DNA of 37,535 bases from Kiritimatiellia bacterium (lineage in GTDB: Bacteria > Verrucomicrobiota > Kiritimatiellia > SS1-B-03-39 > UBA6053), in contig JAGYLC010000007.1 in NCBI GenBank assembly GCA_018401235.1, forward strand, positions 1 to 37,535, read 5' to 3'. The notes beneath the pieces were generated by a model. It was not told where the DNA came from. It was given only the letters and a program-made list of their open reading frames with translations, and made no database searches. The translations under genes and the position numbers were made by a program. This document shows positions 1 through 37,535 of this stretch, one piece after another; position 1 is the stretch's first letter; each line of letters opens with the position of its first letter.

Positions 1-489
1 ATGGCTCTCAACGGAGTGTTGCGCACGGTGGGACAGCGCATGGAATGGGATGGAATGCTGCGGGCCTCCGCGTGGTTCCAGTTCGGAAGCACCCCCTCGA
101 TGTGGGTGTACGGGATCATGATTCTGTTTTTTTCCTACTTCTGGGTCGCCACCCAGTTCAATCCCGTGCAAATTTCCGACGATCTCAAACGTAACGGTGG
201 TTATATTCCCGGCATTCGTCCCGGACAGCCCACCGCGAACTTCCTGGACAACGTGATGACCCGCATTACCCTGGCCGGTGCGTTGTCGCTGACCGCGCTG
301 GCGGTGTTTCCCACTCTGTTGGGTCAGCACTTCAACATCAACTTCATGATCACCAGTTTCTTTGGCGGAACCAGTCTGCTGATTATCGTCGGGGTGATGC
401 TGGACACCATGCGGCAAATCGAATCCCATTTGCTTAACCGACACTACGACGGTTTCCTGCGCAAAGGCAAAATTCGCGGTCGCCGATAG
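1..489 (+). CDS. secY: Protein translocase subunit SecY, C-terminal part (5' end outside window)
   Basis: SecY is the channel subunit of the inner-membrane Sec translocon. The 162 residues visible match the last third of the protein: a loop, a hydrophobic helix near residues 35-50 (WVYGIMILFFSYFWVAT), then the typical NPVQISDDLKRNGGYIPGIRPG stretch, two more hydrophobic segments, and a C-terminal end with IESHLLNRHYDGFLRKGKI. The family is normally about 430-500 residues, so the gene starts upstream and the ATG at base 1 is simply an internal methionine at the window edge. It is followed 14 bases later by adk and then map, the classic secY-adk-map order at the end of the spc ribosomal-protein operon. 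Identification is secure. Confidence 0.95.
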   Translation: MALNGVLRTVGQRMEWDGMLRASAWFQFGSTPSMWVYGIMILFFSYFWVATQFNPVQISDDLKRNGGYIPGIRPGQPTANFLDNVMTRITLAGALSLTALAVFPTLLGQHFNINFMITSFFGGTSLLIIVGVMLDTMRQIESHLLNRHYDGFLRKGKIRGRR

Positions 490-503
490 GGGAAGGTGAC
501 TCT

Positions 504-1151
504 GTGGAGTTCCTGGTAATTCTGGGTCCCCCCGGTTCCGGAAAAGGAACTCTCAGCAGGATGCTCCAGGGTAAAGATCGATTTATTCCGATCTCCACCG
601 GAGAGGAAATTCGTAAGACGATGTCGGATCCTACCTCTGAATTCGGCCAACAGGCCGCGCCCTACATGGACCGTGGAGATTATATTCCCGACGAGTTGGC
701 TCTGTCACTTTTTCATTCCATTCTGGAACCACTGGATCCCCAATCAAGGGTGGTGTTGGATGGTTTCCCCCGCACCGTTCCCCAGGGCGAACAATTCGTA
801 AAGTGGCTGGAGCGGCAGCATCATCAATTACTCGGATGTGCCTTTCTGGATATTGACACCGAAGTGGCGGCGCAGCGGATGCGGGACCGGCTGGTGTGCC
901 CCGATTGTCGCAAAACCTTTCCTACGGTGGCGGGACTGCCGGCAGGGGAGCGCTGCGCGGACTGCGGGGGATGTCTGATTCCCCGGGAGGACGATGATCC
1001 GGTCCGCATGCGGCAACGTATTTTGCGTCATCGGGAACAAACTCTTCCGCTACGGCAGTGGTTTCGGGATCGTCACGGATGGGTGGAACTGGATGCGAAC
1101 CGGGAAACAGCGGATTTGCGCATGGAACTCGTAGACAGGTTTAATCTCTAA
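504..1151 (+). CDS. adk: Adenylate kinase (zinc-type LID)
   Basis: The enzyme interconverts ATP + AMP and 2 ADP in the cytoplasm. The 215-residue length is normal. Residues 8-15 form the P-loop (GPPGSGKGT), followed by the AMP-binding STGEEIRK segment and the DGFPRT motif near residue 91. The LID carries two CxxC pairs (CPDC and CADC, about residues 132-155), so this is the long, metal-binding form. The start is GTG at 504, preceded by a good ribosome site (aggggaagg, about 488-496); no ATG fits the conserved MEFLVILGPPG start. It lies between secY and map and is probably co-transcribed with them. Confidence 0.95.
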   Translation: MEFLVILGPPGSGKGTLSRMLQGKDRFIPISTGEEIRKTMSDPTSEFGQQAAPYMDRGDYIPDELALSLFHSILEPLDPQSRVVLDGFPRTVPQGEQFVKWLERQHHQLLGCAFLDIDTEVAAQRMRDRLVCPDCRKTFPTVAGLPAGERCADCGGCLIPREDDDPVRMRQRILRHREQTLPLRQWFRDRHGWVELDANRETADLRMELVDRFNL

Positions 1152-1165
1152 TAAGGAAATACACT

Positions 1166-1942
1166 TTGGCTAAAATCATCATCAAAAATGAAAACGAATT
1201 AAACGGAATGCGGGATGCGGGCCGGGTGGCGGCGAATATTCGCATGCAACTGGCCAAGGAAATTGCCCCGGGCGTGACCACCCAGGAATTGGACTTGTTT
1301 GCGAGGGACCTCATCGACAAGGCGGGTGCACGCAGCGCCTTTATCAATTATCAGGGACCCAGAGGGGTGCCACCCTATCCCGGGTATACCTGCATTTCTG
1401 TCAATGAGGAAGTGGTGCACGGCATCCCCGGAGACCGGAAAATTCGTTTGGGGGACATTGTCAGCATTGACATTGGGGTAATTTACCGAGGGTTCATTGG
1501 CGACAACGCCATGACGGTTCCGGTGGGGGTGACGGATCCAAAAGTGTTGGAACTGATCCGGGTGGCGGAACAATCGCTGATGAATGCCATCGAGAAGGCG
1601 GTGGAGGGGAATCGGTTGACGGATATTTCCCACGCGGTGGAGCAAACCGTGATCCCCCACGGATTCGGGGTGGTGCGTGATTTCGTGGGGCACGGAGTGG
1701 GACGCAACATGCACGAACCACCGCAGATCTACAATTTCGGACCTCCCGGACGCGGGCCCATCCTAAAAGAAGGTATGACCCTGGCCATCGAGCCCATGGT
1801 GAATTTGGGAACCCACGACGTGGAAACCCTTTCCGACGGATGGACGGTGGTCACCCGTGACCGCAAACCCTCGGTACACGTCGAGCACACCGTGGCGGTG
1901 CACGCCGGGAAGGCGGAGATATTGACGTTGCCGGAAGGGTGA
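1166..1942 (+). CDS. map: Methionine aminopeptidase, type I
   Basis: The enzyme removes the initiator methionine from nascent proteins. The 258 residues contain the complete type I pita-bread fold with the metal ligands in their usual context: IDIGVIYRGFIGDNAMT (two Asp), GHGVGRNMHEPP (His), AIEPMV (Glu) and VEHTVAV (Glu). There is no N-terminal zinc-finger extension. The start is a TTG at 1166, chosen because aaggaa (1154-1159) sits at the right distance and the protein then begins MAKIIIKNENE. It is the last gene of the secY-adk-map run. In many bacteria infA, rpmJ and rpsM follow, but here the operon ends and a repeat follows. Confidence 0.95.
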   Translation: MAKIIIKNENELNGMRDAGRVAANIRMQLAKEIAPGVTTQELDLFARDLIDKAGARSAFINYQGPRGVPPYPGYTCISVNEEVVHGIPGDRKIRLGDIVSIDIGVIYRGFIGDNAMTVPVGVTDPKVLELIRVAEQSLMNAIEKAVEGNRLTDISHAVEQTVIPHGFGVVRDFVGHGVGRNMHEPPQIYNFGPPGRGPILKEGMTLAIEPMVNLGTHDVETLSDGWTVVTRDRKPSVHVEHTVAVHAGKAEILTLPEG

Positions 1943-1954
1943 GTGGGGGAATAA

Positions 1955-1983
1955 GCGTAGTTCCCTCGGTCCCCGAGGGAAAA
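1955..1983. repeat. Dispersed palindromic repeat, copy 1 (partner at 37218-37246)
   Basis: A 29-base sequence starting gcgtagttccctc lies 12 bases after the map stop codon. It contains a perfect 8-bp stem (tccctcgg / ccgaggga, 1962-1980) with a 3-base loop. A copy differing at one base follows dinB at 37218-37246. No U-run follows the stem on either strand, so a REP-type element is more likely than an intrinsic terminator. Confidence 0.75.
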
Positions 1984-2221
1984 CAGCGGATGGCATGGGC
2001 AGAGGCTCAGGCTCCGGTTCAGCCAGCATCCCATTCGAATAGCACGTATCCTTGAGCGAGACCTGTATGAAAGCCTTCTTAATTATACAAAATAGTAGCT
2101 TTGTTTATGTATAGAAACAAAAATGTACCTAAAAAAGGATCTGCTTTTAAAAATGTAGGGGCTTTTGTTGGGATATGGTATTTGACTGTGGGGTTGGCAT
2201 TTGAATTGCTATCTATTTTGC
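1984..2221. other. Gap between map and the ATP-grasp remnant, partly AT-rich
   Basis: No gene is visible. The segment from about 2070 to 2190 is clearly richer in A and T than its surroundings. It contains TTGACT at about 2182 and several TATA-like stretches, so it may hold a promoter for the following gene, but no well-spaced -35/-10 pair stands out. The gene at 2222 has no recognisable ribosome-binding site. Confidence 0.4.
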
Positions 2222-2617
2222 ATGATTCCACCCACCTTGAATCCGATTATACACGAGTATGATCCGGAGGGGTTCTATGATGAACTTTTCTCCGGTCCCG
2301 GAGCGATACGCCCTGAATTTTCAACGTTCTATGACAAGTTGTCCGAGCTGTCGCGGGAGGAACTGTTTCGGCGTCAGCAGTCCGCTGACCGGGCATTGCG
2401 CGAGATGAACGCCACTCCGATCGGCATGTATTCCAATGACGCGGAGCGTCGCTCCGGGCAACTTCTCTCCGAGCTGAGTTACCTCACCGTGGACGAGATC
2501 GTGCGGAAAGGGCTGCACGAGTGTCTGGACGACCTACAGATTCGCATGAATCAATTGCATGTGTCCATCAGCGAACGCTATTTTAATCCGGATGCCCACG
2601 ACAGGGCCGGATCATGA
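2222..2617 (+). pseudogene. Fused remnant: N-terminus of circularly permuted ATP-grasp protein joined to C-terminus of alpha-E protein
   Basis: The first ~60 residues (EYDPEGFYDELF, then RPEFSTFYDKLSELSREEL and RQQSADRALREM) match the beginning of circularly permuted type 2 ATP-grasp proteins (COG2308). From about residue 64 the sequence resembles the extreme C-terminus of alpha-E domain proteins (COG2307): LLSELSYLTVDEIVRKGLHE, then CLDDLQIRMNQL and SERYF. Everything normally in between, some 600-700 residues in a fused protein, is absent, yet the frame is intact. The start ATG at 2222 gives the family-like MIPPTLNP beginning; a TTG at 2201 is also possible. The ORF ends in TGA directly before, and in the same frame as, the next ORF. 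It is probably an in-frame deletion product. A functional mini-protein cannot be excluded. Confidence 0.7.
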
Positions 2618-4447
2618 GTGGGGGGGGGAACCAGGGGACTCAATTCTACTTTGGCCGGATACGCAATGGAACAACATCCCCCCCGGGAACATTCGTGTTC
2701 GAACTTGGGTGGGATCAAGTCCCGGTTTGGGTATGGAAGTTCTGCGTATCCGGCCTCTTTTAATGAAAGCGTGGGGCTAGACGGAACCGTTTTGCCATCC
2801 TGGAAACCCTTTCTGGAAAAAATCCAGTCCGGTTCCGTTGAGGACCATACCCGTTGGCGGGAAGCTATACAGCGGGATATGCGGGAGGACGGGCTCACCT
2901 TCACCTTGAGCCAGGAGATCACCCGGACGCCGCCCCGCGAGGAACTAAATCCGATTCCCTGGATCTTTTCGAGTGAGCAATGGCAACCGGTCGAGGCGGG
3001 GGTTTCCCAGCGGGCACGCGTATTGGCGGCCTTGGCCCGGGATTTGTTGGGGCCCCGCACCCTGATCCGCAGAGGGGTGCTTCCCACCGAATTATTATTT
3101 TCGGACCCGGCCTATTTAAAACCCTGTATCGGCCTCCCCCCCAATATGGAGTCCTGGCTCTTTCAATACAGTGTGGATGTGGCCAGGGGGCCGGACGGGC
3201 GATTCTGGATTCTGGAGGATCGTGCCCAAGTGCCCTCCGGGGCGGGGATCGCCTTGGAAAGCCGCACCATCATGGGGAGGATTTTTCCGCAGATGCTCTC
3301 ACGGATGCAGGTACGGCGCTTGGCCCCTTATTTCCGGAAATTACGTGAATCGATGTTGAGCATGTATCAGGGACGCCCTCCGGAGCCGCGGGTGGTGCTG
3401 ATGACTCCGGGACCCTATAGTTCCTCCTACTTCGAGCATGCCTATCTGGCCGCGTATCTGGGGTACACCCTGGTACAGGGCAGTGATTTGGTGGTGCGGA
3501 ACGGTTCGCTGAAACTCAAAACCCTGGAAGGCCTGCAGCCGGTGGACATCGTGCTGCGTCAGTTGGATGCCGAATATCTGGATCCCCTGGAATTGAAACG
3601 GGACAGTTATCTGGGAGTGCCCGGATTGTTGGGAGCCATGCGAACCGGCCGCGCGGCGGTCCTGAATCATCCCGGTTGTGGAGTGCTGGAAAATGCCGGA
3701 TTGATGGCCTTTGTTCCCATGCTCTGCAGGGAATTATTGGGGGAGGAGTTGCTTATGCCCTCTTTTGTAGGGCAGGAACAAATGGAATTCAGCTCGCTGC
3801 CCACCTTGGCCGGCAACCGGTTGGAGGAACGGACCTCGGTGATGCGGGCATTCGCGTTTGCCTCCGGATCGGATTATGAGGTGATGCCCGGTGCACTGGC
3901 CCGCTCTGCCCGCGAAACGGATGGAGGAACCATCGGGCTGGACACCCGGGGCTGGATCAAGGACGTATGGGTACTGGGGAGGGTGCTGGAGTCGGGGATC
4001 GGACTCTGCGAACTCATGACCGGGCTGTTGGAGGTAAAAGAACCCGGAGAGGCGATTTCCTACGGCCTGATGGAGTTGGCGCTTCAGCAGAATGAAAATC
4101 TGATTACCTACCGTCGACATTACCGGACCACCCCGCAGCTTCGATCCGTGCTGGCGCTGATGACGGCCTCCGAGATGAATCCACGCAGCTTGGCCTTTTA
4201 TCTGGAGCAACTCACCACCTACGCGGGGCAATTGCCTCCCCCGGTGCAATCCGAAGTAATGGAACCGCTAATTCTCGACATCAAACGCATTCGCAGTCGA
4301 CTGCTTCAGACCGAAATGAACCAGCCGGATCCCGACGGAACCTTGTCCTTTTTACAGGAAGTGCGTGCCTGCATTGAGAATGTCTCCACCGTGGTATCCT
4401 CCGCCTATTTTAGTCACACCACCTTGTTGGCCCGGGAGAATTTCTAA
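2618..4447 (+). CDS. Circularly permuted ATP-grasp / alpha-E fusion protein with internal losses
   Basis: The 609-residue product resembles fused COG2308-COG2307 proteins, usually 800 or more residues, found beside transglutaminase genes; their role is poorly known and is thought to involve peptide bond formation. Recognisable ATP-grasp parts are WILEDRAQVPSGAGIALESR, VLMTPGPYSSSYFEHAYLA, LRQLDAEYLDPLEL and the later FVGQEQMEFSS plus VMPGALAR. The alpha-E part has ITYRRHYRTTPQL and NPRSLAFYLEQL near the end. Two blocks appear to be missing: about 75 residues between LLGEELLMPS and FVGQEQ, which normally carry the ATP-contacting lysine, and about 200 residues between KDVWVLG and RVLESGIGL. ATP-grasp activity is therefore doubtful. 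The GTG at 2618 is the first possible start; MEQHPPREHS at 2666 is an alternative. The gene overlaps the next by one base (TAATG). Confidence 0.7.
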   Translation: MGGGTRGLNSTLAGYAMEQHPPREHSCSNLGGIKSRFGYGSSAYPASFNESVGLDGTVLPSWKPFLEKIQSGSVEDHTRWREAIQRDMREDGLTFTLSQEITRTPPREELNPIPWIFSSEQWQPVEAGVSQRARVLAALARDLLGPRTLIRRGVLPTELLFSDPAYLKPCIGLPPNMESWLFQYSVDVARGPDGRFWILEDRAQVPSGAGIALESRTIMGRIFPQMLSRMQVRRLAPYFRKLRESMLSMYQGRPPEPRVVLMTPGPYSSSYFEHAYLAAYLGYTLVQGSDLVVRNGSLKLKTLEGLQPVDIVLRQLDAEYLDPLELKRDSYLGVPGLLGAMRTGRAAVLNHPGCGVLENAGLMAFVPMLCRELLGEELLMPSFVGQEQMEFSSLPTLAGNRLEERTSVMRAFAFASGSDYEVMPGALARSARETDGGTIGLDTRGWIKDVWVLGRVLESGIGLCELMTGLLEVKEPGEAISYGLMELALQQNENLITYRRHYRTTPQLRSVLALMTASEMNPRSLAFYLEQLTTYAGQLPPPVQSEVMEPLILDIKRIRSRLLQTEMNQPDPDGTLSFLQEVRACIENVSTVVSSAYFSHTTLLARENF

Positions 4448-4785
4448 TGACGGAATATGTGATTCGACACCGAACCGTTTACACCTACAAAAATACGGTA
4501 TTGGACTCTCAGAACCTGAGTTGCCTATTGCCGTCCACTTTTCCGGGGCAGGAGGTGATACACTGGAAACTGGAGATGGATCCCGTACCGGAGTGGACGC
4601 ATCACTGGCAGGACGTGTATGGAAACTGGCGGGACGCGTTCAGCTTATCGGTTCCCCACGACAGCCTGGAAATTATTATGGCGGCCAAAGTGAACCGTAA
4701 TGCTCCTTTAAGAAAGGATTCGGTCTTGCCATGGGAAGCGGTGGTGTTTACGATCGGTGCATCCCTGAAGATGCAAAGGCAATGA
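4447..4785 (+). pseudogene. Transglutaminase-like protein, N-terminal fragment
   Basis: Residues 1-99 match the bacterial transglutaminase-like N-terminal domain: YVIRHRTVYTYKNTVLDSQN, CLLPSTFPGQ, and the GNWRDAFSLSVPHDSLEI strand. The sequence reaches LPWEAV, the usual end of that domain, and then runs into 13 unrelated residues and a stop. The papain-like catalytic core (Cys-His-Asp), normally another ~190 residues, is missing. The start overlaps the previous stop, as expected for the ATP-grasp/alpha-E/transglutaminase gene set. A convergent gene is cut off at the same junction, so one deletion probably removed both 3' ends. Confidence 0.75.
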
Positions 4786-4915
4786 TGGGGACCAGCTTGC
4801 GCATACCCTTCATGATCAGTATCTGACGGACGGTGGCCAGAGAGACGTCCATCAAACGGGCGATAAAAATTAAAATCGGGATAATCACCCAGGCCATGTA
4901 GTCAAAATTATTCAT
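4748..4915 (-). pseudogene. UPF0316 (DUF2179)-type membrane protein, N-terminal fragment
   Basis: Reading from the ATG at 4915, the product begins with a hydrophobic helix (MAWVIIPILIFIARL) followed by MDVSLATVRQILIMKGMRKL and VPIIAF, the characteristic first part of UPF0316/DUF5698 membrane proteins. Homologous sequence stops at about residue 48 and eight unrelated residues follow. The family is normally ~170 residues or more with two or three membrane segments. The cut coincides with the 3' end of the convergent transglutaminase fragment, and the two ORFs overlap. An upstream ATG at 4966 would add 17 residues that do not look like the family. Confidence 0.6.
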
Positions 4916-4994
4916 GGGGTGGGACTTAGCGTTTGTGGATGACAGAATCGAGGGGAATCCTGTCATAATTACATGAAAACAATTCGGTTTCCGG

Positions 4995-6191
4995 TTATAC
5001 TCCGCGCTGGCGTCGGAGTTGGCGCAGATGCCGTTTGCGGGTTTGCCGGATGATGTAGCGGGAGAGGAGCGGCGAGGTGGCCAGGGGGAACAGACGACGA
5101 AATCCGGCCACGAAGGCTTTGCGCTCGGCTGCCGGAATAGTCCGGGGAAGGGAGCCGTTGAGCTGGTAGAGATTCCGCACGAAGGTTCGGAGGGAATGGT
5201 GGCTGGGCCGCAGATCCTCCAAATCGATCCAATAAAAGGTCAGGCTGTCCGGATCGACACCGTTCACCAGGAGGTTGGAGAGTTTGAGGTCCGCATGCGC
5301 CAGTCCGTGCTGATAGATGCGCATGATTTCGGAGCGGAAGCGATGCCGAAACCGGATACGTTGCGCTTCAGACATACGCGGATATTCCCGGCGCAACCAC
5401 ACCCGGAGCGTTTCCATGGGAGGTAATTGACGGCTGATGAAATAAGATTCTTCCAGACGTCCGTGGTGGTGATATTCGAGCCAGCCGAGTCCGCGAACCG
5501 AGGGAATGGACCACTTTTCGAGTACGTGCGAGGCCGCCCAGGCCCGGCGCGCCCTGGACTGTTCCCAGCGTCGCTTCCATTTCACCGGGTTGGCGGAGTA
5601 GCGTTTGATAATGACGGGTTCTCCCACCAATTCGCAACGAATGATCTGCGCACGTTTGCTATGTCCGGAGAGCGGCGGGGAGTGCTGGAGAACCTCCTGT
5701 AACATGTCATAGAGCACCTCGGGTGCTAACTGAGGATGAGGGGCCCAGGCCGCCGATATCTGCCTGCCGGTTTCGCGTCGGTGATGCACATGAACCAGGT
5801 AGGTGTCCCGAACCTCTTTTTGATGTTGATCGCGTTGCTCGCGAATCCAGATGCGGGCCCATTTCCGGTATCCGGCCTGACTTCTCTCCAACTCCCGACA
5901 GAAACTCAGCAGAAAGCGCAGGCCCTGTCGGGTGGTCAAATCATGGGAGTTCCACAGCGTCCACAACTGGAGAAGATCGGATTCCACCTCGGAGCGTTCC
6001 GGACAGGAGGTTTTCTTTCCTGGGGAGTGCGGAAGCAATTGCAGGGGAGAATGCAGGAGTTGGGAGGACTCGGCATCAATGTGGGTGAGTCGTCCGCCAT
6101 CCAACACATAGCGGGCACAGGCGCGACCCGCTTCGCTGAGCAATGCGGGGCGGAGGCAGGCGAGGGGTAATGGGGGTGCGGAATGACTCAT
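4995..6191 (-). CDS. WaaP/Kdo-kinase-like lipopolysaccharide kinase family protein
   Basis: The product has about 398 residues when started at the ATG at 6191 (MSHSAPPLPLACLRP). A possible kinase N-lobe lysine is in EPVIIKRYS. The catalytic loop HADLKLSNLL fits HxDxKxxN and is followed by FYWIDLEDLRPS, matching the metal-binding Asp of the Kdo kinase/WaaP family. The C-terminal half is very rich in Arg. These kinases phosphorylate the inner core of lipopolysaccharide, but the exact substrate here is unknown. The N-terminal ~200 residues are not recognised. The start codon overlaps the trhO stop (ATGA), so translation is probably coupled. Longer upstream starts would overlap trhO and are less likely. 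Confidence 0.7.
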   Translation of the reverse strand: MSHSAPPLPLACLRPALLSEAGRACARYVLDGGRLTHIDAESSQLLHSPLQLLPHSPGKKTSCPERSEVESDLLQLWTLWNSHDLTTRQGLRFLLSFCRELERSQAGYRKWARIWIREQRDQHQKEVRDTYLVHVHHRRETGRQISAAWAPHPQLAPEVLYDMLQEVLQHSPPLSGHSKRAQIIRCELVGEPVIIKRYSANPVKWKRRWEQSRARRAWAASHVLEKWSIPSVRGLGWLEYHHHGRLEESYFISRQLPPMETLRVWLRREYPRMSEAQRIRFRHRFRSEIMRIYQHGLAHADLKLSNLLVNGVDPDSLTFYWIDLEDLRPSHHSLRTFVRNLYQLNGSLPRTIPAAERKAFVAGFRRLFPLATSPLLSRYIIRQTRKRHLRQLRRQRGV

Positions 6192-7105
6192 GTGCGAATG
6201 GCGTTTTTTTCGGCCGCCCGCGCCTCCGCTAATCGACGTTGCCGTTCCCGTTCCCGCGCGCCGGCCAATTGTTTCGGGGTTTTTCGTTCGAAGCAATGCG
6301 GGCAACACACGCCTTCTTCAAAACGGGGGTCTTTTTTATCGGCGGGAAGCAGTGGATTCCAACAGCCCCGACAGCACTCGGTTTTCCCTGGGCGCAGGTG
6401 GTGGTCCACGGTGACCCGGTCGTCAAATACAAAGCACTCCCCGGTCCACAGGCTTTCCTCTTCGGGGACCTCCTCTATGTATTTCAGAATACCGCCTTTG
6501 AGGTGATAGACCTTTTCGAAGCCCTGTTCGAGCAGATAGGCGGTGGCCTTCTCGCAACGGATGCCTCCGGTACAGAACATGGCCACTTTCTTGTCGCGCT
6601 CCGGATTCAACGCGGATTCGACGTAGTGGGGGAATTCCGAGAAACGCTCAGTATGGGGATTTTCGGCCCGATTGAAAGTGCCCACTTCGCATTCAAAATC
6701 GTTGCGGGTGTCGATGACCCGAACCTCCGGGTCGGAAATCAACTCATTCCAGTCCTTTGGCTCCACATAATGGCCTACTGAGTGGCGATGGGGATGTAAA
6801 TCGGGGCGTCCGAGGTGCACAATCTCGGATTTAAGTCGTATTTTGAGTTTGCGGAAGGGTTTCAGACCTTCCGCATAGGAGAATTTGTGATCGATGTCCC
6901 CCAGGTTGCAGTCGCTTTGCAGGAACTGCATCCAATTGCGAATGGCAGCATCCTCCCCGGCCACGGTGCCGTTGATGCCTTCGGGGGCCAGCAACACGGT
7001 GCCGCAAATTCCCGCTTTCTCGCAATAGTCCTGTAAAAGAGGTTGGAGGGAGGCGGGATCGGACAGATCCAGAAATTTATAAAAAGCGACAAGAGTCCAG
7101 TTCAT
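6188..7105 (-). CDS. trhO: tRNA uridine(34) hydroxylase, rhodanese family
   Basis: TrhO (YceA) carries out oxygen-dependent 5-hydroxylation of U34 in some tRNAs. The ~305-residue product has the N-terminal acylphosphatase-like domain (TLVAFYKF, then LLAPEGINGTVAG), the RPDLHPHRHSVGHYVEP linker, and a rhodanese domain with the active-site loop FCTGGIRCEKAT. The C-terminal tail carries CCRGCWNPL and CCPHCF cysteine pairs, typical of longer members. The ATG at 7105 gives MNWTLVAFY; a GTG at 7114 is also in frame. It starts within 10 bases of the upstream peptidase stop and overlaps the downstream kinase gene, so the three form an operon. Confidence 0.9.
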   Translation of the reverse strand: MNWTLVAFYKFLDLSDPASLQPLLQDYCEKAGICGTVLLAPEGINGTVAGEDAAIRNWMQFLQSDCNLGDIDHKFSYAEGLKPFRKLKIRLKSEIVHLGRPDLHPHRHSVGHYVEPKDWNELISDPEVRVIDTRNDFECEVGTFNRAENPHTERFSEFPHYVESALNPERDKKVAMFCTGGIRCEKATAYLLEQGFEKVYHLKGGILKYIEEVPEEESLWTGECFVFDDRVTVDHHLRPGKTECCRGCWNPLLPADKKDPRFEEGVCCPHCFERKTPKQLAGARERERQRRLAEARAAEKNAIRT

Positions 7106-7114
7106 GGGACCCAC

Positions 7115-8446
7115 TTACAGGCGCAGCCCCTTGGGTTCCAGCGAAAAGAGAGATTGGGTAATGGTGAATGCCTGGTCGAGGGGGAGGTGTTTTTTATCGT
7201 GACCCTGTCCCCAGGTGTCGCTGTAGATGATCAGGTTTTTTGTCCAGTTGTATCCGATGATCAGGCGGAGGTGTCCGCCTACTCCGGTGGGAGTGGATTC
7301 TTCAAACATGCCCAGCGACACGCCCCAAGACAGGGGACAGCCCGCGTCGACATATTTTTGGACGCGCTCTTTGAATTTGTTGACTTCCGTCTGACGGCTC
7401 ATCCGGCTCTGTTTGTAGGTCTCCGGGTCCAGGGCCTGATAGATATGCGCGATCATGATGATGCCCTGGGTAGGAATGTGAACTTCTTGCTTCTTATTTT
7501 TGCGCGCCTGCCGGTTGTAGCGGTCGATTTCCCGGGTGAAATCCCTAAAATCCCATTCCATATGGGTGTTCAGGGAAAAGTCGTATTGTCGGCACACCGC
7601 CGAGAGCGCTTTTTTGAGGTCCTCGGTGCTGGTGCCTCCGCCGGAGGTGGTGTTGGCGATTTGGGCGATTTGGTGTTGATCGACTTCCTGTCCGAAAAAC
7701 CGAAGTACCCGCTCCGCAGTGGCGGCGGCACAATATCCTTTGGGACCCTGATCCACCATGGGGATATTTTGAATCCACACGTCCCCGCTGTCGGCATCAC
7801 GGGTGACCTGTGCGCGGACAGTGTAGGGGTTCACTGCGGTAATGGCGTGACTTGGCATTTCTCCTGCGGTGAATTTGCGGGCGGTCAGCCGCACATATTC
7901 CGAACGGAAGGGTTCTCCACTTCGTGGGGGCGTAAACGAATAGGAGAGTTCAAACTGGATCTGGGGACGTTGCCAGATGCGGCTGTCGTCCCGAACCGAA
8001 CTGCGCGCGGATTGGGTATTCCCCGGACGCGGTTGCACCCGCAGGGTCGAAGTGAGGGTGGCCATCAATTCACGTACCAAGCTCTCGAAATCGGCTTGAT
8101 TCAGAGGATTCGCGGTATCGCCGCGGTTGAAATAGGAGATATTGATGCTGTTGGGCACCCCGTCCGCGAATCGGACCACGGATTCGTAGGCGGGTTTTCC
8201 GAAAAACTCACCCTGGAGAGGGGAGGCCTGGGCGGATTGGCCCTCCTGGGTCCAGCGAAATCCCAGAGGAGCGGCTTCGCGGGCGAAGGTGGCCGGATCC
8301 CAGTTCCAGAAAGGGGCGGAGTCCGCCAGCCAGTATTCGAGAGGATCCCCGGCTGCGGTGCTCTCCGCGTGACCGTTGCACGACAGAAGGAGAAGTAGTC
8401 CCAGCCATGGACGAAGGGTGCCGCCTATTTTAATCTTTAATTCCAT
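7115..8446 (-). CDS. Secreted C39-like (papain fold) cysteine peptidase, possible lipoprotein
   Basis: The product begins with a signal sequence (basic KIKIGGTLR, then WLGLLLLLSC); the LLSC could be a lipobox. The middle ~180 residues are not recognised. The C-terminal half has a C39-like peptidase core: MVDQGPKGYCAAATAERVLR with the candidate Cys after an upstream Gln-Gly, then GGHLRLIIGYN with the candidate His, and YSDTWG with the Asp. C39 relatives cleave leader peptides or cell-surface peptides; the substrate here is unknown. The ATG at 8446 gives a standard signal peptide; an ATG at 8458 would add four residues. Only a short gap separates it from the divergent miaB, so the two promoters must overlap. 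Confidence 0.65.
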   Translation of the reverse strand: MELKIKIGGTLRPWLGLLLLLSCNGHAESTAAGDPLEYWLADSAPFWNWDPATFAREAAPLGFRWTQEGQSAQASPLQGEFFGKPAYESVVRFADGVPNSINISYFNRGDTANPLNQADFESLVRELMATLTSTLRVQPRPGNTQSARSSVRDDSRIWQRPQIQFELSYSFTPPRSGEPFRSEYVRLTARKFTAGEMPSHAITAVNPYTVRAQVTRDADSGDVWIQNIPMVDQGPKGYCAAATAERVLRFFGQEVDQHQIAQIANTTSGGGTSTEDLKKALSAVCRQYDFSLNTHMEWDFRDFTREIDRYNRQARKNKKQEVHIPTQGIIMIAHIYQALDPETYKQSRMSRQTEVNKFKERVQKYVDAGCPLSWGVSLGMFEESTPTGVGGHLRLIIGYNWTKNLIIYSDTWGQGHDKKHLPLDQAFTITQSLFSLEPKGLRL

Positions 8447-8470
8447 AGGAAATCTCATAAGGTACGGGTT

Positions 8471-9898
8471 ATGAAGTTATTGAAATACAACATTTGGACG
8501 ATCGGATGTCAAATGAATGAAGCGGATTCCCGCCATTTAGGCAGCCAACTGGAAGCGATCGGTTTCGCGATGACCGAAGATCCCGAGGAAGCGGATCTGA
8601 TGGTGCTCAACACCTGCGTGGTTCGCCAGCAGGCGGAGGACCGGGCGATCGGCCGTCTGCAATTCGTTTCCGCCCTGAAAAAGCGTAAACCGGAGCTGAA
8701 AGTGGGATTGATGGGCTGCATGGTGGGCATGCGGGAGGCCCCCCGTCTGCAAAAGCAGTTTCCGTTCGTGGATGTGTTCATGCCCCCGTCGGATCCGGGG
8801 CCGCTGCTCGATTTTCTGCGAAAAACTCCCGATGACGACGAGGACGCGCGCATGGAGGATATTCGCTCCAAAACCGTTCAAAACGCGATTCAAGACGAGG
8901 AATACATCCTGCCCGCCCTCAGTCGACACAATACCATTCAGGCCAATGTCCCCATTGTGTTGGGATGTTCTCATGCCTGCACCTTCTGCGTGATTCCGTA
9001 TCGCCGCGGACCCGAGCGGAGTCGTCTGCCTCAGGATATTTTGCAGGAAATTAAAAAATTGACCGCTCAGGGCGTGCGGGAAATCATGTTGCTCGGGCAG
9101 ATTGTGGACCGCTACGGAACCGATTTTGACGAACCCTACGGATTGGCCGAACTGCTGCTGGATGTGGCCGCTATCCCGGAAGTGCTGCGGATTCGGTACT
9201 TGACCGGCCACCCGAACTACATGACAGACCGGATTATTGAAGTCACCCGGGACGAACCCAAGGTGATGCCTCATTTCGAGTTGCCGGTGCAGGCCGGGAA
9301 CAATAAGGTGCTGGAAGACATGAAACGTGGCTATACCCGGGAGGATTATCGGGTCCTGATCGAGCGGGTGCGCCGCATTTGTCCCGATAATACCATCAAT
9401 ACCGATATTATTGTGGGATTCCCGGGGGAAACCGATGAAGAATTCATGGATACCTATGAACTGATCAAAGAGCTGGAACTGGACAAAGTCCACCTGGCCA
9501 AATACTCCGAGCGGCCCAAAACCATTGCCGCCCGCAAAATGCCCGACGATGTGAGCCACCACGAGAAAGAGCGCCGTCGGCTGCTGATTGATGAACTGGT
9601 GGACGACATTCTCACCCGCAAAAATCAGCGATGGCTCCATCAGGAGGTCGAAGTGTTGGTGGAATCCCGCCATAAAGGAAAATGGCGTGGACGCACCCCC
9701 CACAACCGATTGGTTTTCTTTGCAGCCGATGAAAACATGCGGGGAGCCCTGGTGGACGTAAAGATTTCCTTTACCAGCCCCTACAGTATGCAGGGCGAAT
9801 TGGTGCGGGTAAAAGTCCCCGCCATCCCGCAACCGGTGGATGTGAGCAGCGTGCCCATGTTTCATCGTCCGCTCAAAGAAACCTTGAGCGCGGTATAA
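8471..9898 (+). CDS. miaB: tRNA-2-methylthio-N6-dimethylallyladenosine synthase
   Basis: MiaB is a radical-SAM methylthiotransferase acting on i6A37 of tRNAs. The 475-residue protein has the three N-terminal cluster cysteines (IGCQMNEADS, NTCVVRQQ, GCMVG), the radical-SAM CxxxCxxC in LGCSHACTFCVIPYRRG (about residues 165-180), the DIIVGFPGETDEEF motif and a C-terminal TRAM domain. The usual LGQNVNSYG reads LLGQIVDRYG. An aagg site lies 8 bases before the ATG. The stop is followed six bases later by the Sua5-family gene, making a small tRNA-modification pair. Confidence 0.92.
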   Translation: MKLLKYNIWTIGCQMNEADSRHLGSQLEAIGFAMTEDPEEADLMVLNTCVVRQQAEDRAIGRLQFVSALKKRKPELKVGLMGCMVGMREAPRLQKQFPFVDVFMPPSDPGPLLDFLRKTPDDDEDARMEDIRSKTVQNAIQDEEYILPALSRHNTIQANVPIVLGCSHACTFCVIPYRRGPERSRLPQDILQEIKKLTAQGVREIMLLGQIVDRYGTDFDEPYGLAELLLDVAAIPEVLRIRYLTGHPNYMTDRIIEVTRDEPKVMPHFELPVQAGNNKVLEDMKRGYTREDYRVLIERVRRICPDNTINTDIIVGFPGETDEEFMDTYELIKELELDKVHLAKYSERPKTIAARKMPDDVSHHEKERRRLLIDELVDDILTRKNQRWLHQEVEVLVESRHKGKWRGRTPHNRLVFFAADENMRGALVDVKISFTSPYSMQGELVRVKVPAIPQPVDVSSVPMFHRPLKETLSAV

Positions 9899-9904
9899 AT
9901 CTCC

Positions 9905-10897
9905 ATGCAGTGCTGGGCGGATAATTCCGAAGGTCTTGAGCAGGCCGTTGAAGCGCTGCGGGCGGGAAAATTGGTGGGAATGCCTACCGAAACCGTATAT
10001 GGCTTGGCGGGGAACGCGCTGGACGGGAAGGTGGTGGCCTCGATTTTTGCCGCCAAGCAGCGTCCGACCTTTGATCCGTTGATTGTGCACACGGCGTGCC
10101 CGGAGCAGGCTTTTGCGCTGGCCTCCTCCATACCCCGCGAGGCGGAGGTGTTGGCGGAGCGATTTTGGCCGGGTCCGCTGACCCTGGTGCTGCCCCGCCG
10201 AAAGGGATTACCGGATTTATTGTCCGCCGGATTGGACACCCTCGCGTTGCGGGTGCCCTCCCATCCGCTGGCGCATCAACTGCTTGTCAGATCCGGGCTG
10301 GCGTTGGCCGCGCCCAGTGCCAACCGCTTCGGACACATCAGCCCCACCACTGCCCGGCATGTGATGGAGGAACTGGGACACGTGCCTGAGGTGGCCGGGG
10401 TGCTGGATGCCGGGCCTTGCGAAATGGGGGTCGAATCCACCGTGATCGGATTTCCCGGGGAGGGCAGGGTGGTGGTGTATCGACTCGGAGCCACTCCGTT
10501 GGAGGAACTGCGGGAGGTAGTGGAAGCGGTGGAATGGGTGCGGGCAACCGACCGGGACGCGCAATCGGATCGGGTGCAAAAAGGCGAGCAGTCCCCCGGA
10601 ATGCTGGATCGTCATTATGCGCCCCGCAGCCCGATGTTGCTGTTGGAACGCGGAGAACCCGCGCCCGCCGAGGTTGGACCCACTGGATGGCTCTTTTTTG
10701 ATTCAGCCCTGGATGTGGAAGGCCCCCGGGAACTGCTATCGGGAAAGAGGGATTTGCGCGAAGCCGCCACGCGACTGTTCGCCTGCATGCGGCGATTGGA
10801 TGAGCAGCCGGTCAAAAGGATCGTGGCCTGGAAAGTACCGGACCAGGGACTGGGACGGGCGATAAACGATCGCCTCACCCGGGCGGCGGAGAAGTAG
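9905..10897 (+). CDS. L-threonylcarbamoyladenylate synthase (Sua5-type)
   Basis: This enzyme makes threonylcarbamoyl-AMP, the precursor of t6A37 in tRNA. The YrdC core spans residues 1-200: GKLVGMPTETVYGLAGNA, KQRPTFDPLIVH, RFWPGPLTLVL and APSANRFGHISPT. At 330 residues it is the long Sua5 form, with a C-terminal Sua5 domain introduced by SPGMLDRHYAPRSP. It follows miaB after six bases and probably shares its transcript. Its TAG stop is directly followed by a TGACCAATGAC-type repeat cluster that fills the gap to the next, convergent gene. Confidence 0.92.
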   Translation: MQCWADNSEGLEQAVEALRAGKLVGMPTETVYGLAGNALDGKVVASIFAAKQRPTFDPLIVHTACPEQAFALASSIPREAEVLAERFWPGPLTLVLPRRKGLPDLLSAGLDTLALRVPSHPLAHQLLVRSGLALAAPSANRFGHISPTTARHVMEELGHVPEVAGVLDAGPCEMGVESTVIGFPGEGRVVVYRLGATPLEELREVVEAVEWVRATDRDAQSDRVQKGEQSPGMLDRHYAPRSPMLLLERGEPAPAEVGPTGWLFFDSALDVEGPRELLSGKRDLREAATRLFACMRRLDEQPVKRIVAWKVPDQGLGRAINDRLTRAAEK

Positions 10898-11006
10898 TCA
10901 GTGGTCATTGGTCAGGGGCGGTGGAGCCGCGTCATTGGCCATTCGTCAATGGTCATGAGGATTTTATCTGACCAATGACCAATGACTATTGACCAATGAC
11001 TAATAA
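10898..11006. repeat. TGACCAATGAC-type repeat cluster without a gene
   Basis: The 109 bases between two convergent stop codons consist largely of imperfect copies of an 11-mer. On the left it reads GGTCATTGGTCA (10903-10914, with related copies near 10931-10954). On the right it is inverted as TGACCAATGAC (10970-10985 and 10991-11001). Such inverted flanks also surround the four-helix-bundle fragment at 15836-16084. Here nothing coding lies between them. Confidence 0.8.
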
Positions 11007-11219
11007 CTACTTGTCTTCCTTCGTACAGACCCCATCCTTCTGGTTGGGGCAGGTCTTGTTGGCACAAATGGGGCAATCAATCTGCTGTCCTTTGTATTGC
11101 AGGGAGGAATTGCCGCAATGCTGAATCGGCTTGCGGCCATTCAGCACCCCCACAGACATGCCCGTCACGCAAAGCAGTAACACACCCAACACGATCAATC
11201 CTAAAAGAAGTACACTCAT
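11007..11219 (-). CDS. NqrM-like (DUF539) small membrane protein
   Basis: This 70-residue product has one N-terminal membrane helix (VLLLGLIVLGVLLLCVTG), followed directly by MSVGVLNGRKPIQHCG, which matches the GMAVGVIFGRKPIKGSCGG signature of NqrM. The tail has further cysteines (CPIC, TCP, VCT) that could bind metal. NqrM is needed to mature the sodium-pumping NADH:quinone oxidoreductase, probably by supplying iron to NqrD/NqrE. No nqr genes lie in this window, so it stands alone. The gene is convergent with the Sua5-type gene, and its stop abuts the repeat cluster. Confidence 0.7.
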   Translation of the reverse strand: MSVLLLGLIVLGVLLLCVTGMSVGVLNGRKPIQHCGNSSLQYKGQQIDCPICANKTCPNQKDGVCTKEDK

Positions 11220-11274
11220 ATCTTTTGACTACGGGATTCCCCCCGAAAGTCAAATGTCCTGGAGGTAAATCGTG

Positions 11275-11328
11275 ATGAAGAGGAATGATCAGGGCGTGAG
11301 TTCCGCTCACGCGGAAGGGAAAAATTAG
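11275..11328 (+). other. Orphan ribosome-binding site with 17-codon ORF and hairpin
   Basis: A strong ribosome site (GGAGGT, 11261-11266) lies eight bases before the ATG at 11275. The frame then runs only 17 codons (MKRNDQGVSSAHAEGKN). A perfect 7-bp hairpin (GCGTGAG / CTCACGC, 11294-11312) falls inside it. This could be a leader peptide or the surviving start of a gene whose body is gone. Function is not known. Confidence 0.25.
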
Positions 11329-11514
11329 AAATCTACCCGTCGCCCCTGCACGATGGACCACGAGCTGATCCTGATGAACACGGAAAAGAAGACATACAGG
11401 CCTGTTGCCTGCTCCAGATTTTGGAGAGTTGGCGATTCTGAAAGGAAACCGTACCCGACGGCCCCACCTGCGGCACTCCCATGGAACTTAGCACCGCGAA
11501 AAAAACGTTCCGAG

Positions 11515-11655
11515 TTCCTCGTTGACGAGGCTTCACACCCCCGGCCTTTAGGTCGAGGGAAACCGGAGACTCCCGTTCCCGAAGCGGAAGGAACTCGGGC
11601 TCTGAAACCCGGCCCGTGAACGGGCCTATTAAAGCCTCGTAAACGAGGGACTCTA
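11515..11655. repeat. Cluster of short palindromes (REP/BIME-like)
   Basis: At least three clear stem-loops occur in about 140 bases: CCTCGTtgACGAGG near 11518-11531, GGCCCGtgaaCGGGCC near 11610-11625 and CCTCGTaaACGAGG near 11635-11648. Weaker CCGG- and TTCC-based stems lie between them. The outer two palindromes share the same stem, a paired arrangement like REP/BIME elements. No coding sequence could be supported here or in 11329-11515, although a minus-strand frame ending at 11325 contains a hydrophobic stretch (GLYVFFSVFIRI) that might be a gene remnant. Confidence 0.6.
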
Positions 11656-11810
11656 AACGTATTCAACCGCGAATTCCGTCCCCACCCCATAAATCAAGTA
11701 ACCGTCCGGGAAGTAAGACCGGGATAGGAGGGAACGAAGCCGCCGGAATGCATCCCCCACCCCCGCACCGATAAGCTCCCGCCATAAAAGGGCTGAAAAA
11801 CGACGCAATA
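11653..11810 (-). pseudogene. Unidentified coding remnant
   Basis: A minus-strand frame ending in TAG at 11653 gives a protein-like tail: RRFSALLWRELIGAGVGDAF, then SYFPDGYLIYGVGTEFAVEY. I do not recognise the family. It lies directly downstream of the methyltransferase remnant but reads in a different frame from it, so it may be the end of another lost gene. Confidence 0.3.
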
Positions 11811-11813
11811 TCA

Positions 11814-12296
11814 AATTGCACGGGCTGACACATTTCCCGGGAGGCGCCGATAAATTGCGGGCTCCACGTCGGGCCAGGCGCATTCCGATGCCTCGCGCAG
11901 GAGGCGGATCTTTTTTTTGTCCAGGGTTAGAGCGCGGGGATCGGCGAAGAGGCCGCCGTTGAATTACAAAATGTTCTGACGGAGGGCGGTGGAATAGCCG
12001 CCGCGATCCATCTTTTTCCACAGCTCTTCCAGCAGCGGAACAAAGCCTTCGGGGTCGTCCGCCATGTCGCCGAGCAGCTTGGTGTAGGGCTGGTGTCCGT
12101 AGACCCCGATCAGCCCCACGTCTTCGGCGAACATGGTGAACAGGGCGCGCATGAGGAAGTGCGCGACATTCTTCGGGGATTCGCCCCGACCCTCCAGCGA
12201 CAGGGCGAGGCGGGCCAGGAGGTCGGCCACTTCGCGGGTGACCCAGGCACTGCACTGCATCGGGAGGGGTCGAGGGCAAGCGGATCAGACCACACC
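11814..12296 (-). pseudogene. MmeI-like (type IIL) restriction-modification methyltransferase, internal fragment
   Basis: The frame contains [20 protein letters not shown], then [41 protein letters not shown] and LRQNIL, as in the helical region of large MmeI-type and related DNA methyltransferases. At 11964-11966 a TAA interrupts, and the same frame resumes immediately with FNGGLFADPRAL and KKIRLLREASECAWPDVEPA, the normal continuation, to about 11830. Upstream, DPLALDPSR is in another frame, indicating a frameshift near 12255. The nuclease and the methyltransferase catalytic domains are both absent. This is a decayed defence gene. Confidence 0.8.
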
Positions 12297-12321
12297 GTGC
12301 GCAGGCGGACGCGAATTTCGT

Positions 12322-12370
12322 CTTTCCTAAGGACGGAAAGCGCGATTCTGTGACTTCCGACGTCGGAAGT
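12322..12370. repeat. Two palindromes beside nspC 3' end
   Basis: CTTTCC/GGAAAG forms a 6-bp stem at 12322-12340. ACTTCCGAC/GTCGGAAGT forms a perfect 18-base palindrome at 12353-12370. A further perfect palindrome, GGGTTAACCC (12373-12382), spans the nspC stop codon. No T-run follows on the minus strand, so termination is possible but not evident. Confidence 0.55.
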
Positions 12371-12375
12371 CCGGG

Positions 12376-13536
12376 TTAACCCAGTCGATTACGGAATTCC
12401 TGATAGCCGAAGTGTCGGGTGAGGGTCATGGAGGGGAGGGTGGAGTCCCAGAGGGCGATGGCGGGATGGGTGACTCCGTTGAAGTGGCTGGTTTTGACCA
12501 TGCTGTAGATGGCCATGTCGGTGAATACGGGTCGGTCGCCGCGTTGGAGGGGGTGGTCGAAGCTGTAGTCGCCGATGCGGTCTCCGGCCAAGCAGGTGAT
12601 GCCGCCGAGTTTGTAGGTATGGGCCTTTTCGCCGGGTTGGCCGCTGTGGAGGATGTGGGGGCGGTAGGGCATTTCCAGGACATCTGGCATGTGGGCGGTA
12701 GCGGAACTGTCGAGTATGGCATGGCGGATGCCCTGGCTGTCGAACACGTCCAATACTTCGGAGACCAGCCAGCCCGCGTAGAGAGCAACGGCCTCACCGG
12801 GTTCCAGAATTACCTGAAGGGAATAGGTCTTGCGTAGTCGCTTGACCAGGCGGATCAGCCGTTCCCGATCATAGTCGGGGCGGGTGATGTGGTGGCCGCC
12901 GCCGAGGTTGAGCCAGTCCATTTGATGGAGCAGATCGGAAAACCCCTCCTCGATTTTCTCCACCGTGCGCTCCAGAGTGTCGCTGCCCTGTTCGCAGAGG
13001 GTGTGGGAGTGAAGGCCGGTGATGCCGGTGAGGTCGGCTTCCCGCAGATCCTCGGCGGTCATGCCAAAGCGGGATCCCGGAATGCAGGGGTTGTATAATT
13101 CCACCTCCACTTCGCTGTATTGGGGATTGATGCGGAGTCCGTACTGAACATCGGGCCGGGCGAGGGCGGCGGATTTGAAGTGTTCCCACTGGGACAGGCT
13201 GTTGAAGCTGATGTGTCCGGCCAGATCCTGCATGCGGGGAAAATCGTTGTCGCTATAGGCCACGGCGTAGGCATGGACCTCGCCGCCGAATTCGAGTTTG
13301 CCGAGCAGGGCCTCGTTGAGGGAGCTGGCGGTGGTGCCGTTCAGGTAGTCCCGCAGCAGCGGAAAGGCGGGGTGCATGGAAAAGGCTTTGAGGGCCAAAA
13401 TGATGGTGGCTCCCGAGGCCTTGCGAACCTGATCGAGGATGCGGCCGTTGGCCCGTAGGGCCTCCGCATCGACCACATAACAGGGGGAGGGGACATCGTG
13501 GATGTCAAAAGGGAGAATTTCACCAGAGTTCAACAT
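12376..13536 (-). CDS. nspC: Carboxynorspermidine/carboxyspermidine decarboxylase
   Basis: This PLP enzyme of the alanine-racemase-fold group decarboxylates carboxy(nor)spermidine, the last step of spermidine or norspermidine synthesis. The 386-residue length is normal. The PLP lysine lies in ILALKAFSMHP (about residue 50). Other motifs are GLRINPQYSEVE, GLHSHTLCEQ, WLNLGGGHHI, LEPGEAVAL and a C-terminal YSMVKTSHFNG. The ATG start at 13536 gives MLNSGEILPFDIHDVPSPCYV, typical of the family. It is the last of three polyamine genes on this strand, separated from speA by a repeat-filled gap. Confidence 0.93.
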   Translation of the reverse strand: MLNSGEILPFDIHDVPSPCYVVDAEALRANGRILDQVRKASGATIILALKAFSMHPAFPLLRDYLNGTTASSLNEALLGKLEFGGEVHAYAVAYSDNDFPRMQDLAGHISFNSLSQWEHFKSAALARPDVQYGLRINPQYSEVEVELYNPCIPGSRFGMTAEDLREADLTGITGLHSHTLCEQGSDTLERTVEKIEEGFSDLLHQMDWLNLGGGHHITRPDYDRERLIRLVKRLRKTYSLQVILEPGEAVALYAGWLVSEVLDVFDSQGIRHAILDSSATAHMPDVLEMPYRPHILHSGQPGEKAHTYKLGGITCLAGDRIGDYSFDHPLQRGDRPVFTDMAIYSMVKTSHFNGVTHPAIALWDSTLPSMTLTRHFGYQEFRNRLG

Positions 13537-13898
13537 TCGGACACCCCATCCAACTTCATAATCGAAACCGTAATCGTTCTCATAATCATAAGCATAATCT
13601 ACATCTTAAATTTTTGAAGGGGTCCCACGGATAGCTCTGCCGGACCACGGATGGAAGAAAGTAACAATCCAAGGATTTCGTTCTATATTGTCCTCAGTTT
13701 TACTCAAAACTTTTCGTGTATCCATTATTTTTCATCCGTGGTCCGGCAGGGCTATCCGTGGTCCAAACCATTAAGGTTTCCGTCAACTCACCCTTTTGGG
13801 TTTCGGATGTAATCGATCTCCTAATCGTAATCGGAAATCATGTCTCTTTTTTGATTTCGATTATGTGAAGGATGACGATTAAGATGGGAATGGTGCGC
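13537..13898. other. Gene-free interval between speA and nspC
   Basis: The 362 bases hold a 137-bp inverted-repeat element (13625-13761) flanked on both sides by short AATC-rich degenerate repeats (about 13553-13601 and 13809-13880, units such as TAATCGTAATC and CATAATC). No ORF with coding character is visible. Confidence 0.7.
13625..13761. repeat. 137-bp inverted-repeat element, copy A
   Basis: The ends are ~31-base near-perfect inverted repeats: the left arm starts ccacggatagctctgccgga and the right arm ends gggctatccgtgg. An AT-rich core of about 75 bases lies between them. A second copy of exactly the same length lies at 29450-29586, and the two are similar throughout, including the core (aacaatc, ttctatatt). 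It encodes no protein and resembles a small non-autonomous (MITE- or REP-like) element. Confidence 0.85.
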
Positions 13899-15818
13899 TC
13901 ATGCTTGCTCAAAGTAGGTGTAGCCCTGCATGCCTTCGCGGTAGGCCTGCATGATGGTTTTGCGTTGGGGGGCGGTGATCAGGCCGCTGCGCACGGCGCG
14001 TTCGGCCAGCGAACGGAAATTCATGGTCATTTCCTTGGGATCGTACTCCACGTAGCTGAGCACGTCGGCGACGGTGTCGCCTTCCACTTCGTGTCCGTAG
14101 GCGCGTTTTCCTTCATCATCCAACTCCACGCTGACCACATTGGTGTCGCCGAAGAGATTGTGAAGATCGCCGAGGGTTTCCTGATAGGCACCCACCAGGA
14201 ATACCCCGATGTAGTAGGCTTCGTCTTTATTGAAGTCGTGGAGGGGTAGCGATTTTTTGGAGCCGGTGTCGGCAATGAAATGGTCGATTTTTCCATCGCA
14301 GTCGCAGGTGATATCGGCGAAAATTCCTTCATGCTCGGGTTTTTCCAGCAGGCGGTGAATGGGCATGATGGGGAAAAGCTGATCGATGGCCCAGGTGTCG
14401 GGAAGGGACTGGAAGAGGCTGAAATTACCGTAATAGATTTCCGGGCGGGAGGTGGAGAGTTCCTCCAGGCTGTCGGGAATCCGGTCGAGGGTTTTGGTGG
14501 CTTTTTCGATTTGACGCAGAATAGCCGCGAAACACTGTTCGGTGAGGGCGCGTTCCCGGAGGGAGATCAGGCCGAGTGAAAAGCGGGAGCGCAATTCATC
14601 CCGGTAGTAGAGGGCATCGTTCAGGCTTTCCTGCAAGTTGACTGCTTTGAGGTGTTTGGGGATATCGGCGAGATATTTCAGTTCGGTGGGGACGTTCGCG
14701 GGCAGGGTGGGGAGGTCGAGTCGGCTGGAGATTCCCGACACATCGAGAATATTGAAGACCAGCACCCCGTAATGAGCCACGGTGGCGCGCCCGGATTCGG
14801 TGATTAGGGTGGGGTGCTTCACCCCGGACTTCGAGCAGATGTCCATTACGGATTCGACCACGTCGGCGCAGTATTCCTCCACCGCATAATTTCGGCTGCT
14901 GGTGGTGTTGGACTGGCTGCCATCGTAGTCCACTGCCAAGCCGCCCCCCATATCCAGATAGCCCATGGGGGCTCCCTCCTGCACCAGGTTGACATAGACC
15001 CGGCTGGCCTCGGAAACTCCGGAGCGGATGGTGCGGATATTGGGAATTTGCGAGCCGAGGTGGTAGTGCAGCAGTTCCAGACACTGCAGGGCATCTGCTT
15101 TTTTAAGCAGATCGACTACGTGGATCACCTGTTCGGCGTTGAGGCCGAACACGCTATTGTCGCCGCCGGACTGAATCCATTTGCCGCTGCCGGGCGTGGA
15201 CAGTTTCATGCGGACCCCCAGGCGTGGCTTCACCCCGATGGCGGTGGCCCGTTCCAGGATCAGCGGAACCTCTCCCACAGTCTCCACCACCAGCATCACT
15301 TGCATACCCATTTGTATGGCGTAGAGGGCGAGATCGATAAATTCCTGATCTTTATAGCCATTGCAGATAATCAGGGCCTCCGGATCCTGCATATAGCTGA
15401 GGGCGGCGATGAGTTCCGGTTTGCTGCCCGCCTCGAGGCCGTGGTGATAGGGTTTGCCATACTGGCAGATTTGCTCAATGACCTGCTGCTGTTGATTGAC
15501 CTTGATTGGAAACACCCCTTTAAATGCTCCCTGATAGCCCACATCCGCGATGGCTTTGCGAAAGGATTCGTTCAGCAGTTTGATGCGGTGTTCGAGAATA
15601 TTTCCGAAGCGCAGCATCAGCGGCGCGTCGATGCCCCGGGCTTCGAGTTCCTCCAAGATGCAGGCCATGCTATTCCAGTTCGGGTTCTCCATTTCTCCAA
15701 GGTTGACTTCCACCTCTCCCTGATCGGAGACACGGAAAAAGGGAGTTCCCCAGAGGGGAAGGCCATAGAGGTCGGCGGAATCGGATGCGGTCCAGGGGGG
15801 AGGGGGGGCAGTTGTCAT
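13899..15818 (-). CDS. speA: Biosynthetic arginine decarboxylase
   Basis: SpeA converts arginine to agmatine. The 639-residue size fits the family. Motifs include LYGLPLWGTPFFRVS near the start, the PLP lysine in KGVFPIKVNQQQQ (about residue 106), GLEAGSKPEL, YHLGSQIPN, DMGGGLAVDYDGS, and the C-terminal GAYQETLGDLHNLFGDTN. The only start in the right place is the ATG at 15818, which lies inside a GTCATTGG-type repeat and has no visible ribosome-binding site. Agmatine would need agmatinase or agmatine deiminase to become putrescine; neither is in the window. Confidence 0.94.
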   Translation of the reverse strand: MTTAPPPPWTASDSADLYGLPLWGTPFFRVSDQGEVEVNLGEMENPNWNSMACILEELEARGIDAPLMLRFGNILEHRIKLLNESFRKAIADVGYQGAFKGVFPIKVNQQQQVIEQICQYGKPYHHGLEAGSKPELIAALSYMQDPEALIICNGYKDQEFIDLALYAIQMGMQVMLVVETVGEVPLILERATAIGVKPRLGVRMKLSTPGSGKWIQSGGDNSVFGLNAEQVIHVVDLLKKADALQCLELLHYHLGSQIPNIRTIRSGVSEASRVYVNLVQEGAPMGYLDMGGGLAVDYDGSQSNTTSSRNYAVEEYCADVVESVMDICSKSGVKHPTLITESGRATVAHYGVLVFNILDVSGISSRLDLPTLPANVPTELKYLADIPKHLKAVNLQESLNDALYYRDELRSRFSLGLISLRERALTEQCFAAILRQIEKATKTLDRIPDSLEELSTSRPEIYYGNFSLFQSLPDTWAIDQLFPIMPIHRLLEKPEHEGIFADITCDCDGKIDHFIADTGSKKSLPLHDFNKDEAYYIGVFLVGAYQETLGDLHNLFGDTNVVSVELDDEGKRAYGHEVEGDTVADVLSYVEYDPKEMTMNFRSLAERAVRSGLITAPQRKTIMQAYREGMQGYTYFEQA

Positions 15819-15857
15819 TGGTCAATAGTCATTGGTCAGTCGATAGTCATTGGGTCA
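15814..15857. repeat. GTCATTGGTC repeats, left flank of four-helix-bundle fragment
   Basis: Three copies of the repeat lie here: GTCATTGGTCA at 15814-15824 and 15828-15838 and GTCATTGGGTCA at 15846-15857. The first includes the speA start codon (read on the minus strand) and the last lies inside the end of the four-helix-bundle frame. The inverted partner cluster is at 16122-16165. Confidence 0.85.
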
Positions 15858-16084
15858 TCAACGGTGTAGGGTGAGGATTCTTCGTGAACTTGATCGGAAG
15901 AAGAGGGGCCGATGGAGGAGCGGCCATAGCCTTCGCTGATATTGGCCGCAATTGAATCCACCGCCCGAACCCATTGTTTACCAACTGTATCTTTTTCAAA
16001 ATACGACCAGGAAGAAACGATTTCCCATACGCTTTCACCAATCTCCAGACTTTGCTGGTACACTCTGAGTTCTTCCAATTTCAT
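15836..16084 (-). pseudogene. Four-helix-bundle protein (S23 / 23S rRNA intervening-sequence type), truncated
   Basis: The first ~54 residues match the family closely: MKLEELRVYQQSLEIGESVW, EIVSSWSYFEKDTVGKQWVR, AVDSIAANISEGYGR. The usual second half (helices 3 and 4; full length ~115-120 residues) is absent, and after GYGR comes a Ser-rich tail (SSIGPSSSDQVHEESSPY) ending in repeat sequence. The tail may be the natural C-terminus joined by an internal deletion, or unrelated sequence. Inverted TGACCAATGAC clusters flank it on both sides. It sits within the polyamine cluster but is not expected to act in it. Confidence 0.75.
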
Positions 16085-16121
16085 GCGCTGTATTCCTCTT
16101 GCTCGATTTTCCTACACCAAA

Positions 16122-16165
16122 TGACAACTGACCAATGACAACTGACTGATGACTACTGACCAATG
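16122..16165. repeat. TGACCAATGAC repeats, right flank of four-helix-bundle fragment
   Basis: Degenerate units TGACAAC, TGACCAATGACAAC, TGACTGATGAC and TACTGACCAATG follow each other and run up to the stop codon of the dehydrogenase gene at 16167. The orientation is opposite to the cluster at 15814-15857. Confidence 0.85.
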
Positions 16166-16166
16166 C

Positions 16167-17378
16167 CTACTCCCCCCACACGGGGGGAGAGTCGGGATCG
16201 AGGTCTTCGATCTGCCAGGGGAGGCCGTGTTGGTTGAGGGCGTTCATGAAGGGGTCGGGGTCGAGTTGTTCGAGGTTCCAGACTCCGGGCTGCATCCATT
16301 GTCCGGTCATCATCAGCTTAGCACCGATCATGGCGGGAACCCCGGTAGTGTAGGAGATAGCCTGCGACTTCACTTCGGCGTAGCATTCCTGATGATCGCA
16401 GATGTTGTACACATACACTTTTCGTTTTTGTCCGTCTTTGGTTCCTTCGATGATGTTTCCAATTACGGTTTTCCCTTTAGTGAGCGGGCCCAGGGAGGCC
16501 GGATCCGGAAGCACCGCTTTGAGGAATTCGATGGGGGCGATTTGCTGTCCTTGAAACGGGATGGCTTCGATGGAGGTCATGCCCACATTCTGCAGCACGG
16601 TGAGATGGTTGATGTAGGAGGGACCAAAGGTCATCCAGAATCGAATGCGCTTGAGGCCGGGGATATTCCGGCAGAGGGATTCCATTTCCTCGTGATAGAG
16701 CAGGTAGATTTCTTTTTCGCCCACCACCGGGAAGGTGTAGGGACGGTGCCATTCCAGCGGTTGGGTTTCTTTCCAGTCGCCGGACTCCCAGTAGCGTCCG
16801 TTGGCGGTGATTTCGCGGATGTTGATTTCGGGATTGAAATTGGTGGCGAAGGGGAGTCCGTGATCGCCGGCGTTGCAGTCGAGAATGTCCACGGTGTCGA
16901 TTTGATCGAAGAGGTGTTTTTGCGCGTGGGCGCAGAATACATTGGTGACGCCGGGATCGAATCCACTGCCCAGGAGCGCCATCAGGCCTTTTTCCGCAAA
17001 GCGCTGGTGGTAGGGCCACTGATACTCGTAGGAAAAGCGGGCCTCGTCTTTGGGTTCATAGTTGGCGGTGTCCAGATAGTGGACTCCTGCCTCCAGACAG
17101 GCCTCCATCAGGGTCAGGTCCTGATAGGGAAGGGCCACATTCAGGACCAATTCCGCGCCACAGTCCCGGATCAACTTGACGGTTTCCTTCACATTGTCGG
17201 CATCCACCGCTGCGGTGTGAATGGGTCGGGACAGTTCGGAGGCGATCTGGTCGCATTTGGATTTCGTGCGGCTGGCGAGGGTGATGGTTTCAAACACGTC
17301 CTGATTTTGCGCACATTTATGCACCACCACCCGGCCCACGCCGCCGGCGCCGATAATCAAAATATTTTTCATAGACAT
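16167..17378 (-). CDS. Carboxynorspermidine dehydrogenase (saccharopine dehydrogenase family)
   Basis: The enzyme reductively condenses putrescine or diaminopropane with aspartate semialdehyde to carboxy(nor)spermidine, the substrate of NspC. The product has ~403 residues with an N-terminal NAD(P) fold (NILIIGAGGVGRVVVHKCAQ), then LNVALPYQDLTLMEACLEAG and VHYLDTANYEP, GSGFDPGVTNVFCAHA, and the family C-terminal domain with TTGVPAMIGAKLMMTG. The ATG at 17378 (MSMKNILI) is preferred; longer in-frame starts would run through a 19-bp hairpin. The neighbouring speA and nspC on the same strand support the pathway. Confidence 0.88.
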   Translation of the reverse strand: MSMKNILIIGAGGVGRVVVHKCAQNQDVFETITLASRTKSKCDQIASELSRPIHTAAVDADNVKETVKLIRDCGAELVLNVALPYQDLTLMEACLEAGVHYLDTANYEPKDEARFSYEYQWPYHQRFAEKGLMALLGSGFDPGVTNVFCAHAQKHLFDQIDTVDILDCNAGDHGLPFATNFNPEINIREITANGRYWESGDWKETQPLEWHRPYTFPVVGEKEIYLLYHEEMESLCRNIPGLKRIRFWMTFGPSYINHLTVLQNVGMTSIEAIPFQGQQIAPIEFLKAVLPDPASLGPLTKGKTVIGNIIEGTKDGQKRKVYVYNICDHQECYAEVKSQAISYTTGVPAMIGAKLMMTGQWMQPGVWNLEQLDPDPFMNALNQHGLPWQIEDLDPDSPPVWGE

Positions 17379-17428
17379 GGGCGCATCATTTAAAGAAAAA
17401 ATCTGTCGTGGCAAGAGGCAATTACTAT

Positions 17429-17468
17429 TCGTATGGAGTGCGGAAGCAAGCTTCCGCACTCCATACGA
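17429..17468. repeat. Perfect 19-bp inverted repeat
   Basis: TCGTATGGAGTGCGGAAGC (17429-17447) is followed after two bases by its exact complement (17450-17468). It lies between the divergent dehydrogenase and membrane-protein genes. There is no T-run on either side, so a REP-type element or a regulatory hairpin is more likely than a terminator. Confidence 0.8.
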
Positions 17469-17511
17469 GTTGCAAGCTTGATCCATACACTGACTACGTT
17501 ACACTGAATAT

Positions 17512-17926
17512 ATGAAAGTGTCTCCATTCGCCTATGCCTGTTTTATTCTGCCCTGCGGGGTGATCGTCCTGTGTTTTCTCGTATCCAGCCACACGAATCC
17601 GGGGATGGCGGTTTGGCACCACCCTGTATTTCGGATGCACGGGATTTGCCCAGTTGATGCTGGCGGCGCAACTTATAAAGCTGCCGGACGAGCGCAAGCA
17701 GCATTATGCAAAGGATTTGGGGCCGATGCGCATTTTCTTGTGGATCTGCGCAGCCAATTTGGCGATGGGGATTTCCTACATTCCGGCCGCGCATTTTTTC
17801 GGTGCTTCCAACATCGAAAATATCATTGAATGGAATTTCGCGTTTTTGATGCACATTAACTTCGGAGTGCTTTCCTTGGTGTGGAGGCGTCAGAACCTGA
17901 AACTACACCTTGAATTGCCCGCGTAG
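17512..17926 (+). pseudogene. Small membrane protein gene with a frameshift
   Basis: The first frame gives MKVSPFAYACFILPCGVIVL and then SSHTNPG (a membrane helix). Near 17605 the plausible frame changes: it continues WRFGTTLYFGCTGFAQLMLA, AQLIKLPDERKQHYAKDLGP, then two more hydrophobic stretches (IFLWICAANLAMGISYIPA; NFAFLMHINFGVLSLVW) to the stop at 17926. Dropping one base in the ggggatgg run at about 17601-17608 would give a continuous product of ~137 residues with about four membrane segments. The downstream frame on its own starts at 17654. I do not recognise the family. A sequencing error would look the same. Confidence 0.5.
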
Positions 17927-17929
17927 TCG

Positions 17930-18685
17930 TTAGCGCAGTCCGCCGGCAATGACAGCCTGCACATCCTGATGCAGAGTGGCTTTTTCGTCCGGCGATAGAT
18001 TGGCCGGATCAATCGCCGGGTGTAGAATCATCTCCGCGTGTCCGCCCGGCAAGCCCCAGCTTCCTTTAGGCTTCAGGGTGTAGGAATCTTTCAGGGTGAC
18101 GGGGACGATGCGTACACCGGCCCGTTCCGCGATATTCAGACTGCCCTTGGCGAAAGGGGCCATTTCCGGACCGCGACTGCGGGTTCCCTCCGGAAAAACC
18201 ACCATGGACAGCCCCCCTTTGAGCAGAGTGACCGTTTCCCTGATCTGGGTCACTTGCTTGCGCCGGTCGTCACGGTCCAGAAAAATGCAACCAATCAAGC
18301 GCATCCAGGAACTGACCAGTGGAATCTTCTCCAGTTCCTTTTTGGCCACGAATGCGAGATTTCGCCCGGCATATCCCACCAGAATGGGGATATCGAAGTC
18401 CCCCTGGTGGTTGCTCACGAACAATACGGCCTCGTCCGGCCCGATTCCCGATTCATCCCGGCGGGCGAGCTTTACGCCCCCCAAAAAGCAGACCATTTTC
18501 CCCCAGCGTCGGGCGATTCGGCAGACCTCAGGACGGACACTGGGGTCGCCCGCTTGCTTTCGTTTGAGCCAAAAGGTTGTCAAACGGGGTAAAATGAGCA
18601 ATTGGTGCAACCAGAAAACCACAAAAAAGAATAGCGTTCGCAGTAAAGTTACCATATAGGATTTCCACACATTGACAGGGGACAT
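17930..18685 (-). CDS. plsC: 1-acyl-sn-glycerol-3-phosphate acyltransferase
   Basis: PlsC adds the second acyl chain in phosphatidic acid synthesis at the inner membrane. The ~251-residue product has an N-terminal hydrophobic segment (LLRTLFFFVVFWLHQLL), the catalytic H-x4-D in SNHQGDFDIP, the LDRDDRRKQ block and the acceptor-binding VFPEGTRSRG. The start is set at the ATG at 18685 (MSPVNVWKSYM); a GTG at 18721 would add 12 basic residues. It is convergent with the frameshifted membrane gene and divergent from the HAD phosphatase. Confidence 0.88.
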   Translation of the reverse strand: MSPVNVWKSYMVTLLRTLFFFVVFWLHQLLILPRLTTFWLKRKQAGDPSVRPEVCRIARRWGKMVCFLGGVKLARRDESGIGPDEAVLFVSNHQGDFDIPILVGYAGRNLAFVAKKELEKIPLVSSWMRLIGCIFLDRDDRRKQVTQIRETVTLLKGGLSMVVFPEGTRSRGPEMAPFAKGSLNIAERAGVRIVPVTLKDSYTLKPKGSWGLPGGHAEMILHPAIDPANLSPDEKATLHQDVQAVIAGGLR

Positions 18686-18775
18686 CTTTCTTGCCTTACG
18701 CGTTGTACGCAGCTCTGTCACTTAAAAAATGGGCGGCGACCCTGGGTGCCGGGTGCCGAGGAACTTTTCCCCGAT

Positions 18776-19408
18776 ATGATTGATTTAGAACTTAGTGAAC
18801 CTTTGGATGGACTTGAACAGCAGGTGGGTGCCGTGTTGTTTGACTGCGATGGAACCCTGGTGGATACCATGGGCGCCCACTATCGAAGTTGGGAGGCTAT
18901 TCTGAAAGAAGTGGATTCGTCCTCTTTTCTCGACTATGCTCATTTTTGTACCTGGGGCGGGATGGCCGGCGATGTGGTGGCCCGCAATATCTGTGTTCAT
19001 CTGGAGTTGGATCACGACCCCTTGGAGTTAGCGGGGCGAAAGCGGGATCATTTTCTGCTGCAGGACGACGTGCATCCGGAGATCCCGCAAATTGCGGATT
19101 TCGCCCGCCGGGTCGCCCGCACCCATCCGGTGGCGGTGGTGAGTGGAGGCCATCGCGCGGCGGTGGAGCGAACCCTGAGGTCCGCGGGATTACGAGATTT
19201 ATTCGAGGTGATCGTCACCCCGGAAGATGTGGTACATGGCAAACCGGCCCCCGATATGTATTTGCTGGCAGCAGAAAAGCTGGGAGTAAAACCGGAGGAT
19301 TGCCTGGTACTTGAAGACGGGCCGCCCGGAGTTGAGGCGGCCCTTTCCGCAGGAATGCGGGTGGTTGCTGTGGGTCCGGCTGCCTCATTATTGAAGCAAA
19401 TGGAATAA
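18776..19408 (+). CDS. HAD-superfamily hydrolase (beta-phosphoglucomutase / phosphatase type)
   Basis: The product of ~210 residues starts MIDLELSEPLDG. The catalytic loop is LFDCDGTLVDT (nucleophile and acid/base Asp), motif II is VVSGGHR, and motifs III/IV are GKPAPDMYLLAAEKLG and VLEDGPPGVEAA. A small helical cap lies between motifs I and II, as in subclass I phosphatases and beta-phosphoglucomutases. The substrate cannot be told from sequence. A GTG at 18746 would add ten residues. The helicase gene starts four bases after the stop. Confidence 0.85.
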   Translation: MIDLELSEPLDGLEQQVGAVLFDCDGTLVDTMGAHYRSWEAILKEVDSSSFLDYAHFCTWGGMAGDVVARNICVHLELDHDPLELAGRKRDHFLLQDDVHPEIPQIADFARRVARTHPVAVVSGGHRAAVERTLRSAGLRDLFEVIVTPEDVVHGKPAPDMYLLAAEKLGVKPEDCLVLEDGPPGVEAALSAGMRVVAVGPAASLLKQME

Positions 19409-19411
19409 CTT

Positions 19412-21391
19412 ATGCCTGAAAAGATATTGAAGAAAGTAAGATCGCTATTTCGAAAAGAGAAAACAGCCACCCCCGCTCCCGCCGCAGCCACTGCCGGTGC
19501 TCCAGCAAGCGTCCAGACACCTCCGGCCGCTGAAAAACGTCCCGCCGCAACCTCCACACCCGACGCTTCTCCGAAAAAAAGTGTAATTCGGGAAGAAAAA
19601 GTCCCGGAAACGCAAATGCCGCAAGCCCTGAAGGAAGCGAAAAAAGTGCGTGCTCCCCAATCCGAAGAGTGGCGGCCCGGACGGAAAAATCCCGGTGATG
19701 CCGAAAAAGCCCCCTCCGAAAGCAAGCCCCGCAGGGAACGATCCTCCTCCTCTTCCCGGGCCTCCTCTGGTGACGGAGACGGTCGTCCGCCCCGTACCCG
19801 CAGACCACGCAATGAAAGTCGCAATGAAAGTCGGGGAGAGTCACGGGGATCCACTCGCTCCACTCGTTCCACTCGTTCTGATGACGCTCCGCGTCGCTCC
19901 CGTTCGAACGGAGAAGCCAAACCGGGTTCCACCCGGGGTAAAGGCTTCTCTTTTCCCCGCAAAAAATCCGATCCAGGAGAGTGGAAGCGCGAGGACTATC
20001 AGGTAGCCGCCGAGGAGGGCAAGACCCGCTTTTACGATATGGATCTGGCGGATGAATTGCTGCACGCGATTTCCGATTTGGGATACCAATACTGTACCCC
20101 GATCCAGGCGGAAATTCTACCCGCGTTGTTGGATAGTCGTGATGGTATGGGACAGGCACAGACCGGAACCGGCAAAACCGCCGCGTTCCTGCTGGCCAGC
20201 ATGACCCGCATGCTCCGGAATCCCCGTCCCGATTTGCCCAATGGCACTCCACGCATGCTGATTCTTGCGCCCACCCGCGAGTTGGTGCTGCAAATCGAGG
20301 AGGAAGCGGCGCAATTGATGAAATACACCCCTCTGCAAAGTCTGCCGGTATACGGCGGATTAGATTACGAACCGCAGAAAGAGGCCCTGCGCAATCATCA
20401 GGTCGATCTGGTGTCGGCCACCCCCGGACGTTTGATTGACTTCATGCGGTCCAAGGTGATAGATCTTTCGCAGGTGGAAATACTGGTGTTGGACGAAGCC
20501 GACCGCATGTTGGATATGGGTTTTATTCCCGATGTGAAGCGGATCGTGTACGCGACCCCCCACAAAGACAAGCGTCAGACCCTGTTCTTCAGTGCGACTT
20601 TTACCGAAGATATTAAACGATTGGCCACCTCCTGGACCCGGGATCCGATCACTATCGTGATCGAACCCACCAGCGTGGCGGCGGATACGGTGGATCAGAC
20701 CGTATTTATCGTCACGGACAAGGAGAAATTCGCGTTGACGGTCAATTTGCTCCGCGATTTGAAACCAAACCGCACTCTGATATTTGCCAATCGGCGGGAT
20801 ACGTCTCAGGACTTATGCGATCACCTCAACGCCTACGGCTTCACGGCCGCCCTGTTGTCGGGCGCGGTGCCCCAAGCCAAGCGGGTAAAAACGCTGGAAG
20901 CGTTCAAAGATGGCACTATGCCGGTGGTGGTGGCCACGGATGTGGCCGGACGAGGCATCCATGTGGAGGATGTGGGACTGGTCATCAATTACAATCTGCC
21001 CGAGGACCCGGAGGATTACGTGCACCGCATCGGACGCACCGGACGGGCGGGGGAAGAGGGCCGTTCGGTCTGCTTTGCCAGTGAATTCGATTCCATGATG
21101 TTGCCTGATATCGAAAAATTCATCGGCCGCGAATTGGCCTGTACCCATCCCAAGGAAGAGTGGCTGACCGTGGAGGATCGGGACGTACCCCGACGCCCCC
21201 GTCCGCGTAGTTCCGGTGGCGGTGGAGGCCGACCCGGCGGTGGAGGAAATCGTGGCGGCGGTAGCCGTGGCGGCCGGTCCGGCGGCGGCGGCCGCGAAGG
21301 CGGAGATAGCTGTTGGACGAAAGCTTGGACTCTTGGGTTGCAATGTCCTTTGGAAAAAGACTATAGGGACACGTCCGCTTTTTTAAAATAA
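19412..21391 (+). CDS. DEAD-box ATP-dependent RNA helicase with long charged termini
   Basis: This 659-residue helicase unwinds RNA and probably assists ribosome assembly or mRNA decay. About 200 N-terminal residues are low-complexity, rich in Lys, Arg, Pro and Ser, with short tandem units (RNES, STRSTRS). The core then shows AQTGTGKTAAF, PTRELVLQI, SATPGR, LDEADRML, SATF, LIFANRRDTS, VATDVAGRGIHVEDV and HRIGRTGRAG in order. A Gly/Arg-rich RGG tail (RPGGGGNRGGGSRGG) follows, typical of RNA-binding. The last 28 residues after the RGG region, with WTKAWTLGL, do not look like the rest and may reflect a late frame change. Confidence 0.92.
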   Translation: MPEKILKKVRSLFRKEKTATPAPAAATAGAPASVQTPPAAEKRPAATSTPDASPKKSVIREEKVPETQMPQALKEAKKVRAPQSEEWRPGRKNPGDAEKAPSESKPRRERSSSSSRASSGDGDGRPPRTRRPRNESRNESRGESRGSTRSTRSTRSDDAPRRSRSNGEAKPGSTRGKGFSFPRKKSDPGEWKREDYQVAAEEGKTRFYDMDLADELLHAISDLGYQYCTPIQAEILPALLDSRDGMGQAQTGTGKTAAFLLASMTRMLRNPRPDLPNGTPRMLILAPTRELVLQIEEEAAQLMKYTPLQSLPVYGGLDYEPQKEALRNHQVDLVSATPGRLIDFMRSKVIDLSQVEILVLDEADRMLDMGFIPDVKRIVYATPHKDKRQTLFFSATFTEDIKRLATSWTRDPITIVIEPTSVAADTVDQTVFIVTDKEKFALTVNLLRDLKPNRTLIFANRRDTSQDLCDHLNAYGFTAALLSGAVPQAKRVKTLEAFKDGTMPVVVATDVAGRGIHVEDVGLVINYNLPEDPEDYVHRIGRTGRAGEEGRSVCFASEFDSMMLPDIEKFIGRELACTHPKEEWLTVEDRDVPRRPRPRSSGGGGGRPGGGGNRGGGSRGGRSGGGGREGGDSCWTKAWTLGLQCPLEKDYRDTSAFLK

Positions 21392-21416
21392 AAACCACCA
21401 AACAGGAATAAATGAT

Positions 21417-22415
21417 ATGGCGTATTTGACGGATGATAAAGTAGTGATTTTGGGTGCCGGAGGAGCGATAGGCTCCAACATGATGCAGGCGGTTCTGACT
21501 CTGGAGCTGAGTCCCAATGTATGCGGCTACGACCCCTATGGGCCCGGAGTGAAGGGAGCGGCCGAGGAAATGTATCACTGTGCCTTCCCGGGGGCGAATT
21601 TGACCTACACCACGGATATCAAGGAAGCGCTGACGGATGCGAAATACATTATTTCCTCGGGCGGAGCGCCTCGCAAAGAGGGGATGACCCGCGAGGATCT
21701 GTTGAAAGGAAATGCGGAAATCGCCGAGCAGTTGGGCAAGGATATCAAGGAGTATTGCCCGGATTTGAAATTTGCGGTGATTATTTTCAATCCCGCGGAC
21801 ATCACCGGATTGGTGACGCTGGTACATTCCGGTCTGCATCCGTCCAAGGTCGGAACATTGGCTGCGCTGGACTCCACCCGTTTGCAAACTGCTCTTAGCC
21901 AGCACTTTGGAGTGAAGCAGGACGAAGTGACCGGTTGCCGGACCTACGGCGGACACGGGGAAATGATGGCGGTGTTCGCCTCCACCGCCAAGGTGCAGGG
22001 AACGCCTCTGACGGATCTCATTGGTACTGACAAGCTGACGGATGAGCAGTGGCAGGTCCTTCGCGGTCACGTGTCGCAGGGCGGCAAGAAAGTGATTGAA
22101 CTTCGCGGACGCAGTTCCTTCCAGAGCCCGGCCCATCAGTCGGTAATGATGGTGAAGGGTGTGATCGAGGGGCAGGGCTATCCCTGGCCGGTGGGAGGCT
22201 ACGTGAACGACTTCGGTTTCGAGAAGATCATGATGGCCATGGAAACGAAGCTGACCTCGGACGGGGTTCAGTTGTCGATGCCCGAAGGCCTTCCCGAGGA
22301 AATCGATGCGTTGAAAGCCTCTTATACCCATTTGACTAAACTGCGCGATGAAGTCATCGGCATGGGCGTTTTGCCCCCGCTGGCGGACTGGTCGAGCCTG
22401 AATCCGAATTTGTAA
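21417..22415 (+). CDS. mdh: Malate dehydrogenase
   Basis: The enzyme interconverts malate and oxaloacetate with NAD in the TCA cycle. The 332 residues begin with a Rossmann fold (VVILGAGGAIGSNMMQAVL) and contain SSGGAPRKEGMTREDLL (mobile loop with substrate Arg), FNPADITGLVT, LDSTRLQTAL and the catalytic GCRTYGGHGEMM. The ATG has an agga site upstream. It follows the helicase after 25 bases and is the last gene before the MarR/efflux region. Confidence 0.9.
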   Translation: MAYLTDDKVVILGAGGAIGSNMMQAVLTLELSPNVCGYDPYGPGVKGAAEEMYHCAFPGANLTYTTDIKEALTDAKYIISSGGAPRKEGMTREDLLKGNAEIAEQLGKDIKEYCPDLKFAVIIFNPADITGLVTLVHSGLHPSKVGTLAALDSTRLQTALSQHFGVKQDEVTGCRTYGGHGEMMAVFASTAKVQGTPLTDLIGTDKLTDEQWQVLRGHVSQGGKKVIELRGRSSFQSPAHQSVMMVKGVIEGQGYPWPVGGYVNDFGFEKIMMAMETKLTSDGVQLSMPEGLPEEIDALKASYTHLTKLRDEVIGMGVLPPLADWSSLNPNL

Positions 22416-22481
22416 GAAATTGGGGGAGGTCCCGGTAACATTAGGGTTGTATTCATGCTCATTTCTATTTAGCTTTGAGGC

Positions 22482-22931
22482 ATGAGTGTTGACCCGAACT
22501 ATTATCAGGATCTATTTGAAGAGCTGCGGCATTTGCACAACCGCCTGCGCTGGCTGGGGGATCAGGTGCATGTCAAGGCCGGGCAAACCAGTGCCAAACG
22601 TAGTCTTCTGATGAGTTTGCACCGGGAGGGTCCCACCCCGGTGCCGGACTTGGCCCGCGAACGCTTGGTCTCCCGCCAGATTGTGCAGACCCAGATCAAC
22701 TTACTGATCAAGGATGGCCTGGTTACCAGCAAAACGAATCCCCGACATAAACGATCCAACCACATCGTGTTGACCCACAAGGGTAAGGCGCTGGTGGAGT
22801 GCATGTTGCAACGGGAGGCGGACTTGCTGCGTCAGGCGGATATTCCTGTTTCCGACTCCGACATCCGGGAAACCATCGATCGCTTGCGTCGAATTCGGAG
22901 TCATTTGGAAAAACATCGTCTACCGATATAA
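22482..22931 (+). CDS. MarR-family transcriptional regulator
   Basis: The 149-residue product contains a winged helix-turn-helix: RSLLMSLHREGPTPVPDLAR, VSRQIVQTQINLLIKDGLV and the wing TNPRHKRSNHIVLTHKGKAL. It is flanked by helices at both ends that would form the dimer interface. MarR proteins bind DNA as dimers and usually respond to small ligands. The efflux genes start 50-80 bases downstream on the same strand, so it most likely regulates them and itself. No obvious palindromic operator was found. Confidence 0.8.
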   Translation: MSVDPNYYQDLFEELRHLHNRLRWLGDQVHVKAGQTSAKRSLLMSLHREGPTPVPDLARERLVSRQIVQTQINLLIKDGLVTSKTNPRHKRSNHIVLTHKGKALVECMLQREADLLRQADIPVSDSDIRETIDRLRRIRSHLEKHRLPI

Positions 22932-23009
22932 TATTTTTTAACAGTCTACGTTGATAGTAGTTGAACCCCAGGTGCTCTTATAAAAAAATTTGAAAAAATC
23001 CTACTTCCC

Positions 23010-23807
23010 TTGATTGTAGTTTCATCGGTGGTACTGTCTATGCTCTGGATCTCGGAACAGCAAACAACCACCCGTCTTTCGCGGGAACTTCGGGAAAAAG
23101 AGGATCAACTGGACTCTGTGCAGGCGGTCCGAAGCGGGCTGGAGGAAGCCAATGATCAGCTCCTGAAACGCTTGGAAACACTGCAGCAGACGGTGGTCCA
23201 GCAGGAAGTTCGATACGCGCAGCGACCGCTAGTGGAAGTGGAGGCGGTTCCCGAATGGGAATTTTTACCCGCTGTGGTGGAAGAAGTGGAGGAATGGTCA
23301 GAACGCAACAACCTGCGGAACCCGGACCGGGAGGAGGAAAATTTGACTCCTGAACAGATCGCGGAGCGGGAAGAACGCAGAGCCGAACGGGAACAACGCC
23401 GTGAGGAATTTCAACAGCGTATGCGCACGGATTTACAAACGAGAAAGGACTTTTTCTCACAGATTACGGTGGAGGGGCTGTCCCCTGAATACCGGGAGGC
23501 GCACGAAAAGCTGATGCAGTCCATGACGGAAATGGAGAGGTTGATGGCTGTAGTGGGAGACCCCTCGCTCAGCGCGGAAGAACGGAGAGACGCGGGGCGT
23601 ACGCTCTGGCGTCGGTCCCGGGAAGCGAGCGGGTTGATGTCCATGCAGAGGGATGTGCTCCTGAACGATTATGCGGAATATCATTTGGGATTGGATCAAC
23701 AGAATACGCGGGAATTTATCGAGTACATGCAAACTGTCAATCAAATGACCACAGGCACTCCCGCCGGCAGGGGTGGCCCGCCCTCCGGCCGTGGATGGAA
23801 CAGATAG
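23010..23807 (+). CDS. Membrane-anchored coiled-coil protein of unknown function
   Basis: The 265-residue reading starts at TTG 23010 with a hydrophobic anchor (IVVSSVVLSMLWI), followed by a long charged coiled coil (about residues 20-65), a Glu/Arg-rich stretch (EQIAEREERRAEREQRREEF), a helical C-terminal half and a Gly/Pro tail. The frame is open upstream and would give KKFEKILLPLIVVSS from an ATA at 22980, with aggtg six bases before that codon. This is a better membrane anchor and ribosome site than the TTG has, so the protein may begin there. It is encoded between the regulator and the TolC gene and may be an accessory part of the exporter. Confidence 0.6.
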   Translation: MIVVSSVVLSMLWISEQQTTTRLSRELREKEDQLDSVQAVRSGLEEANDQLLKRLETLQQTVVQQEVRYAQRPLVEVEAVPEWEFLPAVVEEVEEWSERNNLRNPDREEENLTPEQIAEREERRAEREQRREEFQQRMRTDLQTRKDFFSQITVEGLSPEYREAHEKLMQSMTEMERLMAVVGDPSLSAEERRDAGRTLWRRSREASGLMSMQRDVLLNDYAEYHLGLDQQNTREFIEYMQTVNQMTTGTPAGRGGPPSGRGWNR

Positions 23808-23856
23808 CTTAAACAGGAGGTTGACTCGATTTATTCTGAATAGCCTATTTTTTCAA

Positions 23857-25671
23857 ATGAAATCCAATTTTTTACCTTTTCCTCTTCTTATGTATTCCCT
23901 TTTTCCCCGGGGCACGTTTGTGTTGTTGGGGGTGTGGGTCCTGAGCGGATGCCAAAGTTCCTCCCAGCATCGTGAGGCGGCGGATCGGTCGGCGGAGAGG
24001 TTGATTGCGGAGGCGCAGCGGTCGGGGATGGGGGAGACGGAGCCTTTTTTTGTGGAACCGCCGATGGATACGTTTCGCAGGCGTTTATTGCTGGAACAGG
24101 ACTTGCCGGTTGCGGGGAAGGCTTCCTTCGGGTCGGAGTCTCTGGATCATCCGGAGCATTGGCCGGATACGGGGGAGGTCACTCGGCGTCCGGATGTGTT
24201 GATTCCGAATGCGCGGTCATCGGATGGGGAACCGATTCGGATAGGTTTGATTGAAGCGCTGCAGTTGGGTGCGGGCCATGCTCGTGAGTACCAATCGCAA
24301 AAGGAATCCCTGTTTGTCACAGCTCTGCAACTGGATTTGGAAAAATATCGTTTTGATACCTCGTTCCGGGGGGCGGTGGAGGGGGTGTTTTCGGGCAATG
24401 AAGAATCGGGGGAGCGGGGAGTGGGCGGGACGGGTGAACTGGGCGTTCAACGTCGCTTGGAATCGGGGGTCACCCTCGGGGGACGCATGGTGCTGGATCT
24501 GGTGCGCCTGCTGAGCGGGGAGGGGGGGAGTTCGTTGGGGCTGCTTGCGGACGCTTCCATTACGGTGCCGCTGCTCCGGGGGAGCGGTCGCCATGTGGTG
24601 ACCGAGGCCCGCACCCAGGCGGAGCGGAATTTGCTCTACGCCCTCTATGCCTTTGAGCGCTTTAAGAAGAACTATGCGGTGCGAATCGCCCGCGAATATT
24701 TTTCTGTGTTGCAGCGTCGGGATCAAATCCGCAATTCGGAGGCCAGTCTGGAACGCTTGCAGCTTCTGGTCGACCGCACGGATGCTCTGCACGAAAAGGG
24801 GAGGGTGACGGGAATTCAGGTGGATCAGGGACGGCAGGATTTGCTGCGGGCCCGTCAGCGTCTGATCTCCGATCAGGAGAGATACCAGGCCGAATTGGAT
24901 CGCTTTAAACTGACCCTGGGATTGCCGGCGGACAGTCGGATTGAATTGGATGAAGCCGAATTGGAACGCTTGATGGCGCAGGCTGAACAAATGCTGGGAG
25001 ACCGCGATGAGGCGGCGGTCGGGCGCCTGGAACTGAAGGAGGACGCAGCCATTCGGCTGGCCTTGGACAATCGACTTGATCTGCGGGTGGCATTGGCGGA
25101 GGTGGAGGACGCGCAACGCAAGGTCACAGTGGCTGCGGACGGGTTGCGCACGGGCCTGAATCTTTCGGGCAGTGGTAGGATCGGGGAGCGGCGCAGCGGC
25201 ATTTCATCCGCTTCGCAGGATAATGCCCGTTTCGATCCGGGGAATGCATCCTACTCGTTGGAACTGGAGGCGGAGGCCCCCTGGGATCGACGTTCCGAAC
25301 GAGTGGCCTTTCGACGCAGTCTGCTGGAAGTTGAATCCGCAGTTCGTAAAGTCCAGGAAGTGGAGGACGCGGTTAAATTTTCAGTGCGCGACTCCCTTCG
25401 CAACCTCCTGCAGCAGCGTCAGCAGTATCACATTCAGGTTCAAGCATTGGATATCGCGGAACGCCGGGTTCGGCAGGCCCAGGCCTTCCAAGAGGTCGGC
25501 CGGGCGGACACCCGGGATGTGCTGGAATCGAACGAATCCCTGCTCCAGGCCCAGAACGCGGTGGTGGACGCGCTGGTCAGTTATCGAATTTCGGAACTGA
25601 CCTTCCAGCAAAACCTGGAAGTGCTCCGGGTGGACGCGCAAGGACTTTGGACAGAATTTACTCCCGAATAG
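23857..25671 (+). CDS. TolC-family outer-membrane efflux lipoprotein
   Basis: The outer-membrane channel of a tripartite exporter. The ATG at 23857 gives a lipoprotein signal (hydrophobic FVLLGVWVLSGC with lipobox LSGC). At ~604 residues it is longer than typical TolC (~450), with an extra ~130-residue N-terminal region. Two long helical repeats follow: residues with YFSVLQRRDQIRNSEASLER and LVDRTDALHEKGRVTGIQVD in the first, and RQQYHIQVQALDIAERRVRQ with ESNESLLQAQNAVVDALV in the second. aggagg lies at 23815-23820, too far upstream of this ATG to set the start. The adaptor gene follows after 25 bases. Confidence 0.85.
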   Translation: MKSNFLPFPLLMYSLFPRGTFVLLGVWVLSGCQSSSQHREAADRSAERLIAEAQRSGMGETEPFFVEPPMDTFRRRLLLEQDLPVAGKASFGSESLDHPEHWPDTGEVTRRPDVLIPNARSSDGEPIRIGLIEALQLGAGHAREYQSQKESLFVTALQLDLEKYRFDTSFRGAVEGVFSGNEESGERGVGGTGELGVQRRLESGVTLGGRMVLDLVRLLSGEGGSSLGLLADASITVPLLRGSGRHVVTEARTQAERNLLYALYAFERFKKNYAVRIAREYFSVLQRRDQIRNSEASLERLQLLVDRTDALHEKGRVTGIQVDQGRQDLLRARQRLISDQERYQAELDRFKLTLGLPADSRIELDEAELERLMAQAEQMLGDRDEAAVGRLELKEDAAIRLALDNRLDLRVALAEVEDAQRKVTVAADGLRTGLNLSGSGRIGERRSGISSASQDNARFDPGNASYSLELEAEAPWDRRSERVAFRRSLLEVESAVRKVQEVEDAVKFSVRDSLRNLLQQRQQYHIQVQALDIAERRVRQAQAFQEVGRADTRDVLESNESLLQAQNAVVDALVSYRISELTFQQNLEVLRVDAQGLWTEFTPE

Positions 25672-25696
25672 ATAAAAAAGTACCCCCTAACGCCAC

Positions 25697-27373
25697 ATGA
25701 CAACCTCAACGTTTACTTTCCGTTTCAATTCCCCCCTTTATAAAGTGGGGGCTGTCGTAGTTGCTGTACTTGTGATCGGGGTACTGTTCACGATGGCGCG
25801 TTCCGGAGGGGAAGATGACTATAGCGGTGTCACCGGCGAGGTGCGCCGGGGCGATCTGACCATCAGTGTTACCGAGACCGGTAACCTGCGAAACCGGGAC
25901 CAGGTCATCGTCTCCAATCGGGTGGAGGGGCAAACGGCCATTATCTGGATCATTGAGGAAGGAAAAGTAGTAAAAACGGGGGATCTGTTGGTTGAATTGG
26001 ATTCCAGCGGATTGGAGGATCGGTTGGTGGACCGGGAGATCGCCATTCAAAATGCGGAAGCCTCCTATATCCGGGCTCAACAGGAACTGAAAGTGACCAA
26101 AAGCCGTACCCAAAGTGAAATTGCCGAGGCGGAGTTGACCCTTCGATTCGCGAAGCTGGATCTGGAGAAATACACCGGGGACCAGGGGGAATATGCCCAG
26201 GAACTCGATCGACTGCAGGCGGACATTGATATTGCGCAGGAGGAACTGCTGAGAGCGGACCAGAAATATCAGGATTCCCGGGGGCTGGCGGGGGCGGGAT
26301 TTATCACCTCGCTGGAATTGGAGGGGGATCGCTTGGCATATCAACGGGCGCAGGTGAATCTTCGGCTGGCCCGGGGCCGCCTGAGTTTGTCAGAAGATTA
26401 TACGCACAACCGGAATTTACAGCAGAAAGAAAGTGATGTAGAGCGGTCAGGAGAAGCCTTGGAACGGGCGCGGATGCGTGCGCATGCGGATGTCGTACAG
26501 GCGGAGGCCAATTATAAGGCCCGGGAGCAGGAGTTCGCCCGTCAGAAAGAACAATTGGAGCATCTGCGAAGGCAAATCGCGCTTTGCCGGATTGTGGCGC
26601 CGGCGGACGGGATGGTGGTGTACGAGACCAGTGCGAATCCAGGTCGGCGGGGGAACCGGGAACCGTTGGAGGCGGGTCAGCAAGTACGGGAGCGTCAGGA
26701 GTTGATTTATCTTCCCGCCTCGGAGGGCATGGTGGCGGATGTGAGCATTCACGAGTCCGCGTTGGAACGGGTGGAGGTGGGCATGCCGGTGCGGATTCGG
26801 GTGGATGCCCGTCCGGGTCAGGTGTTTCACGGGCGGGTGCGGCGGATCGCGCCTATGCCGGACGCGCAGAGCGTCTGGTTGAATCCCGACCTCACCGTGT
26901 ACAGCACCGAAATCACGGTGGAGGCAAACAACCTGCGCACGGGGATGAGTTGTCAGGCGGAAATTATTGTGGAGGAACTAACAGATATTTATTATGTTCC
27001 GATTCAGTCCGTGGTGAGGCGGGGCACACAACACGTGGTATTTGTCCCCGGTGCGCGTGGGGGATTGCAGTCCCGCACTGTTGAAATTGGCTATGATAAT
27101 AATCGGGTGGTGCATATCCGCAGTGGACTCGAAGTAGGGGAGCGGGTGGCGTTGGCACCTCCACTTTCGGATCAGATGGGTCGGGATCTGAGTGAACCTG
27201 AGGAAGTGGCGGATGCCCCTGAACCAGCCGAAGTTCCGAAAGAAGCCCCGGTGGATATTCAACGTACGGAACGCGGGCAAGGCGAAACACGAGCGGAACG
27301 CCCCCCGGGGGAGCGGCGGGGTGAATGGAATGGGGAGAGGAGCGAGCGACTCCGGCCTGCACCGGAAAGCTAA
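25697..27373 (+). CDS. HlyD/MacA-type periplasmic adaptor protein
   Basis: The adaptor links the inner-membrane transporter to the TolC channel. The 558-residue product has one N-terminal membrane helix (KVGAVVVAVLVIGVLFTMA), then GDLTISVTETGNL, the lipoyl half (EEGKVVKTGDLLVELD), a long coiled-coil hairpin (about residues 110-290), the second lipoyl half (RIVAPADGMVVYE), a beta-barrel region (GMPVRIRVDARPGQVFHGRV) and a membrane-proximal domain. The last ~60 residues are charged and proline-rich (EPEEVADAPEPAEVPKEAP), probably disordered. It is encoded directly before macB-type ATPase and permease genes. Confidence 0.88.
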   Translation: MTTSTFTFRFNSPLYKVGAVVVAVLVIGVLFTMARSGGEDDYSGVTGEVRRGDLTISVTETGNLRNRDQVIVSNRVEGQTAIIWIIEEGKVVKTGDLLVELDSSGLEDRLVDREIAIQNAEASYIRAQQELKVTKSRTQSEIAEAELTLRFAKLDLEKYTGDQGEYAQELDRLQADIDIAQEELLRADQKYQDSRGLAGAGFITSLELEGDRLAYQRAQVNLRLARGRLSLSEDYTHNRNLQQKESDVERSGEALERARMRAHADVVQAEANYKAREQEFARQKEQLEHLRRQIALCRIVAPADGMVVYETSANPGRRGNREPLEAGQQVRERQELIYLPASEGMVADVSIHESALERVEVGMPVRIRVDARPGQVFHGRVRRIAPMPDAQSVWLNPDLTVYSTEITVEANNLRTGMSCQAEIIVEELTDIYYVPIQSVVRRGTQHVVFVPGARGGLQSRTVEIGYDNNRVVHIRSGLEVGERVALAPPLSDQMGRDLSEPEEVADAPEPAEVPKEAPVDIQRTERGQGETRAERPPGERRGEWNGERSERLRPAPES

Positions 27374-27411
27374 TCGGTCTTTTTCAACGATTTCATATTC
27401 CACAAAATTCT

Positions 27412-28140
27412 ATGACTCACTCGACTCAAGATTCTCTCGTATCTCCTCCAGCCGGTTCCCCGGCGGACCCGATGGTCAGTCTGAAAGATGTTCGCAAGAT
27501 CTATCAAATGGGATCGGAACAAGTGCATGCCCTGGATGGAGTCAGCATCGAGTTTGCTCAAGGCAGTTTCTGGGCGATAATGGGACCCTCCGGTTCCGGC
27601 AAAAGCACTATGTTGAATCTGCTGGGCTGCTTGGACCGTCCCACTTCCGGCACCTACACGCTGGCGGGGGAGGATGTGAGTCAACTGGAGGATGACGACC
27701 TGAGTGCGATTCGTCTGAAATATCTGGGCTTTGTCTTTCAGAGTTTTAATCTGATTTCCCAGTTGACGGTTCGGGAGAATATCGAGTTACCCCTGTTTTA
27801 TCAGGGATGGGAGCCGCACGAATGTGCTGCCCGGGCGATTGAGATGGCCGAGCGGGTGGAGTTGGGGGATCGACTCGGGCATCGGCCCGCCGAGTTGTCC
27901 GGCGGACAGCAGCAGCGGGTTGCCATAGCCCGGGCACTGGCCAACGATCCGAGGGTCATCCTTGCGGATGAGCCCACCGGGAATTTGGATTCCACTACCG
28001 GGGATCACATCATGAAGTTGCTGGGCGAGTTGCACCAACAGGGAAAAACCATTTTGATTGTCACCCACGAGGAAGAAATCGCGGCCTGGGCCGAGCATCG
28101 TCTGCACATGCGCGATGGGTTGATTGACCGGATTGATTAA
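27412..28140 (+). CDS. MacB-type ABC transporter ATP-binding protein
   Basis: The 242-residue ATPase energises the exporter. Walker A is GPSGSGKST, the Q-loop is FVFQSFNL, the signature is [15 protein letters not shown] and Walker B is [13 protein letters not shown], followed by the switch His in [12 protein letters not shown]. This set, with LDRPTSGTY and ENIELPL, is typical of the LolD/MacB group. The ATG at 27412 is used; longer readings overlap the adaptor gene. The permease starts four bases after the stop. Confidence 0.93.
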
Positions 28141-28144
28141 TTTT

Positions 28145-29413
28145 ATGACCAACATTTCCAAATTTACACGCCTTGTCCGGCTGGGGATCAAAACCCTGCT
28201 GCTTCATAAACTGCGCTCGCTACTGACCATGCTGGGGGTGGTGTTCGGGGTGGGAAGCGTGATCGCCATGCTGGCGGTGGGGACCGGGGCCAGTGAAGAG
28301 GCGCAGTCCCAAATCCGCCGCCTGGGGAGTCAGAACATCATTTTGCATTCCGTGCAATCACAACAGGATCAGACCACGGACCGGGTGCGGATGAGTATCT
28401 ACGGACTCACCTATGACGATGAACAACGCATCCGCGAAACCATACCCACGGTCAGACGGATAGTGCCCGCAAAGCTGATTCCCCACGAGGCCCGGGTCGG
28501 CGGGCGTACCATGGAATTGCGCATTGTGGGAACCACGCCGGACTGGTTTGATTTGGTGGAACGCGAATTGATTGCCGGGCGCCGCCTGCACCAACGGGAC
28601 CTGGCGACCCGGGCGAACGTGTGCGTATTGACCGAACGCTCGGCCCGCCGTTTATTGGCGACGGAGACGATTCTGGGAAATCGAATCCGGGTGGGATCCA
28701 ATTACTACGAAGTGGTGGGAATCATTCGCAGTGAAACAGGCGGGACTGCGGGGGGAGTGCAGACTCCGGATCAGGAGGTGGACGCCTATATCCCATTGAC
28801 CACGGCACGGGAACGTTTTGGCGACATCGTGATGCGTCGAAGTGAGGGTTCATTTGAGCGGTCCATGGTGGAACTGCATCAATTGGTGGTCGAAGTGGAT
28901 GAATTAGAGAATGTAGAATCTACGGCGGAGGCGATTGAACAACTGCTGCGACGATTCCATCCCCGGGAAGATTATCGGGTGAGTGTGCCTTTGGCACTGC
29001 TGCGCCAGGCGGAAGCCACCCAGCGCACCTTCAATATTGTGCTGGGATCGATTGCCGGTATCAGCCTGTTGGTGGGCGGGATCGGCATCATGAATATTAT
29101 GCTGGCATCGGTGACGGAGCGAACCCGAGAGATAGGAATTCGGCGGGCGATTGGGGCGAAACGATCACAGATTATCGGGCAATTTCTAATCGAAACCATC
29201 GTCCTCTCCAGTGCCGGCGGATTGCTGGGAATCGCGGTGGGGGTGATCATTCCGCAAATCATCGAATACTTCGCCGGCATGCCCACCATTGTACCCATGT
29301 ACGCGATAGTGTTGTCGCTGGGAATCAGCGTGGGAGTGGGAGTGCTGTTCGGAATTTACCCGGCCATCCGCGCCGCCCGCCTGGATCCCATCGTGGCTCT
29401 ACGGCACGAATAG
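28145..29413 (+). CDS. MacB-type ABC transporter permease
   Basis: The 422-residue inner-membrane subunit has one N-terminal helix (LRSLLTMLGVVFGVGSVIAM), a large periplasmic domain, and three C-terminal helices (GSIAGISLLVGGIGIMNIML; SSAGGLLGIAVGVIIP; MYAIVLSLGISVGVGVLFGI). The family motifs TERTREIGIRRAIGAKRSQI and GIYPAIRAARLDPIVALRHE are intact. MacB-type transporters use mechanotransmission to drive export through adaptor and TolC. The ATG at 28145 gives MTNISKFTRLVRLGIKTLL; a longer start at 28124 would overlap the ATPase gene. Confidence 0.93.
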   Translation: MTNISKFTRLVRLGIKTLLLHKLRSLLTMLGVVFGVGSVIAMLAVGTGASEEAQSQIRRLGSQNIILHSVQSQQDQTTDRVRMSIYGLTYDDEQRIRETIPTVRRIVPAKLIPHEARVGGRTMELRIVGTTPDWFDLVERELIAGRRLHQRDLATRANVCVLTERSARRLLATETILGNRIRVGSNYYEVVGIIRSETGGTAGGVQTPDQEVDAYIPLTTARERFGDIVMRRSEGSFERSMVELHQLVVEVDELENVESTAEAIEQLLRRFHPREDYRVSVPLALLRQAEATQRTFNIVLGSIAGISLLVGGIGIMNIMLASVTERTREIGIRRAIGAKRSQIIGQFLIETIVLSSAGGLLGIAVGVIIPQIIEYFAGMPTIVPMYAIVLSLGISVGVGVLFGIYPAIRAARLDPIVALRHE

Positions 29414-29449
29414 CCACAGTTTTTTTGAAAAGAATTTTGGGGGGATATC

Positions 29450-29586
29450 CCACGGATAGCCCTGCCGGACCACGGATGGAAAATAGCAACAATCTATTGC
29501 CTTCATTCTATATTTCTCCCCGTTTTCTCTAAAATGTTTCGTATGACCTGCACATATCATCCATGGTCCGGCATGGCTATCCGTGG
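29450..29586. repeat. 137-bp inverted-repeat element, copy B
   Basis: The left arm starts ccacggatagccctgccgga and the right arm ends ggcatggctatccgtgg; the core includes aacaatc and ttctatatt as in copy A at 13625-13761. It lies 36 bases after the permease stop, in the gap before the methyltransferase gene. The rest of that gap (29414-29449 and 29587-29703) shows no gene; gttttttt at about 29419 is not preceded by a clear stem. Confidence 0.85.
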
Positions 29587-29703
29587 TCCTACCCTTTGTG
29601 GTTCCTGTCCACTTGATGACTTTTCAATGATCGGGGTGAGTAAAAGTAGGCACCGGGAGCATTTGGCGTTGATTATAGCCCGTCAGCGTGGCAAGGAACC
29701 CGC

Positions 29704-30849
29704 ATGAAAGAAACCGTATCCGTTACCTGTGCCCGGGGGATTCCTCCGGTGTTGGCCTCAGAGCTTCGTGCCTTGGGGGTGGAGGTCCTGCGGGAAGAGC
29801 CGGCGGCGGTGGTGGTGTTGGCGGATTTGGCGGAGCAAATGCGGATGTGTCTGCGTTTGCGGACGGCGCATCGGGTGCTGGTCCCGGTTTGCCAATTTCG
29901 GGCCAAGCGACCGGGGGCGCTGTATCGTCAGTTGATGGAGGTTCCCTGGGAGGATCATTTGGGGCCGGATGGGTATGTGCGGATTCACGGGGCGGTGCGC
30001 AATGAGGAAATTCGGGATCAGCGCTTTGCCTTTTTGACCGTGAAGGATGCGGTGATGGATCGCTTGCGCTCGGTGTATGGGCGTCGTCCCGATTCCGGGC
30101 CCAGCGATCACGGGGCGAGCGTGTATCTGTATTGGATGGACGAGGAGGTGACGGTGTCGGTAGATTTGGCGGGTCGTCCGCTTTCGAAGCGGGGGTACCG
30201 GATGCAGGCCGGAGAGGCACCGTTGCAGGAGGCCTTGTCCGCGGCGGTGTTGCTGGCGGGAGGCTGGCCGGTGGACTGCCCGTTGGTCAACCCCATGGGG
30301 GGAGCCGGGACCCTGGCGATCGAGGCCGCGTTGCTGGCCCAGAATCGGGCACCGGGGCTGACGCGTGAGCATTTTGGTTTGTTTGCTTTAAAACGCTTTG
30401 ATCGGGATTTATGGGAAAAGGAAGTGCAAGCGGCAAGATCGGCCATTATACCTGCGGATGCGGTTCCCGCCCTGGTGTGTGGCGACCATGATCCGGAGGC
30501 AGTGGAAATGGCCCGGTCCAATGCGCGAAGAGCAGGCGTGGAGGAATTGATTGAGTTTGAATCCTGTGATTTCCGGGATTCGGAGATCCCGGAGGGACCT
30601 GCCTGGGTGGTGATGAATCCTCCTTACGGATTGCGTCTGGAAGAGGAGGATTTGACCGGGCTCTATCGGGACATGGGCCAGTGGATGAAGGGGTTGACCA
30701 CGGGCGGACAGGGATTGGTCATCACCGGAAATCTGGCGTTGGCGAAACGCTTTGGCTTGAAGCTGGCCCAGCGGCACACCCTATACAACGGCCCCTTGGA
30801 ATGTCGGCTGGTGGGATTCGACTTGTTCAAGGCGGGAGAGCCTGCTTGA
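29704..30849 (+). CDS. RlmL-like THUMP-domain RNA guanine-N2 methyltransferase
   Basis: The 381-residue enzyme has an N-terminal ferredoxin-like and THUMP region (about 1-160), the linker LAGRPLSKRGYRMQAGEAPL, and a Rossmann methyltransferase domain with NPMGGAGTLAIEAALLAQNR (motif I), CGDHDPEAVEMARSN and catalytic NPPYGLRLE. This arrangement is that of RlmL-type 23S rRNA m2G methyltransferases; the exact target base is not certain. The ATG follows an aagga site. The stop overlaps the next start (TTGA), placing it at the head of a long operon. Confidence 0.85.
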   Translation: MKETVSVTCARGIPPVLASELRALGVEVLREEPAAVVVLADLAEQMRMCLRLRTAHRVLVPVCQFRAKRPGALYRQLMEVPWEDHLGPDGYVRIHGAVRNEEIRDQRFAFLTVKDAVMDRLRSVYGRRPDSGPSDHGASVYLYWMDEEVTVSVDLAGRPLSKRGYRMQAGEAPLQEALSAAVLLAGGWPVDCPLVNPMGGAGTLAIEAALLAQNRAPGLTREHFGLFALKRFDRDLWEKEVQAARSAIIPADAVPALVCGDHDPEAVEMARSNARRAGVEELIEFESCDFRDSEIPEGPAWVVMNPPYGLRLEEEDLTGLYRDMGQWMKGLTTGGQGLVITGNLALAKRFGLKLAQRHTLYNGPLECRLVGFDLFKAGEPA

Positions 30850-32576
30850 AGCGTCCCCGCAAGGCGATTGTGTTGGCGGCGGGTTTCGGGTCGCGCCTGG
30901 CTCCGTTGACGCTGGATTGTCCCAAACCTCTGGTGCCCCTGCGGGGGAAACCGATGATCGGACATGTGTTGACGCAGTTGCGGGAATGGGGGGTGCGGGA
31001 GGTGTTGGTGAATATTCATCATCTGGCGGGGGAGATGCTGCGGGAGGTTCCAGGTTGGTGTCCGGCAGGAATGCGGCTGAATTTTTCGTTCGAAGCGGAG
31101 ATTCTAGGGACGGGCGGGGGATTGCGTCGGATGCAGTGGTTTGTCGGAGACGATCCGCTGTGGGTGTGCAACGCCGATGTGTTGCAGGCGCTGAATCCCC
31201 GTCCGCTGCTGAAAGCCTATGAACGTGAAAAGCCTCTCGCCTGCTTGTGGATGGTGCCGGATGCGGGGCCGCGCTCGGTGAAAGTGGAAATGGGGAAGGT
31301 GGTGGATTTTCGCGGGGGCGGGGTTACGTTCAGTGGTTTGCATTTAGTGTCGCCGAAGCTGTGGTCGTATCTGCCGGACCAGGAGTTCTCCTCGGTGATC
31401 ACCGGCTATGAACAGGCGCTGTCCGCGGGGGAAACCATCCTGGGGGTGGAAGTGCCCGGGAGCGAATGGGCGGATGTGGGAACTCCGGAGCACTTACTGG
31501 AGGCGGCAGGGGATTCGGTCATTTTTCCCGGGGCCTGCGTGGAGGCGGGGGCTCGCTTGACCCGGGCGATTGTGGGGCCGGGAGCGAAGCTGCGCAAAGG
31601 GGTGAAGGCTTCCGGGCTGATTGTGAGTCCGCAAAGGGGCCTCTCTGAAGAGGAAAGGAAGTGGATTCCGGAGGTGGAGGCGGTGGAACTGTTGTCGGCC
31701 CGGGGATCGGATCGACGTTTTCGCCGGATCTTTACCCCCGAAGGAACCGAACTGCTGATTGTATCCGGGAGTGCGCGACCGGAAAATCTTCGCTTTGCCG
31801 GGCACGCCCGTTTTTTGCGGAAGCAGGGAATTCGGGTGCCCGCTATTTTGCAACGTCGTCAACAGGGGGCCTGGCTGCGGGTGGAGGATCTGGGGCGGGT
31901 GGATTTGCAGGAGCGCCTGTTGAAAGGGAGCAGGAAACGGAATCGCGAGGACCTGAAAAAGGTGTTGGAATTGGCAGCCTCCCTGCATGGGATACGGGTT
32001 CCGAAGGGATTCAAGCTGGAAGCTCCTTTTGATGCCGCTCTGTTTGCCTGGGAACGGAACTTGTTTCGGGAGCAGTTTTTACTTCGGCATGATCCCGCAG
32101 CCGATGTGGAGGGGCTGGATGCCGCATTAACAGAGGTGGCGAAGAAGTTGCAATCGCAGCCACGGGTCCTGTTGCACCGGGATTTGCAATGCACGAATAT
32201 CCTATGGGCCGACCGGGAGCCCGCACTGATCGATTTTCAGGGGATGCGATTGGGACCGGCTGCCTACGATCTGGGATCTTTGTTGGCGGATCCGTATGCA
32301 GGACGGACCAAAGAAGAGCAACTGGAGGCCCTGGCTTTCTACAATCGCCATGCGGAACAGCCGATTGAGGAGGAGTTTTATGCCCCGGGTGCGGTGCAGC
32401 GACTGTCGCAGGCGTTGGGGGCCTACGGACGCCTGGGAGCGATGCCGGAAACGCGCCGGTTTCTGGAGCATATACCCGAGGCCGTGCGGCAAATGGGGTT
32501 TTGGGCGGAGGATGAGTGCCTGCAACTGTGGGCAAGGTCATTTTTAGAGGGACATGAGCAGGAGAATTGGTTATGA
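30846..32576 (+). CDS. Fusion of sugar-1-phosphate nucleotidyltransferase (MurU-like) and sugar kinase (AmgK-like)
   Basis: Residues 1 to ~240 form a nucleotidyltransferase: KAIVLAAGFGSRLAPLTLDC, then PKPLVPLRGKPMIGHVL, NADVLQAL and WADVGTPEHL. A short left-handed-helix-like stretch follows (VEAGARLTRAIVGPGAKLRK). Residues ~285-576 form a phosphotransferase: LLHRDLQCTNILW (catalytic loop) and LIDFQGMRLGPAAYDLGSLL, with the DFQ typical of AmgK. In Pseudomonas, AmgK and MurU act in sequence on MurNAc in cell-wall recycling; here both lie in one 576-residue chain. The start is TTG at 30846, overlapping the previous stop, with ggagag upstream. The sugar is inferred, not shown. Confidence 0.8.
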   Translation: MKRPRKAIVLAAGFGSRLAPLTLDCPKPLVPLRGKPMIGHVLTQLREWGVREVLVNIHHLAGEMLREVPGWCPAGMRLNFSFEAEILGTGGGLRRMQWFVGDDPLWVCNADVLQALNPRPLLKAYEREKPLACLWMVPDAGPRSVKVEMGKVVDFRGGGVTFSGLHLVSPKLWSYLPDQEFSSVITGYEQALSAGETILGVEVPGSEWADVGTPEHLLEAAGDSVIFPGACVEAGARLTRAIVGPGAKLRKGVKASGLIVSPQRGLSEEERKWIPEVEAVELLSARGSDRRFRRIFTPEGTELLIVSGSARPENLRFAGHARFLRKQGIRVPAILQRRQQGAWLRVEDLGRVDLQERLLKGSRKRNREDLKKVLELAASLHGIRVPKGFKLEAPFDAALFAWERNLFREQFLLRHDPAADVEGLDAALTEVAKKLQSQPRVLLHRDLQCTNILWADREPALIDFQGMRLGPAAYDLGSLLADPYAGRTKEEQLEALAFYNRHAEQPIEEEFYAPGAVQRLSQALGAYGRLGAMPETRRFLEHIPEAVRQMGFWAEDECLQLWARSFLEGHEQENWL

Positions 32577-33678
32577 AGACGGCTCATATGCATACAAGGA
32601 ATCACATACGTTGAGCGACCCGATGGAACAAGATCGCACCGATGTCATCGAAGCATCGATGGGCCTGCCTTTCCTGGACTTGGAATTGCCGGAATTTGCG
32701 GATCCCGATTATGAGCCCGATAAAATCCGTCAACCCCGGCGCTATGGCCGGGCGGACAGTGACACCATGCCGATTACCCGGTTTCTGGCGGATCGGGGTA
32801 TGGTGGATATCCTGAAATCCGAAATGGTGGATGAACTCTACCGGGAAATTTATTGGTGTTGCCACCACATTCGGGAACTATCCACCTGTGAATCGGATGA
32901 TCCTGAATTTTGGAGTAAGGCGTTGAGGAAAACCTTGACCTATGTGCATCGGATGGAAGCGGCGGAGGAGGAATTGTTTATCGCCAATCGACCGCTGATT
33001 GTTTCCTGCGTGAAGCCGTTTTATTGGATTGGACAGATCTGGATCTCCGATTTTTTACAGGAAGGGTCCCGCGCACTTGGAAATGCGATCCGGAAGTTCG
33101 ATTTCACCCGCGGGGTTCCGTTTTTTTCCTATGCGCAGCGGTCCATACAAAATCGCTTGCGGAATTACTTTCGGGATCATATTCGATCCGGTGCACTGGG
33201 AATTCGTCCGAATGATGACATGATCAAGATTCAGGCCGTGATCGAAACCTGGCGGGATCGACAGGGGGAGGACCCCTCGGAATTGATCTTGTCCGAAATG
33301 ACGGATCTGCCGCCGGAACGAATCAAAAAGTTGTTACCTTTGGTACGACAATGGCAGCGCATGCCCGGCACCCCCCTGTCCCTGGATGCCGCACTTGGAG
33401 ATACCCATTCCTCCCTGCACGACCTGATTGCGGATCATCAACATGTGGATTCGAGCGTGGAGGTGCAGCGAAACGACGTGTGGGAGGCGGTCTCCCGCTT
33501 GCCGGAGCGATTGCAACTCATCTTAAAGCGTCGATACGTGGAAGGCTATACCCTGGATGAAGTGGGGAAGGAATTCGGACTGACCCGTGCCCGTATCAAG
33601 CAATTGCAGGATGAAGGCTTGGAGAAAACGCGGGCCTTTATGCGGGAAACCTATGCCAGGGAGCAAAATAAGTTATGA
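32554..33678 (+). CDS. Divergent sigma-70 family RNA polymerase sigma factor
   Basis: The 374-residue product has a non-standard N-terminal ~120 residues, then region 2 (IANRPLIVSCVKPFYWIGQI, DFLQEGSRALGNAIRKFDFT, GVPFFSYAQRSIQNRLRNYF), a region 3-like part (PPERIKKLLPLVRQW) and region 4 with a helix-turn-helix (RYVEGYTLDEVGKEFGLTRA, RIKQLQDEGLEK). It is not RpoD and does not fit the usual ECF layout. The ATG at 32554 is preceded by gaggga at proper spacing and overlaps the fusion gene by 23 bases; an ATG at 32623 is an alternative. The stop overlaps the rdgB start (ATGA). Confidence 0.82.
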   Translation: MSRRIGYEDGSYAYKESHTLSDPMEQDRTDVIEASMGLPFLDLELPEFADPDYEPDKIRQPRRYGRADSDTMPITRFLADRGMVDILKSEMVDELYREIYWCCHHIRELSTCESDDPEFWSKALRKTLTYVHRMEAAEEELFIANRPLIVSCVKPFYWIGQIWISDFLQEGSRALGNAIRKFDFTRGVPFFSYAQRSIQNRLRNYFRDHIRSGALGIRPNDDMIKIQAVIETWRDRQGEDPSELILSEMTDLPPERIKKLLPLVRQWQRMPGTPLSLDAALGDTHSSLHDLIADHQHVDSSVEVQRNDVWEAVSRLPERLQLILKRRYVEGYTLDEVGKEFGLTRARIKQLQDEGLEKTRAFMRETYAREQNKL

Positions 33679-34286
33679 CAAAGAATCCACTTACCTTCGC
33701 CAGCGGAAACGCCCATAAGTGCGAGGAAATACAAGACATGTTGGGCGTAGCGCTTCGGAGTTTGCGTGATCTGGACGATCCTCCCGAATTGATTGAAGAT
33801 GGGGACAGCTTTGAGGCGAACGCTCTCATTAAAGCCCGCGGCTTGGCGGCCCATCTCAATGGGTGGGCGTTGGCGGACGACTCCGGTTTGTCGGTTGAAG
33901 CGTTGGGAGGGGCCCCCGGAATTCATTCAGCCCGCTTTGCGGGAGTTCATGGAGACGATGCGGCAAACAATCGGCTTCTCTTGGAAAAACTCCGGGGTGA
34001 GGATAACCGACGGGCAAAATTCGTGTGTGTGCTGGCGCTGTGCGGCCCCGATGGAGAAGAATGGGTGGTTCGCGGGGAATGTCATGGCGAAATCGCGCAC
34101 GAAGCCAGTGGCGAAAACGGTTTCGGATACGATCCGTTATTTCATCCCTGCGGATACGAAAAAAGTTTTGCGGAAGTGGGCGAGGAGGTTAAAAACCGAA
34201 TTTCGCATCGTGCGGAAGCCGTTAAGACCATCTTGACTCTGCCTGCCCAGCCCTTACAGCAATTTTTAACATCAGAACAGAAGTAG
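33675..34286 (+). CDS. rdgB: dITP/XTP pyrophosphatase (HAM1/RdgB family)
   Basis: The enzyme hydrolyses non-canonical purine triphosphates (dITP, XTP) before they enter DNA or RNA. The 203-residue length is normal. The substrate motif [13 protein letters not shown] is at the start. It is followed by [34 protein letters not shown] with SARFAG, and [10 protein letters not shown]; the C-terminal ISHRAEAVK is also present. Its ATG overlaps the sigma-factor stop. The exonuclease gene starts two bases after its stop, so the two DNA-quality genes are coupled. Confidence 0.93.
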
Positions 34287-34288
34287 AA

Positions 34289-35074
34289 ATGAGTATTAAA
34301 ATTATATCCTGGAATGTGAACGGCATCCGTGCCTGTCTGAAAAAAGGCTTTGCGGAATTCGTGGAGGCGGAACAACCAGACATCTTGTGTCTGCAGGAAA
34401 TCAAAGCCTTTCCTGCTCAGGTTCCTTATGAATTTCCCTCGGAATATCAGGTGATCTGGAATCCTGCTAAAAAACCAGGCTATTCGGGAACCCTCATGGC
34501 CACAAAATTACCGATTTTGCGTCAGGAAATGGGCATTGGGATCGAAAAACACGATCAGGAGGGGAGGGTGATTGCGGTCGAGCATCCCGATTTCTGGATG
34601 GTCACCGTGTACACCCCGAATTCTAAAAACGAACTTCAGAGATTGCCCTATCGGAGTGAAGAATGGGATGTGGATTTTTTGGCCTATATGAAAAAGCTGG
34701 AGCAAAGCAAACCCGTGGTCTTTTGCGGAGACCTGAATGTGGCCCATCAGGAAATCGATTTGGCAAATCCCCGGAGCAACCACAAAAACGCTGGTTTTAC
34801 CGACGAGGAGAGGGCGGGATTTGACAATATCGTGGAAGCCGGATTCGTTGACAGCTTTCGTGCCCTGCACCCCGATGAACTCGGAGCCTATAGTTGGTGG
34901 AGCTATCGAGCCGCCGCCCGAACCCGAAACGTGGGCTGGAGAATCGACTACGTTTGCCTCTCCCCAACCCTCCGTCCAGACCTGGAACAAGCCTTCATCC
35001 GACAGGACGTCATGGGATCCGATCATTGCCCCGTCGGAGCTGTTCTACATTCAACCAAGAGACAAGGAATCTGA
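34289..35074 (+). CDS. xth: Exodeoxyribonuclease III
   Basis: An AP endonuclease / 3'-5' exonuclease for base-excision repair. The 261 residues have the full EEP fold: [24 protein letters not shown] (metal Glu), [21 protein letters not shown] (Asp and Asn), [10 protein letters not shown] and [11 protein letters not shown] (catalytic Asp-His). The ATG follows an agaagtag stretch at the rdgB end. It is close upstream of a nucleotidyltransferase gene on the same strand. Confidence 0.93.
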
Positions 35075-35118
35075 AAAGAGATTATCGGAAACCTTGGATT
35101 AAACCCTTTAGTTTGCTT

Positions 35119-36021
35119 ATGAAACCTACATTAATTGTTTTGGCCGCAGGAATGGGAAGTCGCTATGGCGGCTTGAAACAACTGGACCCGGTGGGTCCCT
35201 CGGGTGAAGTGATTCTGGATTACTCGGTATATGACTCCATTCGGGCGGGATTCGGGAAGGTGGTGTTTGTGATCCGTCGGGATATTGAGGAGGCTTTTAA
35301 GCAACAGGTGGGATCTAAATATGAACATCGGCTGCCAGTCGAATATGCCTTTCAGGAATTGGGCGATGTGCCGGAAGGATTTTCGGTGCCGGAGGGGCGG
35401 ATGAAACCCTGGGGAACGGTTCACGCGATGCTGGCCGCACGTGAAGTGGTTAAGGAACCCTTCGGAGCCATCAATGCGGACGATTTTTACGGTCCGGGCT
35501 CTTTTCGCTTGTTGGCAGAGGCTCTGCAGAATCGTGAAGTCGATTCTTCCGAGTATGTATTAGTTGCCTACCCCCTGAAAAATACGGTGAGCCCGCACGG
35601 AACGGTGTCGCGGGGAGTCTGCGAGGTGAGCGGGGAGGGGCAATTGGTTTCCGTGGAGGAGTGTCATGAGATTCATCCGGTCGTGGAGGGCATCCAACTC
35701 AGCTGCGGATCAGGGGTGGAGGTGGTGGAGGGGTCCCAGTTGGTGTCGATGAATACCTGGGGTTTCACGCCGCGCTTTTTTGAGCAGGGAATGGATGGGT
35801 TCACGGCCTTTCTGCAAGACGTGCCCGATCCCCTGAAGTCGGAATATTACATTCCGTCCTTGGTGCAGGAATTGATTGACCGCGGGGAGGGTCGGGTGGA
35901 GGTGATTCCGTCGGGAGAATCCTGGCTGGGGGTCACCTATCCCGAGGACAAAGCGGCGGTGCAGGAGGGATTACGCAAGCTGGTCGCGCAAGGGGTATAT
36001 CCCGCTTCGTTGTGGGGGTGA
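35119..36021 (+). CDS. Sugar-phosphate nucleotidyltransferase (NTP-transferase fold)
   Basis: The 300-residue product starts MKPTLIVLAAGMGSRYGGLK, a nucleotide-binding signature, then QLDPVGPSGEVILDYSVYDS, EGRMKPWGTVHAML, INADDFYG (metal Asp) and SEYYIPSLVQELID. It resembles glucose-1-phosphate thymidylyl/uridylyltransferase-like enzymes of the NTP_transferase family. Its substrate is unknown. It is the second sugar nucleotidyltransferase in this operon besides the MurU-like domain. The ATG at 35119 was chosen over a longer reading that overlaps xth; dinB follows after six bases. Confidence 0.82.
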   Translation: MKPTLIVLAAGMGSRYGGLKQLDPVGPSGEVILDYSVYDSIRAGFGKVVFVIRRDIEEAFKQQVGSKYEHRLPVEYAFQELGDVPEGFSVPEGRMKPWGTVHAMLAAREVVKEPFGAINADDFYGPGSFRLLAEALQNREVDSSEYVLVAYPLKNTVSPHGTVSRGVCEVSGEGQLVSVEECHEIHPVVEGIQLSCGSGVEVVEGSQLVSMNTWGFTPRFFEQGMDGFTAFLQDVPDPLKSEYYIPSLVQELIDRGEGRVEVIPSGESWLGVTYPEDKAAVQEGLRKLVAQGVYPASLWG

Positions 36022-36027
36022 GGAGCG

Positions 36028-37209
36028 ATGGCCTCAAATCGGTGCATCCTGCATGTGGACATGGACGCCTTTTTCGCGTCGGTGGAGCAGCGGGATTTTC
36101 CTGAGTTAAAAGGGAAACCGCTGGTCGTGGGCGGCTCATCCGATCAGCGGGGAGTGGTGTCGGCGGCGAGTTACGAAGCGCGAAAGTTCGGTATTCACTC
36201 GGCTATGCCGCTACGGGAGGCGTATCGACGATGTCCCCACGCCATTTTTCGTCCGGTGCGGATGCAGGCCTATCGCCTGGCATCCAAGCAGATTTTTGCG
36301 ATTTTCGACGGCTATACCCCTCTCATTCAACCGCTTTCGGTGGATGAAGCGTTTATGGATATTACCGGGGTACTGCATTTATGGGAGAACGATGAGGTCA
36401 AGATTGGAGAGGCGATACGGGCTGAAATTGCGGAAAAGTGTGGGCTGACCGCTTCGGTGGGGATTGCCGGGAACAAATTTCTGGCCAAATTGGCTTCGGA
36501 TATGGACAAGCCGGACGGTCTGACCGTAGTCCCGAGGGAGGCTGAAGAGATTTTGGCTTTTCTGGCACCGTTGGATGTGGGGCGTATCTGGGGGGTGGGT
36601 GCCAAAACGAAGCAGGTGTTGAATCAGCAGGGATTTCATCAAGCGGGAGAACTTCAGGCGGCGGGCGTCCAGCGATTGGTGGACTTGTTCGGGGAAGCTT
36701 CGGGGCAACATCTGTTTGCGTTGGCGAATGGCTGGGATGAGCGTCCGGTGCATGAGCGGGAAGCGGAGAAGAGCATTTCCAATGAGCATACCTACGATGA
36801 AAATCAGCGGGATCACGCGGTTCATCACCAAACCCTCCTGCAATTGACGGAAAAAGTGGGGCGTCGCCTGCGGGCGTCGGGATATTGGGCGGGTTGCGTG
36901 CAGGTGAAGATTCGCAGTCATGTGTTCAAAACTTTCACGCGGCAGCGTCAACTGTCACTGCCCACCCGACGGGACCAGGATTTATTCGAGGTGGTGTGCT
37001 CGTTGTATGAAGCCTTTAATCCCGCCTGGCCGGTACGACTGCTTGGGGTGGGAGTGACGCATCTTCAGGAACGTCCGGAGGGAAAGGGGATGCAGTTGGA
37101 TCTATTTGAGACACCGGAAACACCCAAAAGCACCACCTTGGATGAAACGATTGACAAGATTCGGGAGAAATACGGGGTGGGGGCTGTGAAACGGGGAAAA
37201 TGGGCGTAG
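36028..37209 (+). CDS. dinB: DNA polymerase IV (Y-family)
   Basis: A translesion polymerase. The 393 residues begin with ILHVDMDAFFASVEQRDFPE (first catalytic Asp), then VVSAASYEARKFGIHSAMP, SVDEAFMDIT (second Asp and Glu), SVGIAGNKFLAKLASDMDKP, and a thumb with GRIWGVGAKTKQVL. The little-finger domain follows, and a QLDLFE segment near residue 356 resembles a beta-clamp-binding motif. A gaggag site lies just before the ATG. It closes the seven-gene operon; its stop lies in a partial duplicate of the downstream repeat (tgggcgtagttgcc / tgggcgtagttccc). No LexA-like box was recognised. Confidence 0.93.
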   Translation: MASNRCILHVDMDAFFASVEQRDFPELKGKPLVVGGSSDQRGVVSAASYEARKFGIHSAMPLREAYRRCPHAIFRPVRMQAYRLASKQIFAIFDGYTPLIQPLSVDEAFMDITGVLHLWENDEVKIGEAIRAEIAEKCGLTASVGIAGNKFLAKLASDMDKPDGLTVVPREAEEILAFLAPLDVGRIWGVGAKTKQVLNQQGFHQAGELQAAGVQRLVDLFGEASGQHLFALANGWDERPVHEREAEKSISNEHTYDENQRDHAVHHQTLLQLTEKVGRRLRASGYWAGCVQVKIRSHVFKTFTRQRQLSLPTRRDQDLFEVVCSLYEAFNPAWPVRLLGVGVTHLQERPEGKGMQLDLFETPETPKSTTLDETIDKIREKYGVGAVKRGKWA

Positions 37210-37217
37210 TTGCCTGG

Positions 37218-37246
37218 GCGTAGTTCCCTCCGTCCCCGAGGGAAAA
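37218..37246. repeat. Dispersed palindromic repeat, copy 2 (partner at 1955-1983)
   Basis: The 29-base sequence equals copy 1 except for one base in the stem (CTCC instead of CTCG), which leaves a 6-bp stem. It begins nine bases after the dinB stop, just as copy 1 begins shortly after the map stop. Confidence 0.75.
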
Positions 37247-37270
37247 TAGGAGGGGTCCCGGGCACTGGCA

Positions 37271-37310
37271 CGTTCAGCGTTCGACGTTCAACGTTGGAAA
37301 TTCAACGTTC
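37271..37310. repeat. GTTCAACGTT-type short repeats
   Basis: CGTTCAGCGTTC, GACGTTCAACGTT and TTCAACGTTC follow each other as degenerate 6- to 9-base units. AACGTT itself is palindromic, so the block can fold in several ways. It sits between dinB and the small ORF at 37349. Confidence 0.6.
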
Positions 37311-37348
37311 GGATTTGAATACGTGATCTTTGGGTGTCATTTTCCAAC

Positions 37349-37519
37349 ATGGAACGTGTCATCAATAAAGCCGGTTCATTCGCGGAAGCGGACATGTGGG
37401 ATCAAGCTCAGCAAAGAGCCATGACTCCCGAACAGCGCATGCGCATCGCCAAGGCCCTGCGGGATCGTTTTTTCTCCTGTCCCAGAAAGGATCTTCGCGA
37501 ATGGCATCCGAAGAAATAG
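37349..37519 (+). CDS. Small conserved-looking protein of unknown function
   Basis: The ATG at 37349 begins a 56-residue product (MERVINKAGSFAEADMWDQA, then LTP-like MTPEQRMRIAKALRDRFF and DLREWHPKK). The helical, charged pattern with xPEQR...LRxRFF resembles small proteins often encoded just upstream of a nucleotidyltransferase-type toxin, so an antitoxin role is possible. The following gene is outside the window, so this cannot be tested here. There is no clear ribosome-binding site. A start at 37334 would add five residues. Confidence 0.45.
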   Translation: MERVINKAGSFAEADMWDQAQQRAMTPEQRMRIAKALRDRFFSCPRKDLREWHPKK

Positions 37520-37535
37520 GCCAAGGCTATTTCTC

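Follow-up and report, generated by a model that had tools for sequence, protein, structure and literature searches.

The feature that separates a dehydrogenase gene from speA in the window (the whole 37,535-nt stretch of DNA that was analyzed) is probably an insertion cassette resembling the intervening sequences (IVSs) of rRNA, in which an IVP gene is bounded by inverted arrays of short repeats, and which would correspond in mRNA to the 23S rRNA IVS. Arms of this kind and IVP genes occur together across prokaryotes. A broader reading is evenly poised between right and wrong: that these are small mobile elements found throughout prokaryotes, which carry an IVP gene or, in parallel, a GxxExxY gene within inverted, freely varying 7- to 9-nt arrays and insert with a 4- to 5-bp duplication between cotranscribed genes, the rRNA IVS being a special case and many heptamer repeats being debris of the element.

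This broader reading would join two old puzzles, the heptamer repeats of many genomes and the insertions of rRNA genes. To our knowledge, the origin of heptameric intergenic repeats is unexplained, and no function has been assigned to the IVP/S23p family, the structure of which has been solved and which is known chiefly from rRNA. If the reading is correct, mRNA spacers of bacteria and archaea host the IVS as a general mobile element, the termini and remnants of which are recognizable as heptad arrays; its mobility and its RNA processing would both be testable in culturable cyanobacteria.

An IVP gene between inverted arrays in a polyamine operon

On the minus strand of the window, the genes and arrays are arranged in the order carboxynorspermidine-synthase-like dehydrogenase, array, IVP gene, array, speA, and nspC (Table 1). 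The arms, composed of 7-nt units with a spacing of 14 nt, showed 84% complementarity across 37 nt (15804 to 15840 versus 16141 to 16177), in line with an earlier reading made from sequence only (the sequence-only reading), which had described inverted repeat clusters flanking the ORF and reaching the dehydrogenase stop and the speA start. The latter point also held, with the speA ATG located inside the last repeat of the 3' array. Matches to TGACCAATGAC with no more than 1 mismatch were found at 11 sites in the window, compared to 0.82 expected, and 11 matches were reached in 0 of 100 shuffles; those at 15814 and 15828 were on the minus strand and those at 16129 and 16157 on the plus strand. 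The unit is of the TGACCAA type and contains no GGG tract of the G-quadruplex-capable kind. Predicted RNA folding of positions 15800 to 16180 (minus strand) gave a single extended stem that the arrays close (−157 kcal/mol, z = −7.7). The gene-less array pair listed in Table 1 lies just 3' of a plus-strand gene (Sua5/YrdC-like, as read from the sequence).

Table 1. Features of the window cassette, its neighbors, and a gene-less array pair
Feature	Coordinates	Strand	Description
Gene-less inverted TGACCAA array pair	10897..11007	.	Unit as in the window cassette; 5' arm GTCA.., 3' arm TGAC..
speA (arginine decarboxylase), downstream neighbor	13899..15818	-	PRK05354, 825.7 bits; TIGR01273, 734.6 bits
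3' arm, TGACCAATGACTATTGACCAATGAC array	15804..15862	-	Last part is the start of speA (ATGACAACTGCC)
IVP/four-helix-bundle ORF, 82 aa	15836..16084	-	PF05635 N-terminal half; TIGR02436
5' arm (sense of the IVP gene)	16116..16177	-	GTCATTG/GTCAGTA-type 7-nt array starting at the dehydrogenase stop codon; inverted match to 15804-15860
Carboxynorspermidine-synthase-like saccharopine dehydrogenase family, upstream neighbor	16167..17486	-	C terminus VWGE*

Residues 4 to 57 of the ORF aligned with positions 1 to 54 of the 106 positions in the PF05635 profile (45.9 bits; cutoff, 33.8), as anticipated from the earlier assignment of its N-terminal part to the 23S rRNA IVS/four-helix-bundle family, and the match to TIGR02436 was likewise confined to the N-terminal half (41.7 bits; cutoff, 24). 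The nearest full-length homologue, a 147-aa protein of a congener (L027), spans positions 1 to 108 of 109 in TIGR02436. Compared to this homologue, approximately 56 codons following NISEGYGR are absent in frame from the window gene, the tail (SIGP..DQV.E..PY..D) is still detectable, and the final residues (PMTID*) are encoded by the 3' array. The proposal that the cassette later lost its second half was partly right, the plain 3' truncation it implied being replaced by an in-frame internal deletion with a recognizable tail; a true loss of the 3' half was found in a plasmid copy (L417, below). Because of this internal deletion, the window copy is probably decaying.

Boxed IVP genes across prokaryotes

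The survey covered 172 IVP genes, comprising 92 from related genomes of the same class and 80 named loci from public genomes, for which the search was run from a 4-row alignment. Loci were scored as boxed when the 5' and 3' flanks gave an inverted match with a score of ≥15. Matching inverted arms were found for 132 of the 172 IVP genes. In 400 kb of sequence from the class genomes, 5 of 277 control genes reached this score, and when arms from different loci were paired as a second control, 2.5% of the pairs scored ≥15. Boxed loci made up 70 of 92 in the class (71 of 93 before removal of L101, a masked-N artifact) and 62 of 80 among the named loci, which span Bacteroidota, Clostridia, Acidobacteria, Planctomycetes, Cyanobacteria, CPR, ANME-1, and Heimdallarchaeota, among others. 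Genes neighboring the named IVP loci likewise scored ≥15 in 5 of 38 cases. The check proposed in the sequence-only reading, that other four-helix-bundle genes be examined for flanking inverted clusters, thus returned such clusters at most loci, with units that were locus specific. The source genome itself contains four IVP genes, at least three of which lie between inverted arrays, with a different unit for each.

The arm repeats were tandem, with a period of mostly 7 or 8 nt (best period of 7 in 44/71 class and 44/62 named loci), and the unit varied from locus to locus, yet both arms of one locus matched. The 5' arm was G rich at 65 of 71 class and 58 of 62 named loci (123/133, with L101 counted). 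Both neighbors were codirectional with the IVP gene at 75 of 101 boxed loci, compared to 102 of 283 control triples (36%), and the cassettes fit closely between them, with the 5' arm starting at a median of −0.5 nt relative to the upstream stop and the 3' arm ending a median of 9 nt ahead of the next start. Conserved IVP sites included the groES-groEL spacer in Gastranaerophilales and, in Bacteroidales, the spacer before the succinate dehydrogenase/fumarate reductase iron-sulfur subunit (sdhA-sdhB), with gene names read from translations in both cases; further spacers holding IVP genes were those of V-ATPase B-D (probable), aldolase-mdh, O-antigen operons, and cas6-cas4. None of the sampled IVP loci carried the 23S rRNA motifs for which they were searched. 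Orthologous IVP genes had dN/dS values of 0.05 to 0.27 where dS was measurable and not saturated, indicating purifying selection. IVP genes were present on 36 plasmid records, which were cyanobacterial for the most part, and among 50,697 phage records there was one weak IVP match.

Genes of the GxxExxY family (PF13366; PD-(D/E)XK-like; L144 to L173) had inverted flanks scoring ≥15 in 26 of 29 cases, with units apparently of 8 to 10 nt (e.g., CACGGATGAA, CACAGAGG, and ACAGGATn). GxxExxY is thus a second gene family that shares the boxed architecture.

Empty and filled insertion sites

The sequence-only reading had held that the gene and repeats form one inserted cassette, a claim supported both by congeners in which the window site is empty and by plasmids on which the unit entered whole. 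In the Trichormus variabilis and Scytonema plasmids, a cassette occupies an intergenic spacer of a conjugation operon, which in four sister plasmids (approximately 97% identity) is bare and array-free (AAAAAGTAATTAACAAATAA). Where the cassette is present, the sequence is AAAAAGTAAT-AAATCAGAATTCAG...IVP...CTCCTGAGTTCTTCTTT-GTAATTAACAAATAA, with a 5-bp target duplication, GTAAT. Since the empty site is free of arrays and the filled site has GTAAT duplicated, the gene and both arrays entered together. At the same site, the copy in Nostoc sp. C052 (L417) is missing its 3' half and 3' arm. In a second plasmid operon, two plasmids have the cassette and three are empty; ATCC 53789 has the arms and 5' junction of the cassette carriers and no gene, and one plasmid carries another heptad element that lacks a gene and is accompanied by a duplication of GTCA. 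The gene-less forms are L420 and L422, the latter with the 4-bp duplication.

The same arm-IVP-arm element was found at another site in Aulosira (L427), with 82% identity across 416 nt and homology that extends no farther than the arms, and a third similar copy was found at L426. Target duplications were identified in the sister cases L408 and L422, just one of them fully clean; at L426 the duplication is 4 to 5 bp and ambiguous with the element end, and at L406 (locus C), L425, and L427 no exact duplication could be read. One of the eight plasmid cases (L410, in the cas6-cas4 spacer) has arrays that look direct instead of inverted, and two of eight (L411 and L412) are antisense to the operon. 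The antisense cassettes of L412 (2495 to 2863) and L411 occupy an nrdB-nrdA spacer and a type I secretion operon. Adjacent to the IVP cassette of L427, a gene-less element (4060 to 4264) has the arms of that cassette and an unrelated interior.

Adjacent dehydrogenase and speA genes, which the sequence-only reading had suggested looking for, were found in three genomes of the same genus (G002, G003, and G004), with a spacer of approximately 100 to 150 nt and no IVP gene. The speA genes of these genomes are 79 to 81% identical to that of the window. The dehydrogenase ends in VY* in all three and in VWGE* in the window, which suggests that the original stop codon was replaced upon insertion. No target duplication could be read at the window site, where the empty sites available for comparison are ~80% divergent. 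The aldolase-mdh site has the cassette in G000, G001, G006, and G009 and is empty in G003, G004, G005, and G007. In the G003 aldolase-mdh spacer (L345), TAAAGAGGTCAGGGGG lies directly past the stop codon and resembles a residual 5' arm; congeners hold an IVP cassette there.

Arrays without the gene

In the sequence-only reading, repeat clusters occurring mostly without four-helix-bundle genes were named as evidence against a cassette, and in the source genome this is what was found: pattern matches for three unit types numbered 110, 43, and 68, against 4 IVP genes, and were mostly gene-less. The cassette reading is nevertheless supported, although gene-less arrays are far commoner, because the converse holds and IVP genes mostly lie within such arrays.

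Intergenic tracts with a period of 7 or 8 nt numbered 3 in 771 kb of IVP-poor genomes (no IVP match or, in one genome, a single weak match) and 31 in 786 kb of IVP-bearing genomes, and the three in the IVP-poor genomes were GC rich and atypical; tracts of other periods numbered 11 and 6, respectively. Across 116 genomes of the class, the number of IVP genes was positively correlated with heptad matches (rho = 0.52, P = 3e-9; uncorrected for phylogeny and with arms partly counted). The median heptad matches were 0, 3, 13.5, 20, and 86 for genomes with 0, 1, 2 to 4, 5 to 8, and ≥9 IVP genes, where counts are summed matches and the reversed control pattern catches heptads as well. Arrays were present with no detectable IVP gene in G065 and G003. 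Gene-less copies behave as though derived from or related to the cassette.

The abundance of gene-less arrays in the source genome is what would be expected if the arrays were primary, either self-spreading in the manner of STRRs or MITEs or produced by slippage, with IVP genes as passengers that settled in existing arrays. The gene-less L422 with its own 4-bp duplication, the retention of arrays in G065, and a toxin-antitoxin-like pair that likewise lies between two same-type arrays (L400, 2458 to 3324, in an rfbF-rfbG spacer, adjoining a boxed IVP gene) point in the same direction. This explanation is nonetheless unlikely: the exactly mapped empty plasmid site holds no array, one arm-IVP-arm unit occurs at different sites with homology that stops at its arms, random genes are unboxed, and intergenic heptads are nearly absent from the IVP-poor genomes.

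RNA stem, arm turnover, and proposed mechanism

A further alternative is that the arms are maintained as a functional RNA stem, acting as an operon regulator or processing site, and that IVP is an RNA-binding regulator useful to the host. Purifying selection on IVP genes, their long conservation at single sites (sdhA-sdhB in Bacteroidales, groES-groEL, and mdh), and the very stable predicted stem are consistent with such a role, as is the finding that both arms were turned over together at orthologous sites (L269/L310, L282/L289, and L070/L078). Among arm mismatches, however, G-U wobbles were not in excess (192 G-U versus 249 A-C), so selection on an RNA stem is unsupported and the stem may simply result from the way the arms form. 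The presence of cassettes is also patchy, their neighbors are functionally unrelated, and a large part of the conserved C-terminal half of IVP is missing from the window copy, leaving a host role for the stem improbable. Concerted turnover of the arms fits DNA-level copying between them.

Mobilization of the arrays by Y1 (HUH) transposases, as in REP/RAYT-type elements, is highly improbable, because Y1_Tnp genes in the same genomes, although flanked by inverted repeats in 19 of 27 cases, have flanks of another kind, consisting of fixed palindromes or GGGGTCAG motifs in place of heptads that are specific to each locus, and the source genome has only 2 Y1 matches yet plentiful heptads. At L124 (13336 to 14103) and L174 to L195, the inverted repeats around the Y1 (RAYT-like) genes are palindromes of the REP-like or GGGGTCAG type.

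Under the insertion cassette reading, the element would have inserted in the polyamine operon between the dehydrogenase gene and speA. Sites that separate the stop codon of one gene from the start codon of the next cotranscribed gene may be favored because landing there would do little harm. By analogy with the 23S rRNA IVS, the transcript would form a long stem cleavable by RNase III, which would leave both neighbors expressed. IVP, a four-helix protein that is a pentamer in structure 2GSC, may bind the arrays and help the element to persist or spread.

Comparison with known systems

Searches of the open-access literature returned no paper describing heptad arrays around IVP genes outside rRNA. 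PF05635 is homologous to Avd of diversity-generating retroelements (PMC10053308); Avd partners a reverse transcriptase. Such retroelements combine a reverse transcriptase with TR and VR repeats, none of which is described at the window cassette, the immediate neighbors of which are polyamine genes. REP/RAYT (REPIN) systems combine a fixed palindrome with a Y1 transposase, in contrast to the locus-variable arms of the cassette. MITEs and REPINs share with the cassette inverted ends, gene-less copies, and a short target duplication (here in sister cases), but the cassette ends are tandem arrays with a different sequence at each locus, and no parent transposon with heptad ends was noticed.

In one published account, heptameric repeats are G rich and intergenic and lie between aligned genes of the same polarity, with the G-rich strand after stops and the C-rich strand before starts, and in general they are not associated with insertion sequences or transposable elements (PMC4692102). 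Sets with units such as GGGAATC (Xanthomonas), GGGGATT (Nostoc), and TAACTGA (Beggiatoaceae; PMC4679880), as well as STRRs, resemble the arrays described here in having 7-nt tandem units in spacers and many sets per genome, and the window cassette likewise has 7-nt tandem units between aligned genes. The published accounts tie the repeats to no gene family, whereas here heptads are the ends of an IVP cassette.

The closest known system is the 23S rRNA IVS of Coxiella and Leptospira, for which mobility has been suspected in the literature. In Coxiella, the IVS likewise codes for S23p/IVP, with three copies of GACAGAT ahead of the S23p ATG and an RNase III site at the first repeat; its repeat copy number is variable, and in one strain the ORF is shortened by a 176-bp deletion (PMC4990558). 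Like these IVSs, the window cassette encodes a member of the S23p/IVP family, as an internally deleted copy, and has complementary, stem-forming ends. The two differ in location and in the extent of the repeats: the 23S rRNA IVS lies in rRNA, whereas the window cassette lies outside 16S and 23S rRNA, in the mRNA spacer between the dehydrogenase gene and speA, with long arrays on both sides.
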